Assembly: GCF_000215955.2 (NCBI RefSeq)
Contig: NZ_AFNV02000006.1
Location: 1-64,000 of the forward strand
Source: Salinisphaera shabanensis E1L3A
GTDB taxonomy: Bacteria > Pseudomonadota > Gammaproteobacteria > Nevskiales > Salinisphaeraceae
Direction: 5' to 3'
Length of the DNA stretch: 64,000 nt
Positions 1-64,000 of the stretch are shown in pieces; position 1 is the stretch's first letter, and each line of letters opens with the position of its first letter. The translations under genes were made by a program, and so were the position numbers. Below the pieces are notes generated by a model, which saw only the letters and a program-made list of their open reading frames with translations, did not search any database and had not been told where the DNA came from.

Positions 1-1250
1 CCTTCGGCGTGTGGCTCGCCGTCGGCCCAACCCCGGCCCTGTCGTTCGCCTTCGTGGCCGCCGTCAGCACGCTGCTGATTGCCTGCCCCTGCGCAATGGG
101 CCTGGCAACGCCCACCGCCGTGATGGTCGCCACGGGCAAGGGCGCCGAGATGGGCGTGCTGTTTCGCCGCGGCGCCGCGCTGGAGGGTTTGGCCCGCGTG
201 CACTCGGTCGTGTTCGACAAGACGGGCACGCTGACTGAGGGTCGCCCTGAGCTCACCGACTTTGAACTCGCCCAGGACAGCGACAACCAGGGCAGCGACA
301 ACGACGCCCTGCGTCTGGTCGCCGCCGTCGAGGCCCGCAGCGAGCATCCGATCGGCGACGCCGTCGCCCGGGCCGCCCACGAACGTGGTCTCGATGTGCC
401 TGCCGCCGAGCAATTCCAGGCGATCAACGGCCTCGGCGTCGAGGCACAGGTCGAGGGCCGCTCCGTCCACGTCGGCTCCGCGCGCTACATGCAGCAGCTC
501 GGTGTCGATCCGGCCCCGCTGGCCGGCTCGGCGCAGCGCTTTGCCGACGCGGCCCGGACCCCGATCTACGCGGCCGTCGACGGCCGGCTGCTGGCCGTGA
601 TGGCCGTGGCCGATCCGATCAAGACGAGCAGCGCACAGATCGTGCAGGCTCTACACGACCAGGGCCTGGAGGTCGCCATGCTCACCGGCGACAATGAAAC
701 AACGGCGCGCGCGATCGCCAAGCAGATCGGCATGGATCGCGTCATGGCCGAGGTCATGCCGGAGCAGAAGGCCCGCGAGGTCGAGCGCATTCAGCAGCGC
801 TCGGGCAAGGTCGCCTTCGTCGGCGACGGCATCAACGATGCGCCCGCGCTGGCGCAGGCGGATGTCGGCATCGCGATCGGCACCGGCACGGATATCGCGA
901 TCGAGTCCGGCGATGTGGTGCTGATGCGCGACGATTTGCGCGAGATCGTCAACGCGATCGATCTCGCGCGCCTCACGCGGCGCACGATCCACCTCAATTT
1001 CGTCTGGGCCTACGGCTACAACGTGTTGCTGATCCCGGTCGCCGCCGGCGTGCTGTACCCGTTGACCGGCTGGCTGCTCAACCCGATGGCAGCCGCGGGC
1101 GCGATGAGCCTGTCCAGCGTGTTCGTGTTGACCAACTCGCTGCGCCTGCGCCGCCACCGGGCGCCGCTGGCGCGCGCAGCCAATACCGCAGCGCAGCGCC
1201 GCGATCATGCCGATGCGCCCGCCGTCGAGGATTTCAAACGCGCGGCCTGA
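1..1250 (+). CDS. copA: Copper-exporting P1B-type ATPase, C-terminal part (cut by window edge)
   Basis: The reading frame is already open at the left edge, so the 5' part lies outside the window. The visible part runs from the sixth membrane segment to the C-terminus. It contains the CPC ion-binding motif (nt 84-92), the phosphorylation motif DKTGT (nt 216), TGDN, the hinge GDGINDAP (about nt 822), and the last two membrane helices with YGYN and MSLSS. CPC together with YN and MxxSS residues marks the Cu(I)/Ag(I) P1B-1 class. It should pump cytoplasmic Cu(I) to the periplasm. The N-terminal half of the same kind of protein starts at 63354 and runs off the right edge, so both may be one gene on a circular molecule. 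Confidence 0.93.
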   Translation, partial: FGVWLAVGPTPALSFAFVAAVSTLLIACPCAMGLATPTAVMVATGKGAEMGVLFRRGAALEGLARVHSVVFDKTGTLTEGRPELTDFELAQDSDNQGSDNDALRLVAAVEARSEHPIGDAVARAAHERGLDVPAAEQFQAINGLGVEAQVEGRSVHVGSARYMQQLGVDPAPLAGSAQRFADAARTPIYAAVDGRLLAVMAVADPIKTSSAQIVQALHDQGLEVAMLTGDNETTARAIAKQIGMDRVMAEVMPEQKAREVERIQQRSGKVAFVGDGINDAPALAQADVGIAIGTGTDIAIESGDVVLMRDDLREIVNAIDLARLTRRTIHLNFVWAYGYNVLLIPVAAGVLYPLTGWLLNPMAAAGAMSLSSVFVLTNSLRLRRHRAPLARAANTAAQRRDHADAPAVEDFKRAA

Positions 1251-1361
1251 CGTCTGGCCGCCGACGCCGCTGCTAATCGGTGCGGGCCGGCTATGCCGCG
1301 GGGCGGGCTTGTCGCCGATGGATAATCGTTCGTCTGCCCCGCGATATGCGACGATAACGGC

Positions 1362-2435
1362 ATGATTGACGCCGCTTCAAACGCGAATCGTGGTCGCCAG
1401 GCGATAATCACCCTGTTGACGATCATTACCGTCATTCTTGTGGGCTGGACGCTCAAGATGACTTACGTGGTCACCATGCCGTTGACGCTGGCGTTTTTCG
1501 TCGCCCTGGTCTTGCGGCCACTGCAGCGACGCCTGAATACCTGGCTGCCCAAGCCGCTGCATTGGCTCAGCATTGTCGTTTGCATGGTCAGCTTTCTCGC
1601 GATACTCGGCGTGCTCGTGGCCAGTGTATGGCTGAGCCTGAGCATGATTCTGGCAAAGGCGCCGACCTATGCCGAGTCCGCGCGGCAACTCTGGGAGCAA
1701 CTGCAGGCGCTGGCCGAGCCCCATGCCATGCATATGCGCAGGCTTGCCGAGCCCATGCGTGATCTGACCGGGCAGGCGCTGGGCTGGGTGACCTCGGGCA
1801 TCGGCTATTTATGGCTGCTAATAGCTATGCTGTTCCTGGTCTTTTTCCTGGTTCTGCTGATGCTGATCGAGGCCGGCGAATGGCGGGACAAGATGTCTGT
1901 CGGTCTTGGCGAGGCGCGCTCGCGAGCCATCATGGCAACGGTTTATACTGCTTCGGAAAAGGTGCGCCGTTTTCTCGTGGTCAAGACGCTGGTCAGTGCG
2001 CTGACGGGAGCCAGCAGCGGCCTCTGGCTGTGGCTGCTCGGGGTGGATTTCGCGCTGCTGTGGGGCCTCCTGATTTTTCTGCTCAACTATATTCCCTATA
2101 TTGGCTCGACCATCGCAGTGTTCGCGGCGGCGGTCATCGCTCTGCTGCAGTTCGGGCTGGGCTATGCGCTGGTCGCGATTTCTGGGCTGGTTGTCATCCA
2201 GCAGCTGTTGGGCAATGTCGTGGACCCCCGTTTGGCTGGACGCAGCCTGGAAATTTCACCCATCGTGGTGCTGGTTTCCATCGTGTTCTGGGGCTGGGTC
2301 TGGGGCCTCGTCGGCACCCTGATCGGGGTGTTGCTTACTGCGACTCTGGTCATCGTGTTCGAGCATATTCCGGCGCTGCGCCCGGTGGCTATTTTGCTCA
2401 GTCGTCGCGCATCGGATGTGTCGCCGCCGGGTTGA
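1362..2435 (+). CDS. AI-2E family transporter (PerM/YdiK-like permease)
   Basis: This 357-residue integral membrane protein has two N-terminal helices, a soluble stretch of about residues 75-140, and a C-terminal block of five or so helices. The pattern and length match the AI-2E transporter (UPF0118) family. The conserved region LNYIPYIGS, just after the loop near residue 240, is characteristic. Members export small molecules or ions; some are Na+/H+ antiporters, so the substrate here is unknown. It lies 111 bp after the copper ATPase in the same direction and converges with nhaA. A sodium/proton role would suit that neighbour but is inference. Confidence 0.85.
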   Translation: MIDAASNANRGRQAIITLLTIITVILVGWTLKMTYVVTMPLTLAFFVALVLRPLQRRLNTWLPKPLHWLSIVVCMVSFLAILGVLVASVWLSLSMILAKAPTYAESARQLWEQLQALAEPHAMHMRRLAEPMRDLTGQALGWVTSGIGYLWLLIAMLFLVFFLVLLMLIEAGEWRDKMSVGLGEARSRAIMATVYTASEKVRRFLVVKTLVSALTGASSGLWLWLLGVDFALLWGLLIFLLNYIPYIGSTIAVFAAAVIALLQFGLGYALVAISGLVVIQQLLGNVVDPRLAGRSLEISPIVVLVSIVFWGWVWGLVGTLIGVLLTATLVIVFEHIPALRPVAILLSRRASDVSPPG

Positions 2436-2482
2436 GCGGTCGCGCCCGCGAAGCGCACGTCCGTGCGCCGGGACGTGCGAAC

Positions 2483-3679
2483 CTACGTCCGGCTGCCCGA
2501 AGCGGCTTGCGCCGCCGGCGCCGGTGCGCGAGTGCTTACTCCAATAACGCTCAAGCCGAAGACGCCCGCCAGCAACGAGGCCACCAGGATCGCCAGCTTG
2601 GCTGAAGTCACCAGCACCGGATCGCTGAAGGCCAGCGTGGCCACGAACAGGCTCATGGTGAAGCCGATGCCCGCGAGCACGGCGGCGCCGTAGATCTGTG
2701 CCCAGGTCACGCCTTTCGGCAACTGACCCAGGCCGACGACAACGGCGGCCCAGCAGGCGACTAGAATGCCCAACTGCTTGCCCAGGAACAGGCCGGCAAT
2801 GATCCCGAGCGAAACAGAATCGAGCAGTTGGGCCGCCGAAGCGGCATCAATGACGATGCCGGCATTGAAGAAGGCGAACAGCGGCACCACCACCAGCGTA
2901 CTCCAGGGGTGCAGCCGCCGCTCGGTCCGCTTTAGCGGCGATGCCACGTCGCGTCGGGGAATACGCAGCGGCACCGCCGCGGCAATGAGCACACCGGCAA
3001 GTGCGGCCTCGACGCCGGCCTTGAGCAGCGCCACCCACAGAATCAGGCCGGGAATGACGTAGGCTGCCTCGCGGGTGATGCCCATGCGGTTGACCACGAT
3101 CAGACCCGCCACGGCCAGTGCGGCGACCAGCAGTGGCGTTAGCGCGAGCGCATCGCCGTAGAACACGGCGATCACCAGCACCGCGCCAATATCGTCAAAT
3201 ATGGCCAGTGCCGTGAGGAAAATCTTCAGCCCGGCTGGCACCCGCGAGCCCAACAGCGAAAGCAGGCTGACGGCCAGTACGATATCGGTCGCGGTGGGAA
3301 TCGCCCAGCCCCGCAGGGCGGCCGCGTCGTCCCAGTTGAACCCGGCATAAATCAGCGCCGGCGCGAGCATCCCGCCCACGGCCGCGATAGCGGGCAGGGC
3401 GGCGTAGCGCAGGCTGGCCAGATCGCCTTCCAGGAGTTCGCGCTTGATCTCCAGGCCGACGATCAGAAAGAAAATAACCATCAACCCCTGGTTGACCCAT
3501 TCCGCCAATGCGTCTTCCACAATCAGCGCCCCGAAGCGCAAATGCACCTCGGTGTCGTGGATCAGTTCATACAGCGGCGCCAGCGGTGAATTGGCCGCGC
3601 CCAGCCCGATCGCAATAGCTGCGATCATCAGCACTCCCGCTGTCTGCTCGTAGCGAAGCAGTTGTTGCAACTTGTTCAT
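2483..3679 (-). CDS. nhaA: Na+/H+ antiporter NhaA
   Basis: A 398-residue secondary antiporter that exchanges cytoplasmic Na+ for external H+ across the inner membrane and serves sodium and pH homeostasis. The length is typical of NhaA. The transport residues are present: D132 in AIPTATDI and the D162-D163 pair in FDDIGA, one residue earlier than in Escherichia coli. Transcription is leftward and the 3' end faces the AI-2E gene, 47 bp away. No linked regulator such as NhaR is seen. It suits a salt-adapted host, like the BCCT carrier at 8155. Confidence 0.95.
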   Translation of the reverse strand: MNKLQQLLRYEQTAGVLMIAAIAIGLGAANSPLAPLYELIHDTEVHLRFGALIVEDALAEWVNQGLMVIFFLIVGLEIKRELLEGDLASLRYAALPAIAAVGGMLAPALIYAGFNWDDAAALRGWAIPTATDIVLAVSLLSLLGSRVPAGLKIFLTALAIFDDIGAVLVIAVFYGDALALTPLLVAALAVAGLIVVNRMGITREAAYVIPGLILWVALLKAGVEAALAGVLIAAAVPLRIPRRDVASPLKRTERRLHPWSTLVVVPLFAFFNAGIVIDAASAAQLLDSVSLGIIAGLFLGKQLGILVACWAAVVVGLGQLPKGVTWAQIYGAAVLAGIGFTMSLFVATLAFSDPVLVTSAKLAILVASLLAGVFGLSVIGVSTRAPAPAAQAASGSRT

Positions 3680-3802
3680 GAATCTTGAGTCGCTAGGTAG
3701 TGCACAGGGGCACTGATGAAGCGTAATAGTGGTAGTATTCGCAATGTGCTATGGAATTATATAAAGCACAACGATAAATATATCATTGAAAAGGTAATTA
3801 AT

Positions 3803-4159
3803 ATGAAAACTGCAAGTTCAAGACTCGGCCTTGCCGTTGCACTGAGTCTGGCCGGTTCGTCGGCAGCGCTGGCTGGAACTGAGCCAGTTGCGCCTGAGAA
3901 CACGACGGCCAGGAACATGATGGTAGCCCAGGCTGAAGCCGTCGACGATCTGCAAAAATATGAGTCCATGTATCAAAATGAAATGATGGACGCAGAAACC
4001 ATGCAAATGCTGGACGTGAACGCGGATGGCATTATTTCGAGAGAGGAGTTCATGCATGTGCACGAAGCTATTTTTGATATGGCCGATAAGAATAAAGATG
4101 AAAAGCTAGAAGAAGACGAGATGGGCAAGGGCAGTTTGCCGGAGATGAAGACAGGCTAA
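3803..4159 (+). CDS. Secreted EF-hand protein
   Basis: The protein has 118 residues and starts at 3803, where a signal peptide (residues 1-24, ending SSAALAG) begins; an in-frame ATG at 3716 would put 29 AT-rich-coded residues before it. Two EF-hand loops follow: D71-E82 is fully canonical (D-x-N-x-D-G, E at position 12), and D95-E106 keeps all acidic ligands but has E at position 6 instead of G. The mature protein is acidic and probably binds Ca2+ or another divalent ion in the periplasm. It is 79 bp from the His/Cys-rich PPYRPP gene and may belong with the two small secreted proteins downstream. The 120 bp upstream is AT-rich and is the likely promoter. Confidence 0.8.
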   Translation: MKTASSRLGLAVALSLAGSSAALAGTEPVAPENTTARNMMVAQAEAVDDLQKYESMYQNEMMDAETMQMLDVNADGIISREEFMHVHEAIFDMADKNKDEKLEEDEMGKGSLPEMKTG

Positions 4160-4238
4160 TCGATTACACGAGAGAGGCGTTGTTTTGTTTGTGCCGTTGT
4201 CGGAACTTATGACGAGCGCAGATATCAAAACTTATAAG

Positions 4239-4595
4239 ATGCGTGTCATAGCTACTTTAATATTGCTCGTCGTTGCGATAGCGGCACAAGCCGTCACGCC
4301 CGTGGCGTCACATAGCGATGATTTCGCATCGGCCATTGACTCTAATGCGACCCAGCAGGGGTCGTCGGCTAAAACAAGTTCTGCGAGCGCCGCGTCTGAT
4401 CACGGTCACGAGGGCGGCGACACATCGCGAGAGCACTGCCACACTGGCGGGCACTGCTCGCCAAGCGCGCTCGATACCGATCCGTTGCTGTATCATGCAC
4501 AATACTCGCCGGTTACGCGCACAGCGGGTCACATCAGCAGCGAGGCCGAGCCGGGCTTCGCTTCGCCTCCCTATCGCCCTCCGTCTCCTGTCTAG
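4239..4595 (+). CDS. Small secreted His/Cys protein with C-terminal PPYRPP (copy 1)
   Basis: A 118-residue protein with a signal peptide (residues 1-24), a low-complexity His/Ser/Asp stretch, then a metal-ligand cluster EHCHTGGHCSPSA (C67, C73, H66, H68, H72) and a C-terminus reading FASPPYRPP. The start at 4239 places the signal peptide at the N-terminus; an ATG at 4185 in frame is less likely. Paralogues are at 54069-54425 (also 118 residues) and 23759-24124. The layout resembles small periplasmic proteins beside copper or cobalt-zinc-cadmium efflux genes (CopL, CzcI, DUF2946), but I cannot assign it to one of these. A copper- or zinc-binding role is inferred. The next gene, at 4800, encodes the SHIHAGPH protein, and that pairing recurs at 53.5-54.4 kb. 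Confidence 0.75.
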   Translation: MRVIATLILLVVAIAAQAVTPVASHSDDFASAIDSNATQQGSSAKTSSASAASDHGHEGGDTSREHCHTGGHCSPSALDTDPLLYHAQYSPVTRTAGHISSEAEPGFASPPYRPPSPV

Positions 4596-4748
4596 CCCGC
4601 CGTAGCGGTGCATGGCATGCACCCGCTTATCGATATTCTCGGTCGAGATCGATAAGCACGCCGGCGCGACCTCGACTACTTAATCGGCGATTTCGCACGC
4701 TTGGATCAGCATCCCAGGCGAGACGAATTTCCCCGACGGAACAATGAT

Positions 4749-4772
4749 CGTCTGTTTTTCAATTAACAGACG
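4749..4772. promoter_or_regulatory. Inverted repeat upstream of the SHIHAGPH gene
   Basis: Arms CGTCTGTT and AACAGACG are separated by 8 bp and end 27 bp before the start codon at 4800. It could be an operator or the weak end of the preceding transcript. No matching dyad was found upstream of the paralogue at 53879. Confidence 0.4.
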
Positions 4773-4799
4773 TCTGATCAGTAGTACAGGAGACTAGAC

Positions 4800-5267
4800 A
4801 TGTATTATCCAAAGAAAACACAGGCCATTATTTCATCCTTCTGTCTCGGCGCCATCGCGCTTGGGGGGGCAACCATCGCCTCTGCCCAGGTTGGCAGCCT
4901 TGACCGATATCACAACCATGGGGCGTTGAACAACGCTGACGTACAGTTCGTGGCAACCGAGAACTCGGTTAGACGAATCCAGAGTCCCGAATCGTGGCGC
5001 ACGTCCACCGGTAAAGCGACTGCAAGTCGGCTCGGAGGCAACATTAATGGGCCGTCGACACCTGGTGAAACCGAAGGCGTAAGAGGAGGCGAAGACTATG
5101 ACGTGGCCCCAGACCGGCCCGAAAAGCGTACTAGTTCTGCCGATCAATCCGAACTCGATGAATCTAGAGGTGATCCGGGAACAAAATCTAACCAGGGGAC
5201 GTCGGAGAGCGTTCAAGACCACTCCGATCCTCGATCCCATATCCACGCGGGCCCGCATAACCGGTGA
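4800..5267 (+). CDS. Secreted protein with C-terminal DPxSHIHAGPH motif (copy 1)
   Basis: A 155-residue protein with an N-terminal signal (to about residue 29, TIASAQ), a polar, probably disordered middle rich in Ser/Thr/Glu/Arg, the short motif EDYDV (around residue 99), and a C-terminal motif DPRSHIHAGPH carrying three histidines. I know no family with this signature. The paralogue at 53508-53879 shares DYDV and the C-terminal motif but little else, which points to these as the functional parts. The histidines suggest metal binding (inference). It has a good start context and is followed by a strong GC hairpin. Confidence 0.75.
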   Translation: MYYPKKTQAIISSFCLGAIALGGATIASAQVGSLDRYHNHGALNNADVQFVATENSVRRIQSPESWRTSTGKATASRLGGNINGPSTPGETEGVRGGEDYDVAPDRPEKRTSSADQSELDESRGDPGTKSNQGTSESVQDHSDPRSHIHAGPHNR

Positions 5268-5302
5268 GTGAATAGCACAAGGGCCTTGAGTCTTTGAGTA
5301 AT

Positions 5303-5328
5303 AGCGGGGCGGCATAGGCCGCCCCGCT
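5303..5328 (+). terminator. Rho-independent-like terminator after the SHIHAGPH gene
   Basis: An 11-bp perfect GC stem (AGCGGGGCGGC / GCCGCCCCGCT) with the loop ATAG is followed by TTGGTTGTGT. It lies 36 bp after the stop codon. The T-run is weak, but the site also separates this gene from the convergent EamA gene. Confidence 0.7.
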
Positions 5329-5381
5329 TGGTTGTGTGGAGCTCTATTCATGTGATTGGGAGGTGACATTTACAGTGTGCC

Positions 5382-6263
5382 TTACCGGGCCGGCGGCGGC
5401 TTGGTTGCCACTAATTGAATGGCCAGTATCGTCACTCCAATACCGATCGCCTGAATCCAGCCAAGCCGTTCGTCGAAGAACAGGCCGCCCAGCAGCAAAC
5501 CGAAGACCGGCGTCAGGAAGGTGAAGGTATTCAGCCGGTTGAGCGGGGCTCGTGCCAGCAGGTAATACCACAGCCCGGTCATCAGCGCGGTGCCGAACAC
5601 CACAAGGCCGACGAGACTGGCGACAAACCGGGGGGTCCAGGCGATGCCCCAGCTTTCGCCGACGGCTTGGGCGCCGACTGCCAGCGCCACCGCACCGATG
5701 AGCAACTGCAGCCCGGTAACCATCAGCACGTCGGCGCGGCCAGCCAGCGCCTTGAGCAGAACAATGCCCACCGCAGTGCCTACAGCGCCGAGGATGATCC
5801 ATAGGAAAGCCTGTATGTCCGCCACGTGGTTCGGGCCCAATAGGCTGGGCGCCGACATCACCACTACGCCGACAAACCCGAGTAACAGACCGATCCCGAT
5901 GCGTACGGTTAGACGCTCGGACAGGAAGATAGCGGCCAGCACGGCGGCAATCAGGGGCTGGGTATTCGCTACGACCGTGGCCAACCCCGGCGGGATATTG
6001 CCTCCACCCAGGAACATGCCCCCAAAGCCGAGGCCGGTAAAGGCCAGGCCGGCGGCCCCGATCAGCCCCAGATTAGCGAAGCCACTGGGCCAGGCTCGCC
6101 CGAGCCCGACGGCCAGGACAAGAACGAGTCCGCCCGACAGCGCTGCGCGCATGGCGGCGAAGACCAGAGGCGCGGCGGCGCCCAGCCCGACCTGGATAAG
6201 CGGGAAGCAAATGGCCCAGAGAAAGGTAACCAGCACCATGAGCAAGACATCGCGGATTGCCAT
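5382..6263 (-). CDS. EamA/DMT-family transporter (duplicate 1)
   Basis: A 293-residue membrane protein with ten predicted helices in two EamA repeats (about residues 5-140 and 150-290). This is the drug/metabolite transporter superfamily fold, and such carriers usually export metabolites. The substrate is not predictable. The copy at 11671-12552 has the same length and is highly similar throughout. It is the last gene of the operon YHS - phospholipase D - Cys-rich peptide - EamA, starting 3 bp after the stop of the Cys-rich peptide, so translation is probably coupled. Confidence 0.9.
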   Translation of the reverse strand: MAIRDVLLMVLVTFLWAICFPLIQVGLGAAAPLVFAAMRAALSGGLVLVLAVGLGRAWPSGFANLGLIGAAGLAFTGLGFGGMFLGGGNIPPGLATVVANTQPLIAAVLAAIFLSERLTVRIGIGLLLGFVGVVVMSAPSLLGPNHVADIQAFLWIILGAVGTAVGIVLLKALAGRADVLMVTGLQLLIGAVALAVGAQAVGESWGIAWTPRFVASLVGLVVFGTALMTGLWYYLLARAPLNRLNTFTFLTPVFGLLLGGLFFDERLGWIQAIGIGVTILAIQLVATKPPPAR

Positions 6264-6266
6264 GTC

Positions 6267-6458
6267 TCAGACCCACGGGCTTGGCTGACGCGCATGCGGC
6301 ACTCGCGCATACACGCTGCGCGCATCGACGCACCAGGACGTGCGGAGGCAATCGTTGTCGCACCACTCACGCCGCACTAAGCGGTGCCTGTAGCGCAATA
6401 TCGGCCCTACCGCGGCGGGGCGGGGATTGCAGGCCGGCACACACCAATCGCAAGTCAT
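6267..6458 (-). CDS. Cysteine-rich small protein, MTCxWCVPxC family (duplicate 1)
   Basis: A 63-residue reading frame whose ATG overlaps the phospholipase D stop as ATGA (6458-6455). It begins MTCDWCVPAC and later has DNDC and SWC. The sister reading frame at 12556-12744 starts with the same ATGA overlap and keeps C3, C6, C10, the (D/E)N(D/E)C cysteine and SWC, while the linker between them has diverged and differs by one codon. Conservation of cysteines and coupling, not of overall sequence, argues that it is translated. CxxCxxxC plus two further cysteines suggests Zn, Cu or Fe-S binding. I know no named family for it. Confidence 0.6.
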   Translation of the reverse strand: MTCDWCVPACNPRPAAVGPILRYRHRLVRREWCDNDCLRTSWCVDARSVYARVPHARQPSPWV

Positions 6459-7624
6459 AGCCATCTCCGGGCTGCCCAGGCCAGGGGCGCCAGCATACGG
6501 GCCGTCATCCGCTGCCTTGGCCATGTGGTACTGAATTCCACGGCGCTGGCCAGATCCGTCTCGAACTGCTTCGTCAACGTCGATGCGAGCTTGCGGTTGC
6601 GCGCACACAGGTTAAGTTCGTGATTAACAAACAGGCTACGATAGTCAAGATTCGCGGTACCCACGCTGGCCCAGTCGCCGTCGACCGTCACCGTTTTGGC
6701 GTGGAGCAGGCGTGCGTGATAGCCAAATACGCGCACGCCGCGACATTGAAGACGCGCATAGATACGCCGCGCGATCCAGCGTATCGGGGCCACGTCACTT
6801 TTCCGGGGGACCAGCAAACGGACCGAGACCCCGCGCTCGGCCGCCTGTCCGAGCGCTCGCTGGGTCCATCCGTCGGGTACGAAGTAGGGGGTGGTCACTT
6901 CGATATGGTGCTGCGCCGAGGCGAACATCGCGGCGAAGATACAGCGCAGGCGGTGCGCGCAGTCGGCGGTTTTGTTCGGCAGCACCACGGCGCTGGGTGA
7001 GTCCGTTTCCGGCGCCGCCTGCCAGTGGCAACGTTGCCATAGGGCCTCGAATGCGGCCTGCGCCTGCTTGGCCTGATTCCCGGCCATGGCGACATGGGTA
7101 TCCCGCCAGCGCCGTTCGCCGTAATACCGGCGCGAGTTTTCCCGATGGATATTGAAGCCGCCGAGAAATGCCTGCCGTTGATCCACGACCAGCAGCTTGC
7201 GGTGATTGCGCTGGTTGTAGCGCAACGGCTGCGACCAGTGCCAGCGGTGGTACCAGCGTAACGTCACGTCGTTGTCGCGCAAAAAGCGATCGAGCTTGCG
7301 GGAGGCCCAGAACAGCGAGCCGGCCGCATCCAGATGCACACGCACATCGATGCCCGCACGCGCACGCTCGGCAAGGACGTCGGCGAGCGCCCGGCCCACC
7401 TCATCGTCGGCAAAGATATAGCTTTCCAGCGCGATCTCGCGTTTGGCACCGTTGATGGCTGCATGCATGGCAGCATAGAGTTCGTCACCCTCGGTGAACA
7501 GGCGGAATGCGTCATCCCCCGGCCACAAGATTGGCTCACAGCGATCACGGCGTACCCGCGCTAATAGCCGCCTTGCGGCAGTCTTGCGCGGAGCGTTGGC
7601 CTCGTAACTCGACTGAGAGGTCAC
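6455..7624 (-). CDS. Phospholipase D family protein / cardiolipin synthase ClsB-like (duplicate 1)
   Basis: A 389-residue protein with two HKD catalytic motifs: H141-x-K143-x4-D148 and H308-x-K310-x4-D315 followed by GTANLD. This is the layout of the transphosphatidylase/cardiolipin synthase branch without N-terminal membrane helices (ClsB/YbhO type). It probably makes or remodels anionic phospholipids at the inner membrane. It starts with GTG overlapping the YHS stop as GTGA, and its own stop overlaps the next start as ATGA. That tight coupling to a YHS metal-binding peptide is unusual. The same gene, of identical length, is at 12741-13910. Confidence 0.9.
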   Translation of the reverse strand: MTSQSSYEANAPRKTAARRLLARVRRDRCEPILWPGDDAFRLFTEGDELYAAMHAAINGAKREIALESYIFADDEVGRALADVLAERARAGIDVRVHLDAAGSLFWASRKLDRFLRDNDVTLRWYHRWHWSQPLRYNQRNHRKLLVVDQRQAFLGGFNIHRENSRRYYGERRWRDTHVAMAGNQAKQAQAAFEALWQRCHWQAAPETDSPSAVVLPNKTADCAHRLRCIFAAMFASAQHHIEVTTPYFVPDGWTQRALGQAAERGVSVRLLVPRKSDVAPIRWIARRIYARLQCRGVRVFGYHARLLHAKTVTVDGDWASVGTANLDYRSLFVNHELNLCARNRKLASTLTKQFETDLASAVEFSTTWPRQRMTARMLAPLAWAARRWL

Positions 7625-7818
7625 CGGGTCTTTATTCCGTGTTGGCGATGACGCGGCAGGTATTGCACGGGGTTGAACTCGAACGCCTCACGGCAGGCGC
7701 TCGAGCAGAAATAATAGGCTTTGCCTTGGTATGCGAATTCTTCCACCGCAGCCGTGTAGCTGACTTTCATACCGCAAACGGGGTCCGTTTGGGCGCGCTC
7801 GTTTGTTTGTCGTTTCAT
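7621..7818 (-). CDS. YHS-domain metal-binding peptide (duplicate 1)
   Basis: A 65-residue protein made almost only of a YHS (TRASH-like) domain: DPVCGMKV with C15, the aromatic stretch AYYFCSSAC with C38 and C42, and a basic tail. YHS domains bind soft metals and are often attached to copper ATPases or chaperones. A Shine-Dalgarno AAGGAG precedes the ATG. It heads the operon that encodes phospholipase D, the Cys-rich peptide and EamA. Paralogues are at 13907-14104 and, frameshifted, at 18535-18733. Confidence 0.9.
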   Translation of the reverse strand: MKRQTNERAQTDPVCGMKVSYTAAVEEFAYQGKAYYFCSSACREAFEFNPVQYLPRHRQHGIKTR

Positions 7819-7934
7819 GACGATCTCCTTTTCAAGTGAATCCTCTGTTCCCGCGATTGCTGTGTATGGGCGCTGTTGAACCTGCTGATTGGACGATTAG
7901 TGCCGATGAGTAGATGTCTCGTGTTTCCAGGTCG

Positions 7935-8147
7935 TTATCCCAAGTCGTTTTCCTGCCGGTTGCGCGAGGCTTGCGCGAACTGGTGCCACTGACCCCCAGC
8001 GGGGGCTGAACATCGGCTCTGGCGTTGATAGTCGCGGTAGGCTTCGCCGAACCGGGCCAGCATCTGCTGTTCCTCGCAGTGGGCCAGCCAGAGATAGACC
8101 AGCACGATCACCGGGAATAGGCCTACCGAGAACAGCGTCGGCCAGTG
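7935..8147 (-). pseudogene. 3' remnant of an isoprenylcysteine-methyltransferase-like gene
   Basis: On the minus strand this stretch reads HWPTLFSVGLFPVIVLVY and continues through EEQQMLARFGEAYRDYQR, matching the last 70 or so codons of the intact gene at 17375-18043. A one-base loss and a one-base gain shift the frame locally around the segment equivalent to VPMFIPRW, and nothing upstream of HWPT is left. The similarity stops 8 bp from the end of the BCCT gene, so the 5' part was probably lost when that gene or its flank arrived. No product is expected. Confidence 0.75.
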
Positions 8148-8154
8148 ACCTCGA

Positions 8155-9807
8155 TCACCGTGTGGTGGTTTGTGCGCTCGGCGAGTCGCATGATTGCTTT
8201 TTAGTCGGGCCGGGCGGGTTCGTGGGAAAGCCGGTCCAGGGTTCGCAATGTTCGCGCGTCAGCGTGCCGGATCGCGGTGCCTGCGGCTCGCTGCGCAGTC
8301 CCCGCGCCAGCGCGACCATCACCACGAGCAACAGCAGCCCGACCGGCAGGCCCGCCACGATCGCCGCGGTCTGCAGCGCCGCCAGTCCGCCGGCCAGCAG
8401 CAGTACCCCGGCCAGCGCGCCGAGGGTCAGGCCCCAGACCGCCCGTAGCGGCAGGGGCGGCTCGCTGGCACCGTCGGAGAGGATGGTCGAGATCACCAGC
8501 GTGCCGGAGTCGCAGGAGGTGATGAAGAATGTCGCGACCAGCAGAACCAGCAACGCGGAGACCAGGGGGGCGAAGCCGCCGGGGGCGATCAATTCCACCG
8601 TGCGGTAGAGTGGCTGCGTCATATCGTTGCGTAACGGCCCGAGCAGGTTCGCGCCCTCGAAGAGCTCCAGGTACAGGGCGGTGCCGCCGGTAATGGCCAG
8701 CCAGGCGAAGGTGAGCAGCACCGGCACCAGCAGCACGCCCATCACGAATTCCCGCAGTGTGCGCCCGCGCGAGATGCGGGCGATGAACATGCCCACGAAC
8801 GGCGACCAGGCGATCCACCAGCCCCAGTAGAACAGGGTCCACTCCTCCTGCCAGCCGCTGTGTTGCTGCGCGTCGGTCCAGGTGCTGAGTTCCGGTAGCG
8901 TCTGCAGATAGGCGCCGGTGGTCTCGACCAGCAGGTTGAGTACGTGCAGCGTGGGCCCGAACGCCAGGAAGAACAGCAGGATTACGCCGCTGAGCAGAAG
9001 ATTGAAATTACTGACCAGGCGCACCCCGCGGCGCACACCGGAAATGGCGGAGCCCATGGCGATCAGCGTGATGATCGCCAGTATCCACAGTTCGCGCGTG
9101 ACGCCCGCCTCGGCGCCGATAAGATAGGTCAGCCCACCTTCGATCTGCTGCACCCCCAGGCCCAGCGAGGTGGCGATGCCGAAGGCCGCGCCGAACACCG
9201 TAGCGATGTCCACGATCTGCCCGAGCGGGCCGTCGGCGTGGCGGCCGAAGACCTCGTGGAGCATGGCGCGCGGCACCAGCGGCCGGCCACGTCGGAAAGC
9301 GAAATATGCCAACCCCAGTGCCATCAGCGCATAGACGCCCCAGGCGCTCAAGCCCCAGTGGAAGAAGGTCAGGCGCATGGCGGCCGAGGCCGCTGCCGGA
9401 GTCTGGCCCTCGGCGACGAACGGATTGGCCGCGTAATGGTTGAGCGGCTCGGCGATGCTCCAGAAGATCAGCCCGATGCCCATGCCGGCGGCAAACAGCA
9501 TCGAAAACCAGGAAGCATAGGTGAACTCCGGCGCTTCGTCATCACTGCCCAGGCGCACATTGCGATAGCGTCCGAAGCCGAGCCAGAGGACGAAGACCAG
9601 CACGAAGCCGACGATGGCCACGAAATACCATCGGAAGGTCAGCAGCACCTGATTCTGGATACGATCGAACACGGCCGCAGACTGCTCGGGCCAGACCGCG
9701 CCGATACCCACAAAGACCAGAATCAGCAGTAGCGACACGGCGGTGGTCGTGCGGTTGATGCGCACGGGTGGTTCCACAGTCGTCGTGGAACGCGGCGTTT
9801 CAGCCAT
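8155..9807 (-). CDS. BCCT-family osmolyte transporter
   Basis: A 550-residue betaine/choline/carnitine transporter with twelve predicted helices. The glycine-rich unwound-helix motif AAGMGIGLIFWSIAEP (near residue 110) and the tryptophan-rich substrate region GWWIAWSPFVGMFIARISRG (near residue 330) are diagnostic. It imports glycine betaine or a related compatible solute with Na+ or H+. The C-terminal tail is short and polar, without the long sensor helix of BetP. It starts at 9807 with a good AAGGAG box and reads leftward. Confidence 0.93.
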   Translation of the reverse strand: MAETPRSTTTVEPPVRINRTTTAVSLLLILVFVGIGAVWPEQSAAVFDRIQNQVLLTFRWYFVAIVGFVLVFVLWLGFGRYRNVRLGSDDEAPEFTYASWFSMLFAAGMGIGLIFWSIAEPLNHYAANPFVAEGQTPAAASAAMRLTFFHWGLSAWGVYALMALGLAYFAFRRGRPLVPRAMLHEVFGRHADGPLGQIVDIATVFGAAFGIATSLGLGVQQIEGGLTYLIGAEAGVTRELWILAIITLIAMGSAISGVRRGVRLVSNFNLLLSGVILLFFLAFGPTLHVLNLLVETTGAYLQTLPELSTWTDAQQHSGWQEEWTLFYWGWWIAWSPFVGMFIARISRGRTLREFVMGVLLVPVLLTFAWLAITGGTALYLELFEGANLLGPLRNDMTQPLYRTVELIAPGGFAPLVSALLVLLVATFFITSCDSGTLVISTILSDGASEPPLPLRAVWGLTLGALAGVLLLAGGLAALQTAAIVAGLPVGLLLLVVMVALARGLRSEPQAPRSGTLTREHCEPWTGFPTNPPGPTKKQSCDSPSAQTTTR

Positions 9808-9900
9808 GAGGTGCTCCTTGGTTATTGCGTGGGTCTTGGTATGGGTGGTTCAACGCGACGGTCGGGCGGCGCGGGCCGCCTCGGCCTATCGTTTGCCGCA

Positions 9901-10182
9901 TCAGGCGACGCCGGAGCTGAACCAGCGATACAGCGGCACGAACAGAATCGCCAGATACCAGCCGTACAGATAGGCCTCGATCAGCCCAATGACGAAGCCA
10001 GAGAAACTCAGCCACTCGAAGCCTGGCAACAAAGGCGCCCACGCCTGGTACATCTGCAGGCTCCCGGGTGCGATCAGGCCGAAGCCCACGCACAGCAGAT
10101 AGCTGATCAGCAACAACAGCGACAGGCTGTTGCCCAACGGGCCGATCCGCAGGCGCTGCGTGGTTTGTGTTGCATTGCTCAT
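9901..10182 (-). CDS. DUF5676 small membrane protein (copy 1)
   Basis: A 93-residue protein with two or three helices, the motif RIGPLGNSLSLLLLISYLLC near the N-terminus, then GFEWLSFSGFVIGLIEAYLYGW. This fits the DUF5676 family of small membrane proteins, which often sit in metal-resistance clusters; the function is unknown. The ATG at 10182 is preceded by CGGAGGTTGACC, a strong ribosome site. A relative is at 14144-14413, and a truncated start of a third copy is at 17185-17277. Confidence 0.8.
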   Translation of the reverse strand: MSNATQTTQRLRIGPLGNSLSLLLLISYLLCVGFGLIAPGSLQMYQAWAPLLPGFEWLSFSGFVIGLIEAYLYGWYLAILFVPLYRWFSSGVA

Positions 10183-10486
10183 GGTCAACCTCCGTCTTGT
10201 GCAAATGTCGTTGTGGAAACCGGCGAACCAACGCCACCGCTGACAACCTGGCGAAGCTGTTAAATCCCGAGGTATGTTCATGCCGACTGGTACGACGGCG
10301 AGCTCCGTCGCCGGCGATTTTCGACATGTCCCGGCATAGCCAGAAATCCCCACCCGGGGTCAATGCGCCACCGGAGACGACAGACGCCACTCAGGTAGGT
10401 CGCCCACAGCTACACGGGCACGACGGTTTCGAATGGCTGACAGCGGGAGAATCATTTGAATCGCGGGTTTACCTCCTGTTGCAGCC
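10183..10486. other. Intergenic region, no gene seen
   Basis: This 304-bp gap between the DUF5676 gene and the TVP38 gene holds the leader of DUF5676. I see no convincing reading frame, hairpin or repeat in it. Confidence 0.5.
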
Positions 10487-11191
10487 TTACCGGGAACCAA
10501 ACCAATGTTTGATGGCGGTGCGAAAGCGTAACGGAAGCGCCCGCCAGAACAGCGGCAACAGGGTGAGCAGCCCCAGCGCCAGCACCGTCAGGACGGCGCC
10601 ATGCAGATCGCCGGTAGCCAGTTCGTCGCCGAAGTGCGCCAGCACGAAGCTGGCCGGCAGGATGCCCAGCAATGTCGCGACCGCAAAGCGCCAGAGCGCA
10701 AGCGGCGTGAGCCCGGCCGCATAGCTGATCACATCGAAGGAGACAAACGGCAGCAGCCGGGTGGCGAAGACGAACGCCATCAGGACATTCTGGGAGGTGA
10801 TGACGCGATTTAGCATGCCGGCCGAGGCCAGGCGCTCGCCCAGCCGGGCGCGCAGTGCTTCGTAGCCGGCCAGGCGGGCGATGCCGAAGGCGATCAGTGC
10901 CCCTGTCTCGGCGCCGGCGGCGACATAGAGCGTACCCCAGCCATGGCCGTAGGCAGCGCCGGCGGCGAGCGCGATTGGCGCGCTCGGGATCGGGCTCATG
11001 ACGATGGCCACCGTCATCAGACCGACGATCAGGGCCGGGCCTGCCGGGCCCAGATCGATCACCAGCCGTTCGAGGGTCTCGCCGTCCAGCGCCTGCGCCA
11101 GCAGCCCCGTTTGCCATAACATCAGGGCCGCTACGGCAAAAGCGCCGAACAGGCCAATGCCCGCTGCGATTCGCCAGCGCGGCTGGCTCAT
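10487..11191 (-). CDS. TVP38/TMEM64 family membrane protein (copy 1)
   Basis: A 234-residue protein of the DedA/VTT superfamily with about six helices. Motifs include SPIPSAPIALAAGAAYG, the GAETGALIAFGIARL helix, and FATRLLPFVSFDVISYAAGL, all typical of TVP38. Members are linked to phospholipid or bicarbonate movement across membranes and to envelope stress, but none is firmly assigned. A second, divergent member is at 26121-26939. The start overlaps a 21-codon reading frame as ATGA. Confidence 0.88.
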   Translation of the reverse strand: MSQPRWRIAAGIGLFGAFAVAALMLWQTGLLAQALDGETLERLVIDLGPAGPALIVGLMTVAIVMSPIPSAPIALAAGAAYGHGWGTLYVAAGAETGALIAFGIARLAGYEALRARLGERLASAGMLNRVITSQNVLMAFVFATRLLPFVSFDVISYAAGLTPLALWRFAVATLLGILPASFVLAHFGDELATGDLHGAVLTVLALGLLTLLPLFWRALPLRFRTAIKHWFGSR

Positions 11192-11253
11192 AGCGAGCCC
11201 AGCATGAGGGCGGCCAGCGAAGTGGATAGAGCCGCGAGCACGTGTTTATCCAT
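11188..11253 (-). CDS. Possible 21-codon leader peptide of the TVP38 gene
   Basis: A short frame encodes a hydrophobic 21-residue peptide (MDKHVLAALSTS, then a Leu/Ala-rich end) and overlaps the TVP38 start as ATGA. It may be a translational leader or the remnant of a signal peptide. No Shine-Dalgarno stands out. Confidence 0.25.
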   Translation of the reverse strand: MDKHVLAALSTSLAALMLGSL

Positions 11254-11273
11254 GGCACCCGGCAAAGCGTGGG

Positions 11274-11531
11274 CTACTCATCGCGCGCCTGACCATTTCC
11301 ACCGGTGGCGGTCGACTTCAAGGCCGGCCAGTCGGTAAAGGCGACGATATACAGCACCACCAGATTGACCAGCGGGACGAATATCAGCAGGCTGAGCCAG
11401 CCGGAAAAGCCGGCCTTGGAAAAGATCTTCCAGAACGGCGGCAGGATAATGGCGATCCAAAGCAGCATGAACAGCCAGTGACCGCCGAACCACATACCAT
11501 AACCGCCGGACCACATCGTTTCGTGCATCAT
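11274..11531 (-). CDS. Small membrane protein
   Basis: An 85-residue protein with a Met/Gly/Trp-rich N-terminus (ETMWSGGYGMWFGGHWLF) and two helices, then a polar tail. The organisation is close to DUF805-like or SHOCT-associated small membrane proteins common in metal clusters. Met, Trp and His near the first helix might bind copper (inference). It has a good AGGAATG context and lies just before the second duplicated operon's EamA gene. Confidence 0.65.
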   Translation of the reverse strand: MMHETMWSGGYGMWFGGHWLFMLLWIAIILPPFWKIFSKAGFSGWLSLLIFVPLVNLVVLYIVAFTDWPALKSTATGGNGQARDE

Positions 11532-11670
11532 GATTCATTCCTCTTTGTTCGGACGCCATACAAGTGCCCGTCACTGCGGCATCCGGGGCCGTTCAAGGGG
11601 TGCTTGTCCTGACCCTGTGCCTGCATCAATGCCCGCCCACGGCATTGGAATGCGGCGTTTACTGTACCCA

Positions 11671-12552
11671 TTATCGGGTCGGCGACGGCTTGGTCGCCAC
11701 CAATTGAATCGCCAGTATGGTCACCCCGATACCAACAGCCTGAATCCAGCCGAACCGCTCGTCGAAGAACAGGCCGCCCAGTAGCAAGCCGAAGATCGGT
11801 GTCAGGAAGGTGAAGGTATTCAGCCGGTTGAGCGAGGCCTGCGTGAGCAGATAGTGCCAGAGCGCCGTCATGAGCGCGGTGCCAAACACGACGAGGCCGA
11901 TTAGACTGGCTATAAACTGTGATGTCCAGGCGATGTGCCAGCTTGTGCCGACGGCTTGTGCACCTACTGCCAACGCCATCGCGCCGACGAGCAACTGCAG
12001 CCCGGTGACCATCAGCACGTCGGCGCGGCCCGTCAGCGCCTTGAGCAGGACATTGCCCATCGCGGTCCCTACGGCGCCAAGAATAATCCATACAAAAGCC
12101 TGTAGGTCAGCGACGGAATTGGGCCCCAAAAGGCTGGGCACGGACATCACCAGCACGCCGACAAACCCGAGCAACAGACCGATGCCGACACCTAAAGTCA
12201 GCCGCTCGGACAAAAAGATCGCGGCTAGCACGGCGGCAATCAAGGGCTGGGTGTTTGCGACAACCGTGGCCAAGCCCGGCGGTATTTTACCGCCCCCGAT
12301 GAACATGCCACCGAGGCCGAGGCCGGTAAAAGTCAGGCCGGTGGCCACGATCAGTCCCAGATTGGCGACGCCGCTGGGCCAGGGACGGCCCAGTCCGACG
12401 GCCAGAACAATAACGAGTACCCCCGACAGCGCTGCACGCAGGGCCGCAAAGACCATTGGCGGGGCGTCGGTCAGGCCGACCTGGATAAGCGGAAAGCAGA
12501 TCGCCCAGAGAAAGGTAACCAATACCGTAAGCACGACATTGCGGATCGCCAT
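11671..12552 (-). CDS. EamA/DMT-family transporter (duplicate 2)
   Basis: A 293-residue ten-helix carrier, collinear with the protein at 5382-6263 without gaps and differing by scattered substitutions. It is the last gene of the second YHS-PLD-Cys-EamA operon, 3 bp after the stop of the Cys-rich peptide. Both copies are intact, so each is probably maintained. Substrate unknown. Confidence 0.9.
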   Translation of the reverse strand: MAIRNVVLTVLVTFLWAICFPLIQVGLTDAPPMVFAALRAALSGVLVIVLAVGLGRPWPSGVANLGLIVATGLTFTGLGLGGMFIGGGKIPPGLATVVANTQPLIAAVLAAIFLSERLTLGVGIGLLLGFVGVLVMSVPSLLGPNSVADLQAFVWIILGAVGTAMGNVLLKALTGRADVLMVTGLQLLVGAMALAVGAQAVGTSWHIAWTSQFIASLIGLVVFGTALMTALWHYLLTQASLNRLNTFTFLTPIFGLLLGGLFFDERFGWIQAVGIGVTILAIQLVATKPSPTR

Positions 12553-12555
12553 GGC

Positions 12556-12744
12556 TCAGACCGACGGGGACGGGCGAGATCTAGGTTCCGCTCGCGCCGG
12601 TTCGCGGAGCGCATGGGCGCACCAGGAAGGGCCGATGCACTCGTTCTCGTGCAGCCTGCACTGCGCCAAGCGGTGCTTATGAGACAGTATCGGCCGGAGC
12701 GTGCGACTGCGGCTGCAGGTCGGCACACACCAGGCGCAGGTCAT
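12556..12744 (-). CDS. Cysteine-rich small protein, MTCxWCVPxC family (duplicate 2)
   Basis: A 62-residue reading frame beginning MTCAWCVPTC, with ENEC and PSWC later. Its ATG overlaps the phospholipase D stop as ATGA (12744-12741), exactly as in the sister copy. Between the conserved cysteines the two copies differ at most positions and in length by one residue. An extra cysteine (LAQC) is private to this copy. Such a pattern suggests selection on metal ligands. The function is unknown; a small metal chaperone or redox peptide is one possibility. Confidence 0.6.
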   Translation of the reverse strand: MTCAWCVPTCSRSRTLRPILSHKHRLAQCRLHENECIGPSWCAHALREPARAEPRSRPSPSV

Positions 12745-13910
12745 AGCCACCGCCGGGCTGCCCAGGCCACGGGTGCCAAGACACGGGCCATCGTCCGCTG
12801 TCTTGGCCACGTGGTCGTGAATTCCTCGGCATCGGCCAGATCTGTCTCGAATTGCGTTGTCAACGCCGATGCGAGCGTGCGGTTGCGCGCGCACAGGTTG
12901 AGTTCGTGATTGACGAACAGACTACGATAATCGAGATTCGCGGTGCCTACGCTGACCCAGTCGCCGTCGATCGTCACCGTTTTGGCGTGCAACAGACGTG
13001 TGTGATAGCCAAACACCCGCACACCTCGACATTGCAAACGCGCATAGATGCGCCGCGCGATCCAGCGTATCGGGGCCACGTCGCTTTTCCTGGGGACCAG
13101 CAAACGGACCGACACCCCGCGTTCGGCCGCCTGTCCGAGGGCCTGCTGGGTCCATCCGTCGGGTACGAAGTAAGGGGTGGTCAGTTCGATATGGTGCTGT
13201 GCCGACGCGAACATGGCGGCGAAGACACAGCGCAGTCGGTGCGCGCAGTCAGCGGTTTTGTTCGGCAATACCACGGCGCTGGAAGAGTGCGCCTGCGGTA
13301 GCGCCCGCCAGAGGCAGCGTTGCCAGAGAGCCTCGAATGCAGCCTGTGCTTGCGTTGCCAGATCCCCGGTCATGGCGACATGGGTGTCTCGCCAGCGGCG
13401 TTCACCATAGTGTCGGCGCGAGTTCTCCCGGTGGATATTGAAGCCGCCGAGGAAGGCCTGGCGTCGATCCACGACCAGCAGCTTGCGGTGATTACGCTGG
13501 TTGTAGCGTAACGGGCGCGACCAGTGCCAGCGGTGGAACCAGCGTAACGTCACGCCGCTGTCCCGCAAAAAACGATCAAGGTCGCGCGAGGCCCAGAACA
13601 GCGAGCCGGCCGCGTCCAGATGCACGCGCACGTCGATGCCCGAGCGTGCGCGTTCGGCGAGGACGTCGGCAAGCGCGCGGCCGACCTCGTCATCGGCGAA
13701 GATATAGCTTTCCAGCACGACCTCGCGCTCGGCTGCGCGGATGGCCGCCTGCATGGCGGCATAGAGCGAATCGCCCTCGGTGAACAGGCCAAAAGACTCA
13801 TCGCCCGGCCACAAGATTGGCTCGCAGCGGTCCCGGCGTGCCCGCGCGAACAGTTGTCCGGCGACAGACGTGCTCGAAGTGCCGGCTTGGTGACGCAGCC
13901 GAAAAGTCAC
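12741..13910 (-). CDS. Phospholipase D family protein / cardiolipin synthase ClsB-like (duplicate 2)
   Basis: A 389-residue paralogue of the protein at 6455-7624 with both HKD motifs (HRKLLVVD and HAKTVTID). The frame stays open up to 14063, but the real start is the GTG at 13910, which overlaps the YHS stop as GTGA exactly like copy 1 and gives the same length. The N-terminal 20 residues differ from copy 1, and the catalytic core is nearly identical. It should transfer phosphatidyl groups at the inner membrane. Confidence 0.88.
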   Translation of the reverse strand: MTFRLRHQAGTSSTSVAGQLFARARRDRCEPILWPGDESFGLFTEGDSLYAAMQAAIRAAEREVVLESYIFADDEVGRALADVLAERARSGIDVRVHLDAAGSLFWASRDLDRFLRDSGVTLRWFHRWHWSRPLRYNQRNHRKLLVVDRRQAFLGGFNIHRENSRRHYGERRWRDTHVAMTGDLATQAQAAFEALWQRCLWRALPQAHSSSAVVLPNKTADCAHRLRCVFAAMFASAQHHIELTTPYFVPDGWTQQALGQAAERGVSVRLLVPRKSDVAPIRWIARRIYARLQCRGVRVFGYHTRLLHAKTVTIDGDWVSVGTANLDYRSLFVNHELNLCARNRTLASALTTQFETDLADAEEFTTTWPRQRTMARVLAPVAWAARRWL

Positions 13911-14104
13911 CGCGTCTTCATTCCGTGTTGGCGATGACGCCGCACGTATTGCACGGGATTGAACTCGAACGCCTCGCGGCAGGCGCTCGAACAGAAATAA
14001 TAGAACGTGCCCTGATACAGGTATTCCTCGACCGCGGCGGTGTAGCTGACTTTCATGCCGCAAACCGGATCCGTTCGGGTGCGTTCATTGGTTTGTCTTT
14101 TCAT
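13907..14104 (-). CDS. YHS-domain metal-binding peptide (duplicate 2)
   Basis: A 65-residue YHS protein (DPVCGMKV, then FYYFCSSAC) nearly identical to the one at 7621-7818. It heads the second duplicated operon and ends in a GTGA overlap with the phospholipase D gene. The DUF5676 gene lies 39 bp upstream in the same direction, so all may be one transcript. Confidence 0.9.
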   Translation of the reverse strand: MKRQTNERTRTDPVCGMKVSYTAAVEEYLYQGTFYYFCSSACREAFEFNPVQYVRRHRQHGMKTR

Positions 14105-14143
14105 CGTCCATCTTCTCCGTTGCCACTATCTTCTTTGCCGAGA

Positions 14144-14413
14144 TCACGACTCGCGAGCGTTGCCGAATCGGCGATTGAGGCCGTTGTAAATAGGGCAGAA
14201 GACGAGCCCGGCGTAGGCGCCGAATACGAAACTTTCTACCAGACCGAGCAGAAAGCCCCACCAGGTCAACCATTCGAACGCCGGTAGCACCTGCTCGAGA
14301 AATGCATGCATATGCAGGCTTTGCGGTGTTACGAGTCCGTAAATGACGCAGATGATGAAGCTTACGGCGCCAAACAGGGCCAGCGCCCAGCTCACCAGCT
14401 TGGTATTAAGCAT
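14144..14413 (-). CDS. DUF5676 small membrane protein (copy 2)
   Basis: An 89-residue membrane protein with three helices and the family landmarks YGLVTPQSLHMHAFLEQVLP and FEWLTWWGFLLGLVESFVFG, aligning with the protein at 9901-10182. In both places it lies close to YHS, TVP38 or methyltransferase genes. Function unknown. Confidence 0.8.
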   Translation of the reverse strand: MLNTKLVSWALALFGAVSFIICVIYGLVTPQSLHMHAFLEQVLPAFEWLTWWGFLLGLVESFVFGAYAGLVFCPIYNGLNRRFGNARES

Positions 14414-14459
14414 GTTCCGTCTCTCCTAAGGCCATATCGAGGGCGAAGCCGCCGATTGT

Positions 14460-14639
14460 CTAATGTTTGTGATTCGAATGCTCATCGGCCGGGCCTTTCT
14501 GGTCCGCCGATCGGTCTTTGGTGCCGCTGTCTTTTCCGTGGCCGCCATGCCGGCCGTGGCCGCCGTGCCCGAACAGGTGCATACCGATAAATAAACCGCC
14601 GAACAGTACCCAGAACCAGTTATCGATCAACCATTCCAT
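14460..14639 (-). CDS. Small His/Gly-rich membrane peptide
   Basis: A 59-residue protein with one N-terminal helix (MEWLIDNWFWVLFGGLFIG) followed by HLFGHGGHGRHGGHGK and a charged tail ending SNHKH. It resembles DUF2933-type small proteins of metal clusters, which have a helix and HGGHG repeats. The eight or so histidines probably bind metal at the membrane face. It has a good AGGAGAG site before the ATG and lies between the Rieske gene and DUF5676. Confidence 0.7.
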   Translation of the reverse strand: MEWLIDNWFWVLFGGLFIGMHLFGHGGHGRHGGHGKDSGTKDRSADQKGPADEHSNHKH

Positions 14640-14687
14640 GAAAGCTCTCCTGTTGCATAAAAATACGCGTGTTCTCCGATGTTTCGC

Positions 14688-15290
14688 TTATATCGTCGGG
14701 TTTTCTCCGATGATTACCGTGTCGCGCTGTGTATATCGATAGGGCGGTACCACCAGATTCAGGGGCGCCGGTACGCCCTTGAATACACGCCCGGCAAAGT
14801 CGAACTTGGAGCCATGGCACGGACAAAAATAACCCCCGGGCCATCGTGGATCGAACGGCGTCTCGCCGACTTCGGGGCGGAAGTTCGGTATGCACCCGAG
14901 ATGGGTGCAGATGGCCACCACGACGAAAATGTCCGGACGAACGGAACGCACCGGGTTTTCGGCATATTCGGGCTGTTGGTCCGCTTGAGAATCCGGATCC
15001 AGCAGGCGCGACTCCAGCTCGCCACTGCGCAGTCGCTGTAGCATGTCGGGCGTGCGGCGCAGCACCCACACCGGCTTTTGCCGCCATGTCACCAGCACTT
15101 GCTGGCCCGGCGCGATCGCGCCGAGCGCGACCTCGACCGGCGCGCCGGCGGCCCGGGCACGGGCGCTGGGCCACGAGCGCATAAAGGGAACGGCCACAGC
15201 GACTGCACCGGTGGCGCCGGTCACGGCCAGCGCCGTGCTCAGAAAACGCCTGCGAGCCGTGTCCTTTTGTGTTGTTCTGAAATCCGCCAT
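14688..15290 (-). CDS. petA: Rieske [2Fe-2S] protein, cytochrome bc1 type (orphan)
   Basis: A 200-residue protein with a Tat-type N-terminus (ARRRFL, then a hydrophobic helix, residues 13-38) and a C-terminal Rieske fold. Cluster ligands are C128-T-H130-L-G-C133 and C156-P-C158-H159-G. This is the iron-sulfur subunit of ubiquinol:cytochrome c reductase, which passes electrons from quinol to cytochrome c1. No cytochrome b or c1 gene is nearby, so it is an extra copy or serves another partner. It lies in a metal cluster between a DMT transporter and a His-rich peptide. Confidence 0.9.
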   Translation of the reverse strand: MADFRTTQKDTARRRFLSTALAVTGATGAVAVAVPFMRSWPSARARAAGAPVEVALGAIAPGQQVLVTWRQKPVWVLRRTPDMLQRLRSGELESRLLDPDSQADQQPEYAENPVRSVRPDIFVVVAICTHLGCIPNFRPEVGETPFDPRWPGGYFCPCHGSKFDFAGRVFKGVPAPLNLVVPPYRYTQRDTVIIGENPTI

Positions 15291-15323
15291 TGGTTTGCCT
15301 CTCGAGCGCGTGCCGCTGCGTTG

Positions 15324-16256
15324 TTACGCCTGCGCTGCCTGTGTGTGGGCCTGACACGGGTGCACGGGCCGGTTCTTGTCTTCCTGCGACATCTCGCGCG
15401 TCAGCCAGAAGCCCGCACCCAGCAGGATTGCGCCGCCATAGACCATGCTCTGGCCCGGCACCTCGGCGAAGATCACGAAACCCAGGGTCGAAGCCACGAC
15501 CGGCGAGACGATGATGTCGACCAGGGCATAAACGTTGGCGTTGATCGTCTTCAAAACGATCGAGATACCGAAATAGGCGAAACCCGTGGAGACAACGCCA
15601 AGCCCGAGCGCCCACAGCATCACCGGCAGGTCGATTCCCAGTGTCGGATAGCTAATCATCGCCGTAATCGCGCCGGGACCGGAGATCAACACAAAGGGCG
15701 AGAGCACGAGTGCGGCGACCAGCAGCGACCAGGCGATATCGTTGCCGGTTTCGCTCTTGCCCTCATAGCGCATGTAGGTGACCATCGCGGCATAGATGAC
15801 CCCGGTGGCCAGGGCGACGAAATTGCCCAGCATGTGGCCACCGCCGAGCGGATTGGCGAGGGCGATACCGGCCATGGCAATGGCGAAAATCACGATATAG
15901 CTCTTCTTGGCCTTTTCGCCCAGAAACAACGCCGAGAAGATGAACACGAAAAACGGCGCGATGCTCCAGAAGATCACCGCGTTGGCAATCGGCACCAGCG
16001 ACATGGCGTAGTTGAATACGCCGCCCTGGGCGGCGATCAGTACGCCGATCAGCGCCGTATCCTTGACGTTGCCCCTGGGAAACCGCGGCCATTCACCGCT
16101 CGCTATAGCGCGTGCGACGAACAGAAAGGCCGCCGCGCAGGCCATGGCATAAAACGTCAGCGTCTGGATCGGAATCCGCCCATCGGTGAGCTTGACGAAC
16201 ACGCCGATGGTCGCCTCGGAGACCGTGATCAATGCCAGTAGCAGCAGTGTCTTCAT
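15324..16256 (-). CDS. EamA/DMT-family transporter (third, divergent)
   Basis: A 310-residue ten-helix carrier with two EamA halves, only distantly related to the duplicated pair at 5382 and 11671. It overlaps the CDF gene by 4 bp (16253-16256), so the two are probably co-translated. The N-terminal segment TVSEATIGVFVKLTDGRIPI and the His/Gln-rich end are unlike the other two. Substrate unknown. Confidence 0.85.
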   Translation of the reverse strand: MKTLLLLALITVSEATIGVFVKLTDGRIPIQTLTFYAMACAAAFLFVARAIASGEWPRFPRGNVKDTALIGVLIAAQGGVFNYAMSLVPIANAVIFWSIAPFFVFIFSALFLGEKAKKSYIVIFAIAMAGIALANPLGGGHMLGNFVALATGVIYAAMVTYMRYEGKSETGNDIAWSLLVAALVLSPFVLISGPGAITAMISYPTLGIDLPVMLWALGLGVVSTGFAYFGISIVLKTINANVYALVDIIVSPVVASTLGFVIFAEVPGQSMVYGGAILLGAGFWLTREMSQEDKNRPVHPCQAHTQAAQA

Positions 16257-17188
16257 GGTTCTGTCCTGCTCGGCGCTGCGCGCGTCACGTCAATCGCGGT
16301 TGCGTCGGATTCGTCAAGACAAATCGCCTCGACTTGCAGGGTGGCGAAAAAGAAACCGTATTCTTCCTTGAGCATGCCGTGGGCGGCCTTCAATACGGCC
16401 TGTGGATCGGCGCCCTCGGCGACTCGCAAATGCCCGGAGAATACATAGCGCCCGCTCGTGAGCGCCCAGGCATGCACATGATGGGCATTGGCAACGCCCT
16501 CGAGTGTCTCCAGGGCCTCGATCACCTCGCTTAGGCTGATATCGGCGGGCGTGCCCTCCATCAACAGATGCGCGGCGTCGCGCAGAATGCCCCAGCTCGC
16601 CCAGAGCAGCACAAAGCCGAACGCGATGCCGAGCAGCGGGTCGATCAGCAGGAAGCCCGTGTATCGAATTACCAGGGCGGTGACGATGATCAGGATGCTG
16701 CCCACGAAGGTCTGGATGATATGCCACAGCGCGCCGCGAACGTTGAGATCGGTGCGGCTTTGCTTCCAGATCAGACCCAGCGAGACGAATTCGGTGAACA
16801 AGCCGCCGGCGGCCGCCCACAGCATGGGCGCGGTCGGCAGATCGACCGGTGCGGCCAGGCGCATCGCGCCCATGACGATCACGATCAGCGCCATGCCGAG
16901 CAGAAAGCCGCCATTGACCAGCGCGCCGATAATCTCGGCCCGGTACCAACCGAAGCTGCGATCTTCATCGGCCGGACGATGCGCCAGCCGCGCGGCGACG
17001 ATGGCTACCAACACACCGCCCACGGCCGAGAAGGTATGGAAGGCATCCGAAATTACCGCGATCGAACCGGTCCACAACCCGATTCCCAACTCGATAAAGA
17101 AATAGATGCCCGTCAGCCAGGCCGAGATTGCCATGCCGGGTCCGCTGGACGGCATGTGACCTGCGTGGCCGCTATGACTCTGCTTCAT
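16253..17188 (-). CDS. Cation diffusion facilitator with altered metal site
   Basis: A 311-residue CDF protein with six helices and a cytoplasmic C-terminal domain (about residues 205-300, NAHHVHAWAL). The N-terminus has several histidines. The transport site should be HxxxD in helix 2 and HxxxD in helix 5; here it reads H51-TFS-A55 and H156-IIQ-T160, so both aspartates are missing while both histidines stay. Metal selectivity or function may therefore differ from Zn/Cd exporters. The start is coupled (ATGA) to a truncated DUF5676 frame upstream and the stop to the DMT gene downstream. Confidence 0.85.
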   Translation of the reverse strand: MKQSHSGHAGHMPSSGPGMAISAWLTGIYFFIELGIGLWTGSIAVISDAFHTFSAVGGVLVAIVAARLAHRPADEDRSFGWYRAEIIGALVNGGFLLGMALIVIVMGAMRLAAPVDLPTAPMLWAAAGGLFTEFVSLGLIWKQSRTDLNVRGALWHIIQTFVGSILIIVTALVIRYTGFLLIDPLLGIAFGFVLLWASWGILRDAAHLLMEGTPADISLSEVIEALETLEGVANAHHVHAWALTSGRYVFSGHLRVAEGADPQAVLKAAHGMLKEEYGFFFATLQVEAICLDESDATAIDVTRAAPSRTEP

Positions 17189-17277
17189 GGATTATCTCCT
17201 GTGCTCAATAGCAGCGACAAGCTGTGGCCCAGCGGGCCGATGCGTAAAGAACTGGTATTTGTATTCAAGTCAGCCAT
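17185..17277 (-). pseudogene. Truncated DUF5676 reading frame coupled to the CDF gene
   Basis: A 30-codon frame starting MADLNTNTSSLRIGPLGHSL matches the N-terminus of the DUF5676 protein at 9901-10182 and then breaks off into STGDNP and a stop. Its TGA overlaps the CDF ATG as ATGA. It is probably a deletion remnant that now serves as a translational leader for the CDF gene. Confidence 0.7.
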
Positions 17278-17374
17278 GCTTGTATTCCTTCTTTTCAATA
17301 GTGCCCAAGGCGTCAAATGAGCGGTTGGTTTGCATACTCGTCAACGCCACGTGCGGCCAAGACGGCTGCGTGCG

Positions 17375-18043
17375 TCACGTTGAATCGTCGTTGCTGCGAT
17401 CCCGCGAGGCGGACGCGAGCCGGCGCCACTGGCCCCAGCGCGGGATGAACATCGGCACGCGGCGTTGATAATCGCGATAGGCGTCGCCGAATTGGGCGAG
17501 GACCTGCTTTTCCTCACGCCAGGCTAGCCAGGTGTAGACGAGTACGACCACCGGAAACAGGCCGACCGAGAACAGCGTGGGCCAGTGCACCACGCCTTCG
17601 CCAAACAAGGCGATGAACAGCCCGGTGTACTGGGGGTGTCGCACGAACGCGTACAGTCCGTCGGTTACCAGCTGGTCTTGCCCCCGCGCCTTATGGACCT
17701 GGCGCCAACCCTGGATAAACAGGCCGATGCCGATAAAGGCGAGCGCGTAGCCAAGCAACATCGAGATCAACATGCCGGTTTCGCCCACCCCGACCAGGGT
17801 CGACCAGAGGCTGGCGCTGGCATAGTCGCTGTCCAGGCCGAAGAAGCGCACCAGCAAATAGACCGTGAGCGGAAAGCCGTACATCTCCGCGTACAGTGCA
17901 ATGATGAATGCCTGTACTACGCCGGCGCCGGCCCATTCGCGCCAGTTCTGCGGTGCGAAATAGCGATAGAAGAACCAGGAGATCAGCACGATAACGATCA
18001 GTGCGATACCCCAGGCGCCCGCGTGGTTGAATGATTCATTCAT
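17375..18043 (-). CDS. Isoprenylcysteine carboxyl methyltransferase-like membrane protein
   Basis: A 222-residue membrane protein of the ICMT/PEMT family with about five helices. The SAM/substrate motif GLYAFVRHPQYTGLFIALFG (residues about 137-156) is the family hallmark, followed by EEKQVLAQFGDAYRDYQRRV near the end. Bacterial members methylate unknown lipids or small molecules; some occur in metal-resistance islands. The ATG at 18043 follows AGGAGG; an ATG 117 bp upstream lacks such a site. A decayed 3' copy is at 7935-8147. Confidence 0.85.
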   Translation of the reverse strand: MNESFNHAGAWGIALIVIVLISWFFYRYFAPQNWREWAGAGVVQAFIIALYAEMYGFPLTVYLLVRFFGLDSDYASASLWSTLVGVGETGMLISMLLGYALAFIGIGLFIQGWRQVHKARGQDQLVTDGLYAFVRHPQYTGLFIALFGEGVVHWPTLFSVGLFPVVVLVYTWLAWREEKQVLAQFGDAYRDYQRRVPMFIPRWGQWRRLASASRDRSNDDST

Positions 18044-18186
18044 GACTCGGCCTCCTGTAAGGCGATGCAGTCGAAAGGCCCATCGCCGGAGCCCGGTTGC
18101 CGGCGGAGCGGATAAAAATCTGTTCTGGAGGGCGCGAAGCGCCAGCGCCGGGCGAGTCAATTAAGATGCCGGCTTGGGCCCCATAG

Positions 18187-18402
18187 CTAGTACGCATGTG
18201 ATTCATCCTGCTTGGGAGGGCACTTCACGCTGGCGTAGCTGCAGAACACGCAGCAATCACCCGACCTGGGTTTGAGCAAGGTTTTACAGCTGACACACTC
18301 GTAAAAATACAAACAGGAATCGGTGGGCATGGTTTCCGTGCGCTGATGCCCGCAGATGGGGCAGGTAATGGTGGACTGACGCTGTATGGACTGCTCGGGC
18401 AT
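18187..18402 (-). CDS. GDCCVxC-domain cysteine-rich protein (copy 1)
   Basis: A 71-residue protein with two zinc-ribbon-like CxxC pairs (C14/C17 and C36/C39) and the family motif SGDCCVFCSY (C50, C51, C54), then C61. The GDCCVxC family is found near mercury and copper genes and probably binds metal or acts in thiol chemistry; no reaction is known. The relative at 51454-51666 is in an operon with a P1B ATPase and a CcdA-like protein. Confidence 0.85.
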   Translation of the reverse strand: MPEQSIQRQSTITCPICGHQRTETMPTDSCLYFYECVSCKTLLKPRSGDCCVFCSYASVKCPPKQDESHAY

Positions 18403-18534
18403 ATTTCTCGCCGTGGCTGAAAGAACAAGATTGACAACGGAGTTTCATAGACCGGTGCTCCTGCTGACAGTGGTAGTTTGCTGACGAGCTAACGCGCGCC
18501 AATAGGATCCGTCGGGCCTTGGCATCCGGGCGGC

Positions 18535-18733
18535 CTATGACGGCCCGACCCCGTGTTGCCGATGCGGCCGGATGTAGCGCGCTGGCTCGACCTCGAACGC
18601 CTCCCGGCAGGCGCCGGAGCAGAAGTAGTAGGTCTTGCCGCGGAAGATGAATTCATCAGCGGCCGTGGTGTAGCTGACCTCCATGCCGCAGACCGGGTCT
18701 TGATGCGTAGGTACGGGTTTTTTGTCGCTTCAT
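18535..18733 (-). pseudogene. Frameshifted third YHS gene
   Basis: A start after AGGAGG reads MKRQKTRTYAS and then leaves the YHS frame; from about codon 12 a second frame reads QDPVCGMEVSYTTAADEF through YYFCSGACREAFEVEP and stops at 18535. The length is 199 nt against 198 in the intact paralogues, so one base has been gained, most simply in the A-run CAAAAAACCC. The rest of the domain is perfect, so this is recent decay or a sequencing error. Confidence 0.75.
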
Positions 18734-18794
18734 ATCGCCTCCTGATATAGGGATGGTTGGCTGGGTGAATAACGGGTATGGCCACTGTTGAGGT

Positions 18795-18864
18795 GGATTG
18801 CATCGCAACACTCGGTGGTCGAAGGAGGGGGCTTCCCCGGACACCGGGGCGTGCGATGCAATCC
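18795..18864. terminator. Long nested hairpin between YHS3 and the Met-rich gene
   Basis: Outer arms GGATTGCATCGCA (18795-18807) and TGCGATGCAATCC (18852-18864) are a perfect 13-bp inverted repeat. Inside is a second stem CCCCGG/CCGGGG (18835-18849). It begins 8 bp after the stop of the Met-rich gene on the minus strand. There is no U-run, so it may be a processing or stability element rather than a simple terminator. Confidence 0.55.
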
Positions 18865-18871
18865 ATGACGG

Positions 18872-19288
18872 TTAGTCCTGCGTCGGCTCTTGCTGGGCCT
18901 GCATCTGCTCCATCATCTGGCCCATCATTTCCTGCATCATGTCCATGCGCTTGTGCATCATCTGCTGGCGCTGTTCGATGGTCATGTTCTCGCCCATGCC
19001 GTTGGCGCCCATCATGCTGTGCATGCCGCCCATGGCCTTGTGCATCTGCTGCATGTGCTCTTGCATCAGGCGCTGACGTTCTTCCGAATCCTGGGTTTCG
19101 TGAATTTCCTGCATCGTCTGATGCATCTTCTGCATGCGCTCGTGCATGGCCCCTTTGTCCATGTCACCCATGCTTTGACCCATCTTCGAGCCCGTGGCCT
19201 GCTCGGCGTCGTGATGCCCCTGCTCAGCATAGGCCATGGGTAAGGCCAATGCAAATGTCAGGGTCGTTGCGGTTACAAGTTTTTTCAT
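18872..19288 (-). CDS. Met/His-rich periplasmic protein
   Basis: A 138-residue protein with a signal peptide (residues 1-21, PMAYA) and a mature part that is about one fifth methionine, with many M-x2-M and HxxM pairs and heptad-like helices (QEHMQQMHKAMGGMHSMM). Methionine clusters bind Cu(I) or Ag(I) in the periplasm, so a copper-buffering role is likely. The chosen ATG at 19288 begins the signal peptide; the longer frame to 19360 has no such signal. It lies downstream of the CueR-like gene in the same direction. Confidence 0.8.
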   Translation of the reverse strand: MKKLVTATTLTFALALPMAYAEQGHHDAEQATGSKMGQSMGDMDKGAMHERMQKMHQTMQEIHETQDSEERQRLMQEHMQQMHKAMGGMHSMMGANGMGENMTIEQRQQMMHKRMDMMQEMMGQMMEQMQAQQEPTQD

Positions 19289-19420
19289 TACGTATTTCCT
19301 TGTCGTCATATTGGTAAGACCAAGTGGCGGCTGGGTTGCCGGCCCGCCACATACCGGCATTGCGCGGCGCTAGGCACAACGGAACATTTCGTCAAGCGAC
19401 CGACCCGAGCCTGGGTCCCT

Positions 19421-19876
19421 TCAAAGGCCGTTGCCGTCACGGCATACGTCCGTGTCGCGCTGGGTATGCTGTTTTGGCTCGTGGTTGAGGGTTTCGATAA
19501 TGGGGCAGCCGGTGACCGGTCCGCGGCCTGAGCAACGGCGGTTGACGTCGTGCAACGTGACGCGCATGCGCTCGAGATCCGCCAGGCGGGTTTCGATTTC
19601 GTCCAGCTTGTCCTCGGCGATCGCCTTGATGTCGGCGCGCTCGCCGCCCGCCTGCAGCCGCAGTAGTGCCATGATCTCTTTCAGCGTGAATCCCAGCCGC
19701 TTGGCACGCCGGATGAAGCGCAGCCGCTGTTCTGCGTCGCGCGGGTAACGGCGATACCCGCTGTTCGCACGCGGCGGCTCGGGCATCAATCCGCGCCGCT
19801 CGTAATAGCGAATGGTTTCTACCCGGGTGTCTGCGGCGTTGGCAAGCTGTCCTATGGAATAGGTCATGTTTGTCAT
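19421..19876 (-). CDS. MerR-family regulator, CueR-like
   Basis: A 151-residue protein with an N-terminal winged helix (YSIGQLANAADTRVETIRYY), a dimerisation helix, and a metal loop C115-x8-C124 (RCSGRGPVTGCPII). It lacks the third cysteine near position 80 that MerR, ZntR and PbrR use, so monovalent Cu/Ag/Au sensing is likely. The translation start may be the Met at 19867. A promoter with a 19-bp spacer (19895-19925) lies directly upstream, so it probably autoregulates. It sits next to copAB. Confidence 0.85.
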   Translation of the reverse strand: MTNMTYSIGQLANAADTRVETIRYYERRGLMPEPPRANSGYRRYPRDAEQRLRFIRRAKRLGFTLKEIMALLRLQAGGERADIKAIAEDKLDEIETRLADLERMRVTLHDVNRRCSGRGPVTGCPIIETLNHEPKQHTQRDTDVCRDGNGL

Positions 19877-19894
19877 CCCTTGTCGTTTAGCCCA

Positions 19895-19925
19895 CTCTAA
19901 AGGCGGTAGTTAGGTACGGAGTCAA
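19895..19925 (-). promoter_or_regulatory. MerR-type promoter of the CueR-like gene
   Basis: Read leftward: TTGACT, a 19-bp spacer beginning CCGTAC, then TTAGAG. The long spacer is the signature of MerR-family activation. The half site ACTCCGTAC recurs at 30090, 42666 and 45603. Confidence 0.65.
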
Positions 19926-20001
19926 CAGGGGCGATGGGTGATTTTGTCGATCACGAGTGCGCAACCCGATTCGGATCGGCGCGCCCAACAGAATCGTCAC
20001 G

Positions 20002-20035
20002 CAGGCCGGTATCGCCTCCGCGCGATACCGGCCTG
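20002..20035 (-). terminator. Hairpin after copB
   Basis: A 14-bp perfect stem (CAGGCCGGTATCGC / GCGATACCGGCCTG) with a 6-nt loop begins 22 bp beyond the copB stop. No clear T-run follows, but position and strength suit transcription termination. Confidence 0.6.
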
Positions 20036-20056
20036 GGATCTAGCGTTAATGACGTC

Positions 20057-20867
20057 TCAGTACCAGGCACGCAGCCCGATCACGAAAGCAGTCGACGAGG
20101 TCGGCTCGCCCTCGGCCCGTGCCATATCCTTGGTGTCACCGTAGGTCTGCTCCCAGCGCACGCCGATATAGGGCGCGAACTCGCGCCGAATTTCATAGCG
20201 CAGCCGCACACCCATTTCCGTATTGTTCAGCCCGCTGCCGATACCGTATTCGGGCACGTCCTGGGCGGCGGCGTTAAACTCGAGGCGCGGCTGCAGGATC
20301 AGCCGTTGGGTGAGCAGCAACTCGTACTCGAATTCGCCCCGGAAACTCACGTCGCCGTCTTCGCTGACGAACAGTGCGGTATCGGACTCGAACCAGTATG
20401 GGGCCAGGCCCTGCAGGCCGAGCACAGCAAAGCCACGGTCCGGGTTCGGATTGACGTCGTAGCGCAGACCGGCCTGAACGTTCCAGAACGGGGTGACGGT
20501 GCGGCTATAGAGCGCCTGGAACTCGGTGTCTTCCGGCGAACCGCCGTGGATCGGGCCTTCACCCTCGCTTTTGAGCCAGAGCTTGTTCCAGTCGCCGCCG
20601 AACCAGGCCCTGGGTGTCCCAGAGATAGTTGTCGGTACCGTCGGTGGCGCCGTATTCGAGCCGGTCGATGAGCAGCATTTTGTGAATCTGCTGGTCTGGC
20701 ACCGGTTTGTTCCAATCCAGCGGCGCACCGCTGGCCGGATCGATCGGGCCGTCGGGTACGATCGAATCGAGCTCGGCCTTGCCCTCGGGCGCTGCATGAA
20801 TCGGCAGGGCGGCGCCGAAAAGCAGCGTCGCGGCCCCCACGGCCGTTGTTATCGCCTGTTTAAACAT
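20057..20867 (-). pseudogene. copB: Copper resistance outer-membrane protein CopB, frameshifted
   Basis: The start at 20867 gives a signal peptide and reads to NYLWDTQ, then one extra G (near 20606-20611, AGGGCC where AGGCC is expected) throws the frame. The other frame continues with AWFGGDWNKLWLKSEGEG and the beta-barrel to the conserved end RAWY at 20057. CopB is an outer-membrane protein that binds copper together with periplasmic CopA. The total is 811 nt, one more than a multiple of three (269 residues if repaired). The Met-rich N-terminal extension of many CopB proteins is absent. Its start overlaps the copA stop by 8 bp. Loss of function or a sequencing error are both possible. Confidence 0.85.
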
Positions 20868-22800
20868 TCTCGTCTCCCGATTGATCGCTCACGCGCACGA
20901 CGCGAAACATGCCCATTTCCATGTGATAAAGCAGATGGCAGTGAAAGGCCCAGCGGCCCGGCTCGTCGGCGGTGATCAACAGCGACGCGCGCGAACCCGG
21001 CAGCACGTTGAGGGTGTGCTTGAACGGCAGGTGATCGCCCTGGCCGTTCTCCAGCTCCATGAACATGCCGTGCAGATGGATCGGGTGCTCCATCATCGTG
21101 TCGTTGACCAGCACCAGCCGGATGCGCTCGCCGTAGGGGAACTCGATAGGCGTGGAATTACCGTACTTCACGCCGTCGAACGACCACATATAGCGGTCCA
21201 TATTGCCGGTCAGGTGGACCTCGACGGTTTTCGAGGGCTCGCGCCGGTCCTGCATGGCCGTGACGTTGCGCAACTGGTTATAGGTGAGCACGCGATGGTT
21301 GACGTCTTCGAGACCGGTACCGCGCTCGGCCAGGCGATCACGCTGGGCGTTGGCCACGTTGATATTGCCGGCGCCGTGCATATCTGGGCCGTGTTTGGCG
21401 ATAACCGGGCCGTGTTTCTCCATCATAGCGCCGGTGCCCATGGTGCCGGCGTTCGGCCCCGTGCCATGGGCCATCTTTTTCATATCGTGACCCATGCCGG
21501 CCATGCCGGAATCCTTTTTGGGCGTGCCCATCTCTTGCATCGAGCCGTGATCCATGGACATCTTGTCGTGGCCCATCTTCATCTGACCCGGTTCGTGCGA
21601 CATCGTCATGTCGCCCATGTCCATATCGGACATATCCATGCCCATATCGATCATGGTGCGCTGGGGCTGCTCGCGCAGAGCGGGCACCGGCGCGACCATG
21701 CCCATACGCGGCGCCAGCGTGCCGCGGGCATAGCCGCTGCGATCCATACTTTCGGCCATGATCGTATAGGCCTGCTCGGCTTTCGGTTCAACGATCACGT
21801 CGTAGGTTTCCGCCACGCCGATCTGGAACTCGTCGGTCTCGACCGGCTGAACTTCCTTGCCGTCGGCCGCCACGACGGTCATCGCGAGACCGGGGATACG
21901 GACATTGAAATAGGTCATCGCCGAGGCGTTGATCACCCGCAGGCGGACCCGCTCGCCGGGCGTGAACAACCCGGTCCAGTTGGCTTCGGGGTGCACGCCG
22001 TTCATCAGATAGCTGTAGGTGTAGCCGGTCACGTCCGCGATATCGCGCGGGCTCATGCGCATATCGCCCCAGGCCAGGCGATCCTTGAGTGTGGCCGCGA
22101 CACCGGACTTGCGAAAATCCTCGGCGAGATCACCGAGCGTGCGCTCGCTGAAGTTGTAGTAGTCGCTGACTGCCTTGAGCTTGGCGATCACGCGATGCGG
22201 ATCCTCGAACGTCCAGTCGTTGAGCATGAGCACGTATTCGCGGTCGGCGTTTATGCCGTCGTCGCCCGCGGGATGGATGACGATCGGGCCGGTCTGGCCG
22301 ATCTGTTCCTGGATGCCGGTATGGCTGTGGTACCAGTAGGTGCCGGCCTGGCGAACCGGAAACTCGACGTCGAAGGTGGCGCCCGGGTCGATGCCGGGAA
22401 AAGTTACGCCCGGTACGCCGTCGAACTGGAAGGGCAGCAGGATGCCGTGCCAGTGGATCGAGGTGGACTCGTCGAGATGGTTGTGCACGCGCAGATGCGC
22501 GTTGCGACCTTCCCAGAGTTCGACGATCGGGCCGGGCGTGGTGTGGTTCAGCGTAATGGCCGACGCGCGACCGCCGGCGATATCGATCATCTCGCGGCGG
22601 ACATGGACGTCCATCACCACATCGCGTGCGGCGCCGCCCGGGACCTGAGCGGCGGCGGTGTCGAGGTATCTTGCCGCGCCAGCGGCCAGGCCGTTGCGGG
22701 CATAGGCTGGTAACAACGCATTGAAGCCGGCCAGCACGCCGGTCGCGCCCATGGCGCGCAACAGGCGACGCCGGTCGCTATCGTGTGTATGTCGAGTCAT
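20860..22800 (-). CDS. copA: Copper-resistance multicopper oxidase CopA (PcoA type)
   Basis: A 646-residue periplasmic oxidase exported by Tat (DRRRLLRAMGATG). Type 1/2/3 copper ligands are visible as HWHG, HSHTG, HPIHLHGM and HCHLLYHMEMGMF. Between domains 2 and 3 there is a long Met/Asp/His-rich insert (MGMDMSDMDMGDMTM, then several MGH and MDH repeats), which stores Cu(I). It oxidises Cu(I) to Cu(II) and sequesters copper. It forms an operon with copB, which follows immediately. Unrelated to the ATPase also called CopA. Confidence 0.95.
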   Translation of the reverse strand: MTRHTHDSDRRRLLRAMGATGVLAGFNALLPAYARNGLAAGAARYLDTAAAQVPGGAARDVVMDVHVRREMIDIAGGRASAITLNHTTPGPIVELWEGRNAHLRVHNHLDESTSIHWHGILLPFQFDGVPGVTFPGIDPGATFDVEFPVRQAGTYWYHSHTGIQEQIGQTGPIVIHPAGDDGINADREYVLMLNDWTFEDPHRVIAKLKAVSDYYNFSERTLGDLAEDFRKSGVAATLKDRLAWGDMRMSPRDIADVTGYTYSYLMNGVHPEANWTGLFTPGERVRLRVINASAMTYFNVRIPGLAMTVVAADGKEVQPVETDEFQIGVAETYDVIVEPKAEQAYTIMAESMDRSGYARGTLAPRMGMVAPVPALREQPQRTMIDMGMDMSDMDMGDMTMSHEPGQMKMGHDKMSMDHGSMQEMGTPKKDSGMAGMGHDMKKMAHGTGPNAGTMGTGAMMEKHGPVIAKHGPDMHGAGNINVANAQRDRLAERGTGLEDVNHRVLTYNQLRNVTAMQDRREPSKTVEVHLTGNMDRYMWSFDGVKYGNSTPIEFPYGERIRLVLVNDTMMEHPIHLHGMFMELENGQGDHLPFKHTLNVLPGSRASLLITADEPGRWAFHCHLLYHMEMGMFRVVRVSDQSGDENV

Positions 22801-22864
22801 TTAAATATCCTCGTTATTCAATTGGTTCGGATGACATGCGAGCCGTGTTTCGACGATTGCACGC

Positions 22865-23593
22865 CTAATGCGCGTGCCCATCGTCGTGACCCGCGGTTGA
22901 GTCGCCGCCGCTCTCTGGCCCCTTGGTGCCCTCATCGTGATGCTCCTCGTTCGAGCCGGCGCTGTGCGCGTCGTTATGGCCTTTACTCGAGCCGGTCGTC
23001 GCATCCACTTCGCGAGTTGCGTTTCCACCACCATGATCGGGTGCGCCGCCAATGGCGTGGTGTCCGACGCCGCTCGCTTCGGCCCGTGCCAGCATTTGGT
23101 CATAGTCGGCCGCTGACATTCCCGGCAATTTCTCGACGAACGCGGTCATAGCCCACATGTCTGCGTCGCTGTGTGACGAGCCCCACTCGGGCATGCCGGA
23201 CGCCTTGACGCCGTGCTTGATCACCCAGAAGATTTCGCTTGGGCTTTTCTCTTTGGCCGCGTGGGTGAGCTCGGGTGGTCTGGGATACATGCCGCGCGCC
23301 GCGACCGACTGTTGGCCGCCGGGCGGGGCATGACAATCGCTGCACATGGCGTCGAAGTTGGCAGCGCCTGCCAGTAACTGGTCTTCAGAGCCCAGCTTCG
23401 GGGCTTCGATGCCGGAGGCCTGTTGTTCAACCGAGCGATGGACCGTTTTCTGTAATGCCCAGCGCGTGATCGGCCAGTGGTCGCTGGTCGCCGCGACGTT
23501 ATAAACACCGGAATAAATGACTCCGGCGGCTGCGCCGCCTACGATGAGCAAGCTCACGAGTAGGGTCGCTATGACAATTTTCCAAGTTCGCAC
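22865..23593 (-). CDS. Membrane-anchored monohaem cytochrome c with His-rich tail
   Basis: A 242-residue protein beginning with GTG: an uncleaved N-terminal helix (residues 5-28), a class I cytochrome c domain with haem motif C84-S-D-C87-H88, and a distal methionine probably in SGMPEWG. After about residue 180 follows a 60-residue His/Asp/Gly/Ser tail (GHHAIGG, EEHHDEG, GHDDGHAH), likely metal-binding. It lies 64 bp upstream of copA in the same direction and may pass electrons from copper oxidation to the respiratory chain (inference). Confidence 0.85.
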   Translation of the reverse strand: MRTWKIVIATLLVSLLIVGGAAAGVIYSGVYNVAATSDHWPITRWALQKTVHRSVEQQASGIEAPKLGSEDQLLAGAANFDAMCSDCHAPPGGQQSVAARGMYPRPPELTHAAKEKSPSEIFWVIKHGVKASGMPEWGSSHSDADMWAMTAFVEKLPGMSAADYDQMLARAEASGVGHHAIGGAPDHGGGNATREVDATTGSSKGHNDAHSAGSNEEHHDEGTKGPESGGDSTAGHDDGHAH

Positions 23594-23758
23594 AATGCGT
23601 CTCCGTGGGAACGGTGACGCAGCACGGCGCTCTAGGACTTTGCTGAGATAACCGCCAAGTGGCGACTTTCAACAATCTCCTAGTGAAACGCTATGCAAAA
23701 GCTGCAACCACCGTTCTGATTGATGTTCGGCGCATGCGTGATGCACCAAAAGCTTCAA

Positions 23759-24124
23759 TTAGACGCGAATAGACGGCGGTCGATAGGGAGGGTGTTCGAA
23801 CCCGGGTGCGACCGAAACAGACGCACGGCTCACCAAGTGCGCCGCAGGGGGAAACAGCGCATCAGTTCGGAAGCTGGTGTCGACTGCACTCGAGGAGCAA
23901 TGGCCCATGAACGTGCAGCAGCACCGCTCATGGGATGGGGAGTCGCCATTACCCTGTACGTGCTTCGTCGCGTGCGAGTGCTCGCTGGCCGTCGCACCCG
24001 GGTTCGTAACAGCGGATGTTTCCGCGTTGGCGTGCTCGGAATCGTGCAGGCAAGATATTCCCGGGACGCCCGCTTGGGCGACCAAGGCTTGCAACAGCAA
24101 AATTAGAACCAAGAAGGCACGCAT
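23759..24124 (-). CDS. Small secreted His/Cys protein with C-terminal PPYRPP (copy 3)
   Basis: A 121-residue protein with a signal peptide (residues 1-18), a His/Ser stretch, a cluster ERCCCTFMGHCSSSAVD and the C-terminus FEHPPYRPP. It shares the GHCxxSA core and end with the proteins at 4239 and 54069, but has an extra Cys triplet and is not followed by a SHIHAGPH gene. It is upstream of cytochrome c, copA and copB in the same direction and may be the leader of that copper operon, as CopL is in Xanthomonas. Confidence 0.75.
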   Translation of the reverse strand: MRAFLVLILLLQALVAQAGVPGISCLHDSEHANAETSAVTNPGATASEHSHATKHVQGNGDSPSHERCCCTFMGHCSSSAVDTSFRTDALFPPAAHLVSRASVSVAPGFEHPPYRPPSIRV

Positions 24125-24173
24125 CAGTCGAACTATATCAGGATAGGCAAGGCTAGCAATGGCCGTCGGCTAA

Positions 24174-24193
24174 TTTTTTGCTCGAGCAAAAAA
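24174..24193. terminator. Bidirectional terminator-like palindrome
   Basis: A perfect 20-bp palindrome made of TTTTTTGCTC and GAGCAAAAAA between the DsbD-domain gene and the PPYRPP gene. The A- and T-runs on each side suit rho-independent termination in either direction. Confidence 0.6.
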
Positions 24194-24323
24194 CAGTTTT
24201 TGTAAATAATCGAGGTTGGCGGGTTCTAAGGCGCGAGGCGCATGCATGCGAGGTCGGACATGTTCTGGGCTCTGCTTACATTAGCGATCGAAGACCTTAG
24301 AGCTTTTGAAGCTTATAGGCAGC

Positions 24324-24965
24324 TTAAGGTAGCGATGGGTTCGTGGTGCTCGGAATCGACGTAGAAAGCGTTGAGGGCGGGAGGCAAAGCCCCGAATCAT
24401 TACAGGCTTGCACCACCGCCTTTACGGTGGGTATGTCGTTGTCGGCAACTTCATCCAGGGCCGCTATCAATTTAACGTTGCCCGAATACACCCGGATCGG
24501 GTCTTCGAGGCCGACGTCGAGCTCATCGCCCGGTGGGTATTCAAGCTCGGTCGATAACAGCACGCCGTTCGCAAATATTTTGATGTCGGTCGGAATAAGA
24601 AAGTCGAAGGAGGCGGGATTGGCGTTGATATGCCACTCCGATGCGATGTCCAGTTCTATTTGGATCGTATCGCCTTCGCGCGTTGCATCGAGATCCACGT
24701 GGGCCGCGCTAAAACGCTGTGTTTGCGGTGGGACGGACTTTGAGACTGTTGATGACTCTGACGCGGTATAGAGGTCAACAACGTCCCACTTGCCATCCCG
24801 GTTATTACCGGTCGACTGGTCGGTCGTCGATCGCGCTTGGGGCTCCGTACCAGGCACGGTCCATTGCGAGAAAAGAAAAAGGCCGCTGACCGTGATCGCG
24901 ATGGTCGCTGGCAACAGCCAAGTGAGGACAAAACTCTTACGGGTCGACACGCGTCTGCTCTCCAC
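24324..24965 (-). CDS. DsbD N-terminal-domain-like protein (split DsbD)
   Basis: A 213-residue protein with one N-terminal membrane helix and a periplasmic beta-sandwich (about residues 90-205) of the DsbD alpha-domain type, ending with the redox pair in QACNDSGLCLPP. This domain hands electrons from the membrane part of DsbD to periplasmic partners. The membrane and thioredoxin parts are encoded separately upstream (24937-26124, overlap 29 bp), so the usual single DsbD chain is split in two. Partners could be the many Cys-rich periplasmic proteins of this window. Confidence 0.8.
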   Translation of the reverse strand: MESRRVSTRKSFVLTWLLPATIAITVSGLFLFSQWTVPGTEPQARSTTDQSTGNNRDGKWDVVDLYTASESSTVSKSVPPQTQRFSAAHVDLDATREGDTIQIELDIASEWHINANPASFDFLIPTDIKIFANGVLLSTELEYPPGDELDVGLEDPIRVYSGNVKLIAALDEVADNDIPTVKAVVQACNDSGLCLPPSTLSTSIPSTTNPSLP

Positions 24966-26124
24966 TGGATTCGATGGCTGTTTTCAAAGTGCTCACCGTA
25001 AATAGATCGGGTAGGCGTCGGTGGACGGTCCCCTCCGGCTTTAAGACCACGGCGAAGGGCAGGCCGGCGCCACCGAAGGATCGTAGGTAGGCGTCAAGCG
25101 TAGCGTCCGGCCGGGTGAGATCGGCGCGTAGCACGCGCATCTGGGCTGCATCGACGGCTTTCGCAATCGTGGCGTCGGCGTAAACGGTTTGTTCCAGAAC
25201 TTTGCAGTTAATACACCAGTCCGCCGTGAACTCGACAAGCACCGGCGCGCCGGCGGCGCGGGCGTCAGTCAGCGCGTGTTCGGTCAACGGTTGCCAAGGT
25301 AGCGTGTTCTGGTTGTGCGAGTTCCCATCAAAGCCCAGTGCGACGGCGCCGCTCAGGCCAATCACCAAGACGAGCGCAGGCACCAAACGTGCCCCGAATC
25401 CGGGGCCGACCACCAATGCGCGGATCAACCAGAAAGCCAGGGCGCCAAGCCAGGCGGTCCACAGCACGGTGCCGACACGCTCGGCGAGGACGGTCGTAGC
25501 AAAGAACGTCGCGCCGGCCAGGAGAATCAAGCCCATGACCTGCTGGATACGTGACAGCCACACGCCACTGCGCGGTATACGTGTCAGCAGTCCGGGTCGG
25601 GCCAGGAGAACGAGGTAGGGTAGGGCCAACCCGACGCCCACCGCCATGAACAGCGCAAAGATCGTGCTTGGCGCCTGCGTGAGGGCAAACGCCATGACGC
25701 CGCCCAGGAAAGGCCCGGTGCAGGGCGCAGACAAAACCGCGGCCAGAAAACCGGCCAAGTAGGGTTCGGCATAGCCGTTGCCCTGGACGCGATAAACCCA
25801 TTGGGGCGGTTGCACGCCGCGCCCCGCGAGACTGTAAACGCCGAGGCCGGCGAGCAGGAAAGCCAGTGCCGCGCGAAACCAGAACGCCTGGAACAGGGTG
25901 CCCCAGGTCCAGTTCAGCATGGCGGTCGCCAAAGCGAGCGCGCCGAAGAAGGTGAGCGTGCCGGCCAGCAGCGCGATCGCTGCCAAAAAGCGTTGTCGCT
26001 TACCGCTGCCCACCACACGCGCGATCGTGCGCAACTTGATGGGCAACGCGGGTAGCACACACGGCGTGAGATTGAGCAGCACGCCGGCGAACAGCGCCAG
26101 CAGGAGATTCGTCCAGATCGTCAT
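24937..26124 (-). CDS. DsbD-like thiol:disulfide transporter (membrane and thioredoxin domains)
   Basis: A 395-residue protein with eight helices carrying the redox cysteines C22 (LTPCVLPA) and C135 (LSAPCTGPF), then a C-terminal thioredoxin-like domain with C304-I-N-C307 (ADWCINCK). It carries reducing power from cytoplasmic thioredoxin to the periplasm. The N-terminal periplasmic domain is absent here and encoded by the next gene. The TVP38 gene upstream overlaps by 4 bp, so three genes form one operon. Confidence 0.9.
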   Translation of the reverse strand: MTIWTNLLLALFAGVLLNLTPCVLPALPIKLRTIARVVGSGKRQRFLAAIALLAGTLTFFGALALATAMLNWTWGTLFQAFWFRAALAFLLAGLGVYSLAGRGVQPPQWVYRVQGNGYAEPYLAGFLAAVLSAPCTGPFLGGVMAFALTQAPSTIFALFMAVGVGLALPYLVLLARPGLLTRIPRSGVWLSRIQQVMGLILLAGATFFATTVLAERVGTVLWTAWLGALAFWLIRALVVGPGFGARLVPALVLVIGLSGAVALGFDGNSHNQNTLPWQPLTEHALTDARAAGAPVLVEFTADWCINCKVLEQTVYADATIAKAVDAAQMRVLRADLTRPDATLDAYLRSFGGAGLPFAVVLKPEGTVHRRLPDLFTVSTLKTAIESSGEQTRVDP

Positions 26125-26939
26125 CGCCTGGCGTTTTGGCGGCGGCGATCCCGCGCCCTGGAATGGTCGTGCTCGCGGTTTCGCTCATGCGCGCCCCGCG
26201 ATCGGATGACGTGCGCCGCGCCGAACAGGAGCAGCGCGGCGCCCCCGCCCAGAATCCAGATATAGACCGGCAGGTGCAGCGCCTGACTGCCGAGCAGTAC
26301 GCTCAGTACGGTCAGCGGCAAAATACCCACGCCGGTGGTCCAGACGAACGTCCATCGCGGCACGCCGGCGAGTCCCGCGGCGTAATTGACCAGATTGAAG
26401 GACATGATCGGTATCAGGCGCGCGGTCAGCAGTGTCGTAATACTGCTATCACTCACGAATGCATCCAACCGCGCCTGGTAACGCAGCGGAACCAAGCGTG
26501 ACCGTGCGGCCGGGCCCAGGGCCCTTGCGATTTCGTAACTCAGTATTGCGCCGATCATTGCACCCGCCCAGGTGAGCAGTACACCCAGCCCGGAGCCGAA
26601 GACGACGCCATTGGCGATTGCGATCACCTCGGCCGGAAACGGCACGAAAGAGTGAGCCGTCATCAGGCCGATGGAAGCCGCAGGCGCCCAGGGACCAGCG
26701 CGCTCAAGGAGCGCGTGCAAACCATCGCTACTAAAATCGACAGCAAACAGGCTGTATTCGACCAAGCACCAGAGGATAACGATATCGATCCAAAGCAATG
26801 CCGCGGTTAGCACCACAGCCGCTATCAGCCACCCGCTGCGCGCGGTGCGTAGCAATGTGCGGAAGACCACAGCTAACAACACGAGGCCGAGTGCGGCCAA
26901 CGCCAGGCAGACGAACAGCAAATCTGCGTTCATCGCCAT
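26121..26939 (-). CDS. TVP38/TMEM64 family membrane protein (copy 2)
   Basis: A 272-residue VTT-domain protein. Landmarks are TAHSFVPFPAEVIAIANGVVFG, the helix GAMIGAILSYEIARALG, and TARLIPIMSFNLVNYAAGLAGV. It is longer than the copy at 10487, with two extra N-terminal helices and a His/Arg-rich tail. It leads the DsbD-like operon and overlaps the next gene by 4 bp. A lipid-scrambling or envelope function is known for relatives, but no substrate can be given here. Confidence 0.88.
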   Translation of the reverse strand: MAMNADLLFVCLALAALGLVLLAVVFRTLLRTARSGWLIAAVVLTAALLWIDIVILWCLVEYSLFAVDFSSDGLHALLERAGPWAPAASIGLMTAHSFVPFPAEVIAIANGVVFGSGLGVLLTWAGAMIGAILSYEIARALGPAARSRLVPLRYQARLDAFVSDSSITTLLTARLIPIMSFNLVNYAAGLAGVPRWTFVWTTGVGILPLTVLSVLLGSQALHLPVYIWILGGGAALLLFGAAHVIRSRGAHERNREHDHSRARDRRRQNARR

Positions 26940-26975
26940 CGGGCTTCTCGCCGATCTTTTCGTTTCGGTAGAAAA

Positions 26976-27612
26976 TTAAGCTTGAACATGGGTGCCACGG
27001 GCGGTCATGAGCCCCCAGAGCCAGTTGATTTTGTAGGTTTCGATCTGCACGGCGGCGTAGCCGCTTTCTTTGAGCATTCGAGCGCACTCATGCGTTCGAT
27101 AGGTCCGTGCGTGCGCATGCGCGCGCAGCCGTTGATAGCGCTCGAACAGCCGGCACATCAGATAATCGCCACACCAGTCCGTGAGCATGAGCTGGCCGCC
27201 GGGTCGCAGCACGCGCTGCATTTCGATCAACGCGTCGAGCGGCCGCGCGACGTAGTGAAACATGCTGCAGGAAACGACGAGGTCGAACTGTGCGTCGGCA
27301 AATGGGAGCTGCTCTGCCCATCCCTCATGAAGCGCTATATCAGACGGGAGTTTGCGGCGCGCGATTTTGAGCATGGCGGGTACCGGATCCACGCCCACGA
27401 GCCGAGTTGGGGGATGAACGGTCGCAAGACGATAAAGCAGGGCGCCCGTTCCGCAGCCCACATCGAGTAATCGAATCCTCCTCGCCCAGCGGCAAACGCG
27501 CGATCGTCTCCTGCATCGTCGCCTCGATATAGAACGACCACTTCCGATCATAGCGGCCCGCAATCCGAGCGTATTCCGCGACAACCTCTTGGTACGGAGC
27601 TTGGGTTTGCAT
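26976..27612 (-). pseudogene. SAM-dependent methyltransferase, frameshifted
   Basis: The start at 27612 reads MQTQAPYQEVVAEYARIAGR to LPLGEE and then loses frame near 27471-27485; the continuing frame reads RIRLLDVGCGTGALLYRL (SAM motif I), the SCSMFHYV region and RVLRPGGQLMLTDW to the end at 26976. The total is 637 nt, one above a multiple of three. If repaired it is a 211-residue class I (UbiE/MenG-like) methyltransferase. It lies downstream of the peroxiredoxin in the same direction. Confidence 0.75.
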
Positions 27613-27704
27613 GTCGGAAACAAGCCTTTGATTGGATGGCCGACGTCATGCATCGATCGGGTCCATACCCAGCGCGGACGGCTCATGACGTGATCGCCGG
27701 TAAC

Positions 27705-27743
27705 GCCCCGGATACAGCAACGCGACGCGCCTGTATCCGGGGC
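27705..27743. terminator. Strong hairpin between peroxiredoxin and methyltransferase
   Basis: A perfect 13-bp inverted repeat (GCCCCGGATACAG / CTGTATCCGGGGC) with a 13-nt loop, 16 bp after the peroxiredoxin stop on the minus strand. No T-run follows. Confidence 0.6.
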
Positions 27744-27759
27744 AGCACACTCTCAGTCG

Positions 27760-28377
27760 TTACTTGTTCGGCTGCTTGGTCATGCGCATTCCAGCCGGCG
27801 GGAACAGCTTCTCGGCTTCTTCATTGGACAACGCCGGCGACACGATCACGTCGTCGCCGTCCTGCCAATTGGCCGGGGTGGTGACCTTGTAGTTGTCGGT
27901 CAGCTGCAACGAATCGATCACCCGCAGAATCTCGTCGAAATTACGCCCGGCACTCTTCGGATAGGTCAGCGTCATCCGGATCTTCTTGTTGGAATCGATG
28001 ATGAACACGCTGCGCACGGTCGACGTGTCGCCGGCGTTCGGGTGGATCATGTCGTAGAGTTCCGCGACCTTGCGGTCGGAGTCGCCGATGATCGGGAAGT
28101 TCACGGCCTGGCCCTGAGTTTCCTCGATATCGGCCGACCAGCGTTTGTGATCGTCCACCGAATCCACCGAGACCACGATGGCTTTCACGTTGCGCTGGGC
28201 GAACCTTTCCTTGAGACCGCCGACCGCGCCCAGCTCGGTGGTGCACACCGGTGTGAAGTCGGCCGGATGCGACATCAACATGCCCCAGCCGTCGCCAAGC
28301 CATTCGTGGAAATCGATCTCGCCTTCGGTGGTATCGGCGGTGAAATTCGGGGCGGTATCGCCTAGATGTAAGCTCAT
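27760..28377 (-). CDS. 1-Cys peroxiredoxin (Prx6 family)
   Basis: A 205-residue peroxiredoxin with the peroxidatic cysteine C45 in PADFTPVCTTELG, and the long Prx6-type C-terminal domain (TPANWQDGDDVIVSPALS). There is no resolving cysteine, as usual for the 1-Cys class. It reduces hydrogen and organic peroxides in the cytoplasm, a sensible partner for copper stress. Transcription is leftward, and a GC hairpin separates it from the Met-rich gene upstream. Confidence 0.93.
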   Translation of the reverse strand: MSLHLGDTAPNFTADTTEGEIDFHEWLGDGWGMLMSHPADFTPVCTTELGAVGGLKERFAQRNVKAIVVSVDSVDDHKRWSADIEETQGQAVNFPIIGDSDRKVAELYDMIHPNAGDTSTVRSVFIIDSNKKIRMTLTYPKSAGRNFDEILRVIDSLQLTDNYKVTTPANWQDGDDVIVSPALSNEEAEKLFPPAGMRMTKQPNK

Positions 28378-28405
28378 TTCTATACTCCTGTTCGATCAAG
28401 AAGAG

Positions 28406-28436
28406 GCCGGCGGCCACCGGGATTGGGGCCGCCGGC
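28406..28436 (-). terminator. Terminator-like hairpin after the Met-rich peptide gene
   Basis: A 10-bp perfect GC stem (GCCGGCGGCC / GGCCGCCGGC), loop 11 nt, followed leftward by CCTCTTCTTG. It lies 10 bp beyond the stop codon at 28447. Confidence 0.6.
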
Positions 28437-28446
28437 GCATTCGTGT

Positions 28447-28734
28447 CTAGCCCTTGTCGGTCGAACCGTCCGGGCCGTTCATATTCTCCATCTTGCTCTG
28501 CATCATCTTGTTGCAGGTTTCCATCATGTCGTTCATCCGGGTCATCATTTTCATCATCGGCATGTCCTTGTTGTTCATGCCCATGCCATGACCCTTTTCA
28601 CTATCGTCTTGCATCATCTGCCCCATGTTGTCCGCGGGTGCCGACTGGGTATCGTCGCCTGGCGTGGCGGCGAGTACGGCGGGTGCGCCCGCGATCAGAG
28701 CGGCGGCAATAATCGTTTTTACTGTTGTACGCAT
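28447..28734 (-). CDS. Small Met-rich secreted protein
   Basis: A 95-residue protein with a signal peptide (residues 1-22, PAVLA) and a mature helix rich in methionine: GQMMQDD, GHGMGMNNKDMPMMKMM, ETCNKMMQ. One cysteine is in the last third. It resembles the larger Met-rich protein at 18872 in composition rather than in alignable sequence. Cu(I)/Ag(I) buffering in the periplasm is the likely role. It is 4 bp after the membrane protein gene at 28739-29071 and is probably cotranscribed with DUF411. Confidence 0.75.
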   Translation of the reverse strand: MRTTVKTIIAAALIAGAPAVLAATPGDDTQSAPADNMGQMMQDDSEKGHGMGMNNKDMPMMKMMTRMNDMMETCNKMMQSKMENMNGPDGSTDKG

Positions 28735-28738
28735 GGTT

Positions 28739-29071
28739 CTAGTCCTCTTTGGATTGTGCAGAAGGCGCGCTCAACGGCGCTGTCTGCTGTGAATAACGGG
28801 TTTGCGTGTTTGGTTCCTGTCGGGCCGTTGAATCATCAGTAGCTTTCGGTCGCATGCTCCACATCATCCAGCCCATCATGATCATGCAGGGCAGGATGAA
28901 CAGCAGCGGCACGGCCCCGATGGCCACGACCCAGTTCCAGTTGAATACGAGCCCGATTACCGCGGCGACCAAGCCGCCCACGAGCACGCTGCGTGGCTCG
29001 AGCCAGCGCCGGGCCGGATGACCCGAGTCGGACGACGAAGTCGATGCTTCGGAATTGCAGCTTTTCACCAT
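28739..29071 (-). CDS. Small membrane protein with Met-rich second helix
   Basis: A 110-residue protein: a polar N-terminus with one Cys, two helices (about residues 30-75), the second containing PCMIMMGWMMWSM, then a Gln/Ser/Thr-rich tail. The ATG at 29071 follows GAGGAAA; an upstream ATG at 29128 would overlap the DUF411 gene. The family is not recognised. PCM and Met pairs in the helix suggest copper contact (inference). Confidence 0.6.
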   Translation of the reverse strand: MVKSCNSEASTSSSDSGHPARRWLEPRSVLVGGLVAAVIGLVFNWNWVVAIGAVPLLFILPCMIMMGWMMWSMRPKATDDSTARQEPNTQTRYSQQTAPLSAPSAQSKED

Positions 29072-29102
29072 TGATTTCCTCGATGGTTGCCTGAAGACAG
29101 GC

Positions 29103-29543
29103 CTAATACGTCGTGTAAACGTCATCACTCAGCGTGTGAATCACGAAAGGTTCCTGCTTTTCGCCACCCATGCCGGGGGATCCCATCGGCATTCCGGGCA
29201 GCGAGATGCCACGGATATCGGGCTGTTCGTCCAGCAGTTTGTTGATTACTTGCGCCGGCACATGGCCGACGACGACATAGTTGCCGACCATCATGGTGTG
29301 GCAGGAGGAGAGCTTGGCGGGCACGCCGTGCTGACGGTTGATGCCGGCCATATCGTTGGTGTCGAGCACTTCGACGTCGAAACCGTTTTCATTGAGGTAG
29401 TCGGCGTATTTCTCGCAGCACATACAGCCGGGGTTGTGATACAGGGCGGCCTGGATCGGCGCCGCGAAAGCGATGCCGGTAAAGGCCGAGGCAAACGCCA
29501 GGAGCGACCACATCGCTATGGCGCGAATTAGAATGTTCTTCAT
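29103..29543 (-). CDS. DUF411 periplasmic copper-binding protein
   Basis: A 146-residue protein with a signal peptide (residues 1-28) and the DUF411 motif NPGCMCCEKYADYL near the mature N-terminus, then CHTMMVGNYVVVGHVP. DUF411 proteins bind copper or other soft metals and are common in copper and silver clusters. The start at 29543 gives the signal peptide; the frame is open to 29669 without a better start. It is probably cotranscribed with the leader gene at 29732 and the two Met-rich genes downstream. Confidence 0.85.
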   Translation of the reverse strand: MKNILIRAIAMWSLLAFASAFTGIAFAAPIQAALYHNPGCMCCEKYADYLNENGFDVEVLDTNDMAGINRQHGVPAKLSSCHTMMVGNYVVVGHVPAQVINKLLDEQPDIRGISLPGMPMGSPGMGGEKQEPFVIHTLSDDVYTTY

Positions 29544-29731
29544 CGGAATATGACTCCACGTGACTTGAATCGATGTGTCCGGATTCATCCTCAGGGGCAC
29601 GGTTTTCGCATTACCCGTATTTCGTCGGGTCACGACGATCGTGTGCTGCGGAGCGCTGCGGTCGGGCACAAATTGCCCGAGCGACCGCCAGGAAGAATCC
29701 GAGGAACGTGGCGCGTTAGGCGCCCGTCGGA

Positions 29732-30061
29732 TCAGGCGTGGAGGTCACGCGGAGGGAAGGGATCGGGGCCATCCAGCAGCCGGCCGCGATGGGCGGACGG
29801 GGAAGGAAACAGCGCCGCGGGCGCCGGATGAAAAACCGGCATATCGGTACGGTTCATGCTGGCGACCATCGCGCAGGCGGCCACGGCACAGCTGGCGGTA
29901 GCCGATGCCGAATGCGGCTGATTCGACAACTCGTTCTGGCAAAGTGCGCAATCGTCCATCCGGGTCTCGGACTCCATGGACCATGCCATGACCGCGGGGC
30001 TCGCCAGTACGCTGCCGAGCATAACGATCATCACGAGCAATTGGGCAATGAACCGCTTCAT
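29732..30061 (-). CDS. Cys/Met-rich leader-type secreted protein (CopL/DUF2946-like)
   Basis: A 109-residue protein with a signal peptide (residues 1-26, PAVMA), a DDCALC pair, ASCAVAACAMVASMN, and a Pro-rich end containing PFPPR. Architecture and position (first gene behind a MerR-type promoter) match CopL- or DUF2946-type proteins. It shares the CAVxxC style with the protein at 42288. Probably periplasmic copper binding; not firmly assigned. Confidence 0.65.
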   Translation of the reverse strand: MKRFIAQLLVMIVMLGSVLASPAVMAWSMESETRMDDCALCQNELSNQPHSASATASCAVAACAMVASMNRTDMPVFHPAPAALFPSPSAHRGRLLDGPDPFPPRDLHA

Positions 30062-30089
30062 ATAAAAACTATAGGGCTTGGATTTTATC

Positions 30090-30120
30090 TTTACAAGACT
30101 GAAGCCGGGTACGGAGTCGA
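30090..30120 (-). promoter_or_regulatory. MerR-type promoter ahead of the DUF411 cluster
   Basis: Read leftward: TCGACT, a 19-bp spacer beginning CCGTAC, then TGTAAA, 29 bp before the start at 30061. It shares the half site ACTCCGTAC with three other promoters. Confidence 0.55.
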
Positions 30121-30148
30121 GGTTTTTTATACACGATAGTAACTCGGT

Positions 30149-31753
30149 TTATGAACGAACGCGGTAGTAACGCATCATGCCGTTATCCTCGTGTTCCATG
30201 TTGTGGCAGTGATACAAATAAAGCCCCTCGAAGTCGGCGAAGGTCAACGCGACACGCACGCGTTCGCCCGGCAACACAAGCACCGTGTCGTGTAGCCCGG
30301 AATCGACCAGTCCGGCCGCCAGACCGCTCCAGCCCCGGCGGCCGCCGATTTGCTCTCGCCCGACGACCGCGAACTGCAGCCCGTGCACGTGCATGGGATG
30401 CGGCATCATGGAGTCATTGACAAATTCCCAGACCTCGGTGTGTCCCAGGGGCACGATTTCGTGGTCGGCCACGGTGGCGCCTTCGAACCGGCGGCCGTTG
30501 ATGGCGAAGCCGCGCATCATGACCATGCCCAACTTGAAGCGGCGCAACGGGGTGTCGCGCTCGACCGGTGGCGTCTGCAAATCCTCGGCGAGACGTTCAG
30601 GCAGTCGTTCCTTGCCGCGTTCGCGCCGTGTTACGCGCAAGGCGAGTAACGGGACGCGTGTGCCTGCGGGGAGGTCTGCGCCGCCCATCATGCCGCTACC
30701 CATCATTCCGCCGGCCATCATGTTGTCCATCATCCCGGCCTGGTAGCTGTCGCTGAGCAGGCGCAGTTCATCGCCGGGGTCGTTTGCGGATAAATCCACC
30801 CACAGATCGATGCGCTGGGCCGGCGCCAGGGCCACGAAGGGATATTGGCGCGGCGCCGCCAGCAGGCCACCGTCGGTGCCGAGCACAGTCATGGGCCGGC
30901 CGTCGCTCCAGGCCAGTTTGTAGATGCGCGAGTTGGAGCCATTGAGTATTCGTAGACGGTACGGCCGGGTGGCGACTTCGCGTGCGCTATCCGGTTGTCC
31001 GTTGACCAGGATGCGGTCGCCGAGAAAGCCGCGCATGCGGGTCATCATGGTGCCCATGCCGCTGCCGATATAGGTCAACTCGTTGTCGCCGGCGAAGCGG
31101 CGGTCTTGCAGAACCAGGATCATTTCCTGATCCCCGGCCGGCAGCCCCAGGGCGCGCTCGGCCTCGTCCTCGATGACCAGCGGGCCGGCCAAACCCGCAT
31201 AGCTTTGAAAGCCCACCCGGCCGCCGTCCGGTCCGTGCGGGTGCGGGTGGTACCAATACAGCCCGGCGCGGTCGCGCACATCGAAGGCTACGGTCATGGC
31301 TTCGTCGGGCTTGATCGGCAGCCGTGGCTGGCCGTCCACATCCGGCGGCACGTGCAGCCCGTGCCAATGCACGGTGGTGTCCTCCGGCAGGCTGTTCTCC
31401 AACCGGGCGTGGAAACGCTGGCCGCGGCGCAGCCGGATCAGCGGCCCGGTGTAGCTGTCGCCCACCGGGGTGATGGTATCCGCGGGGCCATTACGCAGTT
31501 CGGCCGTGTAGCGCCAGACTTCGCTTGGCGTGCCGGGCAAAATGGGCACGGTATCCGGACGCGCGCGCAGCCGAATGTCGACGTCGAAGGGGCCATTTTC
31601 GAGGCCGTAATGGCCCGCGCCTTCGCGTTTCGTACCCGCGGCCGCGTTGTCTTTACACGCCGTCAACAGAGCTGTGGGCGTCAAAGCGGTGATACCCGCA
31701 AGGCCGCCCACGCAACGCAATAGCATGCGGCGTCTGGGGTCGATAGTCGTCAT
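30149..31753 (-). CDS. Multicopper oxidase, CueO/FtsP-like with Met insert
   Basis: A 534-residue periplasmic oxidase with a Tat-type signal (DPRRRMLLRCVGG) followed by a possible lipobox LLTAC. Copper ligands are seen as HWHGLHVP, WYHPHPHG, PHPMHVHGLQF and HCHNMEHEDNGMM. A Met-rich loop (GMMDNMMAGGMMGSGMM, about residues 345-365) is inserted before the third domain. It should oxidise Cu(I). The Met peptide gene at 31753-31989 precedes it and ends in a TGATG overlap, so the two are translationally coupled. A decayed copy of the pair lies at 35402-35955. Confidence 0.92.
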   Translation of the reverse strand: MTTIDPRRRMLLRCVGGLAGITALTPTALLTACKDNAAAGTKREGAGHYGLENGPFDVDIRLRARPDTVPILPGTPSEVWRYTAELRNGPADTITPVGDSYTGPLIRLRRGQRFHARLENSLPEDTTVHWHGLHVPPDVDGQPRLPIKPDEAMTVAFDVRDRAGLYWYHPHPHGPDGGRVGFQSYAGLAGPLVIEDEAERALGLPAGDQEMILVLQDRRFAGDNELTYIGSGMGTMMTRMRGFLGDRILVNGQPDSAREVATRPYRLRILNGSNSRIYKLAWSDGRPMTVLGTDGGLLAAPRQYPFVALAPAQRIDLWVDLSANDPGDELRLLSDSYQAGMMDNMMAGGMMGSGMMGGADLPAGTRVPLLALRVTRRERGKERLPERLAEDLQTPPVERDTPLRRFKLGMVMMRGFAINGRRFEGATVADHEIVPLGHTEVWEFVNDSMMPHPMHVHGLQFAVVGREQIGGRRGWSGLAAGLVDSGLHDTVLVLPGERVRVALTFADFEGLYLYHCHNMEHEDNGMMRYYRVRS

Positions 31754-31989
31754 CAGCTACGCAGGTATTTGATCAGCGCCACCACGGCGAGCACCAATAC
31801 GCTCAACACGAGAAGTGCAAACAGCACCCACGCGGCCATCATCGGGCCACCCATCATGCCGCATTGCATCATTGATCCGTTCATCAGACCGCCGTCGCCC
31901 ATGCGGCCCGGGCCGGTCTGTCCCGCGGCAGGGGCGATCCCGATAATGGAGCCAAGCAGGCTCAACAGCAATGCTACGAATAGCTTCAT
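31753..31989 (-). CDS. Small Met-rich membrane peptide upstream of the oxidase
   Basis: A 78-residue protein: signal helix, a Gly/Met stretch (GRMGDGGLMNGSMMQCGMMG), then a membrane helix and the basic end IKYLRS. Its stop overlaps the oxidase start as TGATG. It probably gathers Cu(I) for the oxidase. An alternative start lies 12 bp upstream. The frameshifted relative is at 35717-35955, and a shorter relative of the helix and tail is at 48634-48768. Confidence 0.75.
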   Translation of the reverse strand: MKLFVALLLSLLGSIIGIAPAAGQTGPGRMGDGGLMNGSMMQCGMMGGPMMAAWVLFALLVLSVLVLAVVALIKYLRS

Positions 31990-32124
31990 GGTGTTTTCCA
32001 TGCTTTTGGTCGGTAGAGATTCAGGTATCGAGCCGTACTTGTCATTCAAAATACTCTAGCGTGCCCGGCCAGCGGTGGGGATTCGGGCAGCCCGAGCCGG
32101 GACTCAGCGATCGGGCCGATACGC

Positions 32125-32658
32125 TCACTCGCGGTATCTTGCATGTGCCCACATCAGTGATGCAGCGCCGGTTGTGATCCAGACGTCGGCCAGGTTGAAT
32201 GCCGGCCAGTGGTACTGTGCGAAATGGAAATCGAGAAAGTCCACGACGTAGCCGCGTAGCAGGCGATCCGTCAAGTTGCCCAGCGCACCGCCTAAAATCG
32301 CACTGAGCGCGATCCCTTGACCTTGCGAAGTCACCCCGCGCCACAGCCAGCGCAACAGAAAGGCCGATATGACAACGGCGACACCGATCAGGAATGCCCG
32401 TTGCCACCCACCCGCATCGGCCAGAAAGCTGAATGCGGCACCCGTATTATGTAGATGTGTCCAGCTAAAAAACTCTGTGACGGCTCTGCGCTCACCATAG
32501 TCAAGATAGGTGCTGGCCGCGTACTTGGCTGCTTGATCTACGAGCAGCAGCGCAAGAGACAACCCCAGCCACCGCAGCTTGTCGGTCGGGCTAGCACTTT
32601 TCAGCGTGCCGCCTATCGACCCCGTAGACACGAGCTGTGACTCCTGTTCGCAGTGCAC
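32125..32658 (-). CDS. lspA: Lipoprotein signal peptidase (signal peptidase II)
   Basis: A 177-residue four-helix membrane aspartyl protease that cleaves prolipoprotein signal peptides. Conserved blocks include HNTGAAFSFL, GNLTDRLLRGYVVDF and WPAFNLADVWI, with the two catalytic aspartates in VVDF and NLAD. The N-terminus is 25 residues longer than usual and polar. It lies 15 bp downstream of a CDF exporter, an arrangement known from lead/zinc/cadmium operons where PbrC is an LspA. It is therefore likely the resistance paralogue rather than the housekeeping enzyme. Confidence 0.92.
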   Translation of the reverse strand: MHCEQESQLVSTGSIGGTLKSASPTDKLRWLGLSLALLLVDQAAKYAASTYLDYGERRAVTEFFSWTHLHNTGAAFSFLADAGGWQRAFLIGVAVVISAFLLRWLWRGVTSQGQGIALSAILGGALGNLTDRLLRGYVVDFLDFHFAQYHWPAFNLADVWITTGAASLMWAHARYRE

Positions 32659-32673
32659 GTATATATCGCCACG

Positions 32674-33303
32674 TCAAAGGGCTCCCGTGGGCGACGATGC
32701 CTGAAGTTCGTCTCGCGTTTTGCGCGCGTCCTTCAGGATGCGGACACCGCCGCGTAGGACGATGAAACCAACGACCAGACCGATAATGAGGTCGGGGTAA
32801 CGCGTGTCGAAGTAGTAGACAAGCGCGCCGCCGACAATGACGCCAACATTGGCGATCACATCGTTGGCCGAAAAGATCCAACTCGCGCGCATATGGACGC
32901 CGCCTTCCCGATGGCGGGCGATGATGAGCAAACACGTGATATTCGCGACAAGTGCCGCCAAGCCCATCGCTATCATGTAGGCGGGCTCGGGATCGCTGCC
33001 CATAACGGTCCGCCGGACCACTTCGCCCAAGGCGAACAAAGCGAGCAATATCTGCACAACGCCGCCAATGGAAGCCGCGCGCGCCTTGTGATGGACGGCG
33101 CGCCCCACCGCATACAGCCCGGCAGAATAAACCGCCGCATCGGCGAAGTTGTCGAGTGAATCGGCGATCAGCGCGGTGGAGCCGCCCAGCAAACCAATCC
33201 CGAATTCAGCCAGAAACATGACGCCATTGATCGCCAGCAGCCAGTAGAGCGCCTTTTGTTGGGCCTGGTCTTCGGCCTCGAATTCACAGCCGCAATCGGC
33301 CAT
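32674..33303 (-). CDS. Short cation diffusion facilitator exporter
   Basis: A 209-residue CDF protein of six helices without the cytoplasmic C-terminal domain. It opens with MADCGCEFE, a CxC motif. The metal site reads D-NFA-D in helix 2 (SLDNFADA) and D-VIA-N in helix 5 (NDVIANVG). Such short CDFs occur with lspA in lead, cadmium and zinc operons. A MerR-type promoter (33358-33388) lies upstream, and the PbrR/CadR-like regulator is at 35020. Confidence 0.88.
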   Translation of the reverse strand: MADCGCEFEAEDQAQQKALYWLLAINGVMFLAEFGIGLLGGSTALIADSLDNFADAAVYSAGLYAVGRAVHHKARAASIGGVVQILLALFALGEVVRRTVMGSDPEPAYMIAMGLAALVANITCLLIIARHREGGVHMRASWIFSANDVIANVGVIVGGALVYYFDTRYPDLIIGLVVGFIVLRGGVRILKDARKTRDELQASSPTGAL

Positions 33304-33357
33304 CGCGTGTTACCTCCACCGGCGCAATCGTGCACCGACTCTGTTGAACATATAGCG

Positions 33358-33388
33358 ACGATAAAACCTCTAGCAACTAAAGGGTCAA
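33358..33388 (-). promoter_or_regulatory. PbrR/CadR-type promoter of CDF-lspA
   Basis: Read leftward: TTGACC, a 19-bp spacer containing the dyad CTTTAG-TTG-CTAGAG, then TATCGT. Nearly the same elements occur at 34976-35006 ahead of lnt, pointing to shared control by the regulator at 35020. Confidence 0.7.
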
Positions 33389-33392
33389 GCAG

Positions 33393-34931
33393 TCAGCGCG
33401 AAGAATCCCTTTGCCTTTTCCCTGCCCAAACGAGCATGCTCAGCGCGATCCCAATGAAAGCCAGTACCGGCTTGTCCCGCCAGCGGACGTAGGGCGTGGT
33501 CCCCGTGCGCGGTGTAACCTCTGCCGGCAAAACAGTCGACTCGAACTGTGGCGCGCGGGCCAGCGCTTGACCGTTGTGGTCGATCATGGCCGTGAGGCCG
33601 GTGTTGGTTGAACGTAAGAGCGGACGCCCAGTCTCAATGGCGCGCATTTGCGCAATTTGCAGATGTTGATGCGGCCCGAGGGAATCCCCGAACCAGGCGT
33701 CGTTACTCAGGTTGACCAACAACTGCGCGGCCGGGAGCAGGTCGGCGACTTCAGCGCCGAACGCCACATCAAAGCAAATCAATGCACCGATGGGCACGCC
33801 GGAGGCATATAGCAGTCGCGGTCGCTGGCCTGCACTGAAGTCTTCTACCGGCGCGCCCAGGATATTGAGCCATGGGCCGACGAGTCCGCGCAGTGGGACG
33901 TATTCACCGAAGGGCACCAGATGGCGCTTGTAATAGAACCGACGCGGACGAGCCAAACTGACGGCGGCATTGTATGCCTGGCCTTGGTCGGTGCGCACGG
34001 GAATCCCGAGTATCAGGGTCGATCCGCGTGCGCCGAGGCGTGTTTGGAATCGGTCTAAATATTCAGAGGCTTGACCGAACCACGCCGGCACGGCGGTTTC
34101 CGGCCAGACGATAAGGTCGGTTCCCGCGTAGGGTTGGGTAAGCGCTCGATAGCGCCTCAAGGTGAACGCGAGCGCCTCCGGCTTCCACTTCCTGTCTTGT
34201 TTCATATTCCCCTGCACAAGCGCGACGGACAGGGGTTTGGCGACCGGCTCGGTCCATTCACGATCAAGCAGTGATGTGCCGAGCAATAGCGCCACCAGTG
34301 CGCCGCTTGTGATTGCCAGGCGCCACAAGCTGAAACGAAGCATCGTCCACGCCAGAGCACCTGCCATCACGGCCACAACAAAGCTCACGCCCAGCACGCC
34401 AAACACCGGTGCGATTGCGGCAAGCGGTGTGCCGATCTGGCTGTAACCTAGAAAAAGCCAAGGAAAGCCGGTCAGGAACCAGAGCCGGACCCATTCGCTC
34501 AATACCCATGCCGCCGGCAATCCAAGCCACAGTGCGAAACCACCCGTCCGCGAGCATAAGGTGCGCACGAGAAATATCGCTGACCACGGGAACAAGGCCA
34601 ACAAGGCCACAAAGGCCGCAGTGAGGAACATGGCAAGCGCAGGCCCGCTGCCGTAGCGACTGATGCTGATAAACACCCAGGACACGCCTACGCCGAAGTA
34701 ACCCAGGCCGAAGAAATAGCTCGTCCAGAGCGCTTGGCGTTTCGGTAGATGGGCGGCCAGTAGGAATAGAGCAGCCGGCGACAGCACGGCGAGCCAATAC
34801 CAACCCAACGGCGCGAAAGCTAGCGGCAGAAGCGCGCCAGCAAGCAAAGCCACGCTATAGACCGCGAGCAGGCCCGGGAATACTGTTATGTTGCGCGCCG
34901 GCACGCGGTTGATCAATGCTTGCTTGCACAC
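33393..34931 (-). CDS. lnt: Apolipoprotein N-acyltransferase (cluster copy)
   Basis: A 512-residue protein with six or seven N-terminal helices, a nitrilase-type catalytic domain (about residues 230-470) and a C-terminal helix. The Glu-Lys-Cys triad is visible in WPETAVP, YKRHLVPFGEY and LICFDVAF. It adds the third acyl chain to lipoproteins at the inner membrane. It begins with GTG. Placement in a metal cluster beside lspA and a CDF exporter, behind its own MerR-type promoter, is unusual and suggests metal-induced lipoprotein maturation. Confidence 0.9.
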   Translation of the reverse strand: MCKQALINRVPARNITVFPGLLAVYSVALLAGALLPLAFAPLGWYWLAVLSPAALFLLAAHLPKRQALWTSYFFGLGYFGVGVSWVFISISRYGSGPALAMFLTAAFVALLALFPWSAIFLVRTLCSRTGGFALWLGLPAAWVLSEWVRLWFLTGFPWLFLGYSQIGTPLAAIAPVFGVLGVSFVVAVMAGALAWTMLRFSLWRLAITSGALVALLLGTSLLDREWTEPVAKPLSVALVQGNMKQDRKWKPEALAFTLRRYRALTQPYAGTDLIVWPETAVPAWFGQASEYLDRFQTRLGARGSTLILGIPVRTDQGQAYNAAVSLARPRRFYYKRHLVPFGEYVPLRGLVGPWLNILGAPVEDFSAGQRPRLLYASGVPIGALICFDVAFGAEVADLLPAAQLLVNLSNDAWFGDSLGPHQHLQIAQMRAIETGRPLLRSTNTGLTAMIDHNGQALARAPQFESTVLPAEVTPRTGTTPYVRWRDKPVLAFIGIALSMLVWAGKRQRDSSR

Positions 34932-34975
34932 ACGATATTCCTACGCTTGAGTTGCCAGCGGGCGATAGGAGCGCC

Positions 34976-35006
34976 ACGATAAATCCTCGAGTTGCTAGAG
35001 CTTCAA
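34976..35006 (-). promoter_or_regulatory. PbrR/CadR-type promoter of lnt
   Basis: Read leftward: TTGAAG, a 19-bp spacer holding CTCTAG-CAA-CTCGAG, then TATCGT. It lies between lnt and the divergent regulator gene, whose start is 14 bp to the right, so the same operator could repress the regulator. Confidence 0.65.
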
Positions 35007-35019
35007 GCACGAGGTATTC

Positions 35020-35427
35020 ATGACGCAATCCGATCTGCGTATTGGCGATCTCGCCCGACGCACGGGCGTAGGCGTGGCCACGATCCGCTACTATGGCGAT
35101 GTAGGTCTGCTACCGGAAGCGGGCCGCAGTGAGGGGGGTCAGCGCTATTACGATACATCTCACCTTGAACGGCTCATATTCATCAAACGTTGCCGGGAAC
35201 TGGGTTTCAGCCAAGACGATGTACGCACGCTCCTGACACATGCCGATCAGAGTGAGGCTTCCTGTGAAGACGTCGCTCGACTCGCAGAAAAGCATCTTGA
35301 AGCCGTGCGTGACAAGCTTGCGACCTTGCAAGCTTTGGAAAACTCACTGGACGATATGATCCATGCCTGCCATGGGGGGCGGATCGAAGATTGCCGCATC
35401 GTCAAGGCCCTGGCGAATAACCACTAG
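35020..35427 (+). CDS. MerR-family regulator, PbrR/CadR/ZntR-like
   Basis: A 135-residue regulator with an N-terminal winged helix (RIGDLARRTGVGVATIRYY), a long dimer helix and three cysteines at metal positions: C82 (ASCEDV), C117 (HACHGG) and C125 (EDCRIV). Three cysteines in this spacing mark divalent sensors of Pb, Cd, Zn or Hg. It is divergent from lnt and probably controls the promoters at 34976 and 33358, activating lnt, the CDF exporter and lspA. Which metal it senses cannot be told. Confidence 0.85.
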   Translation: MTQSDLRIGDLARRTGVGVATIRYYGDVGLLPEAGRSEGGQRYYDTSHLERLIFIKRCRELGFSQDDVRTLLTHADQSEASCEDVARLAEKHLEAVRDKLATLQALENSLDDMIHACHGGRIEDCRIVKALANNH

Positions 35428-35662
35428 CGTTGCCGATACGCTGCGGACAAGCGTCGCAGTTAGCGTACGATTTTTCCGTTTCGTGAGATGACCCCGTCAA
35501 CGTCAAATGGGCTTTTCGCGCTGTCACGATGGTGCCAACATCTCTATCGTTATCAATCTCAGCTTCGTTTTTAACGCCGACGAGTAGGAATCCCGGCGAC
35601 AATGCGCCGATACTCGTTACACTCGCCATCCACCGCCGACGGGTGTGGTCGCTCTCGTTCAT
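35402..35662 (-). pseudogene. Probable 5' remnant of a multicopper oxidase gene
   Basis: An 86-codon frame starts MNESDHTRRRWMASVTSIGA, a Tat-like signal resembling that of the oxidase at 30149, but no copper-binding domain follows and it ends in an unrelated Cys/Pro tail. It lies downstream of a Met-peptide remnant (35717-35955), the same order as the intact pair at 31989-30149. It overlaps the end of the regulator gene on the other strand. A relic is the best reading; a small Tat-exported protein is possible. Confidence 0.45.
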
Positions 35663-35716
35663 GGCGAATATTGACGGGCCATCGACGATCGGTAGTTTCC
35701 GGCCCCCATGACCGGT

Positions 35717-35955
35717 CTAGCTGCGCAGATACTTGACGAGCGCCACGATGGCAAGCACCAGCACGACGAGGACAAGAAGCGCGAATAGCATGCAGGCGAA
35801 CATCATCGGCCGCCCATCATCATGCCGCCGTTCATCATTCCTCCGTCCATCATGCCGCCCTCGCCCATCCGGCCGGGCCCGGCTTGCTCCGCGGCGTTGG
35901 CGATGCCGGCGAACGCGGCGAAGAGAGTGAGGTAGATGCTTTCAAGTATTTTCAT
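35717..35955 (-). pseudogene. Frameshifted Met-rich peptide gene
   Basis: Reading starts MKILESIYLTLFAAFAGIAN, continues through GPGRMGEGGMMDGG to GGMMMGGR and stops; a second frame then gives MMFACMLFALLVLVV and the family end VKYLRS. One C is missing (GGCCGATGATG where the intact gene at 31753 has GGCCCGATGATG). The length of 239 nt is one short of a full frame. Mature Met motifs are kept, so the loss is recent or an assembly error. Confidence 0.75.
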
Positions 35956-36091
35956 GGTCTTGCTCCTTAGCGTGGTTGAAACGAGGTCCTCGATTTGTGG
36001 AAGCTACGGATGCCGCGGCCTGGCGCTGTGCCCAGGGTCTGTGACCCGCCGTTCTATCCGGCACGCGAGTCTCTGTATTGATCGGCGGCGA

Positions 36092-39000
36092 TCAAGCGTC
36101 ACGATGTCCTCCGGGTCTGGTTGTGCCCGACTCCGTGTCGGCCTCCCGCGACAAACCGCGTCCCCGCCAGAACGAGAAAATCACAGGGAACACGATCAGC
36201 ACCATGACCAGCGCCGAAGCCACGCCGCCGAGCATGGGCGCGGCAATGCGCTTCATCATCTCAGCGCCCGAGCCGTGGCTGAGCATGATGGGGATCAGCC
36301 CCATGAACAGGGCCAGGCCTGTCATCAACATTGGCCGGATGCGGTGGGTAGCGCCGACTTCGATGGCCGCGATCAGGTCCGTGTGGCTGTGGATCAGTCC
36401 TTCGTTGCGGTAGCGCAGCCAGGACAAATCCAGATACACCATCATGAGCAGGCCCAGCTCCACGGCCAGGCCGGAGACTGCGATAATGCCCACGGCGACT
36501 GCTACGGACAGCTTGTAGCCCAGCGCCCACAGCAGCCAGATGCTGCCGACCAGCGAAAACGGCAGGCTGAGCATGATGATCGCGGTCTCGACCAGCGAGC
36601 CCCGATGCATGAACAGCATGAAGAAGATCAGACCGATGGTCAGCGGCACCAGGATTTGCAGGCGTGCCGCGGCCCGTTGGTAGTACTTGAACTTGCCGGC
36701 CCACTCCAGGCGATAGCCGGGCGGGATGTCGACCTGGTCCGCGACCACCTGTTTGGCCTTGGCCACATAGTCGACGATGCCGATTTCGGATTTGACATCC
36801 ACGTTCACGTAGCCGGCGAGCTGGCCGTTTTCGTCGCGGATGCTCGGCGGCCCGGTGGTGAACTCGATGTCGGCCACCTGGGAGATCGGGATCTGGGCAC
36901 CGTCGGCGGTGGTGACCAATGTGCGCTTGAGCGACTGGATGTCATCCCGAAAGCCACGCGCGTAGCGCACGAGGATGTCGTAGCGCTCGCGGCCCTCGAC
37001 CGTCTGCGACACCGCACGGCCGCCCATGGCGGCGACGATCACGTCCTGGACGTCGCCGACGTTGAGCCCGTAGCGGGCGGCCGCCGCCCGATCCACGATG
37101 AAGTCCAGGAAGTAGCCGCCGGTGGTGCGCTCCGCAAAGGCGCTGCGCGTGTACTGTGCGGTCCGTGGGTCTTCCTGCAGGGCCTGCTCGATGGCGATGC
37201 CGGTGGATTCGATCTTCTTCAGATCCGGGCCGAGCACCTTGATGCCCAGCGAGGAGCGGATGCCGGTGGCCAGCATCTCGGTGCGGGTCTGGATCGGCAT
37301 CCACCAGATATTGGGCATGCCGGCGAAGTCCATCGCCTGGTCCATCTCCTGGATCAGCTTGTCCCAGGTCATGCCCTCGCGCCACCGGTCCTTGGGCTCG
37401 AGCATGATGTTGATCTCGAACATGTTCAGCGGGGCCGGGTCGGTGGCCGTGGAGGCGCGCCCGACCTTGCCGAACACACGCTTGACCTCGGGGAATTCCT
37501 TCAACCGGCGGTCCATGGTCTGAATCGTTTGATTGGCCTGCTCGATGGACATGCCGGGCAGGGCGGTGGGCATGTACAGGATCGAGCCCTCGTTGAGCGG
37601 CGGCATGAACTCGCTGCCGAGCTGCTGATACACCGGCACTGTGGCCACCAGGGCCGCCGCGGCCAGGCCGATGACGAGCCAACGGGCATGGACCGCGGCC
37701 CGAACCACCGGCATGTAGGCCCGCTGCAGGCCACGGTTCAGTCGGCTCTTGTCGCCGCGGATCTTGCCGCGAATCAGCAGCACGGCCAGGGCCGGCACCA
37801 GCGTGACCGACAGCAGCGCGGCGAAGAACATGGAATAGGTCTTGGTATAGGCCAGCGGTTTGAACAGACGCCCTTCGCTGCCTTCCAGGGCAAACACCGG
37901 CAGGAACGACACCGCGATGATCAGCAGCGAGAAGAAGATGGACGGTCCCACCTCCTGCATGCCTTCGATGATCACCGCCGTGCGCGATTTGGCGAGCTCT
38001 TCGGGCGGCGCTTCGCCAGACTGCCAGGCGGCCAACCGCTTGTGGATGTTGTCGATGATGACGATAGCGGCGTCCACCATGGCGCCGATGGCCACGGCGA
38101 TGCCCCCCAGCGACATGATGTTGGCGGTCAGGCCCTGGTAGTACATCGGGATGAAGGCCAGCAGCACCGCAATCGGCAGGGTGATCACGGCCACCAGCGC
38201 CGAGCGCAGGTGCAGCAGGAACACCAGGAGCACCACGGAGACGATGAGCATCTCCTCGGTCAGAATCCGCTTGAGCGTGTCGATGGCACGCTCGATCAGC
38301 GAGGAGCGGTCGTAGACGGGCACGATCTCCACGCCCTCGGGCAGCGAGGCCCGGACCTCGTCCAGGCGCTGCTTGACGCGGTCGATCACGTCCAGCGCGT
38401 TCTCGCCGTAGCGCATCACCACGGTGCCGCCTACGGTCAGGCCGTCGCCGTTGAGGTCGGCCTGGCCGCGGCGCATGGCCGGCCCGAGGTGGATGTCGGC
38501 GACCTGGTCCAGGGTGACGGGTGTGCCGCCGGGCCCGGTGCCCAGCACGACATGCTTCAAATCATCGACGGATTTCACGTAGCCGCGGCCCCGGATGAAG
38601 TGCTCGTGGCCGGAGACCTCCAGCACCCGGCCGCCGACATCGTTGTTGGACTCGCGCACCGCCTCGATCACCTGGTCCAGCGAGAAGCCTTGAGACGCCA
38701 GCTTGTTGGGGTCGACGTTGACCTGATATTCCTTCTCGTAGCCGCCGACCGAGGCCACCTCGGCGACGCCGTCGACCGCCTCCAGGGCATAGCGGATGTT
38801 GAAGTCCTGGATGCTGCGCAGCTCGGCCAGATTCTGGTTACCGGATGTATCCTTCAAGGCATACTGGTATACCCAGCCGACGCCGGTGGCGTCCGGGCCC
38901 AGGGTGGGATTGACGCCCTCCGGCAGGTCCTTGCTCGCCGAGTTGAGGTATTCCAGTACTCGCGAACGCGCCCAGTAGATGTCGGTTCCGCCCTCGAAGA

Positions 39001-39328
39001 CTACGTAGACGAACGACAGGCCCATGAAGCTCTGGCCGCGGACCGATTCAACGTTGGGCGCGGCGAGCATGGAGGTGACCAGCGGATAGGTGATCTGGTC
39101 CTCGACCAGGTCCGGGCTGCGGCCGGGCCAGTCCGTGAACACGATCACTTGCACAGGGGACAGATCGGGGATCGCGTCCAGCGGCGCGCCGTCCAGCGAG
39201 CGCCAGCCCCAGGCTGTGGCCGCGGCTACCACGATCAGGGTGAGTAGCCAGTTACGCGCGCAGTACGCGATCAGCCGCTGGATCCAGTCCGGCCGGTCGC
39301 CGGCGCCGTGCATTTTTTCGCTCACCAT
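36092..39328 (-). CDS. cusA: Copper/silver RND efflux pump, CusA type
   Basis: A 1078-residue heavy-metal RND transporter with twelve helices and two large periplasmic loops. The helix-4 segment AIGAMVDAAIVIIDNIHKRL and N-terminal YPLVTSMLAAPNVESVRGQS fit the Cu(I)/Ag(I) (HME-4) subgroup rather than CzcA. It exports Cu(I)/Ag(I) from periplasm and cytoplasm by proton antiport with CusB and CusC. It overlaps cusB by 7 bp and is the last gene of the operon. Confidence 0.95.
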   Translation of the reverse strand: MVSEKMHGAGDRPDWIQRLIAYCARNWLLTLIVVAAATAWGWRSLDGAPLDAIPDLSPVQVIVFTDWPGRSPDLVEDQITYPLVTSMLAAPNVESVRGQSFMGLSFVYVVFEGGTDIYWARSRVLEYLNSASKDLPEGVNPTLGPDATGVGWVYQYALKDTSGNQNLAELRSIQDFNIRYALEAVDGVAEVASVGGYEKEYQVNVDPNKLASQGFSLDQVIEAVRESNNDVGGRVLEVSGHEHFIRGRGYVKSVDDLKHVVLGTGPGGTPVTLDQVADIHLGPAMRRGQADLNGDGLTVGGTVVMRYGENALDVIDRVKQRLDEVRASLPEGVEIVPVYDRSSLIERAIDTLKRILTEEMLIVSVVLLVFLLHLRSALVAVITLPIAVLLAFIPMYYQGLTANIMSLGGIAVAIGAMVDAAIVIIDNIHKRLAAWQSGEAPPEELAKSRTAVIIEGMQEVGPSIFFSLLIIAVSFLPVFALEGSEGRLFKPLAYTKTYSMFFAALLSVTLVPALAVLLIRGKIRGDKSRLNRGLQRAYMPVVRAAVHARWLVIGLAAAALVATVPVYQQLGSEFMPPLNEGSILYMPTALPGMSIEQANQTIQTMDRRLKEFPEVKRVFGKVGRASTATDPAPLNMFEINIMLEPKDRWREGMTWDKLIQEMDQAMDFAGMPNIWWMPIQTRTEMLATGIRSSLGIKVLGPDLKKIESTGIAIEQALQEDPRTAQYTRSAFAERTTGGYFLDFIVDRAAAARYGLNVGDVQDVIVAAMGGRAVSQTVEGRERYDILVRYARGFRDDIQSLKRTLVTTADGAQIPISQVADIEFTTGPPSIRDENGQLAGYVNVDVKSEIGIVDYVAKAKQVVADQVDIPPGYRLEWAGKFKYYQRAAARLQILVPLTIGLIFFMLFMHRGSLVETAIIMLSLPFSLVGSIWLLWALGYKLSVAVAVGIIAVSGLAVELGLLMMVYLDLSWLRYRNEGLIHSHTDLIAAIEVGATHRIRPMLMTGLALFMGLIPIMLSHGSGAEMMKRIAAPMLGGVASALVMVLIVFPVIFSFWRGRGLSREADTESGTTRPGGHRDA

Positions 39329-40839
39329 TGCTTGATCCCCGTCTTCAGGCGTGTTTCGGCGTCGATCAGGAAGTTACCGGAGGTCACGACCGTCTCGCCG
39401 GCCTCCAGCCCGGAGGTGACTTCGATGTAGTCCTCGTTGCGCTGGCCGGTCTCGATGTAGCGCGGCTGCAGGCGGCCGTCGCCAAGGTCCACGAACACCA
39501 CGCGCGCGTCGCCGGAGAACAGGACCGCCGACTCGGGTACAGACAGACGCTTCCCGAGATCGGCCTGCAGCTCGACCTCGGCGTACATGTTTGGCTTGAG
39601 CCGCCCGTCCGGGTTGGGCAACGACAGGCGGATCTGGCCGGTGCGAGTCTGCCCCTGGAAGTAGGGGTAGACGTAGTCGACCTCGGCCTCGTAGTGGGCG
39701 TCGGGCAGATAGGGCAGGGTGACCTCGGCGGTCATGCCCGCATCGATCAGCGGCAGCTCGCTGTCGTAGACCTGGGCATCGATCCAGACCGTGGACAGAT
39801 CGGCAATGCGCATCAAGATCTGGCCTTTCTTGACGGCCGAGCCCTCGACCACGTTCTTCTCTACCACTGTGCCGGTCGCCGGCGCATGGATCGGCAGGTA
39901 CTTGATCGGCTCACCGCGCCGCTCGATCGCGCGCACCTGCGCCGGGGCGATATCCCACAGCATCAACCGCTGGCGGGCGGCCTGAACCAGGCTGTCGTCC
40001 GGGCCGCGGCGGGACAGCCGCTGCAGGGTCTGCAGATACTCCTGCTGGGCCGAGAACAACTCGGGGCTATAGATGCCGAACAGCATCTGGCCGCGCTCGA
40101 CCGGCGCGCCGACGTAGTCGATCTTCAGGTTGCCGACCCAGCCGTCGTACTTGAGCGTGACATCACTCAACTCGGTTTCGTCGTAGACCACCTCGCCCAC
40201 GGCGCGAATCTCGCGCACCAGCTGGCGACGTTCGACTTTGCCGGTCTCGAGGCCGATGAGCTGCCGCCGGCGGTTATCGAGGTTGATCGTGGGCATGTCC
40301 GAAGCTGCGTCGGCGACTTGCCCGCCTGAATCCATTTCCCCCTTGGCTCCGCCGCCGAGGCGACGGCCGCCGGTGGCGAGCTGTAAGCCCTGTCGACCGG
40401 TCGCCAGGTCGAAGCTGATCCGGGTTTTGCCGAGGCCGGCCTTCTTGATCTGCAGGGTTAGCGGCCAGGCACCACTCATTTTCAGGTTGAACGGACCCGC
40501 GTAGCGCCCCGGCTCGGTCTCTTCGAGCTCGGCTGGGGCCTGCATGGCCGCCATGCCCCCCATCGCCGGCATGGTGGCCACCGCCTTGATGCTGGCACCG
40601 GAGACTGGATTGCCGTCGCTGTCTTCTAGCCGGATGGCCAGCCGGTTTTTACCGACCACCGGCGTTTCGGGGGAGACCGCAATTGCGAGTCGAAACGGTC
40701 CCGATTGGTAGGTCGGGGCCTGGGCCAGGGATGCCGGGCCGGCGTCGGCGCCACCCGCGTCGCGCAACAGCAGCCAGCCGCCGATGCCGGCCGCCGCCAG
40801 GATCGCGATCAGGGCGCTGATCACTAATCTCTTATTCAT
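39322..40839 (-). CDS. cusB: RND periplasmic adaptor CusB with N-terminal FixH/YtkA-like domain
   Basis: A 505-residue membrane-fusion protein. After an N-terminal helix (residues 4-26) residues 45-145 form a YtkA/FixH-like beta-sandwich with the Met cluster MPAMGGMAAM; the usual adaptor follows (barrel-sandwich with YDGWVGNLKIDYVGAPVERG, helical hairpin with SAQQEYLQTLQRL, and distal beta-barrel). It links CusA to CusC and delivers Cu(I). The extra domain may hold copper before transfer. It overlaps cusC by 8 bp. Confidence 0.92.
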   Translation of the reverse strand: MNKRLVISALIAILAAAGIGGWLLLRDAGGADAGPASLAQAPTYQSGPFRLAIAVSPETPVVGKNRLAIRLEDSDGNPVSGASIKAVATMPAMGGMAAMQAPAELEETEPGRYAGPFNLKMSGAWPLTLQIKKAGLGKTRISFDLATGRQGLQLATGGRRLGGGAKGEMDSGGQVADAASDMPTINLDNRRRQLIGLETGKVERRQLVREIRAVGEVVYDETELSDVTLKYDGWVGNLKIDYVGAPVERGQMLFGIYSPELFSAQQEYLQTLQRLSRRGPDDSLVQAARQRLMLWDIAPAQVRAIERRGEPIKYLPIHAPATGTVVEKNVVEGSAVKKGQILMRIADLSTVWIDAQVYDSELPLIDAGMTAEVTLPYLPDAHYEAEVDYVYPYFQGQTRTGQIRLSLPNPDGRLKPNMYAEVELQADLGKRLSVPESAVLFSGDARVVFVDLGDGRLQPRYIETGQRNEDYIEVTSGLEAGETVVTSGNFLIDAETRLKTGIKQW

Positions 40840-42223
40840 GCATAAACTCCTCGGAATTCATGGCGGCCGGCACCGTGATGCCTGTCAGCTCGCCGCCGCT
40901 CCAGCGCCTCAATTCAGCCAGCGCGGTGAAGTAGTCCGCGCGGGCGCTTTCCAGTTCCAGTTCCGCGTTGAGCTTGCGTTGCTCGGCGGTAATCACATCC
41001 AGGAACGCGCCACCGCCGGCGCCGTATTCGGATCGGGCGGCGCCCAGGTTTTCCAGCGTGCGCGGGATCAGCTCGTTCTCGTACAAGGCGATGGCGTGCT
41101 TGGCTTCCTCCACCGCGGCGTGGGCCTGTTCCAATTGGCTCAGCAGCGTGGTCCGGCGGTCTGCCAGCTCGTATTCCGTGCGCATGGTCTCGGCTTTGGC
41201 CTCGTCGAGGCGAGCGCGGTATTTGCTGCGGTCCAGCGGGAGGCTGATACCGACACCGGCGATCCAGCGTTTCTCGCCGGCGTCCCACAGGCTGTTATAG
41301 CCGCCGAAGACCTTGAAGTCGGGATAGAACGCTTTTCTGGCCAGCGCTTCGCGGTCCTCATCGGCGGCAATGCGCTTTTGGATTTGCGCCAGTTCGGGAT
41401 GACTGGACAGGGCGCTGCGGCGTAAGCGGCTATAGGGCGGCAAGCTTCCGGGGAGGGGCAACCCTGCCGGCCCGGCAACGGGCGCGGTGGCCTTTCGATT
41501 GAGCAGGTTGTTGATTTTGGCCCGCACGCTGCGCTTGATGCGTCGCAGCTTGATGGCCTGGTGTTTCAGGCGCTGGAGTTCAACCTCGGCCTGCAACACA
41601 TCCTGCTGGCCGGTCAATCCCGCAGCGTAGCGATTTTCCGCTATCCGGCGCAGCTCATCCACCAAGTCTTGATTGGCGACATTGATCTCCAGCGCCTGGT
41701 GTACGTAATACCATTCGGCATAAGCCGAGCGGGTGGCCGAGGCTAGGCGCAGCCGCACCGCCGCGACGTTATCGTCGGCCGCGAGCGCTTCTTTACGCGC
41801 AGCGTCCGCGCGCAGACCCAAGGTGCCGGGCCAGGGAAAATCCTGGCTGACCTCGAAACGAATATTGGTACTGCGCTCACGTCCGGACGGCGTTTCAAAG
41901 CCGCCAATGGTCTCCGGCGCCACCGCACCCGAAAGTTGCGGGTCAGGCAGCGCCCCGGCGGGTTCGATACGCGCTTCGGCGGCGTCGACCGCCGAGCGCA
42001 TCGCGGCCAGACCGGCGTTGCGATCGAGAACCGACGCGACCAGCGTGTCGGGTTCGAGGCGCGCCGAGTCATACGCGGTGTCTTGCGCCAGCGCCTGCGT
42101 GGCGGGCAACAGGACGGCGGCCAGCAGCACGCCGACGCAGGCGATTTCTTGTATTGTCGCGAACGCCCACTCGCGGGCGCCGCCATGCGCGCGCCGATAG
42201 CGCGTGAATATGCCAGGGGACAT
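40832..42223 (-). CDS. cusC: TolC-family outer-membrane channel CusC
   Basis: A 463-residue outer-membrane efflux protein with a long signal segment (to about residue 46, QALAQ) and two OEP repeats rich in Ala/Glu/Leu coiled coil. It forms the exit duct of the CusCBA pump. No lipobox cysteine follows the signal, unlike E. coli CusC. First pump gene of the operon, 64 bp after the Cys-rich leader gene. Confidence 0.9.
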   Translation of the reverse strand: MSPGIFTRYRRAHGGAREWAFATIQEIACVGVLLAAVLLPATQALAQDTAYDSARLEPDTLVASVLDRNAGLAAMRSAVDAAEARIEPAGALPDPQLSGAVAPETIGGFETPSGRERSTNIRFEVSQDFPWPGTLGLRADAARKEALAADDNVAAVRLRLASATRSAYAEWYYVHQALEINVANQDLVDELRRIAENRYAAGLTGQQDVLQAEVELQRLKHQAIKLRRIKRSVRAKINNLLNRKATAPVAGPAGLPLPGSLPPYSRLRRSALSSHPELAQIQKRIAADEDREALARKAFYPDFKVFGGYNSLWDAGEKRWIAGVGISLPLDRSKYRARLDEAKAETMRTEYELADRRTTLLSQLEQAHAAVEEAKHAIALYENELIPRTLENLGAARSEYGAGGGAFLDVITAEQRKLNAELELESARADYFTALAELRRWSGGELTGITVPAAMNSEEFMHE

Positions 42224-42287
42224 GTGTCATCTCCGGAAAATGCTGAACAAGAGCCGCGCATGCCAATGCGCGCGCCCTGGAAAAGAG

Positions 42288-42635
42288 CTAGATCCGGGAG
42301 ATGAGCGGGGGGCGAATCAATTCGTGGTCGTGGGGCGGTGTGGGATGGCCCGGTTGGGCATCCGGGCGCTGCCTGGCTGTCACCGTAACCGGCAATGGTT
42401 TTTGCATGTCGACCAAGGCAACACAGCCGACGGCGCAAGGCGCCTGGCAAAAGATCTCGCCGTTACAATGGCTATCGGCCATGACCGCGGTATCGGTGAC
42501 GGGAACCACCGAAGCCTGGGCCGTTTTCTGATCCAGCGATTGCGCATTAACACTTGTCGCCAAGGCGAGCGCGGGCAGCACGGTAAGTACCGCCAGTACG
42601 AACACCCATAGACGAAAGGCAACCGGAGATTTCAA
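42288..42635 (-). CDS. Cys-rich leader-type secreted protein ahead of cusCBA
   Basis: A 115-residue protein with a signal peptide (about residues 1-31, SVNAQ), then DSHCNGEIFCQAPCAVGCVAL and a His/Pro end with HPTPPHDHELIRPPL. The PCAVGC core recalls ASCAVAAC of the protein at 29732, and the RPP end recalls the PPYRPP family. It is the first gene behind the MerR-type promoter at 42666. The likely role is periplasmic copper binding for CusCBA. Confidence 0.65.
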   Translation of the reverse strand: MKSPVAFRLWVFVLAVLTVLPALALATSVNAQSLDQKTAQASVVPVTDTAVMADSHCNGEIFCQAPCAVGCVALVDMQKPLPVTVTARQRPDAQPGHPTPPHDHELIRPPLISRI

Positions 42636-42665
42636 GATAACGACCTATTCATGCCACAAGCGTAA

Positions 42666-42696
42666 ACATTAAGTCCGGACTGTGGTACGGAGTCAA
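42666..42696 (-). promoter_or_regulatory. MerR-type promoter of the cusCBA operon
   Basis: Read leftward: TTGACT, a 19-bp spacer CCGTACCACAGTCCGGACT, then TAATGT, 31 bp before the start at 42635. The spacer is a partial dyad (ACTCCGTAC / GTCCGGACT). Confidence 0.7.
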
Positions 42697-42844
42697 GTTT
42701 TTCTCCCAGGCGCCTGAGCCCGGCAGCCGAGCACGTTGCCGGTGTGGCTGTCGTGACGGATTCGGCTTGGTTATTCCTCGAACAGATTAAGAGGGCCGGG
42801 CAACGCAGCAGCCGTCGGGGTAAGTTAATCGCAGATGGTGCAAG

Positions 42845-43165
42845 TCATGGGCGCTGCCATCTTTCCACCCGGTTGCCCTTGAAGTTGGCGGAAAATACGG
42901 TTCCGTCGGCGGCCACGGCCACCGTGGTTTCGGTATGGCCGGGCCCGCCGACGTTATCCGGCGCGAAGGCCGTCAAATAGTCGCCTTCGGCATCGAACTT
43001 CTGGATACGATCGTTATAGAAGTCGGCGGCGAACACGTTGCCCTGCGGGCCGACGGCGACCGAGTTGACGGTGGTGAACCAACCCTTGAACGGGCCAAAG
43101 ATATTGACCCCGAACGGCCCCCGCCCCATGTGCGCACGAACGCGCCGTCGGGGCCTAACTGCTGC
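42845..43165 (-). pseudogene. NHL-repeat protein fragment
   Basis: From 43129 the frame reads NSVAVGPQGNVFAADFYNDR and TTVAVAADGTVFSANFKGNR, two NHL beta-propeller repeats, and stops at 42845. Just upstream, another frame reads LGPDGAFVRTW, an expected preceding repeat edge, so one base has been lost. A complete NHL propeller has about six repeats; most of it is gone. Confidence 0.6.
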
Positions 43166-43379
43166 CGTTACCCGACCAGCCGCCCAGGCCCGATCCCTGC
43201 GCCGACGAGCCTGACAATCCGTGGTGCCCGGTTACTGGCGATGGCAACAACGGTAAGGGGAGCGGTAATGGGTAACGGCAATGCGGCGGCAGGGGCTCCG
43301 CCGGAGGCAGCGGCGACGGTTGAGGCCATGGGTTTGCAGCGTCGCTTCCGCCTGTTTTCGGTGTTGATTTCAAGCCCGA
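43166..43379. other. Decayed stretch between NHL and membrane-protein fragments
   Basis: A Pro/Leu/Gly-coding stretch open in two minus-strand frames, neither with a recognisable domain or start. It looks like remnant coding sequence. Confidence 0.4.
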
Positions 43380-43733
43380 TCATCTCGTCCTGTTGGTTGA
43401 ACTGCTTTTCAGCGCCGCGGGGTTGCGAAGTGCGGGCCAGATACTCCAACTCAACACACCGAGCGCCGCGAGTTGCAGGATCGCCTTGGTCCAGAAGCCG
43501 ATGATCGCCCCCTCAACCAAATGAAACAGCACGAACAGCGTAAGCAGCGGTGCGATATAACGATGCCCTCGCCACAAACCAACGACGAAGTACGCGACCA
43601 AAGCAAGGGAGATATAGATGTTGCAGGCGCGATACGATAGCCACCCGAAATTGATCACCTCCGGCGCCCAGCCTTGGGCGCGGTAAATCAGAACGCTGGT
43701 CGCGCAGGCGGCGAATAAAAGGGGTATTCGGAT
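43380..43733 (-). pseudogene. Membrane protein gene truncated next to the ISL3-type element
   Basis: The frame encodes three or four helices (INFGWLSYRACNIYISLALV, YIAPLLTLFVLFHLVEGAII) and runs open upstream of its first Met (43658) as RAQGWAPEV preceded by a hydrophobic stretch, up to the transposon flank near 43735. The N-terminus appears lost at the insertion. The family is not recognised. Confidence 0.5.
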
Positions 43734-43734
43734 T

Positions 43735-45150
43735 AAGTGGTAGATGGAGCCCCCTTGCTCCTTCGAACCCTTAACTCTCCCAGAAGGTTGATAGATCGAC
43801 GCCGTAGTTTATCTCAGGCTCGGGAAGACCCATGCTGTAGGTCATGGTGGCCTTGCCCAGGAAGGGGGATTCCTTGGTCTGCGGCACCTTCTTCTTGTGC
43901 TTGGTGGTGTAGAGCATCCGGGCCCGCATCACCTCGAATGAGTAGCCACGGCCATCGCGGTTCTTATCCTTGGCCAGCCGGTTGATTGACTCCGTGAAGG
44001 CGTTGGTGATCGGGATGTCGGTCTCGAAGTAGGTCAGCATCTCCTCATGCCAGCCACTGATAGCACTGACGAGATCTTTCCAGACCTCCTTTTGCCCCTG
44101 TGGGATGTCGTCAATCCAGGCAGTCAGCGCCTTCTCGGCGTCACGCCGGGTTGTGGCGTCCCAGATGTGGAAGAACCGCTCCTTGTGCTCGTAGGCCGCC
44201 AAGAGCTGGGGGAATGCCCCTGTCCAGGTCTCCATGATGAGCCGTTCGCGATCTGAGACATCGTGAGCGCGCTTCAGCAGGATCTTCCGGTCACCCTTGA
44301 GGGTTCGGCGCTGGTTGGACGTCAGCTTTTTCCTGAGCCCCTTGCGGACCTTTTCCAAGGCCTCGTTGGCCATTCGCACGACGTGGAACTTATCGACCAC
44401 AATGCGAGCCTGCGGCAGCACCGCCTGGACAGCACGGCGGTACGGTTTCCACATATCCATGCTGACGATCTCGACCTGGTGGCGCTCGGTCATGCTCATG
44501 AGGCGCCTCGTCACCGCGTCCTGCTGGCGACCGGGCAGCAGGTCCAGTAGGGTACGCTCCTCCAGGTTGGTCAGGATGCAGCGGTAGCGGCGGTTCAGGT
44601 ACAGCTCGTCGATCCCCAGGCAGCGGGGTGTCTCGAAGCGATGCCAGGCTGCCAGGAACTCAGCCTTCTTCTTGAATATCTCGCGGACAGTCTTCTCGTC
44701 GAGGCCCGTGGTATCAGCCACGTAGGCGTAGGGGTGATTGAAGGCTTCCTTCTCGACGTGGTTGTAAAGCCTCCGCGTCATGCGGTGATCGTCTACCATT
44801 TCCGGAAGAGCTGGCCGGAACGTCCTTCCACACGCCCGGCAGGTGTAGCGGCGACGGACCACCCAGAGGGTGACCCGCTTTCCGTGGATGTGTAGGTCGC
44901 GATAGGCCACATCGCGCTTACCGAACCTGACAAACTCACTCTCAACGTCGCATTCCTCGCAAGCTAGAGGCTCAGGAGCTTCAACCTGGTAGTGGAGATC
45001 ATGCTCTTCCATCTTGGTGGCTAGGACGTGGTACTCGGGAAGGTGAAGGATGTTGTCAGGCAAGCTGGTCATGCAAACTTTCCTTGTCGACATGGTCTAT
45101 AGATGATCGCGACTCTTTGACCGCGTTGTTTTCTACGAACTGAAGGTGAG
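43735..45150. mobile_element. ISL3-type insertion sequence (ends approximate)
   Basis: The transposase with short flanks. A possible end on the left starts GGGTATTCGGATTAAG (43716) or just inside it; I could not find a matching inverted copy on the right, which abuts the 3' end of merR at 45151. Ends and target duplication are therefore unresolved. Confidence 0.6.
43771..45072 (-). CDS. ISL3-family transposase
   Basis: A 433-residue transposase. The N-terminal zinc finger has CEECDVESEF and CRACGRTF; the catalytic DDE residues are in VSMDMWKPYR, VVDKFHVVR and NAFTESINR. The ATG at 45072 follows AGGAAAG; another ATG at 45093 adds seven residues. It appears complete and could be active. It lies between decayed genes and the mer operon. 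Confidence 0.92.
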   Translation of the reverse strand: MTSLPDNILHLPEYHVLATKMEEHDLHYQVEAPEPLACEECDVESEFVRFGKRDVAYRDLHIHGKRVTLWVVRRRYTCRACGRTFRPALPEMVDDHRMTRRLYNHVEKEAFNHPYAYVADTTGLDEKTVREIFKKKAEFLAAWHRFETPRCLGIDELYLNRRYRCILTNLEERTLLDLLPGRQQDAVTRRLMSMTERHQVEIVSMDMWKPYRRAVQAVLPQARIVVDKFHVVRMANEALEKVRKGLRKKLTSNQRRTLKGDRKILLKRAHDVSDRERLIMETWTGAFPQLLAAYEHKERFFHIWDATTRRDAEKALTAWIDDIPQGQKEVWKDLVSAISGWHEEMLTYFETDIPITNAFTESINRLAKDKNRDGRGYSFEVMRARMLYTTKHKKKVPQTKESPFLGKATMTYSMGLPEPEINYGVDLSTFWES

Positions 45151-45597
45151 TTACTCCCTTGGGTCTTCTGCTTCTCTGAGCCCTTCATGCAATGACGCAA
45201 TTAGCGGGCAAGTGATATTGCCTTGTTGTGCATGGCATCGGTCGACCATTTCGCTCAGCACCTTCTCAATTCTTTCAAGCCTGTCGATCTTCTCGCGAAC
45301 GTCCCCTAACTTGTGCTCTGCGAGAGCACTGGCTTCTTGACAGTGGGCGCCATCTTCCAGCCGAAGTAGGTCACTGATCTCATCCAGACTAAAGCCTAGC
45401 TGCTGCGCCGTTTTCACGAACGTCAACCTGTCGATATCGGCGGCACTATAGCGTCGAATACCTCCGGGAGGTCGTTCGGGCTCCGATAATAGCCCTCGTC
45501 GCTGGTAATAGCGGATTGTCTCGACATTGACGCCGGCCGCCTTGGCCAGGCCGCCAATGGTCATGGTGTCCGCCACTTTATCTGCATGTCTCTTCAT
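45151..45597 (-). CDS. merR: Mercuric resistance regulator MerR
   Basis: A 148-residue MerR with the winged helix ([20 protein letters not shown]) and Hg(II) ligands C86 (GAHCQEAS), C121 and C130 ([14 protein letters not shown]). It represses and, with Hg(II), activates the divergent mer promoter. The gene is divergent from merT with the operator between. The mer genes begin directly beside the ISL3-type element. Confidence 0.95.
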
Positions 45598-45602
45598 GAT
45601 GC

Positions 45603-45633
45603 TTGACTCCGTACCAAGCTACGGAAGTAACCT
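45603..45633 (+). promoter_or_regulatory. mer operator/promoter
   Basis: TTGACT, a 19-bp spacer CCGTACCAAGCTACGGAAG, then TAACCT. The imperfect dyad CCGTAC/CTACGG in the spacer is the classical MerR site. Confidence 0.85.
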
Positions 45634-45670
45634 TATCGTAGCTCCCCCCATCCCGAAAGGAGAATCGTCA

Positions 45671-46021
45671 ATGCGGACATCTAAAACGGGGCGAGGGCCC
45701 CTGGCCGCCGGAGGAGTCGCGGCCCTCCTGGCCTCGGCGTGTTGCCTCGGCCCGCTGGTTCTGATCACGCTGGGCGTTTCCGGCGCCTGGATCAGCAATC
45801 TGGCGTCGCTGGAGCGCTATCGCCCGCTCTTTATCGGCGTCGCGCTGGTGGCGATGTTCTTCGCCTGGCGTCGCGTCTTTCGGCCAGTGGAAAAGTGCCA
45901 GCCGGGAGAGGTGTGTGCCGTGCCACGGGTCAGGACGGGCTACAAGGCGATCTTCTGGCTCGTATCGCTGCTGGTGCTAATCGCCCTGGTATTCCCCTAC
46001 GTCTTGCCCTTGTTCTATTAA
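45671..46021 (+). CDS. merT: Mercuric ion transporter MerT
   Basis: A 116-residue inner-membrane protein with three helices. Cys pair C24-C25 in SACCLGPL of helix 1 and C76/C82 (EKCQPGEVC) on the cytoplasmic loop pass Hg(II) inward from MerP. The start at 45671 follows AAAGGAG. Confidence 0.93.
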   Translation: MRTSKTGRGPLAAGGVAALLASACCLGPLVLITLGVSGAWISNLASLERYRPLFIGVALVAMFFAWRRVFRPVEKCQPGEVCAVPRVRTGYKAIFWLVSLLVLIALVFPYVLPLFY

Positions 46022-46034
46022 AAGGAGATCTACC

Positions 46035-46331
46035 ATGAAAGCTCGTTTCGCCTTCATCGCGCTACTCGCCCTGCTCAGCACGCCCGCCTTAGCGGCCTTG
46101 CAGACCGTGAAGCTGTCGGTGCCGGGCATGACCTGTGCCGCCTGCCCGATCACCGTCAAGGCCGCCCTCAACAAGGTGGACGGCGTCTCGCAAGTCGACG
46201 TGAGCTACGCGGATCTCGAGGCCGTGGTCACCTTTGACGACGCCCGAACGTCGGTGGAGGCATTGACCGAGGCCACCACCAACGCTGGGTATCCATCAAC
46301 CCCGACATCCTCGCAAGCGGATCGAGAGTGA
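46035..46331 (+). CDS. merP: Periplasmic mercuric-binding protein MerP
   Basis: A 98-residue protein with a signal peptide (to residue 20) and one HMA domain with GMTCAAC (C34, C37). It scavenges Hg(II) in the periplasm for MerT. It follows merT after 13 bp with AAAGGAG. Confidence 0.95.
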   Translation: MKARFAFIALLALLSTPALAALQTVKLSVPGMTCAACPITVKAALNKVDGVSQVDVSYADLEAVVTFDDARTSVEALTEATTNAGYPSTPTSSQADRE

Positions 46332-46333
46332 TC

Positions 46334-46591
46334 ATGAAGAATCCCAAGACCCTGCTGCGCGTGAGCGTGATCGGCACCGTCCTGGTGGCATTGTGCTGCT
46401 TTACGCCGATCCTGGTGATCCTGCTTGGCACGGTGGGCCTGGCGGCGCTGACGGGCTATCTCGACGTTGTGTTATTGCCGGCCCTGGCCTTCTTCATCGG
46501 CCTGACCATTTATGCGATTTGGCGTAAGAAGCAGTTCGACGCCTGTTGTGACAACTGCTCTATCAAATCAAGGAATACGCCCCCTGAGTGA
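46334..46591 (+). CDS. merF: Mercuric transport protein MerF
   Basis: An 85-residue protein with two helices; VALCCFTP in helix 1 and DACCDNC near the C-terminus carry the Hg-binding cysteine pairs. The ATG at 46334 is 2 bp after the merP stop; a GTG 6 bp upstream is also in frame. Confidence 0.88.
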   Translation: MKNPKTLLRVSVIGTVLVALCCFTPILVILLGTVGLAALTGYLDVVLLPALAFFIGLTIYAIWRKKQFDACCDNCSIKSRNTPPE

Positions 46592-46664
46592 CATCAAGCA
46601 GCTGCACATCGCGGTCATCGGGTGAGTTGTTTACGAGCTTGTCCGTCACGGTGAAGGAATAAGC

Positions 46665-48552
<1,888 letters not shown>

Positions 48553-48633
48553 ACGATATGAGCGCGACCGTGGTGCCACTGGGCGGCGGCACCACGGGTT
48601 TTGGGCATGGACACCACAGGGAGCCCTGTCACG

Positions 48634-48768
48634 ATGAACACGACACTACCAGATTGCGGGATGATGGGGGCGATGGGCTGGATAATGCCAGTGATCGGAA
48701 TTGCCCTACTATTGCTACTGGTCCTGGGCATCGCCTGTTTGGTGAAGTATCTGCTCTCTAGCAAGTGA
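48634..48768 (+). CDS. 44-residue Met-rich membrane peptide after merA
   Basis: Reads MNTTLPDCGMMGAMGW followed by one helix and the end LVKYLLSSK, preceded by AGGGAG. The GMMG stretch and KYL end match the small peptides at 31753 and 35717. Position after merA could mean mercury or copper binding at the membrane. Confidence 0.6.
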   Translation: MNTTLPDCGMMGAMGWIMPVIGIALLLLLVLGIACLVKYLLSSK

Positions 48769-48827
48769 GCGTACTCAGCGAGCCATCAACCAGCTAATCC
48801 GTTGTGGGTTGAGTTTGTCGGCCACCT

Positions 48828-48938
48828 TTAGCTCTCGCATACCAACCAGATAATCCGGATACCCAATAAAAGTTGCAATACAATCAGCGTAATGGTCTGC
48901 CATCGATTAAGCGACCACACTTGTCGTTCCACTCTCAT
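48828..48938 (-). CDS. Possible 36-residue single-helix peptide
   Basis: A frame with GGAG 8 bp before the ATG encodes a basic N-terminus, one helix (ITLIVLQLLLGIRIIWLV) and a short end. No relative is known to me and no conservation can be shown. Confidence 0.3.
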   Translation of the reverse strand: MRVERQVWSLNRWQTITLIVLQLLLGIRIIWLVCES

Positions 48939-48983
48939 TGGCTCGGCTCCATGTCAAAATCGATAAACGGCGAGCTTTTTCGT

Positions 48984-51407
48984 TCAGTCGGCCACACTCG
49001 CCACCGCATCGAAAAACATCGTTGGCCGCTGCCACAGCGAGTTGACGAAGATCGCGGTCACGCTGGCCGCCATGGCGACCATGGCCCACACCGGGTAAAT
49101 CAGGCCCGTGGCTGCCAGCGGAATACCGATGCCGTTGAACAAAAAAGCCAGGCCCACGTTCTGCAACATCTTGCGATAGCCCCAGCGGCTGATCTGCCAG
49201 GCCGTGATGACCGCACCGAGCTGTCCGTTGAGGATGATGATATCGGCCGCGTCGATGGCGATGTCGGTGCCTGAGCCCATGGCGATGCCGATATCGGCCT
49301 GCATCAGCGCCGGGGCGTCATTGATGCCGTCGCCGACCATCGCAAGACGCACGTTGTGCTGCATGTCACGCAGACGTTCGGCTTTCTGATCGGGGAGCAC
49401 GCCGGCATACACGTCGTCGATGCCGGCACGTTTGGCGATATGGGTCGCAGTGCGCTTGTTGTCGCCGGTGAGCATGGCAGTGCGGATGCCCAACTCGTGC
49501 AATCGGGATATGGTATCGACGGTGTCGGCGCGCAGCGCATCGCCAAGCGCGATTGCGCCGAGCAAGCGATCGCCGCGGGCCACGACAATCACCGTGTGGC
49601 CCTGTTGTTCGGCAGCGTCGATGCGTTCCTGCAAGGCATCCAACGCGATGCCGGCCGCACTCAGGAACGCCGGGCTGCCGACCCGCACGGTCTCGCCGTC
49701 GACTTGCGCCGTCACGCCGCGCCCGGATTCGGCCTGAAAATCGGCGACTTCGGGGAAGTCCAGCCCGCGTTCCAGCGCGGCTTCGACCACGGCCCGGCCC
49801 AGCGGATGCTCCGAGGCCGCTTCCACGGCGGCGGCCAGCGCCAACAGCGTGTCGTCATTGCTATCGATGCCATGGATTGCGCGCACCGCCGGCCGGCCTT
49901 CGGTGAGCGTGCCGGTCTTGTCGAACACCACGGTGTCGATTTTGCGCAACGCCTGGAAGGCTTCGCCGGTGCGCATCAGCACGCCCTTGTCCGCGGCCTC
50001 GCCGGCACCGCGCACGATCGACAACGGCGCGGAGATGCCGACCGCGCAGGGATAGCCCATTACCAGCACCGTCAGCGCGGCGAACACCGCCCGCTGGAAT
50101 TCGGGGTCGGCGCCGAAGGCCAGCGGCCCGAGGGCCCACCCCAGAAAAGCGAGCGCGGAAATCGCGAGCACCGTCGGCGTATAGACTTGCAACACCCGAT
50201 CGACGATGTGCAGCAGGCCGGGCTTGAGCGCGCGGGCGTCTTCGACACTGGATATCACTTGATGCAAAAAACTGTCGTCGCCGACCGCGGTGACCCGGAT
50301 CAGCAGGGTGCCGTTGCCGTTGATGGCGCCGCCGACGACGCTGTCGCCGGTGGTTTTTTCCACCGGTAGCGGCTCACCGGTGATCAGCGCCTCGTCCACG
50401 GCCGAGCCGCCGTCGATCACTTCGCCGTCGACCGGAATACGCTCGCCGGGGCGCACGCGCACCTGCATGCCCGCCTCGACCTGTTCGACTGACATATCCC
50501 GTTCGTTGCCGTCGGTGATCACATGCGCGGTCTCGGGCTGTAGATCCAGCAGCCGCTTGACCGACTGCGCGCTGCGCGTCTTGACGATCAGCGACAGCCA
50601 TTCGGAAAACAGGTGGTAGGTCAGCACCATCACCGACACCGCGAAAAACGCCGCCGTTGGATAGCCCGACGGTTGCGCCACCAGCCCGATCGCGCCGCCG
50701 ATCAAACCGGCGAAGGCGCCGATCTCGACCAGCACGTGCTGGTTGAGAATGCCGCGGCGTAGCGCCTGAAAGGCCATGACCCCCATATGCCGGGCCAGCC
50801 CGAATATCATGGCGAGCCCGAGCGCACCCACCAGCAGCGGCTCATAGCCGGCCAGCACCCCACTCGCACGTAACCCGAACAGGACCAGCCCGCCGGCGGC
50901 CAGGCCGGCGCTGCCGGTCGCGGCGGCGGCTTGGCCGCGGCCGCGCAGCACGGCGTAGCCGAAGACGACCAGGCTGAGGTAGACCACCACCGACAGGCCC
51001 AGGGTCCAAAGGCTGGCGGTATCCACGATGAGCCCGACCGCGGCGAGACTCATCGCCAGGGCTGCCAGGAAGCGGTTGCGCTCCACCGCCAGCGCCTGTT
51101 CCTGCCGTTCGAAGGGTTCGACCTTGCGCGGATCGCTCAAGGTATAGCCGATCTGCTGGAGGGTGCCCATCAGGGTTGCGGCGTCGGTCTGGCCATCGTC
51201 GTATTCGACCAATGCCTGCTCGTGGGTCAGACTGACCGCCACCCGCTGCACGCCGGGTTTGGCGCCCAGCGCCCGTTCGATGGTGCCGGTGCACAAAGAG
51301 CAGTGCATGCCGCCGATATGGGCGCGCACGCGGCGGATGCCGGAATCGCCGGTGGTTTCCTCGCTCCACGGGTGAAGCTCGTCGGGGTTTGCGGTTGTGT
51401 CGTTCAT
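48984..51407 (-). CDS. P1B-type metal ATPase with YPC motif
   Basis: An 807-residue P-type ATPase: N-terminal HMA domain (GMHCSLC, C36/C39), the helix-6 motif GYPCAVG (Y452-P453-C454) in place of CPC, DKTGT with D496, TGDN and GDGINDAP. Late helices carry FNGIGIP and an M-A-x-S pattern, close to copper pumps. The missing first cysteine may alter ion choice or coupling. ATG 51407 is chosen; the frame upstream is open but unlike any ATPase. It is the last gene of an operon with copZ, a CcdA-like gene and GDCCVxC. Confidence 0.92.
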
Positions 51408-51453
51408 GGCATCACCTTTTAATGGAGAATGCGCGGTGCGATGTGTGTTCGTC

Positions 51454-51666
51454 TCAACATGAGCAGTTGCCGTCCTGCTGCACTGGTGGACAGGGCACCG
51501 ATCCATAAGAGCAGTACACGCAACAGTCACCAGCTTCGGGGCGCAGCAAGGCACCGCAGCCGCCGCACTCGTAGAAGTACTGGCAGGCATCGGTCGGCAT
51601 GGTCTCCGGGGCTTCATGCCCGCAGGCTGGACAAACGAGCGTGGTTTCCAGCGTCACAGTATTCAT
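51454..51666 (-). CDS. GDCCVxC-domain cysteine-rich protein (copy 2)
   Basis: A 70-residue protein with CPAC, CGGC, the signature [15 protein letters not shown] and a C-terminal GNCSC. Alignable end to end with the protein at 18187. It lies between the CcdA-like and ATPase genes, which suggests a metal or thiol handling step in that pathway. Confidence 0.87.
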
Positions 51667-51735
51667 AGGTCACTCCGCGTGCCGATACGCATATCGAAAA
51701 GGAACTGCCCGGCTGTGCGCTCGCCAGACACGGCC

Positions 51736-52383
51736 TCACAACGCCAGCCCGATGGACCAGACCCCGAGTAGTACGAGCACTGCGCCGGTGACGCGCGGCA
51801 TGCGGGCGGCGAAACGGGCGATCGCATTCAATAGCCGCCTTCCACGTTGGGTAAACACCGCGAGCACGAGCGGGCTGGACAATGCGAGTCCAAAGATCAG
51901 CAGGGACACGCCGCCATAGGCCATTCCGCCGCCGGCGGCGGCCTGGGCGGCTGCGCCGCCGAGCAATACCGCGAGCAGCGGCGCCGCGCAGGCCGGGATA
52001 TTGAAGCCGAACAACACGCCGAGCGCGGCGCCCCCGGAGGTCGCCGGTACGCGCGGCAGCAGCCGATCGCTCTGGCGAATCAGCCACGGCGCGCCGCCGA
52101 CCAGATAGGCCAGCCCGAGCGCGACATACAAGCTGCCCAGCACCATCCACAAGCCGTGCTGGATGCCCAGGAATCGGGCGCCGATCGCCGCCGCAAACAC
52201 GCCCAGTCCGGCCATGAGTCCGGCCCGGGCCACCGTGAAAACCAGCGTTTGATACAAACGCTGACGCTCCGGCAGCCGATCCAAGAATTTCAGGAACAAC
52301 AGGTGGCTGCCCACCGAGCACGGCTCCACGAAAGCCAGCAGTCCAAGGCCGGCGGCCAGTACCCCGGCCTGTGCGATCTCCAA
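51736..52383 (-). CDS. CcdA/DsbD-type thiol transporter
   Basis: A 215-residue six-helix protein with cysteines in VEPCSVGSH (C22) and FNIPACAAPLL, positioned as in CcdA. It moves reducing equivalents across the inner membrane. Associated with CopZ, GDCCVxC and a metal ATPase, it may keep metal-binding cysteines reduced. It begins 3 bp after copZ. Confidence 0.85.
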   Translation of the reverse strand: MEIAQAGVLAAGLGLLAFVEPCSVGSHLLFLKFLDRLPERQRLYQTLVFTVARAGLMAGLGVFAAAIGARFLGIQHGLWMVLGSLYVALGLAYLVGGAPWLIRQSDRLLPRVPATSGGAALGVLFGFNIPACAAPLLAVLLGGAAAQAAAGGGMAYGGVSLLIFGLALSSPLVLAVFTQRGRRLLNAIARFAARMPRVTGAVLVLLGVWSIGLAL

Positions 52384-52386
52384 GGC

Positions 52387-52599
52387 TTAGGCCGGCTCGG
52401 CCGGATAACCGGCATCCCGAACGGCTTTGGCCAACGTTTCGGGCGACACTTGATTGGCGTCGTGCGCGATACGCGCCTGCTTCGCGTCCAGTGACACCGA
52501 GACGCCTTTGACGCCGGCCTGCTGTTCGATCACGTTTTGTACGATCTGCACACAGCCTTGGCAGTGCATCCCGTCGATACTGAGTGTGGTGGTTTGCAT
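52387..52599 (-). CDS. copZ: Heavy-metal-associated chaperone, CopZ-like
   Basis: A 70-residue HMA domain with GMHCQGC (C13, C16). It binds Cu(I) or another soft metal in the cytoplasm and delivers it to the ATPase encoded by the same operon. First gene behind the palindromic MerR-type promoter at 52662-52692. Confidence 0.9.
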   Translation of the reverse strand: MQTTTLSIDGMHCQGCVQIVQNVIEQQAGVKGVSVSLDAKQARIAHDANQVSPETLAKAVRDAGYPAEPA

Positions 52600-52661
52600 G
52601 AGGTGCTCCTTTTTTTAGCCAAGCTCAACCAGCTTCGGTCAAGCCGCATGGTGTTTAAAGG

Positions 52662-52692
52662 AGCGTAGTACCTGGAGTTGACTCCAGGTCAA
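52662..52692 (-). promoter_or_regulatory. MerR-type promoter of copZ-ccdA-GDCC-ATPase operon
   Basis: Read leftward: TTGACC, a 19-bp spacer, TACGCT. A perfect 9-bp dyad ACCTGGAGT/ACTCCAGGT (2-bp gap) spans 52670-52689. It is likely the operator of the regulator encoded just upstream. Confidence 0.8.
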
Positions 52693-52728
52693 GAATTATT
52701 TTCGACCTTGGCGCTTTTGCACTTTTGA

Positions 52729-53133
52729 CTATTCAGCCGACGCGTCGAGTCCGTCGATGATCGGGCAACCCTGGTCGCTGCCGCGGCATAGCTGTAAAAG
52801 GTTCCCGAGCTCCTGTTGCAGCCGATCCAGATCGGCCATACGGGTTCGAATATCTTGCAGTTTTTGTTCAGTCAACCGCGCGACTTCCGGCCGAGCGGCA
52901 TCACGGCAGCTCCGGGATTCGAGTAGTACCCGGATTTCGTCGAGCGAAAAATCACAGCGTTGGGCGCGCTGGATGAAATGTAGACGGGCGAGATCCCGCG
53001 CGACATAGCGCCTTCGCCCTCGGCTATCCCGCGCAACGGGGGACAACAGCCCAATTTTCTCGTAATAACGCAGCGTATCGACGGACATTCCGACTTGCCG
53101 GGCAGTTTCACCGATGCCAGAGATAGGAATCAC
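52729..53133 (-). CDS. MerR-family regulator of the YPC-ATPase operon
   Basis: A 134-residue regulator with helix-turn-helix (GIGETARQVGMSVDTLRYYE) and cysteines C60, C76, C116 and C123 (QLCRGSDQGCPII). The C-x6-C loop is CueR/ZntR-like; C76 suggests a three-cysteine divalent or mixed site. The gene lies upstream of copZ in the same direction with the operator between, rather than divergent. Confidence 0.85.
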   Translation of the reverse strand: MIPISGIGETARQVGMSVDTLRYYEKIGLLSPVARDSRGRRRYVARDLARLHFIQRAQRCDFSLDEIRVLLESRSCRDAARPEVARLTEQKLQDIRTRMADLDRLQQELGNLLQLCRGSDQGCPIIDGLDASAE

Positions 53134-53179
53134 CTCTTAAGGCTCATGTGTAAGTGTGTGAATAGATCCTTATATACAT

Positions 53180-53316
53180 TGAGGGTGTAGATAAATTCAA
53201 AGGAAGCGCCGTAGTAACCTTCTGACTTTATTCCCTTTTTCCGAAATCGGCTTCAAAAGCCCAGTTCGAGAAACACGCGTTTATTCAGCGGCTTACAAGG
53301 TTTGTCTACACCCTCA
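53180..53316. repeat. MITE-like element
   Basis: Terminal inverted repeats TGAGGGTGTAGATAAA (53180) and TTTGTCTACACCCTCA (ending 53316), 16 bp with one mismatch, enclose about 105 bp without a gene. The size and termini fit a non-autonomous element; no matching transposase is in the window. A small hairpin AAGGC/GCCTT follows at 53322-53339. Confidence 0.6.
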
Positions 53317-53443
53317 TTACGAAGGCCATAAAAAGCCTTAACCTCGCACGGTCTACGTTCGCTATCGGAATGCTAAATTGAATTCCAAGCCGTCTTCCTA
53401 AGCTGTCCGAATTCGCTGGGTCGTCTAAGCTGCGAGGCACGGG

Positions 53444-53470
53444 AAGGGGACAGCTCATCGCTGTCCCCTT
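53444..53470. terminator. Strong symmetrical hairpin
   Basis: An 11-bp perfect stem AAGGGGACAGC / GCTGTCCCCTT with the loop TCATC, 37 bp past the stop of the SHIHAGPH gene (minus strand). The A and T at the base allow termination in either direction. Confidence 0.65.
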
Positions 53471-53507
53471 GCTTAAGCGACGTTACGCTATTTTCTCCAA
53501 TCGAAAT

Positions 53508-53879
53508 TTAGTCGCGAGTGTGAGGGCCAGCGTGAATATGCGACTGCGGATCAGTATGGTCCTCGCCTTCCTGATTTTCCTTTTCCGCACCACGTTTGGG
53601 GACATTCTCGGACGCCCACCCAGGCTCGCCCGAGTGTTCAATGACGTCGTAATCGTCGGCGCCTCTCGGACCGGTGTTGCCTCGGCTAGGCGACGGGGCT
53701 GTCTCGGAACTGCCTTCGACTCTTACCACCGCCTGAGTATTCCCTGAAGCTGTGGTGTCAGCCGATTCGGCTTCATGGCCTGCCCCAGCGCTTGCGGTCA
53801 TAAATATCGCGCTACTGAGGAACAGAGAAGTCGCGATAAACCAATGTGATGTAGACGGATTAACATTTGAGATGTGCAT
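53508..53879 (-). CDS. Secreted protein with C-terminal DPxSHIHAGPH motif (copy 2)
   Basis: A 123-residue protein with a signal peptide (FIATSLFLSSAIFMTASAGA), a polar middle with DDYDV, and the C-terminal DPQSHIHAGPHTRD. The ATG at 53879 follows GGGAG; an ATG at 53900 is possible. The two blocks shared with the protein at 4800 define the family. Metal binding by the histidines is inferred. It follows the PPYRPP gene in the same direction, as at 4.2-5.3 kb. Confidence 0.75.
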   Translation of the reverse strand: MHISNVNPSTSHWFIATSLFLSSAIFMTASAGAGHEAESADTTASGNTQAVVRVEGSSETAPSPSRGNTGPRGADDYDVIEHSGEPGWASENVPKRGAEKENQEGEDHTDPQSHIHAGPHTRD

Positions 53880-54068
53880 GAGTTCACTCCCGTAATTCAT
53901 ATCAACGATAAAGCTGCAAAACGCGATCGCAATTGACCAGTTCGTCTAGCCTCAAGCTACCAATTTGCTTTTATAGCTCGGAGCGCGGCGTACGTCTGCG
54001 GACACAAGCAGATTTGATTAGAGTCTGCTTAATCCAGGCGCGTTTGAGCCGCTGCCAATGCGAAAAGG

Positions 54069-54425
54069 CTACGACGCTCTGGCGGGAGGACGGTATGGTG
54101 GTAAAGTAAATCCGCTGCCAACCTCACTTTGATTAAGGGCAGCAGGCTTTACCGCAAAATAATAATCCGTTTTGAACAAGAAATTGCTAGCGCCTATGGC
54201 ACTCGCTGCGCAATGGCCGACAGATGCGCATTCATGGTGGGTCTGATCCTCTGAGCCATCGTGATGTTCATCGTCGGCGGTAGATGCGGCCTTTGTCGGT
54301 TCGCTGCCGATTGTGGATTGTGCGTGAGCACCGCCGAATTGGATCGAAATGCTCGGTGCCGTTTGTCCGCTAGCCTGTGTGGCAAACGCGGCCAATAAAA
54401 GCAATAGTGCGAATATGAAACGCAT
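54069..54425 (-). CDS. Small secreted His/Cys protein with C-terminal PPYRPP (copy 2)
   Basis: A 118-residue protein with a signal peptide (residues 1-20), a Ser/Thr/Asp/His stretch, the cluster HHECASVGHCAASA (C66, C72) and the C-terminus TLPPYRPPARAS. Same length as the protein at 4239 and also paired with a downstream SHIHAGPH gene (gap 189 bp). Periplasmic metal binding is inferred. Confidence 0.75.
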   Translation of the reverse strand: MRFIFALLLLLAAFATQASGQTAPSISIQFGGAHAQSTIGSEPTKAASTADDEHHDGSEDQTHHECASVGHCAASAIGASNFLFKTDYYFAVKPAALNQSEVGSGFTLPPYRPPARAS

Positions 54426-54923
54426 GTGATCGAACGTAGATGCGGTTAGGCTAAAAATCAAGAGCGTGATGTGCTGAGTAGCATCTTGTGTTGAGGGCGT
54501 CGAAAGTAGATTGAATCGCCACCGGGCTCAGGGCCCATTCGACACTCTGCTCAAACCATGACCGCGGAAAGATCGCCAGCAGTAGCCGCCCGGGATCGAT
54601 CTTGGGAGAAGCTGGGAGCGTGTTCCCAGTGGCTGATGTCCTTGGTGTGCATGGAGCGCTCCTCATCTACGGGTGAACGCCGACGCGTGCGTTGTGGGGT
54701 TCGGTCGTTGCTTAGGCGGATCGATTCTTGAAAGTTTACCCTTGGCGCCGGCTGGCAGCACCGGGGCGAACGAAACGGGTGGTGCTCGTAGCGCTAGGCG
54801 ATCGGCTCTGCCTTACATCCGGCCGATCGCATCGCTTGGCGCGGGCTTTTATCGTCGGCGGTACTGTCCACCGGCATAAGAGACCGTCCCACGCGCTTTG
54901 ACGCGTGCCGATTACCTAGACCC
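54426..54923. other. Intergenic region, no firm gene
   Basis: A frame of 71 codons at 54451-54666 (minus) and another at 54673-54879 (plus) show no domain, signal or good start. A small hairpin CACGCG/CGCGTG at 54890-54907 may end the dmeF transcript. Confidence 0.4.
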
Positions 54924-55979
54924 TCAATGACGCGAGGACACCAATGCGCCGGGTGTTACGGCTAGTCTAGCCGCGTCGTTTGTATTCCGTGGTCGGATGC
55001 GGATGTGCGCAGACTGTAGCGCCGGCAGATGACTCACCAGTTCGTGTTCCACCTCACTCGCCACGGTATTTGCTTGATCTATCGTGGCATTGCCTACCAA
55101 TGTTATATCGAGTTCAGCAACCAACTGATGCCCGAGCCACCGCGCGCGAACGTTAGACACATCATGGATGTTGTCGACGTGCGCAGCGGCATGCCGGATA
55201 TCGTCTATTACCTGCGGATCGACGCCATCGAGCAAGCGCGTAAAAATCGCTTTGCCGGATTGCCAGACAATAGCGAAGATCGCGGCCGTAATCAGCAGGC
55301 CGATGATTGGGTCGGCCAACGGAAAGCCCAGCCATACCCCGGCCGCGCCAACGACCACCGCAAGGCTCGTAAGCCCATCGGTACGGGCGTGATAGCCGTC
55401 GGCGATCAGGGCGGCGCTATTCATCTGGCGACCGACTCGGATCCGAAAAACGGCCACTAATTCGTTACCGATAAAACCGATGACCCCCGCCACAGCCATC
55501 CAGAGCAGGTGCTGGATAGGTTGCGGATCCAACAAACGGTCGATCGCCTGATAGCCGGCGACAAGCGCACTGAACAAGATAATCAGCACGATCAGTACAC
55601 CGGCCAGATCTTCGACACGTCCATAACCGTAGGTGAACCGCTTACTGGTGCCGCGTTGGATCAGGCGAAACGCGACCCAGAGCGGAATTGCGGTTGCTGC
55701 ATCACCCAGGTTGTGGATCGTATCGGCAAGTAGCGCCACGCTGCCGGAGATCAACACGATCCCGAGCTGACCTAGGAAAGTGATTGCGAGGATTACGAAC
55801 GACCATTTGATCGCCCAGATACCGCGTTCTGTAGCGGTGATGCTCGGGTCGATCACGCCGTGCGTGTGGCCATGCTCGCTATCGTGATCGTGATCATGAG
55901 CGCCATGCGCATGATCTTCCGGACCGCCGAAGCCCAGCCAGCTCAGAGTCGCTTTGATAATCGATGCTGGTTTTTTCAT
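54924..55979 (-). CDS. dmeF: Cation diffusion facilitator, DmeF-like
   Basis: A 351-residue CDF exporter. The N-terminus has a His/Asp cluster (HAHGAHDHDHD, then HGHTHG), followed by six helices with canonical metal sites H-NLG-D (helix 2) and H-ART-D (helix 5) and a cytoplasmic domain. DmeF proteins export Co(II)/Ni(II). It overlaps the upstream regulator by 4 bp (ATGA), the dmeRF arrangement of rhizobia. Zinc export cannot be excluded. Confidence 0.85.
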   Translation of the reverse strand: MKKPASIIKATLSWLGFGGPEDHAHGAHDHDHDSEHGHTHGVIDPSITATERGIWAIKWSFVILAITFLGQLGIVLISGSVALLADTIHNLGDAATAIPLWVAFRLIQRGTSKRFTYGYGRVEDLAGVLIVLIILFSALVAGYQAIDRLLDPQPIQHLLWMAVAGVIGFIGNELVAVFRIRVGRQMNSAALIADGYHARTDGLTSLAVVVGAAGVWLGFPLADPIIGLLITAAIFAIVWQSGKAIFTRLLDGVDPQVIDDIRHAAAHVDNIHDVSNVRARWLGHQLVAELDITLVGNATIDQANTVASEVEHELVSHLPALQSAHIRIRPRNTNDAARLAVTPGALVSSRH

Positions 55980-56248
55980 AGGTACTTGGTGATCGCTTTG
56001 AACTCTTCCATCAAAACGCGTGCCTCTATAGCGCCTTTTTCGAACAAGCTTTCATCAAAGCAGTGATCGATATGGTCATGAACCAAGGTGTTTTTCGCAT
56101 TCGTGATCGCTCGTTCGACGGCGTGAAGCTGCTGGGTGGTTTCAAGACAGCCGCGGCCGTCTTCCAGCATCTTAATGACGCTTTGCAGGTGGCCGTCAGC
56201 GCGTTTGAGACGCCGGATGATTTCGGGGTGTGTGGTATGGGTACTCAT
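55976..56248 (-). CDS. CsoR/RcnR-family metal repressor (DmeR-like)
   Basis: A 90-residue all-helical repressor. Metal positions are C34, H59 and C63, spaced 25 and 4 as in CsoR (Cys-His-Cys), while N-terminal histidines H4 and H7 recall RcnR/DmeR. The position upstream of a DmeF-like exporter favours Co/Ni sensing; the Cys at the last position favours Cu(I). Two dyads lie upstream. Confidence 0.85.
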   Translation of the reverse strand: MSTHTTHPEIIRRLKRADGHLQSVIKMLEDGRGCLETTQQLHAVERAITNAKNTLVHDHIDHCFDESLFEKGAIEARVLMEEFKAITKYL

Positions 56249-56255
56249 GCCCTTG

Positions 56256-56309
56256 ATCCTATCCCCCCGGATAGGATACAGTCAATATGTGCCACCCTAC
56301 TGATAGGGT
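56256..56309. promoter_or_regulatory. Two operator dyads upstream of dmeRF
   Basis: Site 1 (56256-56277): arms ATCCTATCC and GGATAGGAT around CCCC. Site 2 (56294-56309): ACCCTA and TAGGGT around CTGA. C/G-tract palindromes are typical CsoR/RcnR operators. They lie between the repressor gene and the divergent czcICBA operon, so both directions may be controlled. Confidence 0.7.
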
Positions 56310-56403
56310 TCGGTTTGCAAAAACCGTGTGACGCCTTAGCGGCCGCAACGAGGATGTTCTGCTAAGCATTAATGCTATGACCGGGGTTTGATCTAGGCTT
56401 TCC

Positions 56404-56784
56404 ATGCAGCTCAAAAAGACATACTGGTTGCAACTGGCCGCGGTCATGATGCTCATGATGCAGGCAGCAGGCCTGCATGCCCATATCAGCATCGACGCCA
56501 ATGACACCTCGATCCAGAGCCATTTGCAGGCGGCCGAATCGCACGCAGACAGCCATGCATCAGACAGCGAATCGTCTGACGACGCGTCCAATCATCTAAC
56601 CCAAGCTACCTCGGCCAAGTATCAGAGCAGCATGGGCTGGGTTCTTCCGGTCTTTCTGGCCTGCGTGCTGCTGGATGACCCCGCCTCCTCGGTTAAGCCC
56701 GATTTCCCAGACGGGCAGGAAACGCCTCACCCTGCCGCTTACTACCAGCGGCCGCCTTCCCGTGGCCCGCCTGCTATTGCCTGA
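56404..56784 (+). CDS. czcI: CzcI-like small periplasmic protein
   Basis: A 126-residue protein with a signal peptide (to about residue 26, GLHA), a His/Asp/Ser-rich middle, a hydrophobic stretch (GWVLPVFLACVLL) and a Pro/Arg-rich end YYQRPPSRGPP. Position directly before czcCBA and the RPP end fit CzcI. It lacks the Cys cluster of the PPYRPP proteins. Probably modulates the pump or binds divalent ions. Confidence 0.7.
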   Translation: MQLKKTYWLQLAAVMMLMMQAAGLHAHISIDANDTSIQSHLQAAESHADSHASDSESSDDASNHLTQATSAKYQSSMGWVLPVFLACVLLDDPASSVKPDFPDGQETPHPAAYYQRPPSRGPPAIA

Positions 56785-56868
56785 TCGAAGGGCCTGATCG
56801 AAGGCAATCGTTGCCGCTTTCTATCAGCGGCACATCGGCGCGTATGCGCCGTTAGCAGGAGTTTCCAA

Positions 56869-58185
56869 ATGAATATTGGTATTCGACGCATCACTTGCGT
56901 GATGGGTCTCGTGTTTTGGTGCGTGTCGGCTTCAGCCGCGCCGGACGCCAATCCGTCGGCAAGGCCGCTTACTTTTTCCGACGCGATCTCGAGGGCGCTG
57001 GACCGCAATCCGGGCCTGCGCGTTTTTGCCTACCGCCAGCGCGCGCTCGGTGGTCGCCGCGATACGGCCGCGCTAAGGCCGGCGCCCGAGTTGCAGTTCG
57101 AGCTACAGGACTTCGGCGGCACAGGCAGTGCGAGAGGCTTTGATCGCGCGGAAGCGACCTTGGCGCTTTCGCAGGTAATCGAACTTGGCGGTAAAGGCGA
57201 TGCGCGAGTCGGCGTTGTGGATGCGCGCCAGCGAGCGGTTGCGATTCAAGAAAAAGCGCAGGAGCTTGACGTCTTGGCCGCTGTCGCGCGCCGCTTCTAC
57301 GCGGTTGCGGCAGCTGATGAGCGCCTAGCGGTCGCCAAGCGTGCGTCCGAACTTGCCCGCGACGCTATGACGGGCGTGAATCGACGTGTCAATGCGGCGC
57401 GCGCACCGCGCGCTGAAGCCGCGCGCGCCAAGGCGGCTTTGGCGCGCGCGCAGCTCAATAGGGCCAACGCCGAGCGCGAACTCGAGATCGCCCGGTTACG
57501 GCTGGCCGCGCTCTGGAACATGCCCGAGCCGGACTTCAAAAAAGTTCGCGCTGATCTCTACGCGGTGGGCGCGCCAGGCGATTTTGACGTCCTGGCCGAG
57601 CGTATTCAAGCCAATCCGGACTTCCTGCAGTTCACCGCAGAAAGCCGAATACGCCAGGCCGAACTGCGTCTCGCCCAGTCGCAAGCCCACAGCAATATTC
57701 GCCTGCGCGCTGGTGTAAAGCGCCTGGAAGATACCGGCGACACCGCCTTGATCTTCGGCGCGAGTGTGCCGCTGTTTTCGGCCAGTCGTGCCCAGGGCGC
57801 CATCGCTGAAGCCGAGGCCCGAGGCGAGGCCGTGGGCGCGGAGCGACGCGCCATGCTGTTGGATACGCGGGCGCGGCTGTTCTCGCTTTATCAGGCCCGG
57901 GCGCAGGCGATAGAAACAGTCGCCACCCTGCAAGACCAGATTATTCCGCAGCAGGAACAGGCACTGAGCGAAATTCGTCGAGGCTACGACCGAGGTCGTT
58001 ATAGCTATCTCGAGCGCGTAACCGCCCGTGGTGAACTCATCGATGCCGAGCGCGCATTGATTGATGCCGCCGAGCGCGCGCATCGCCTGCGTGCCGATAT
58101 CGAAAGCCTGACCGCCGAACCGCTGCCCGGCGGTGACGGTCGCATCGAATTCAACAGCAATATCCAATATCCGGAGTCGCCATGA
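56869..58185 (+). CDS. czcC: Outer-membrane channel CzcC
   Basis: A 438-residue TolC-family protein with a signal peptide (to about residue 24, SASAA) and two OEP repeats rich in Ala, Arg and Glu. It exports Co/Zn/Cd with CzcBA. The stop overlaps the czcB start by 4 bp. Confidence 0.9.
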   Translation: MNIGIRRITCVMGLVFWCVSASAAPDANPSARPLTFSDAISRALDRNPGLRVFAYRQRALGGRRDTAALRPAPELQFELQDFGGTGSARGFDRAEATLALSQVIELGGKGDARVGVVDARQRAVAIQEKAQELDVLAAVARRFYAVAAADERLAVAKRASELARDAMTGVNRRVNAARAPRAEAARAKAALARAQLNRANAERELEIARLRLAALWNMPEPDFKKVRADLYAVGAPGDFDVLAERIQANPDFLQFTAESRIRQAELRLAQSQAHSNIRLRAGVKRLEDTGDTALIFGASVPLFSASRAQGAIAEAEARGEAVGAERRAMLLDTRARLFSLYQARAQAIETVATLQDQIIPQQEQALSEIRRGYDRGRYSYLERVTARGELIDAERALIDAAERAHRLRADIESLTAEPLPGGDGRIEFNSNIQYPESP

Positions 58186-59435
58186 GCATCCGTTTTATAG
58201 CGATCGTGGCGGCTTTGGCGGCCGCCCTGTTTTTGAGCGCATGTGATGTCACGCAATTCGGCACGGCGAAAGCAGCGTCGAAAGCCGAGACCGGGGGCGC
58301 GGCCGAAACGCCGGCTGAAGGCCCACACGGGGGGCGTCTTCTCAAGGACGGCGACTTCTCGGTGGAGGTCACGATCTTCGAGGATAACGTGCCCCCCGAA
58401 TTTCGAATCTATGCGTACCAGGGCGGCGAGCCGGTCGATCTAAAGCAAGTCGATCTGGAAGTCGAGCTGGAACGCCTCGGTGGACGCGTAGACCGCTTCG
58501 ACTTCAAACCGAAAAACGACTATCTGCTGGGTGACGGCGTCGTGACCGAACCCCACTCGTTTGAAGTCATGGTCGCGGCCGAATACGAAGGCAATACCTA
58601 CCGCTGGGAGTACAGCTCCTATGAAGGGCGGGTCAGCATCGGCGCTGAGGCCGCCAAGCGGGCCGGGATCACCACAACCCTGGCCGGGCCTGGGACGATT
58701 CGAGAGACGGTGAAGCTGTACGGCAATATCGTGCCCGATCCGAGCCGCGTGCGGCGTGTCGGAGCCCGTTTCCCTGGCGTTGTTGTGGCCGTTGACAAGG
58801 CCGTGGGCGATACCGTAGCCAAAGGTGAGCGGCTGGCTTCTGTGGAGGCCAACGACAGCCTGCGGCGCTACGCAGTGACCTCGCCCATCGCCGGCGTCGT
58901 GACCGAGCGTCGAGTCGAGCCCGGTGAAATGGCCGGCACCGAGCCCTTGCTTACGGTGGCTGACTACGACGAGGTCTGGGCCGAACTTCAAGTATTCCCG
59001 GGTCACGCCCAACGCGTCCAAGTGGGCCAACCGGTCGTGGTAGGCGCCAGCGATGACCCACAGGCGAAAACCACCGTCAGTTATCGCGCCCCCCGAGCGG
59101 CGGGAAACGGCCAGAGCACCGTCGCCCGCGCCGTGCTTGCCAATCGGCAAGGGCACTGGACCCCAGGACACTTTGTGCAAGCCACGGTCGAGATCACGGA
59201 ACGCGAAGTGCCGATCGCGGTCGAGCGTCGCGCGCTGCAAACCTTTCGTGACTGGGACGTGGTGTTCATCAAAGTGGGCGAGGCCTATCAGGTTCGGCCA
59301 CTGGAACTCGGTGCCGGTGACGGCGAGTATGTCGAGGTGATCTCGGGGCTCAAGCCCGATGAGCGCTATGTGGTCGACAACAGCTATTTGATCAAGGCGG
59401 ACATCGAGAAGTCCGGCGCGGTCCACGGCCACTAA
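58182..59435 (+). CDS. czcB: RND periplasmic adaptor CzcB (lipoprotein)
   Basis: A 417-residue membrane-fusion protein with a lipobox LSAC (C21). An N-terminal extra domain (residues about 45-150) with HGG and acidic stretches precedes the adaptor core (ARFPGVVVAVDKAVGDTVAKG; VTERRVEPGEMAG). It ends in GAVHGH. It connects CzcA to CzcC. Confidence 0.92.
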   Translation: MSIRFIAIVAALAAALFLSACDVTQFGTAKAASKAETGGAAETPAEGPHGGRLLKDGDFSVEVTIFEDNVPPEFRIYAYQGGEPVDLKQVDLEVELERLGGRVDRFDFKPKNDYLLGDGVVTEPHSFEVMVAAEYEGNTYRWEYSSYEGRVSIGAEAAKRAGITTTLAGPGTIRETVKLYGNIVPDPSRVRRVGARFPGVVVAVDKAVGDTVAKGERLASVEANDSLRRYAVTSPIAGVVTERRVEPGEMAGTEPLLTVADYDEVWAELQVFPGHAQRVQVGQPVVVGASDDPQAKTTVSYRAPRAAGNGQSTVARAVLANRQGHWTPGHFVQATVEITEREVPIAVERRALQTFRDWDVVFIKVGEAYQVRPLELGAGDGEYVEVISGLKPDERYVVDNSYLIKADIEKSGAVHGH

Positions 59436-62573
<3,138 letters not shown>

Positions 62574-62760
62574 TTAGTGATGTATGCGTAATGTTCTGGT
62601 GACAATCATCATGAGTTAAGTATTCGATTCGCCTCACGCTAGACTATTAGAAAAGCGTTGGAACGAATGTAGTAACGCTGTGCGGCGGAGGCATGGCCTG
62701 CCGTCGCCGCACTCTGCGTATATACGTCCGTAGACATCCGTCCCTTAGAAGCTAGACCTC

Positions 62761-63123
62761 CTAAAGGGCATAGAACCCCGATGTCTCTGTCGTCGCCCAC
62801 TGCTCGTTGCCGTAGCAGCGAAACCACTGGCCGGCGGTGTCGTGGCATTCATATTGGAAGCGCACAGTGATGCGGCGCTCGTGGTACGCCCATAATTCCT
62901 TGATCAGGCGATAATCCAGCTCTCGCTGCCACTTCTGCGCCAAGAACCGAACGATGGCGTCCCGGCCTTCGATGAAGTTCGAGCGATTGCGCCAGATGCT
63001 TTCCGGGGCATAGGCCAGCGAGACCTTCTCCGGATCGCGCGTATTCCAGGCGTCTTCGGCCATTCGGACCTTGCGCCGAGCGGACTCCAGCGTGAACGGC
63101 GGGAGCGGGGGCTTTTGTGCCAT
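62761..63123 (-). CDS. DUF1348 (NTF2-like) protein with shortened C-terminus
   Basis: A 120-residue protein reading [38 protein letters not shown] and [19 protein letters not shown], as in DUF1348. Family members continue after the YGNEQW region for about 20 more residues; here an unrelated [11 protein letters not shown] follows, so the 3' end has been lost or shifted. Start 63123 follows AGGAGG. Function unknown. Confidence 0.75.
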
Positions 63124-63284
63124 CGGGTGGCCTCCTTTGAAAGATCGCCTCATCGATCGCCTCGACATGAGCGATAAATTGACGTTGTGCAGACATCGGG
63201 CCTTGCCACGCTCGGAAGGTTAAGGCCTGAAAAGTGTCCTACCGACGATTGGAACGAATGACCGGACCGGATGAAAATAACCAC

Positions 63285-63315
63285 TTGACCTTCCCATAGT
63301 GGCAACGTTGATACT
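63285..63315 (+). promoter_or_regulatory. CueR-type promoter of the copper ATPase
   Basis: TTGACC, a 19-bp spacer TTCCCATAGTGGCAACGTT, then GATACT; the ACCTTCC half site is typical of CueR operators. It lies 38 bp before the start at 63354. Confidence 0.8.
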
Positions 63316-63353
63316 CCGTCGCCATGGCACCCAAAAGCACCGGAGAAATCGCC

Positions 63354-64000
63354 ATGGCTTCTGTAGAACCTCTATCCGCAAACGATCCATCGGGCTCGCG
63401 TCCGGCGGAGCAGACCCTGCGTGTCGGTATCGCTGGTATGAGCTGTGCTTCCTGTGTCAGCCGCGTGGAAAAAGCCCTGCGAGCCGTCGATCGGGTCGAG
63501 TCCGCGAACGTGAATCTGGCCACCGAACGGGCCGAGGTCACGTTTTCATCCGCGCCGGATCCGGCTGCCATCCAGACCGCGATCCAGCAGGCCGGTTATT
63601 CGATCGTGGAAGATACGATCGAGCTGGCCGTCGAAGGCATGAGCTGCGCGTCCTGCGTCGGCCGTATCGAGAAAGCCCTGGCGGCCGTGCCCGGTGTGCT
63701 GGAAGCCCACGTGAATCTGGCCACCGAGAAGGCGCAGGTGCGCCACGTCGCCGGCATGGTCGATGCGAAAGCCTTGGAAGCCGCGGTCGGCGACGCCGGC
63801 TATGCGGCCCGCACGGTGGCGGACAACGATAGCGGCGATCAGCAAGCCCAGGCGCGGGCCGAGGAGATCGGCGCGCTCAAGCGCAGCATCCTGTTCGCGG
63901 GCGCGGCGACGTTGCCGATCTTCGTGCTCGAGATGGGTAGCCATGTGTTCACGGGCCTGCACGACGGGCTGATGGCCACGCTCGGTCAGCAGAATCTGTT
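63354..64000 (+). CDS. copA: Copper-exporting P1B-type ATPase, N-terminal part (cut by window edge)
   Basis: The 215 visible residues hold two HMA domains (GMSCASC, C31/C34 and C98/C101) and the start of the first membrane helix pair ([17 protein letters not shown]). The start at 63354 follows GGAG; an in-frame ATG 30 bp upstream is possible. The end continues beyond the window. The fragment at 1-1250 begins near helix 6 and could be the rest. Confidence 0.92.

Follow-up and report, generated by a model that had tools for sequence, protein, structure and literature searches.

In upstream ORFs of the CutF, CruR and CopL type, the nascent chain serves as a cis-acting sensor and the protein itself does not accumulate (PMC9973294, PMC9426467). 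CutF has 118 amino acids, a C69xxH72C73 motif and a proline-rich C terminus, and acts in cis only (PMC9973294, PMC8456105). It was shown that copper bound to the exported nascent chain of CutF prolongs pausing, which in turn opens a stem-loop that hides the Shine-Dalgarno sequence of the next gene (PMC8456105, PMC9973294). This masking stem-loop was shown for CutF itself and is not required of all CutF-like proteins (PMC9973294), which are recognized by a length below 150 residues, a signal peptide, a PP motif among the final 15 residues and a gene on the same strand no more than 1000 nt away (PMC9973294, PMC8456105). Bordetella has a DUF2946 relative, CruR (PMC9426467), whose arrest at an RAPP motif has been demonstrated (PMC12992588). 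The first experimental descriptions of nascent-chain metal sensors date only from 2022-2023, and according to the published work their modes of action seem to differ.

The window analyzed here is a stretch of 64,000 nucleotides from Salinisphaera shabanensis E1L3A. A sequence-only reading had reported two cassettes in it, at 4239-5267 (+) and 54425-53508 (-), each formed by a gene for a secreted protein with a C-terminal PPYRPP motif and a gene for a protein ending in SHIHAGPH. Both were located there, and their first proteins are indeed equally long, with 118 residues counted from the MR starts (Table 1). This pair occurs twice, as had been stated, and the window holds in addition a third PPYRPP paralog that has no SHIHAGPH partner. 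The second protein of copy 2 more likely starts at 53879 than at 53900, because a GGGAG sequence lies shortly 5' of the ATG at 53879; the gaps between leader and SHIHAGPH gene measure 204 nt in copy 1 and 168-189 nt in copy 2. A gene for a secreted EF-hand protein is found on the same strand just upstream of copy 1 (3716-4159, +), and a similar protein is encoded 3' of copB in genome G003 (L058:10084-10440).

Table 1. Features of the two cassettes and of the copA-linked paralog in the window.
Feature	Position	Strand	Remarks
PPYRPP leader gene, copy 1	4239..4595	+	Putative CutF/CopL-like upstream ORF, 118 aa
Hairpin GGTGCAT-GGC-ATGCACC	4607..4623	+	11 nt past the stop codon of the copy 1 leader
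SHIHAGPH gene, copy 1	4800..5267	+	155 aa, secreted, probably disordered; Shine-Dalgarno AGGAG
SHIHAGPH motif codons, copy 1	5235..5258	+	Conserved C terminus
Strong GC hairpin, 11 bp	5303..5328	+	About 38 nt 3' of the copy 1 SHIHAGPH stop; probably closes the transcription unit
PPYRPP leader gene, copy 2	54069..54425	-	118 aa, C-x5-C with GHC, PPYRPP
Hairpin AAGCAGA...TCTGCTT	54006..54030	-	Copy 2, gap between leader and SHIHAGPH; read by eye
SHIHAGPH gene, copy 2	53508..53900	-	123 aa from the more likely start; Shine-Dalgarno GGGAG
SHIHAGPH motif codons, copy 2	53520..53543	-	Conserved C terminus
Strong GC hairpin, 11 bp	53444..53470	-	About 40 nt 3' of the copy 2 SHIHAGPH stop; probably closes the transcription unit
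Third PPYRPP paralog	23759..24124	-	CCC-x5-C type; heads cytochrome c-copA-copB, CopL position, no SHIHAGPH
Post-stop hairpin of the copA-linked leader	23726..23750	-	Arms TTTGGTGCAT/ATGCGCCGAA
Hairpin TGCGTCaCCGT...ACGGaGACGCA	23596..23621	-	Encloses the Shine-Dalgarno of the cytochrome c gene

The two SHIHAGPH proteins of the window are 36% identical over 70 residues. They were initially thought to share only DYDV and the C-terminal motif; both elements are common to them, and the shared part is slightly larger, namely, G-x-RG-x-[DE]-DYDV and D-H-[ST]-D-P-x-SHIHAGPH-x-R. The DNA encoding the motif is unlike in the two copies (CATATCCACGCGGGCCCGCA versus CATATTCACGCTGGCCCTCA), so that the conservation is at the protein level. 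When distant copies are compared, the constant parts are a G-x-x-x-[DE]-D-[YF]-D motif in the middle and a P-x-[SA]-H-[IM]-HAGPH tail that ends two to three residues ahead of the stop. The mature proteins consist of 85-92% disorder-promoting residues and contain 6-9 histidines and no cysteine. Structure models are unstructured past the signal helix and, being built from single sequences, are weak evidence for disorder. Searches against Pfam produced no match up to an E value of 1, and those against NCBIfam only a chance-level match for one protein (P0004), far under the family cut-off; the proteins thus match no described family in either collection, and no description of the motif was found in the sources searched, as the sequence-only reading had supposed. 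Given the metal-sensing type of leader in front, the copper genes around and the histidine-rich tail, SHIHAGPH is most likely a periplasmic or extracellular metal buffer, probably for copper. Metal binding by the tail is plausible from its histidines and context, and that the protein as a whole binds metal has, in our estimate, somewhat under an even chance. In two further SHIHAGPH proteins (L064, 3628-4146; L075, 3435-3953), about 42 residues around GPRGADDYDV are internally duplicated in tandem.

The pairing of the two cassette genes exceeds what chance would give. Among 85 genomes of the order, a profile search detected SHIHAGPH genes in nine, i.e., eight Salinisphaera genomes and a foreign-looking bin (G029) that holds what looks like a Salinisphaera contig with the pair. 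A PPYRPP gene is located immediately upstream, on the same strand, of every SHIHAGPH gene examined, and nowhere in these 85 genomes was SHIHAGPH found without it, in agreement with the conserved pairing proposed earlier. The pair is kept down to about 28% identity (range about 28-45%) and in differing genomic places: copy 2 and its relatives are flanked by a cation-efflux gene on one side and MerR/HMA/P-type ATPase genes on the other, and in three genomes (G004, G006 and G011) the cassette directly precedes a further PPYRPP gene, the first of a cytochrome c-copA-copB operon. The records closest to the second protein of the cassette come from S. japonica (100%) and relatives. PPYRPP-type genes were present in all 14 Salinisphaera genomes searched, including those devoid of SHIHAGPH.

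In the wider searches, the SHIHAGPH family was not found elsewhere in a sample of 200 genomes of the phylum, with one weak match set aside (G607, E 8e-4), a 308-residue frame that was taken as compositional. A class-wide search of 369 genomes for the DNA pattern of H-x-HAGPH near a stop gave scattered matches, with no small secreted protein among the loci read; a match in G043 was rejected since its reading frame is not SHIHAGPH-like. A plasmid search with the SHIHAGPH and PPYRPP proteins as queries gave no matches, and spread on catalogued plasmids is therefore not supported. A record titled Endozoicomonas sp. G2_2 (L012) contains the Salinisphaera cassette with 97% identity; the genome that matches it clusters with Salinisphaera, and the record is probably mislabelled.

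The SHIHAGPH-linked leaders group together in a single clade that is separate from the copA-linked ones (support 98/98; 99% of bootstrap trees), and the metal motif differs accordingly, with C-x5-C in the former and CCC-x5-C plus an upstream cysteine in the latter. The simplest reading of this history is a single leader duplication, followed by dedication to SHIHAGPH. Purifying selection acts on both genes of the pair, with dN/dS values of 0.23-0.45 between divergent copies of SHIHAGPH. The PPYRPP gene at L071 6025-6495 (-) in genome G005 has an altered C terminus, apparently by frameshift (PYRPPVFRYLTDARRRL); there, a hairpin precedes the actual stop, and the gene is possibly a decaying leader.

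The anatomy of the first protein is that of a CutF-like leader. The two cassette proteins are 38% identical across their C-terminal 72 residues. They begin with a hydrophobic stretch that ends in AQA/TQA and was judged by eye to be a signal peptide, with a helix at residues 2-17 in the structure model, and their PPYRPP motif is followed by 3-4 residues; the next gene lies on the same strand within less than 1000 nt. In copy 1, a C67-x4-H72-C73 motif is combined with PPYRPP at residues 110-115. In every copy listed, the arginine of PYRPP follows the last cysteine at a distance of 39 or 40 residues, with variable sequence in between and variable lengths outside this stretch, and a Cys/His motif at a fixed distance from PP is common to the cassette and copA-linked proteins. 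Profile matches are weak, and the cassette leaders fall outside formal membership of either family: they scored 17.9 and 20.4 for DUF2946 (PF11162), under the Pfam gathering cut-off of 23.7, and 15.2 and 16.1 bits for CopL_fam (NF033807), under the curated cut-off of 40. DUF2946 matched 12 of the 16 PPYRPP members at E<=0.1, and one copA-linked paralog (from G003) exceeded its cut-off (24.7 versus 23.7). The third paralog of the window matched CopL_fam over its full length (27.1 bits, E 1.4e-5), also under the 40-bit cut-off; the searches for both families recovered few bona fide members. That PPYRPP works like CutF/CopL is well supported, and the protein is very probably a cis-acting leader of this type.

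This bears on the sequence-only reading, in which both genes encode stable secreted proteins that jointly capture metal in the periplasm. The functional partnership itself is supported by the invariant linkage and the single leader clade; joint capture as its kind does not fare as well, and we consider it unlikely. Signal peptides on both proteins, their histidine (and cysteine) motifs and the invariable pairing of SHIHAGPH with PPYRPP are compatible with joint capture. However, PPYRPP paralogs also head copA operons in which SHIHAGPH is lacking, the fixed Cys-to-PP spacing, the missing Shine-Dalgarno sequence and the hairpin past the stop fit a cis-acting leader, and published work shows its relatives to be degraded once exported and to act in cis only (PMC9973294). 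Having the anatomy of CutF/CruR/CopL upstream ORFs, PPYRPP is more likely a regulator of SHIHAGPH than a co-purifying metal-capture protein.

Further evidence comes from the RNA elements around the leader. A strong hairpin past the stop was found in 14 of 17 PPYRPP copies versus 8 of 194 control genes (Fisher 8e-14), and in 11 of 14 once near-copies were collapsed (Fisher 4e-11); these p values are optimistic, as the test was designed once hairpins had been noticed by eye. Between the first base of the stop codon and the start of the hairpin the distance is 9-15 nt, and the arms of the hairpin are unlike in sequence (GGTGCA/TGCACC, CGGCGC/GCGCCG, GCAACG/CGTTGC, GACACT/AGTGTC, TGTAGT/ACTACA and others), indicating that pairing rather than sequence is kept. 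An outer helix, which in many cases contains or borders the stop codon (e.g., TAACTG/CAGTTA), scores above controls (p 3e-5). No consensus structure of the post-stop regions was obtained with MAFFT and RNAalifold, because the differing arms were misaligned, and the hairpin was therefore tested by position against control genes. Dinucleotide-shuffle z-scores of 60-nt windows alone were modest (mean -0.87); the signal comes from where one hairpin lies and how strong it is. Copy 2 has no strong hairpin near the stop. It carries a different one about 40 nt further on, and G003 has one there too, with other arms (AAGGTT...AACCT at the matching site); both were read by eye.

The two kinds of target gene differ in their ribosome-binding sites. 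Ahead of cytochrome c, the Shine-Dalgarno sequence is masked by pairing in five of six copA-linked copies (probability unpaired 0.01-0.17). For SHIHAGPH genes as a set, CutF-type masking was not observed, with probabilities of 0.73, 0.05, 0.90, 0.51 and 0.40 and a control mean of 0.40. A Shine-Dalgarno core precedes six of six SHIHAGPH genes versus none of nine PPYRPP genes, that of copy 1 included. In several PPYRPP copies, a -10-like sequence, read by eye, ends a few bases 5' of the ATG, which together with the missing Shine-Dalgarno suggests very short or absent leaders on these mRNAs; they may be leaderless. Two such regions in the window are 24125-24160 and 54426-54460. A strong GC hairpin follows SHIHAGPH within about 20-40 nt at 7 of 7 loci versus 9% of controls. 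With a Shine-Dalgarno sequence on the second gene only and this hairpin behind it, leader and SHIHAGPH look like a closed two-gene unit.

It might alternatively be argued that the two genes are mere neighbors in a copper island and separately regulated, PPYRPP being a remnant or duplicate of a copA leader and SHIHAGPH an unrelated stress protein. Intergenic gaps of roughly 150-250 nt, together with the lack of general Shine-Dalgarno masking before SHIHAGPH, point in this direction, and a gap of 170-200 nt could offer room for a separate promoter; promoter consensus scans gave nothing useful and none was seen in the gap. We nevertheless judge this view improbable, much like that of joint capture, because the pair persists at low identity in varied places with its leaders in a single clade, purifying selection acts on both genes and, in all cases, the unit ends in a strong hairpin behind SHIHAGPH.

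As the leader always directly precedes SHIHAGPH, the pair is probably a metal switch with its controlled protein and not two co-binding proteins. We think it likely that the PPYRPP leader controls SHIHAGPH, and only a little less so that the cassette as a whole is a bicistronic unit in which a nascent metal-sensor leader governs one secreted, disordered, His-tipped protein. According to this model, the nascent chain of the CutF/CruR/CopL-like leader would be exported by Sec, and its Cys/His site would be exposed outside while the PPYRPP codons, 39-40 residues behind the last cysteine, are in the ribosome. Metal binding would then alter the length of the ribosome pause at PPYRPP, few codons ahead of the stop, and this would affect the folding or the fate of the adjoining downstream mRNA, at the hairpin lying at a near-fixed distance, where a ribosome paused on PPYRPP would be expected to cover the hairpin site. 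The change in the mRNA would set the expression level of the next gene, SHIHAGPH presumably being the sole gene controlled in both cassettes. Metal sensing, the identity of the metal, ribosome pausing, the direction of the response and the function of SHIHAGPH are what we infer here by analogy, and a point against a sensor leader is that PPYRPP differs from RAPP and RGPP, the motifs with demonstrated strong arrest.

That SHIHAGPH is itself a leader-type arrest protein with a tail like the I-R-A-G-P of SecM is highly improbable: its I-H-A-G-P lies 2-4 residues from the stop, conservation is confined to this tail and a short motif in the middle, RAGP serves as an arrest core and HGPP is known from arrest sequences (PMC12992588), and copper genes follow it in G004, G006 and G011, but the arrest-essential arginine is replaced by histidine (HAGP instead of RAGP), copy 1 has no co-directional gene downstream, a strong GC hairpin stands after every copy and the good Shine-Dalgarno sequence suggests ordinary expression.

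The preferred reading of a leader with its controlled protein can be taken further, in a tentative form. A distinct C-x5-C clade of copper-sensor leaders, without Shine-Dalgarno and possibly leaderless, might be dedicated to a genus-specific disordered secreted protein, which would make the two-gene unit a nascent-chain-controlled extracytoplasmic metal sponge. Equally tentatively, the switch could be the hairpin behind the leader stop and not the masking of the next ribosome-binding site. If SHIHAGPH were such a sponge, it would be a kind of target that is absent among those of CutF-like leaders in the literature searched.

The searches did not find the SHIHAGPH family outside Salinisphaera-type DNA. 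It is an undescribed family of secreted proteins that is conserved in short motifs only and is under purifying selection, and its histidine-rich tail (peptide DHTDPQSHIHAGPHTRD) lends itself to metal titration. Within the one genus Salinisphaera there are many leader paralogs with near-invariant Cys-to-PP spacing, hairpins with varied arms and targets of two kinds: cytochrome c-copA-copB, whose Shine-Dalgarno sequence is masked, and SHIHAGPH, whose Shine-Dalgarno sequence generally is not. This natural collection lends itself to finding out which element of leader or RNA sets the mode of action.

Several known systems resemble the locus to differing degrees. The window contains a candidate CutF-like leader in a CzcI-type position at 56404-56784 (+), a small secreted His-rich ORF directly ahead of a czcC-like gene (56869-58185). 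Like CzcI-type leaders before czcCBA, it precedes a metal-efflux operon; it differs from PPYRPP in sequence, in its PPSRGPP end and in its target. A 109-residue secreted ORF (29732-30061, -) that contains the motifs CALC and CAVAAC and has a PP tail is another possible CutF-like leader. The third paralog lies directly ahead of a copA-type operon; copL in the copLAB operons of Xanthomonas and Stenotrophomonas (NF033807) and cutF in Rhodobacter occupy the same place with respect to their multicopper oxidases, whereas the cassette paralogs precede another kind of gene. CruR of Bordetella pertussis, a DUF2946 protein, is likewise the exported product of a small upstream ORF, with cysteine and C-terminal PP motifs at near-constant spacing and a long intergenic gap (162 nt). 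However, its motifs are CXXC and RAPP instead of C-x5-C and PPYRPP, and its target is a TonB-dependent transporter that copper switches off.

The comparison with CutF of the Rhodobacter capsulatus cutFOG operon is the most detailed. Both CutF and the cassette leaders have 118 residues, a Sec signal peptide, HC at positions 72-73 and a proline-rich C terminus about 40 residues past the Cys/His motif, and CutF is likewise the first gene before copper genes. The differences concern the motifs, C-x5-C and PPYRPP in Salinisphaera versus C-x3-C and GPPPRL in CutF, the target, which in Salinisphaera is a probably disordered secreted protein with a Shine-Dalgarno sequence that is not generally masked, and the extra hairpin directly after the stop of the Salinisphaera leader. 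The masking hairpin of CutF has its counterpart in the copA-linked Salinisphaera paralogs.
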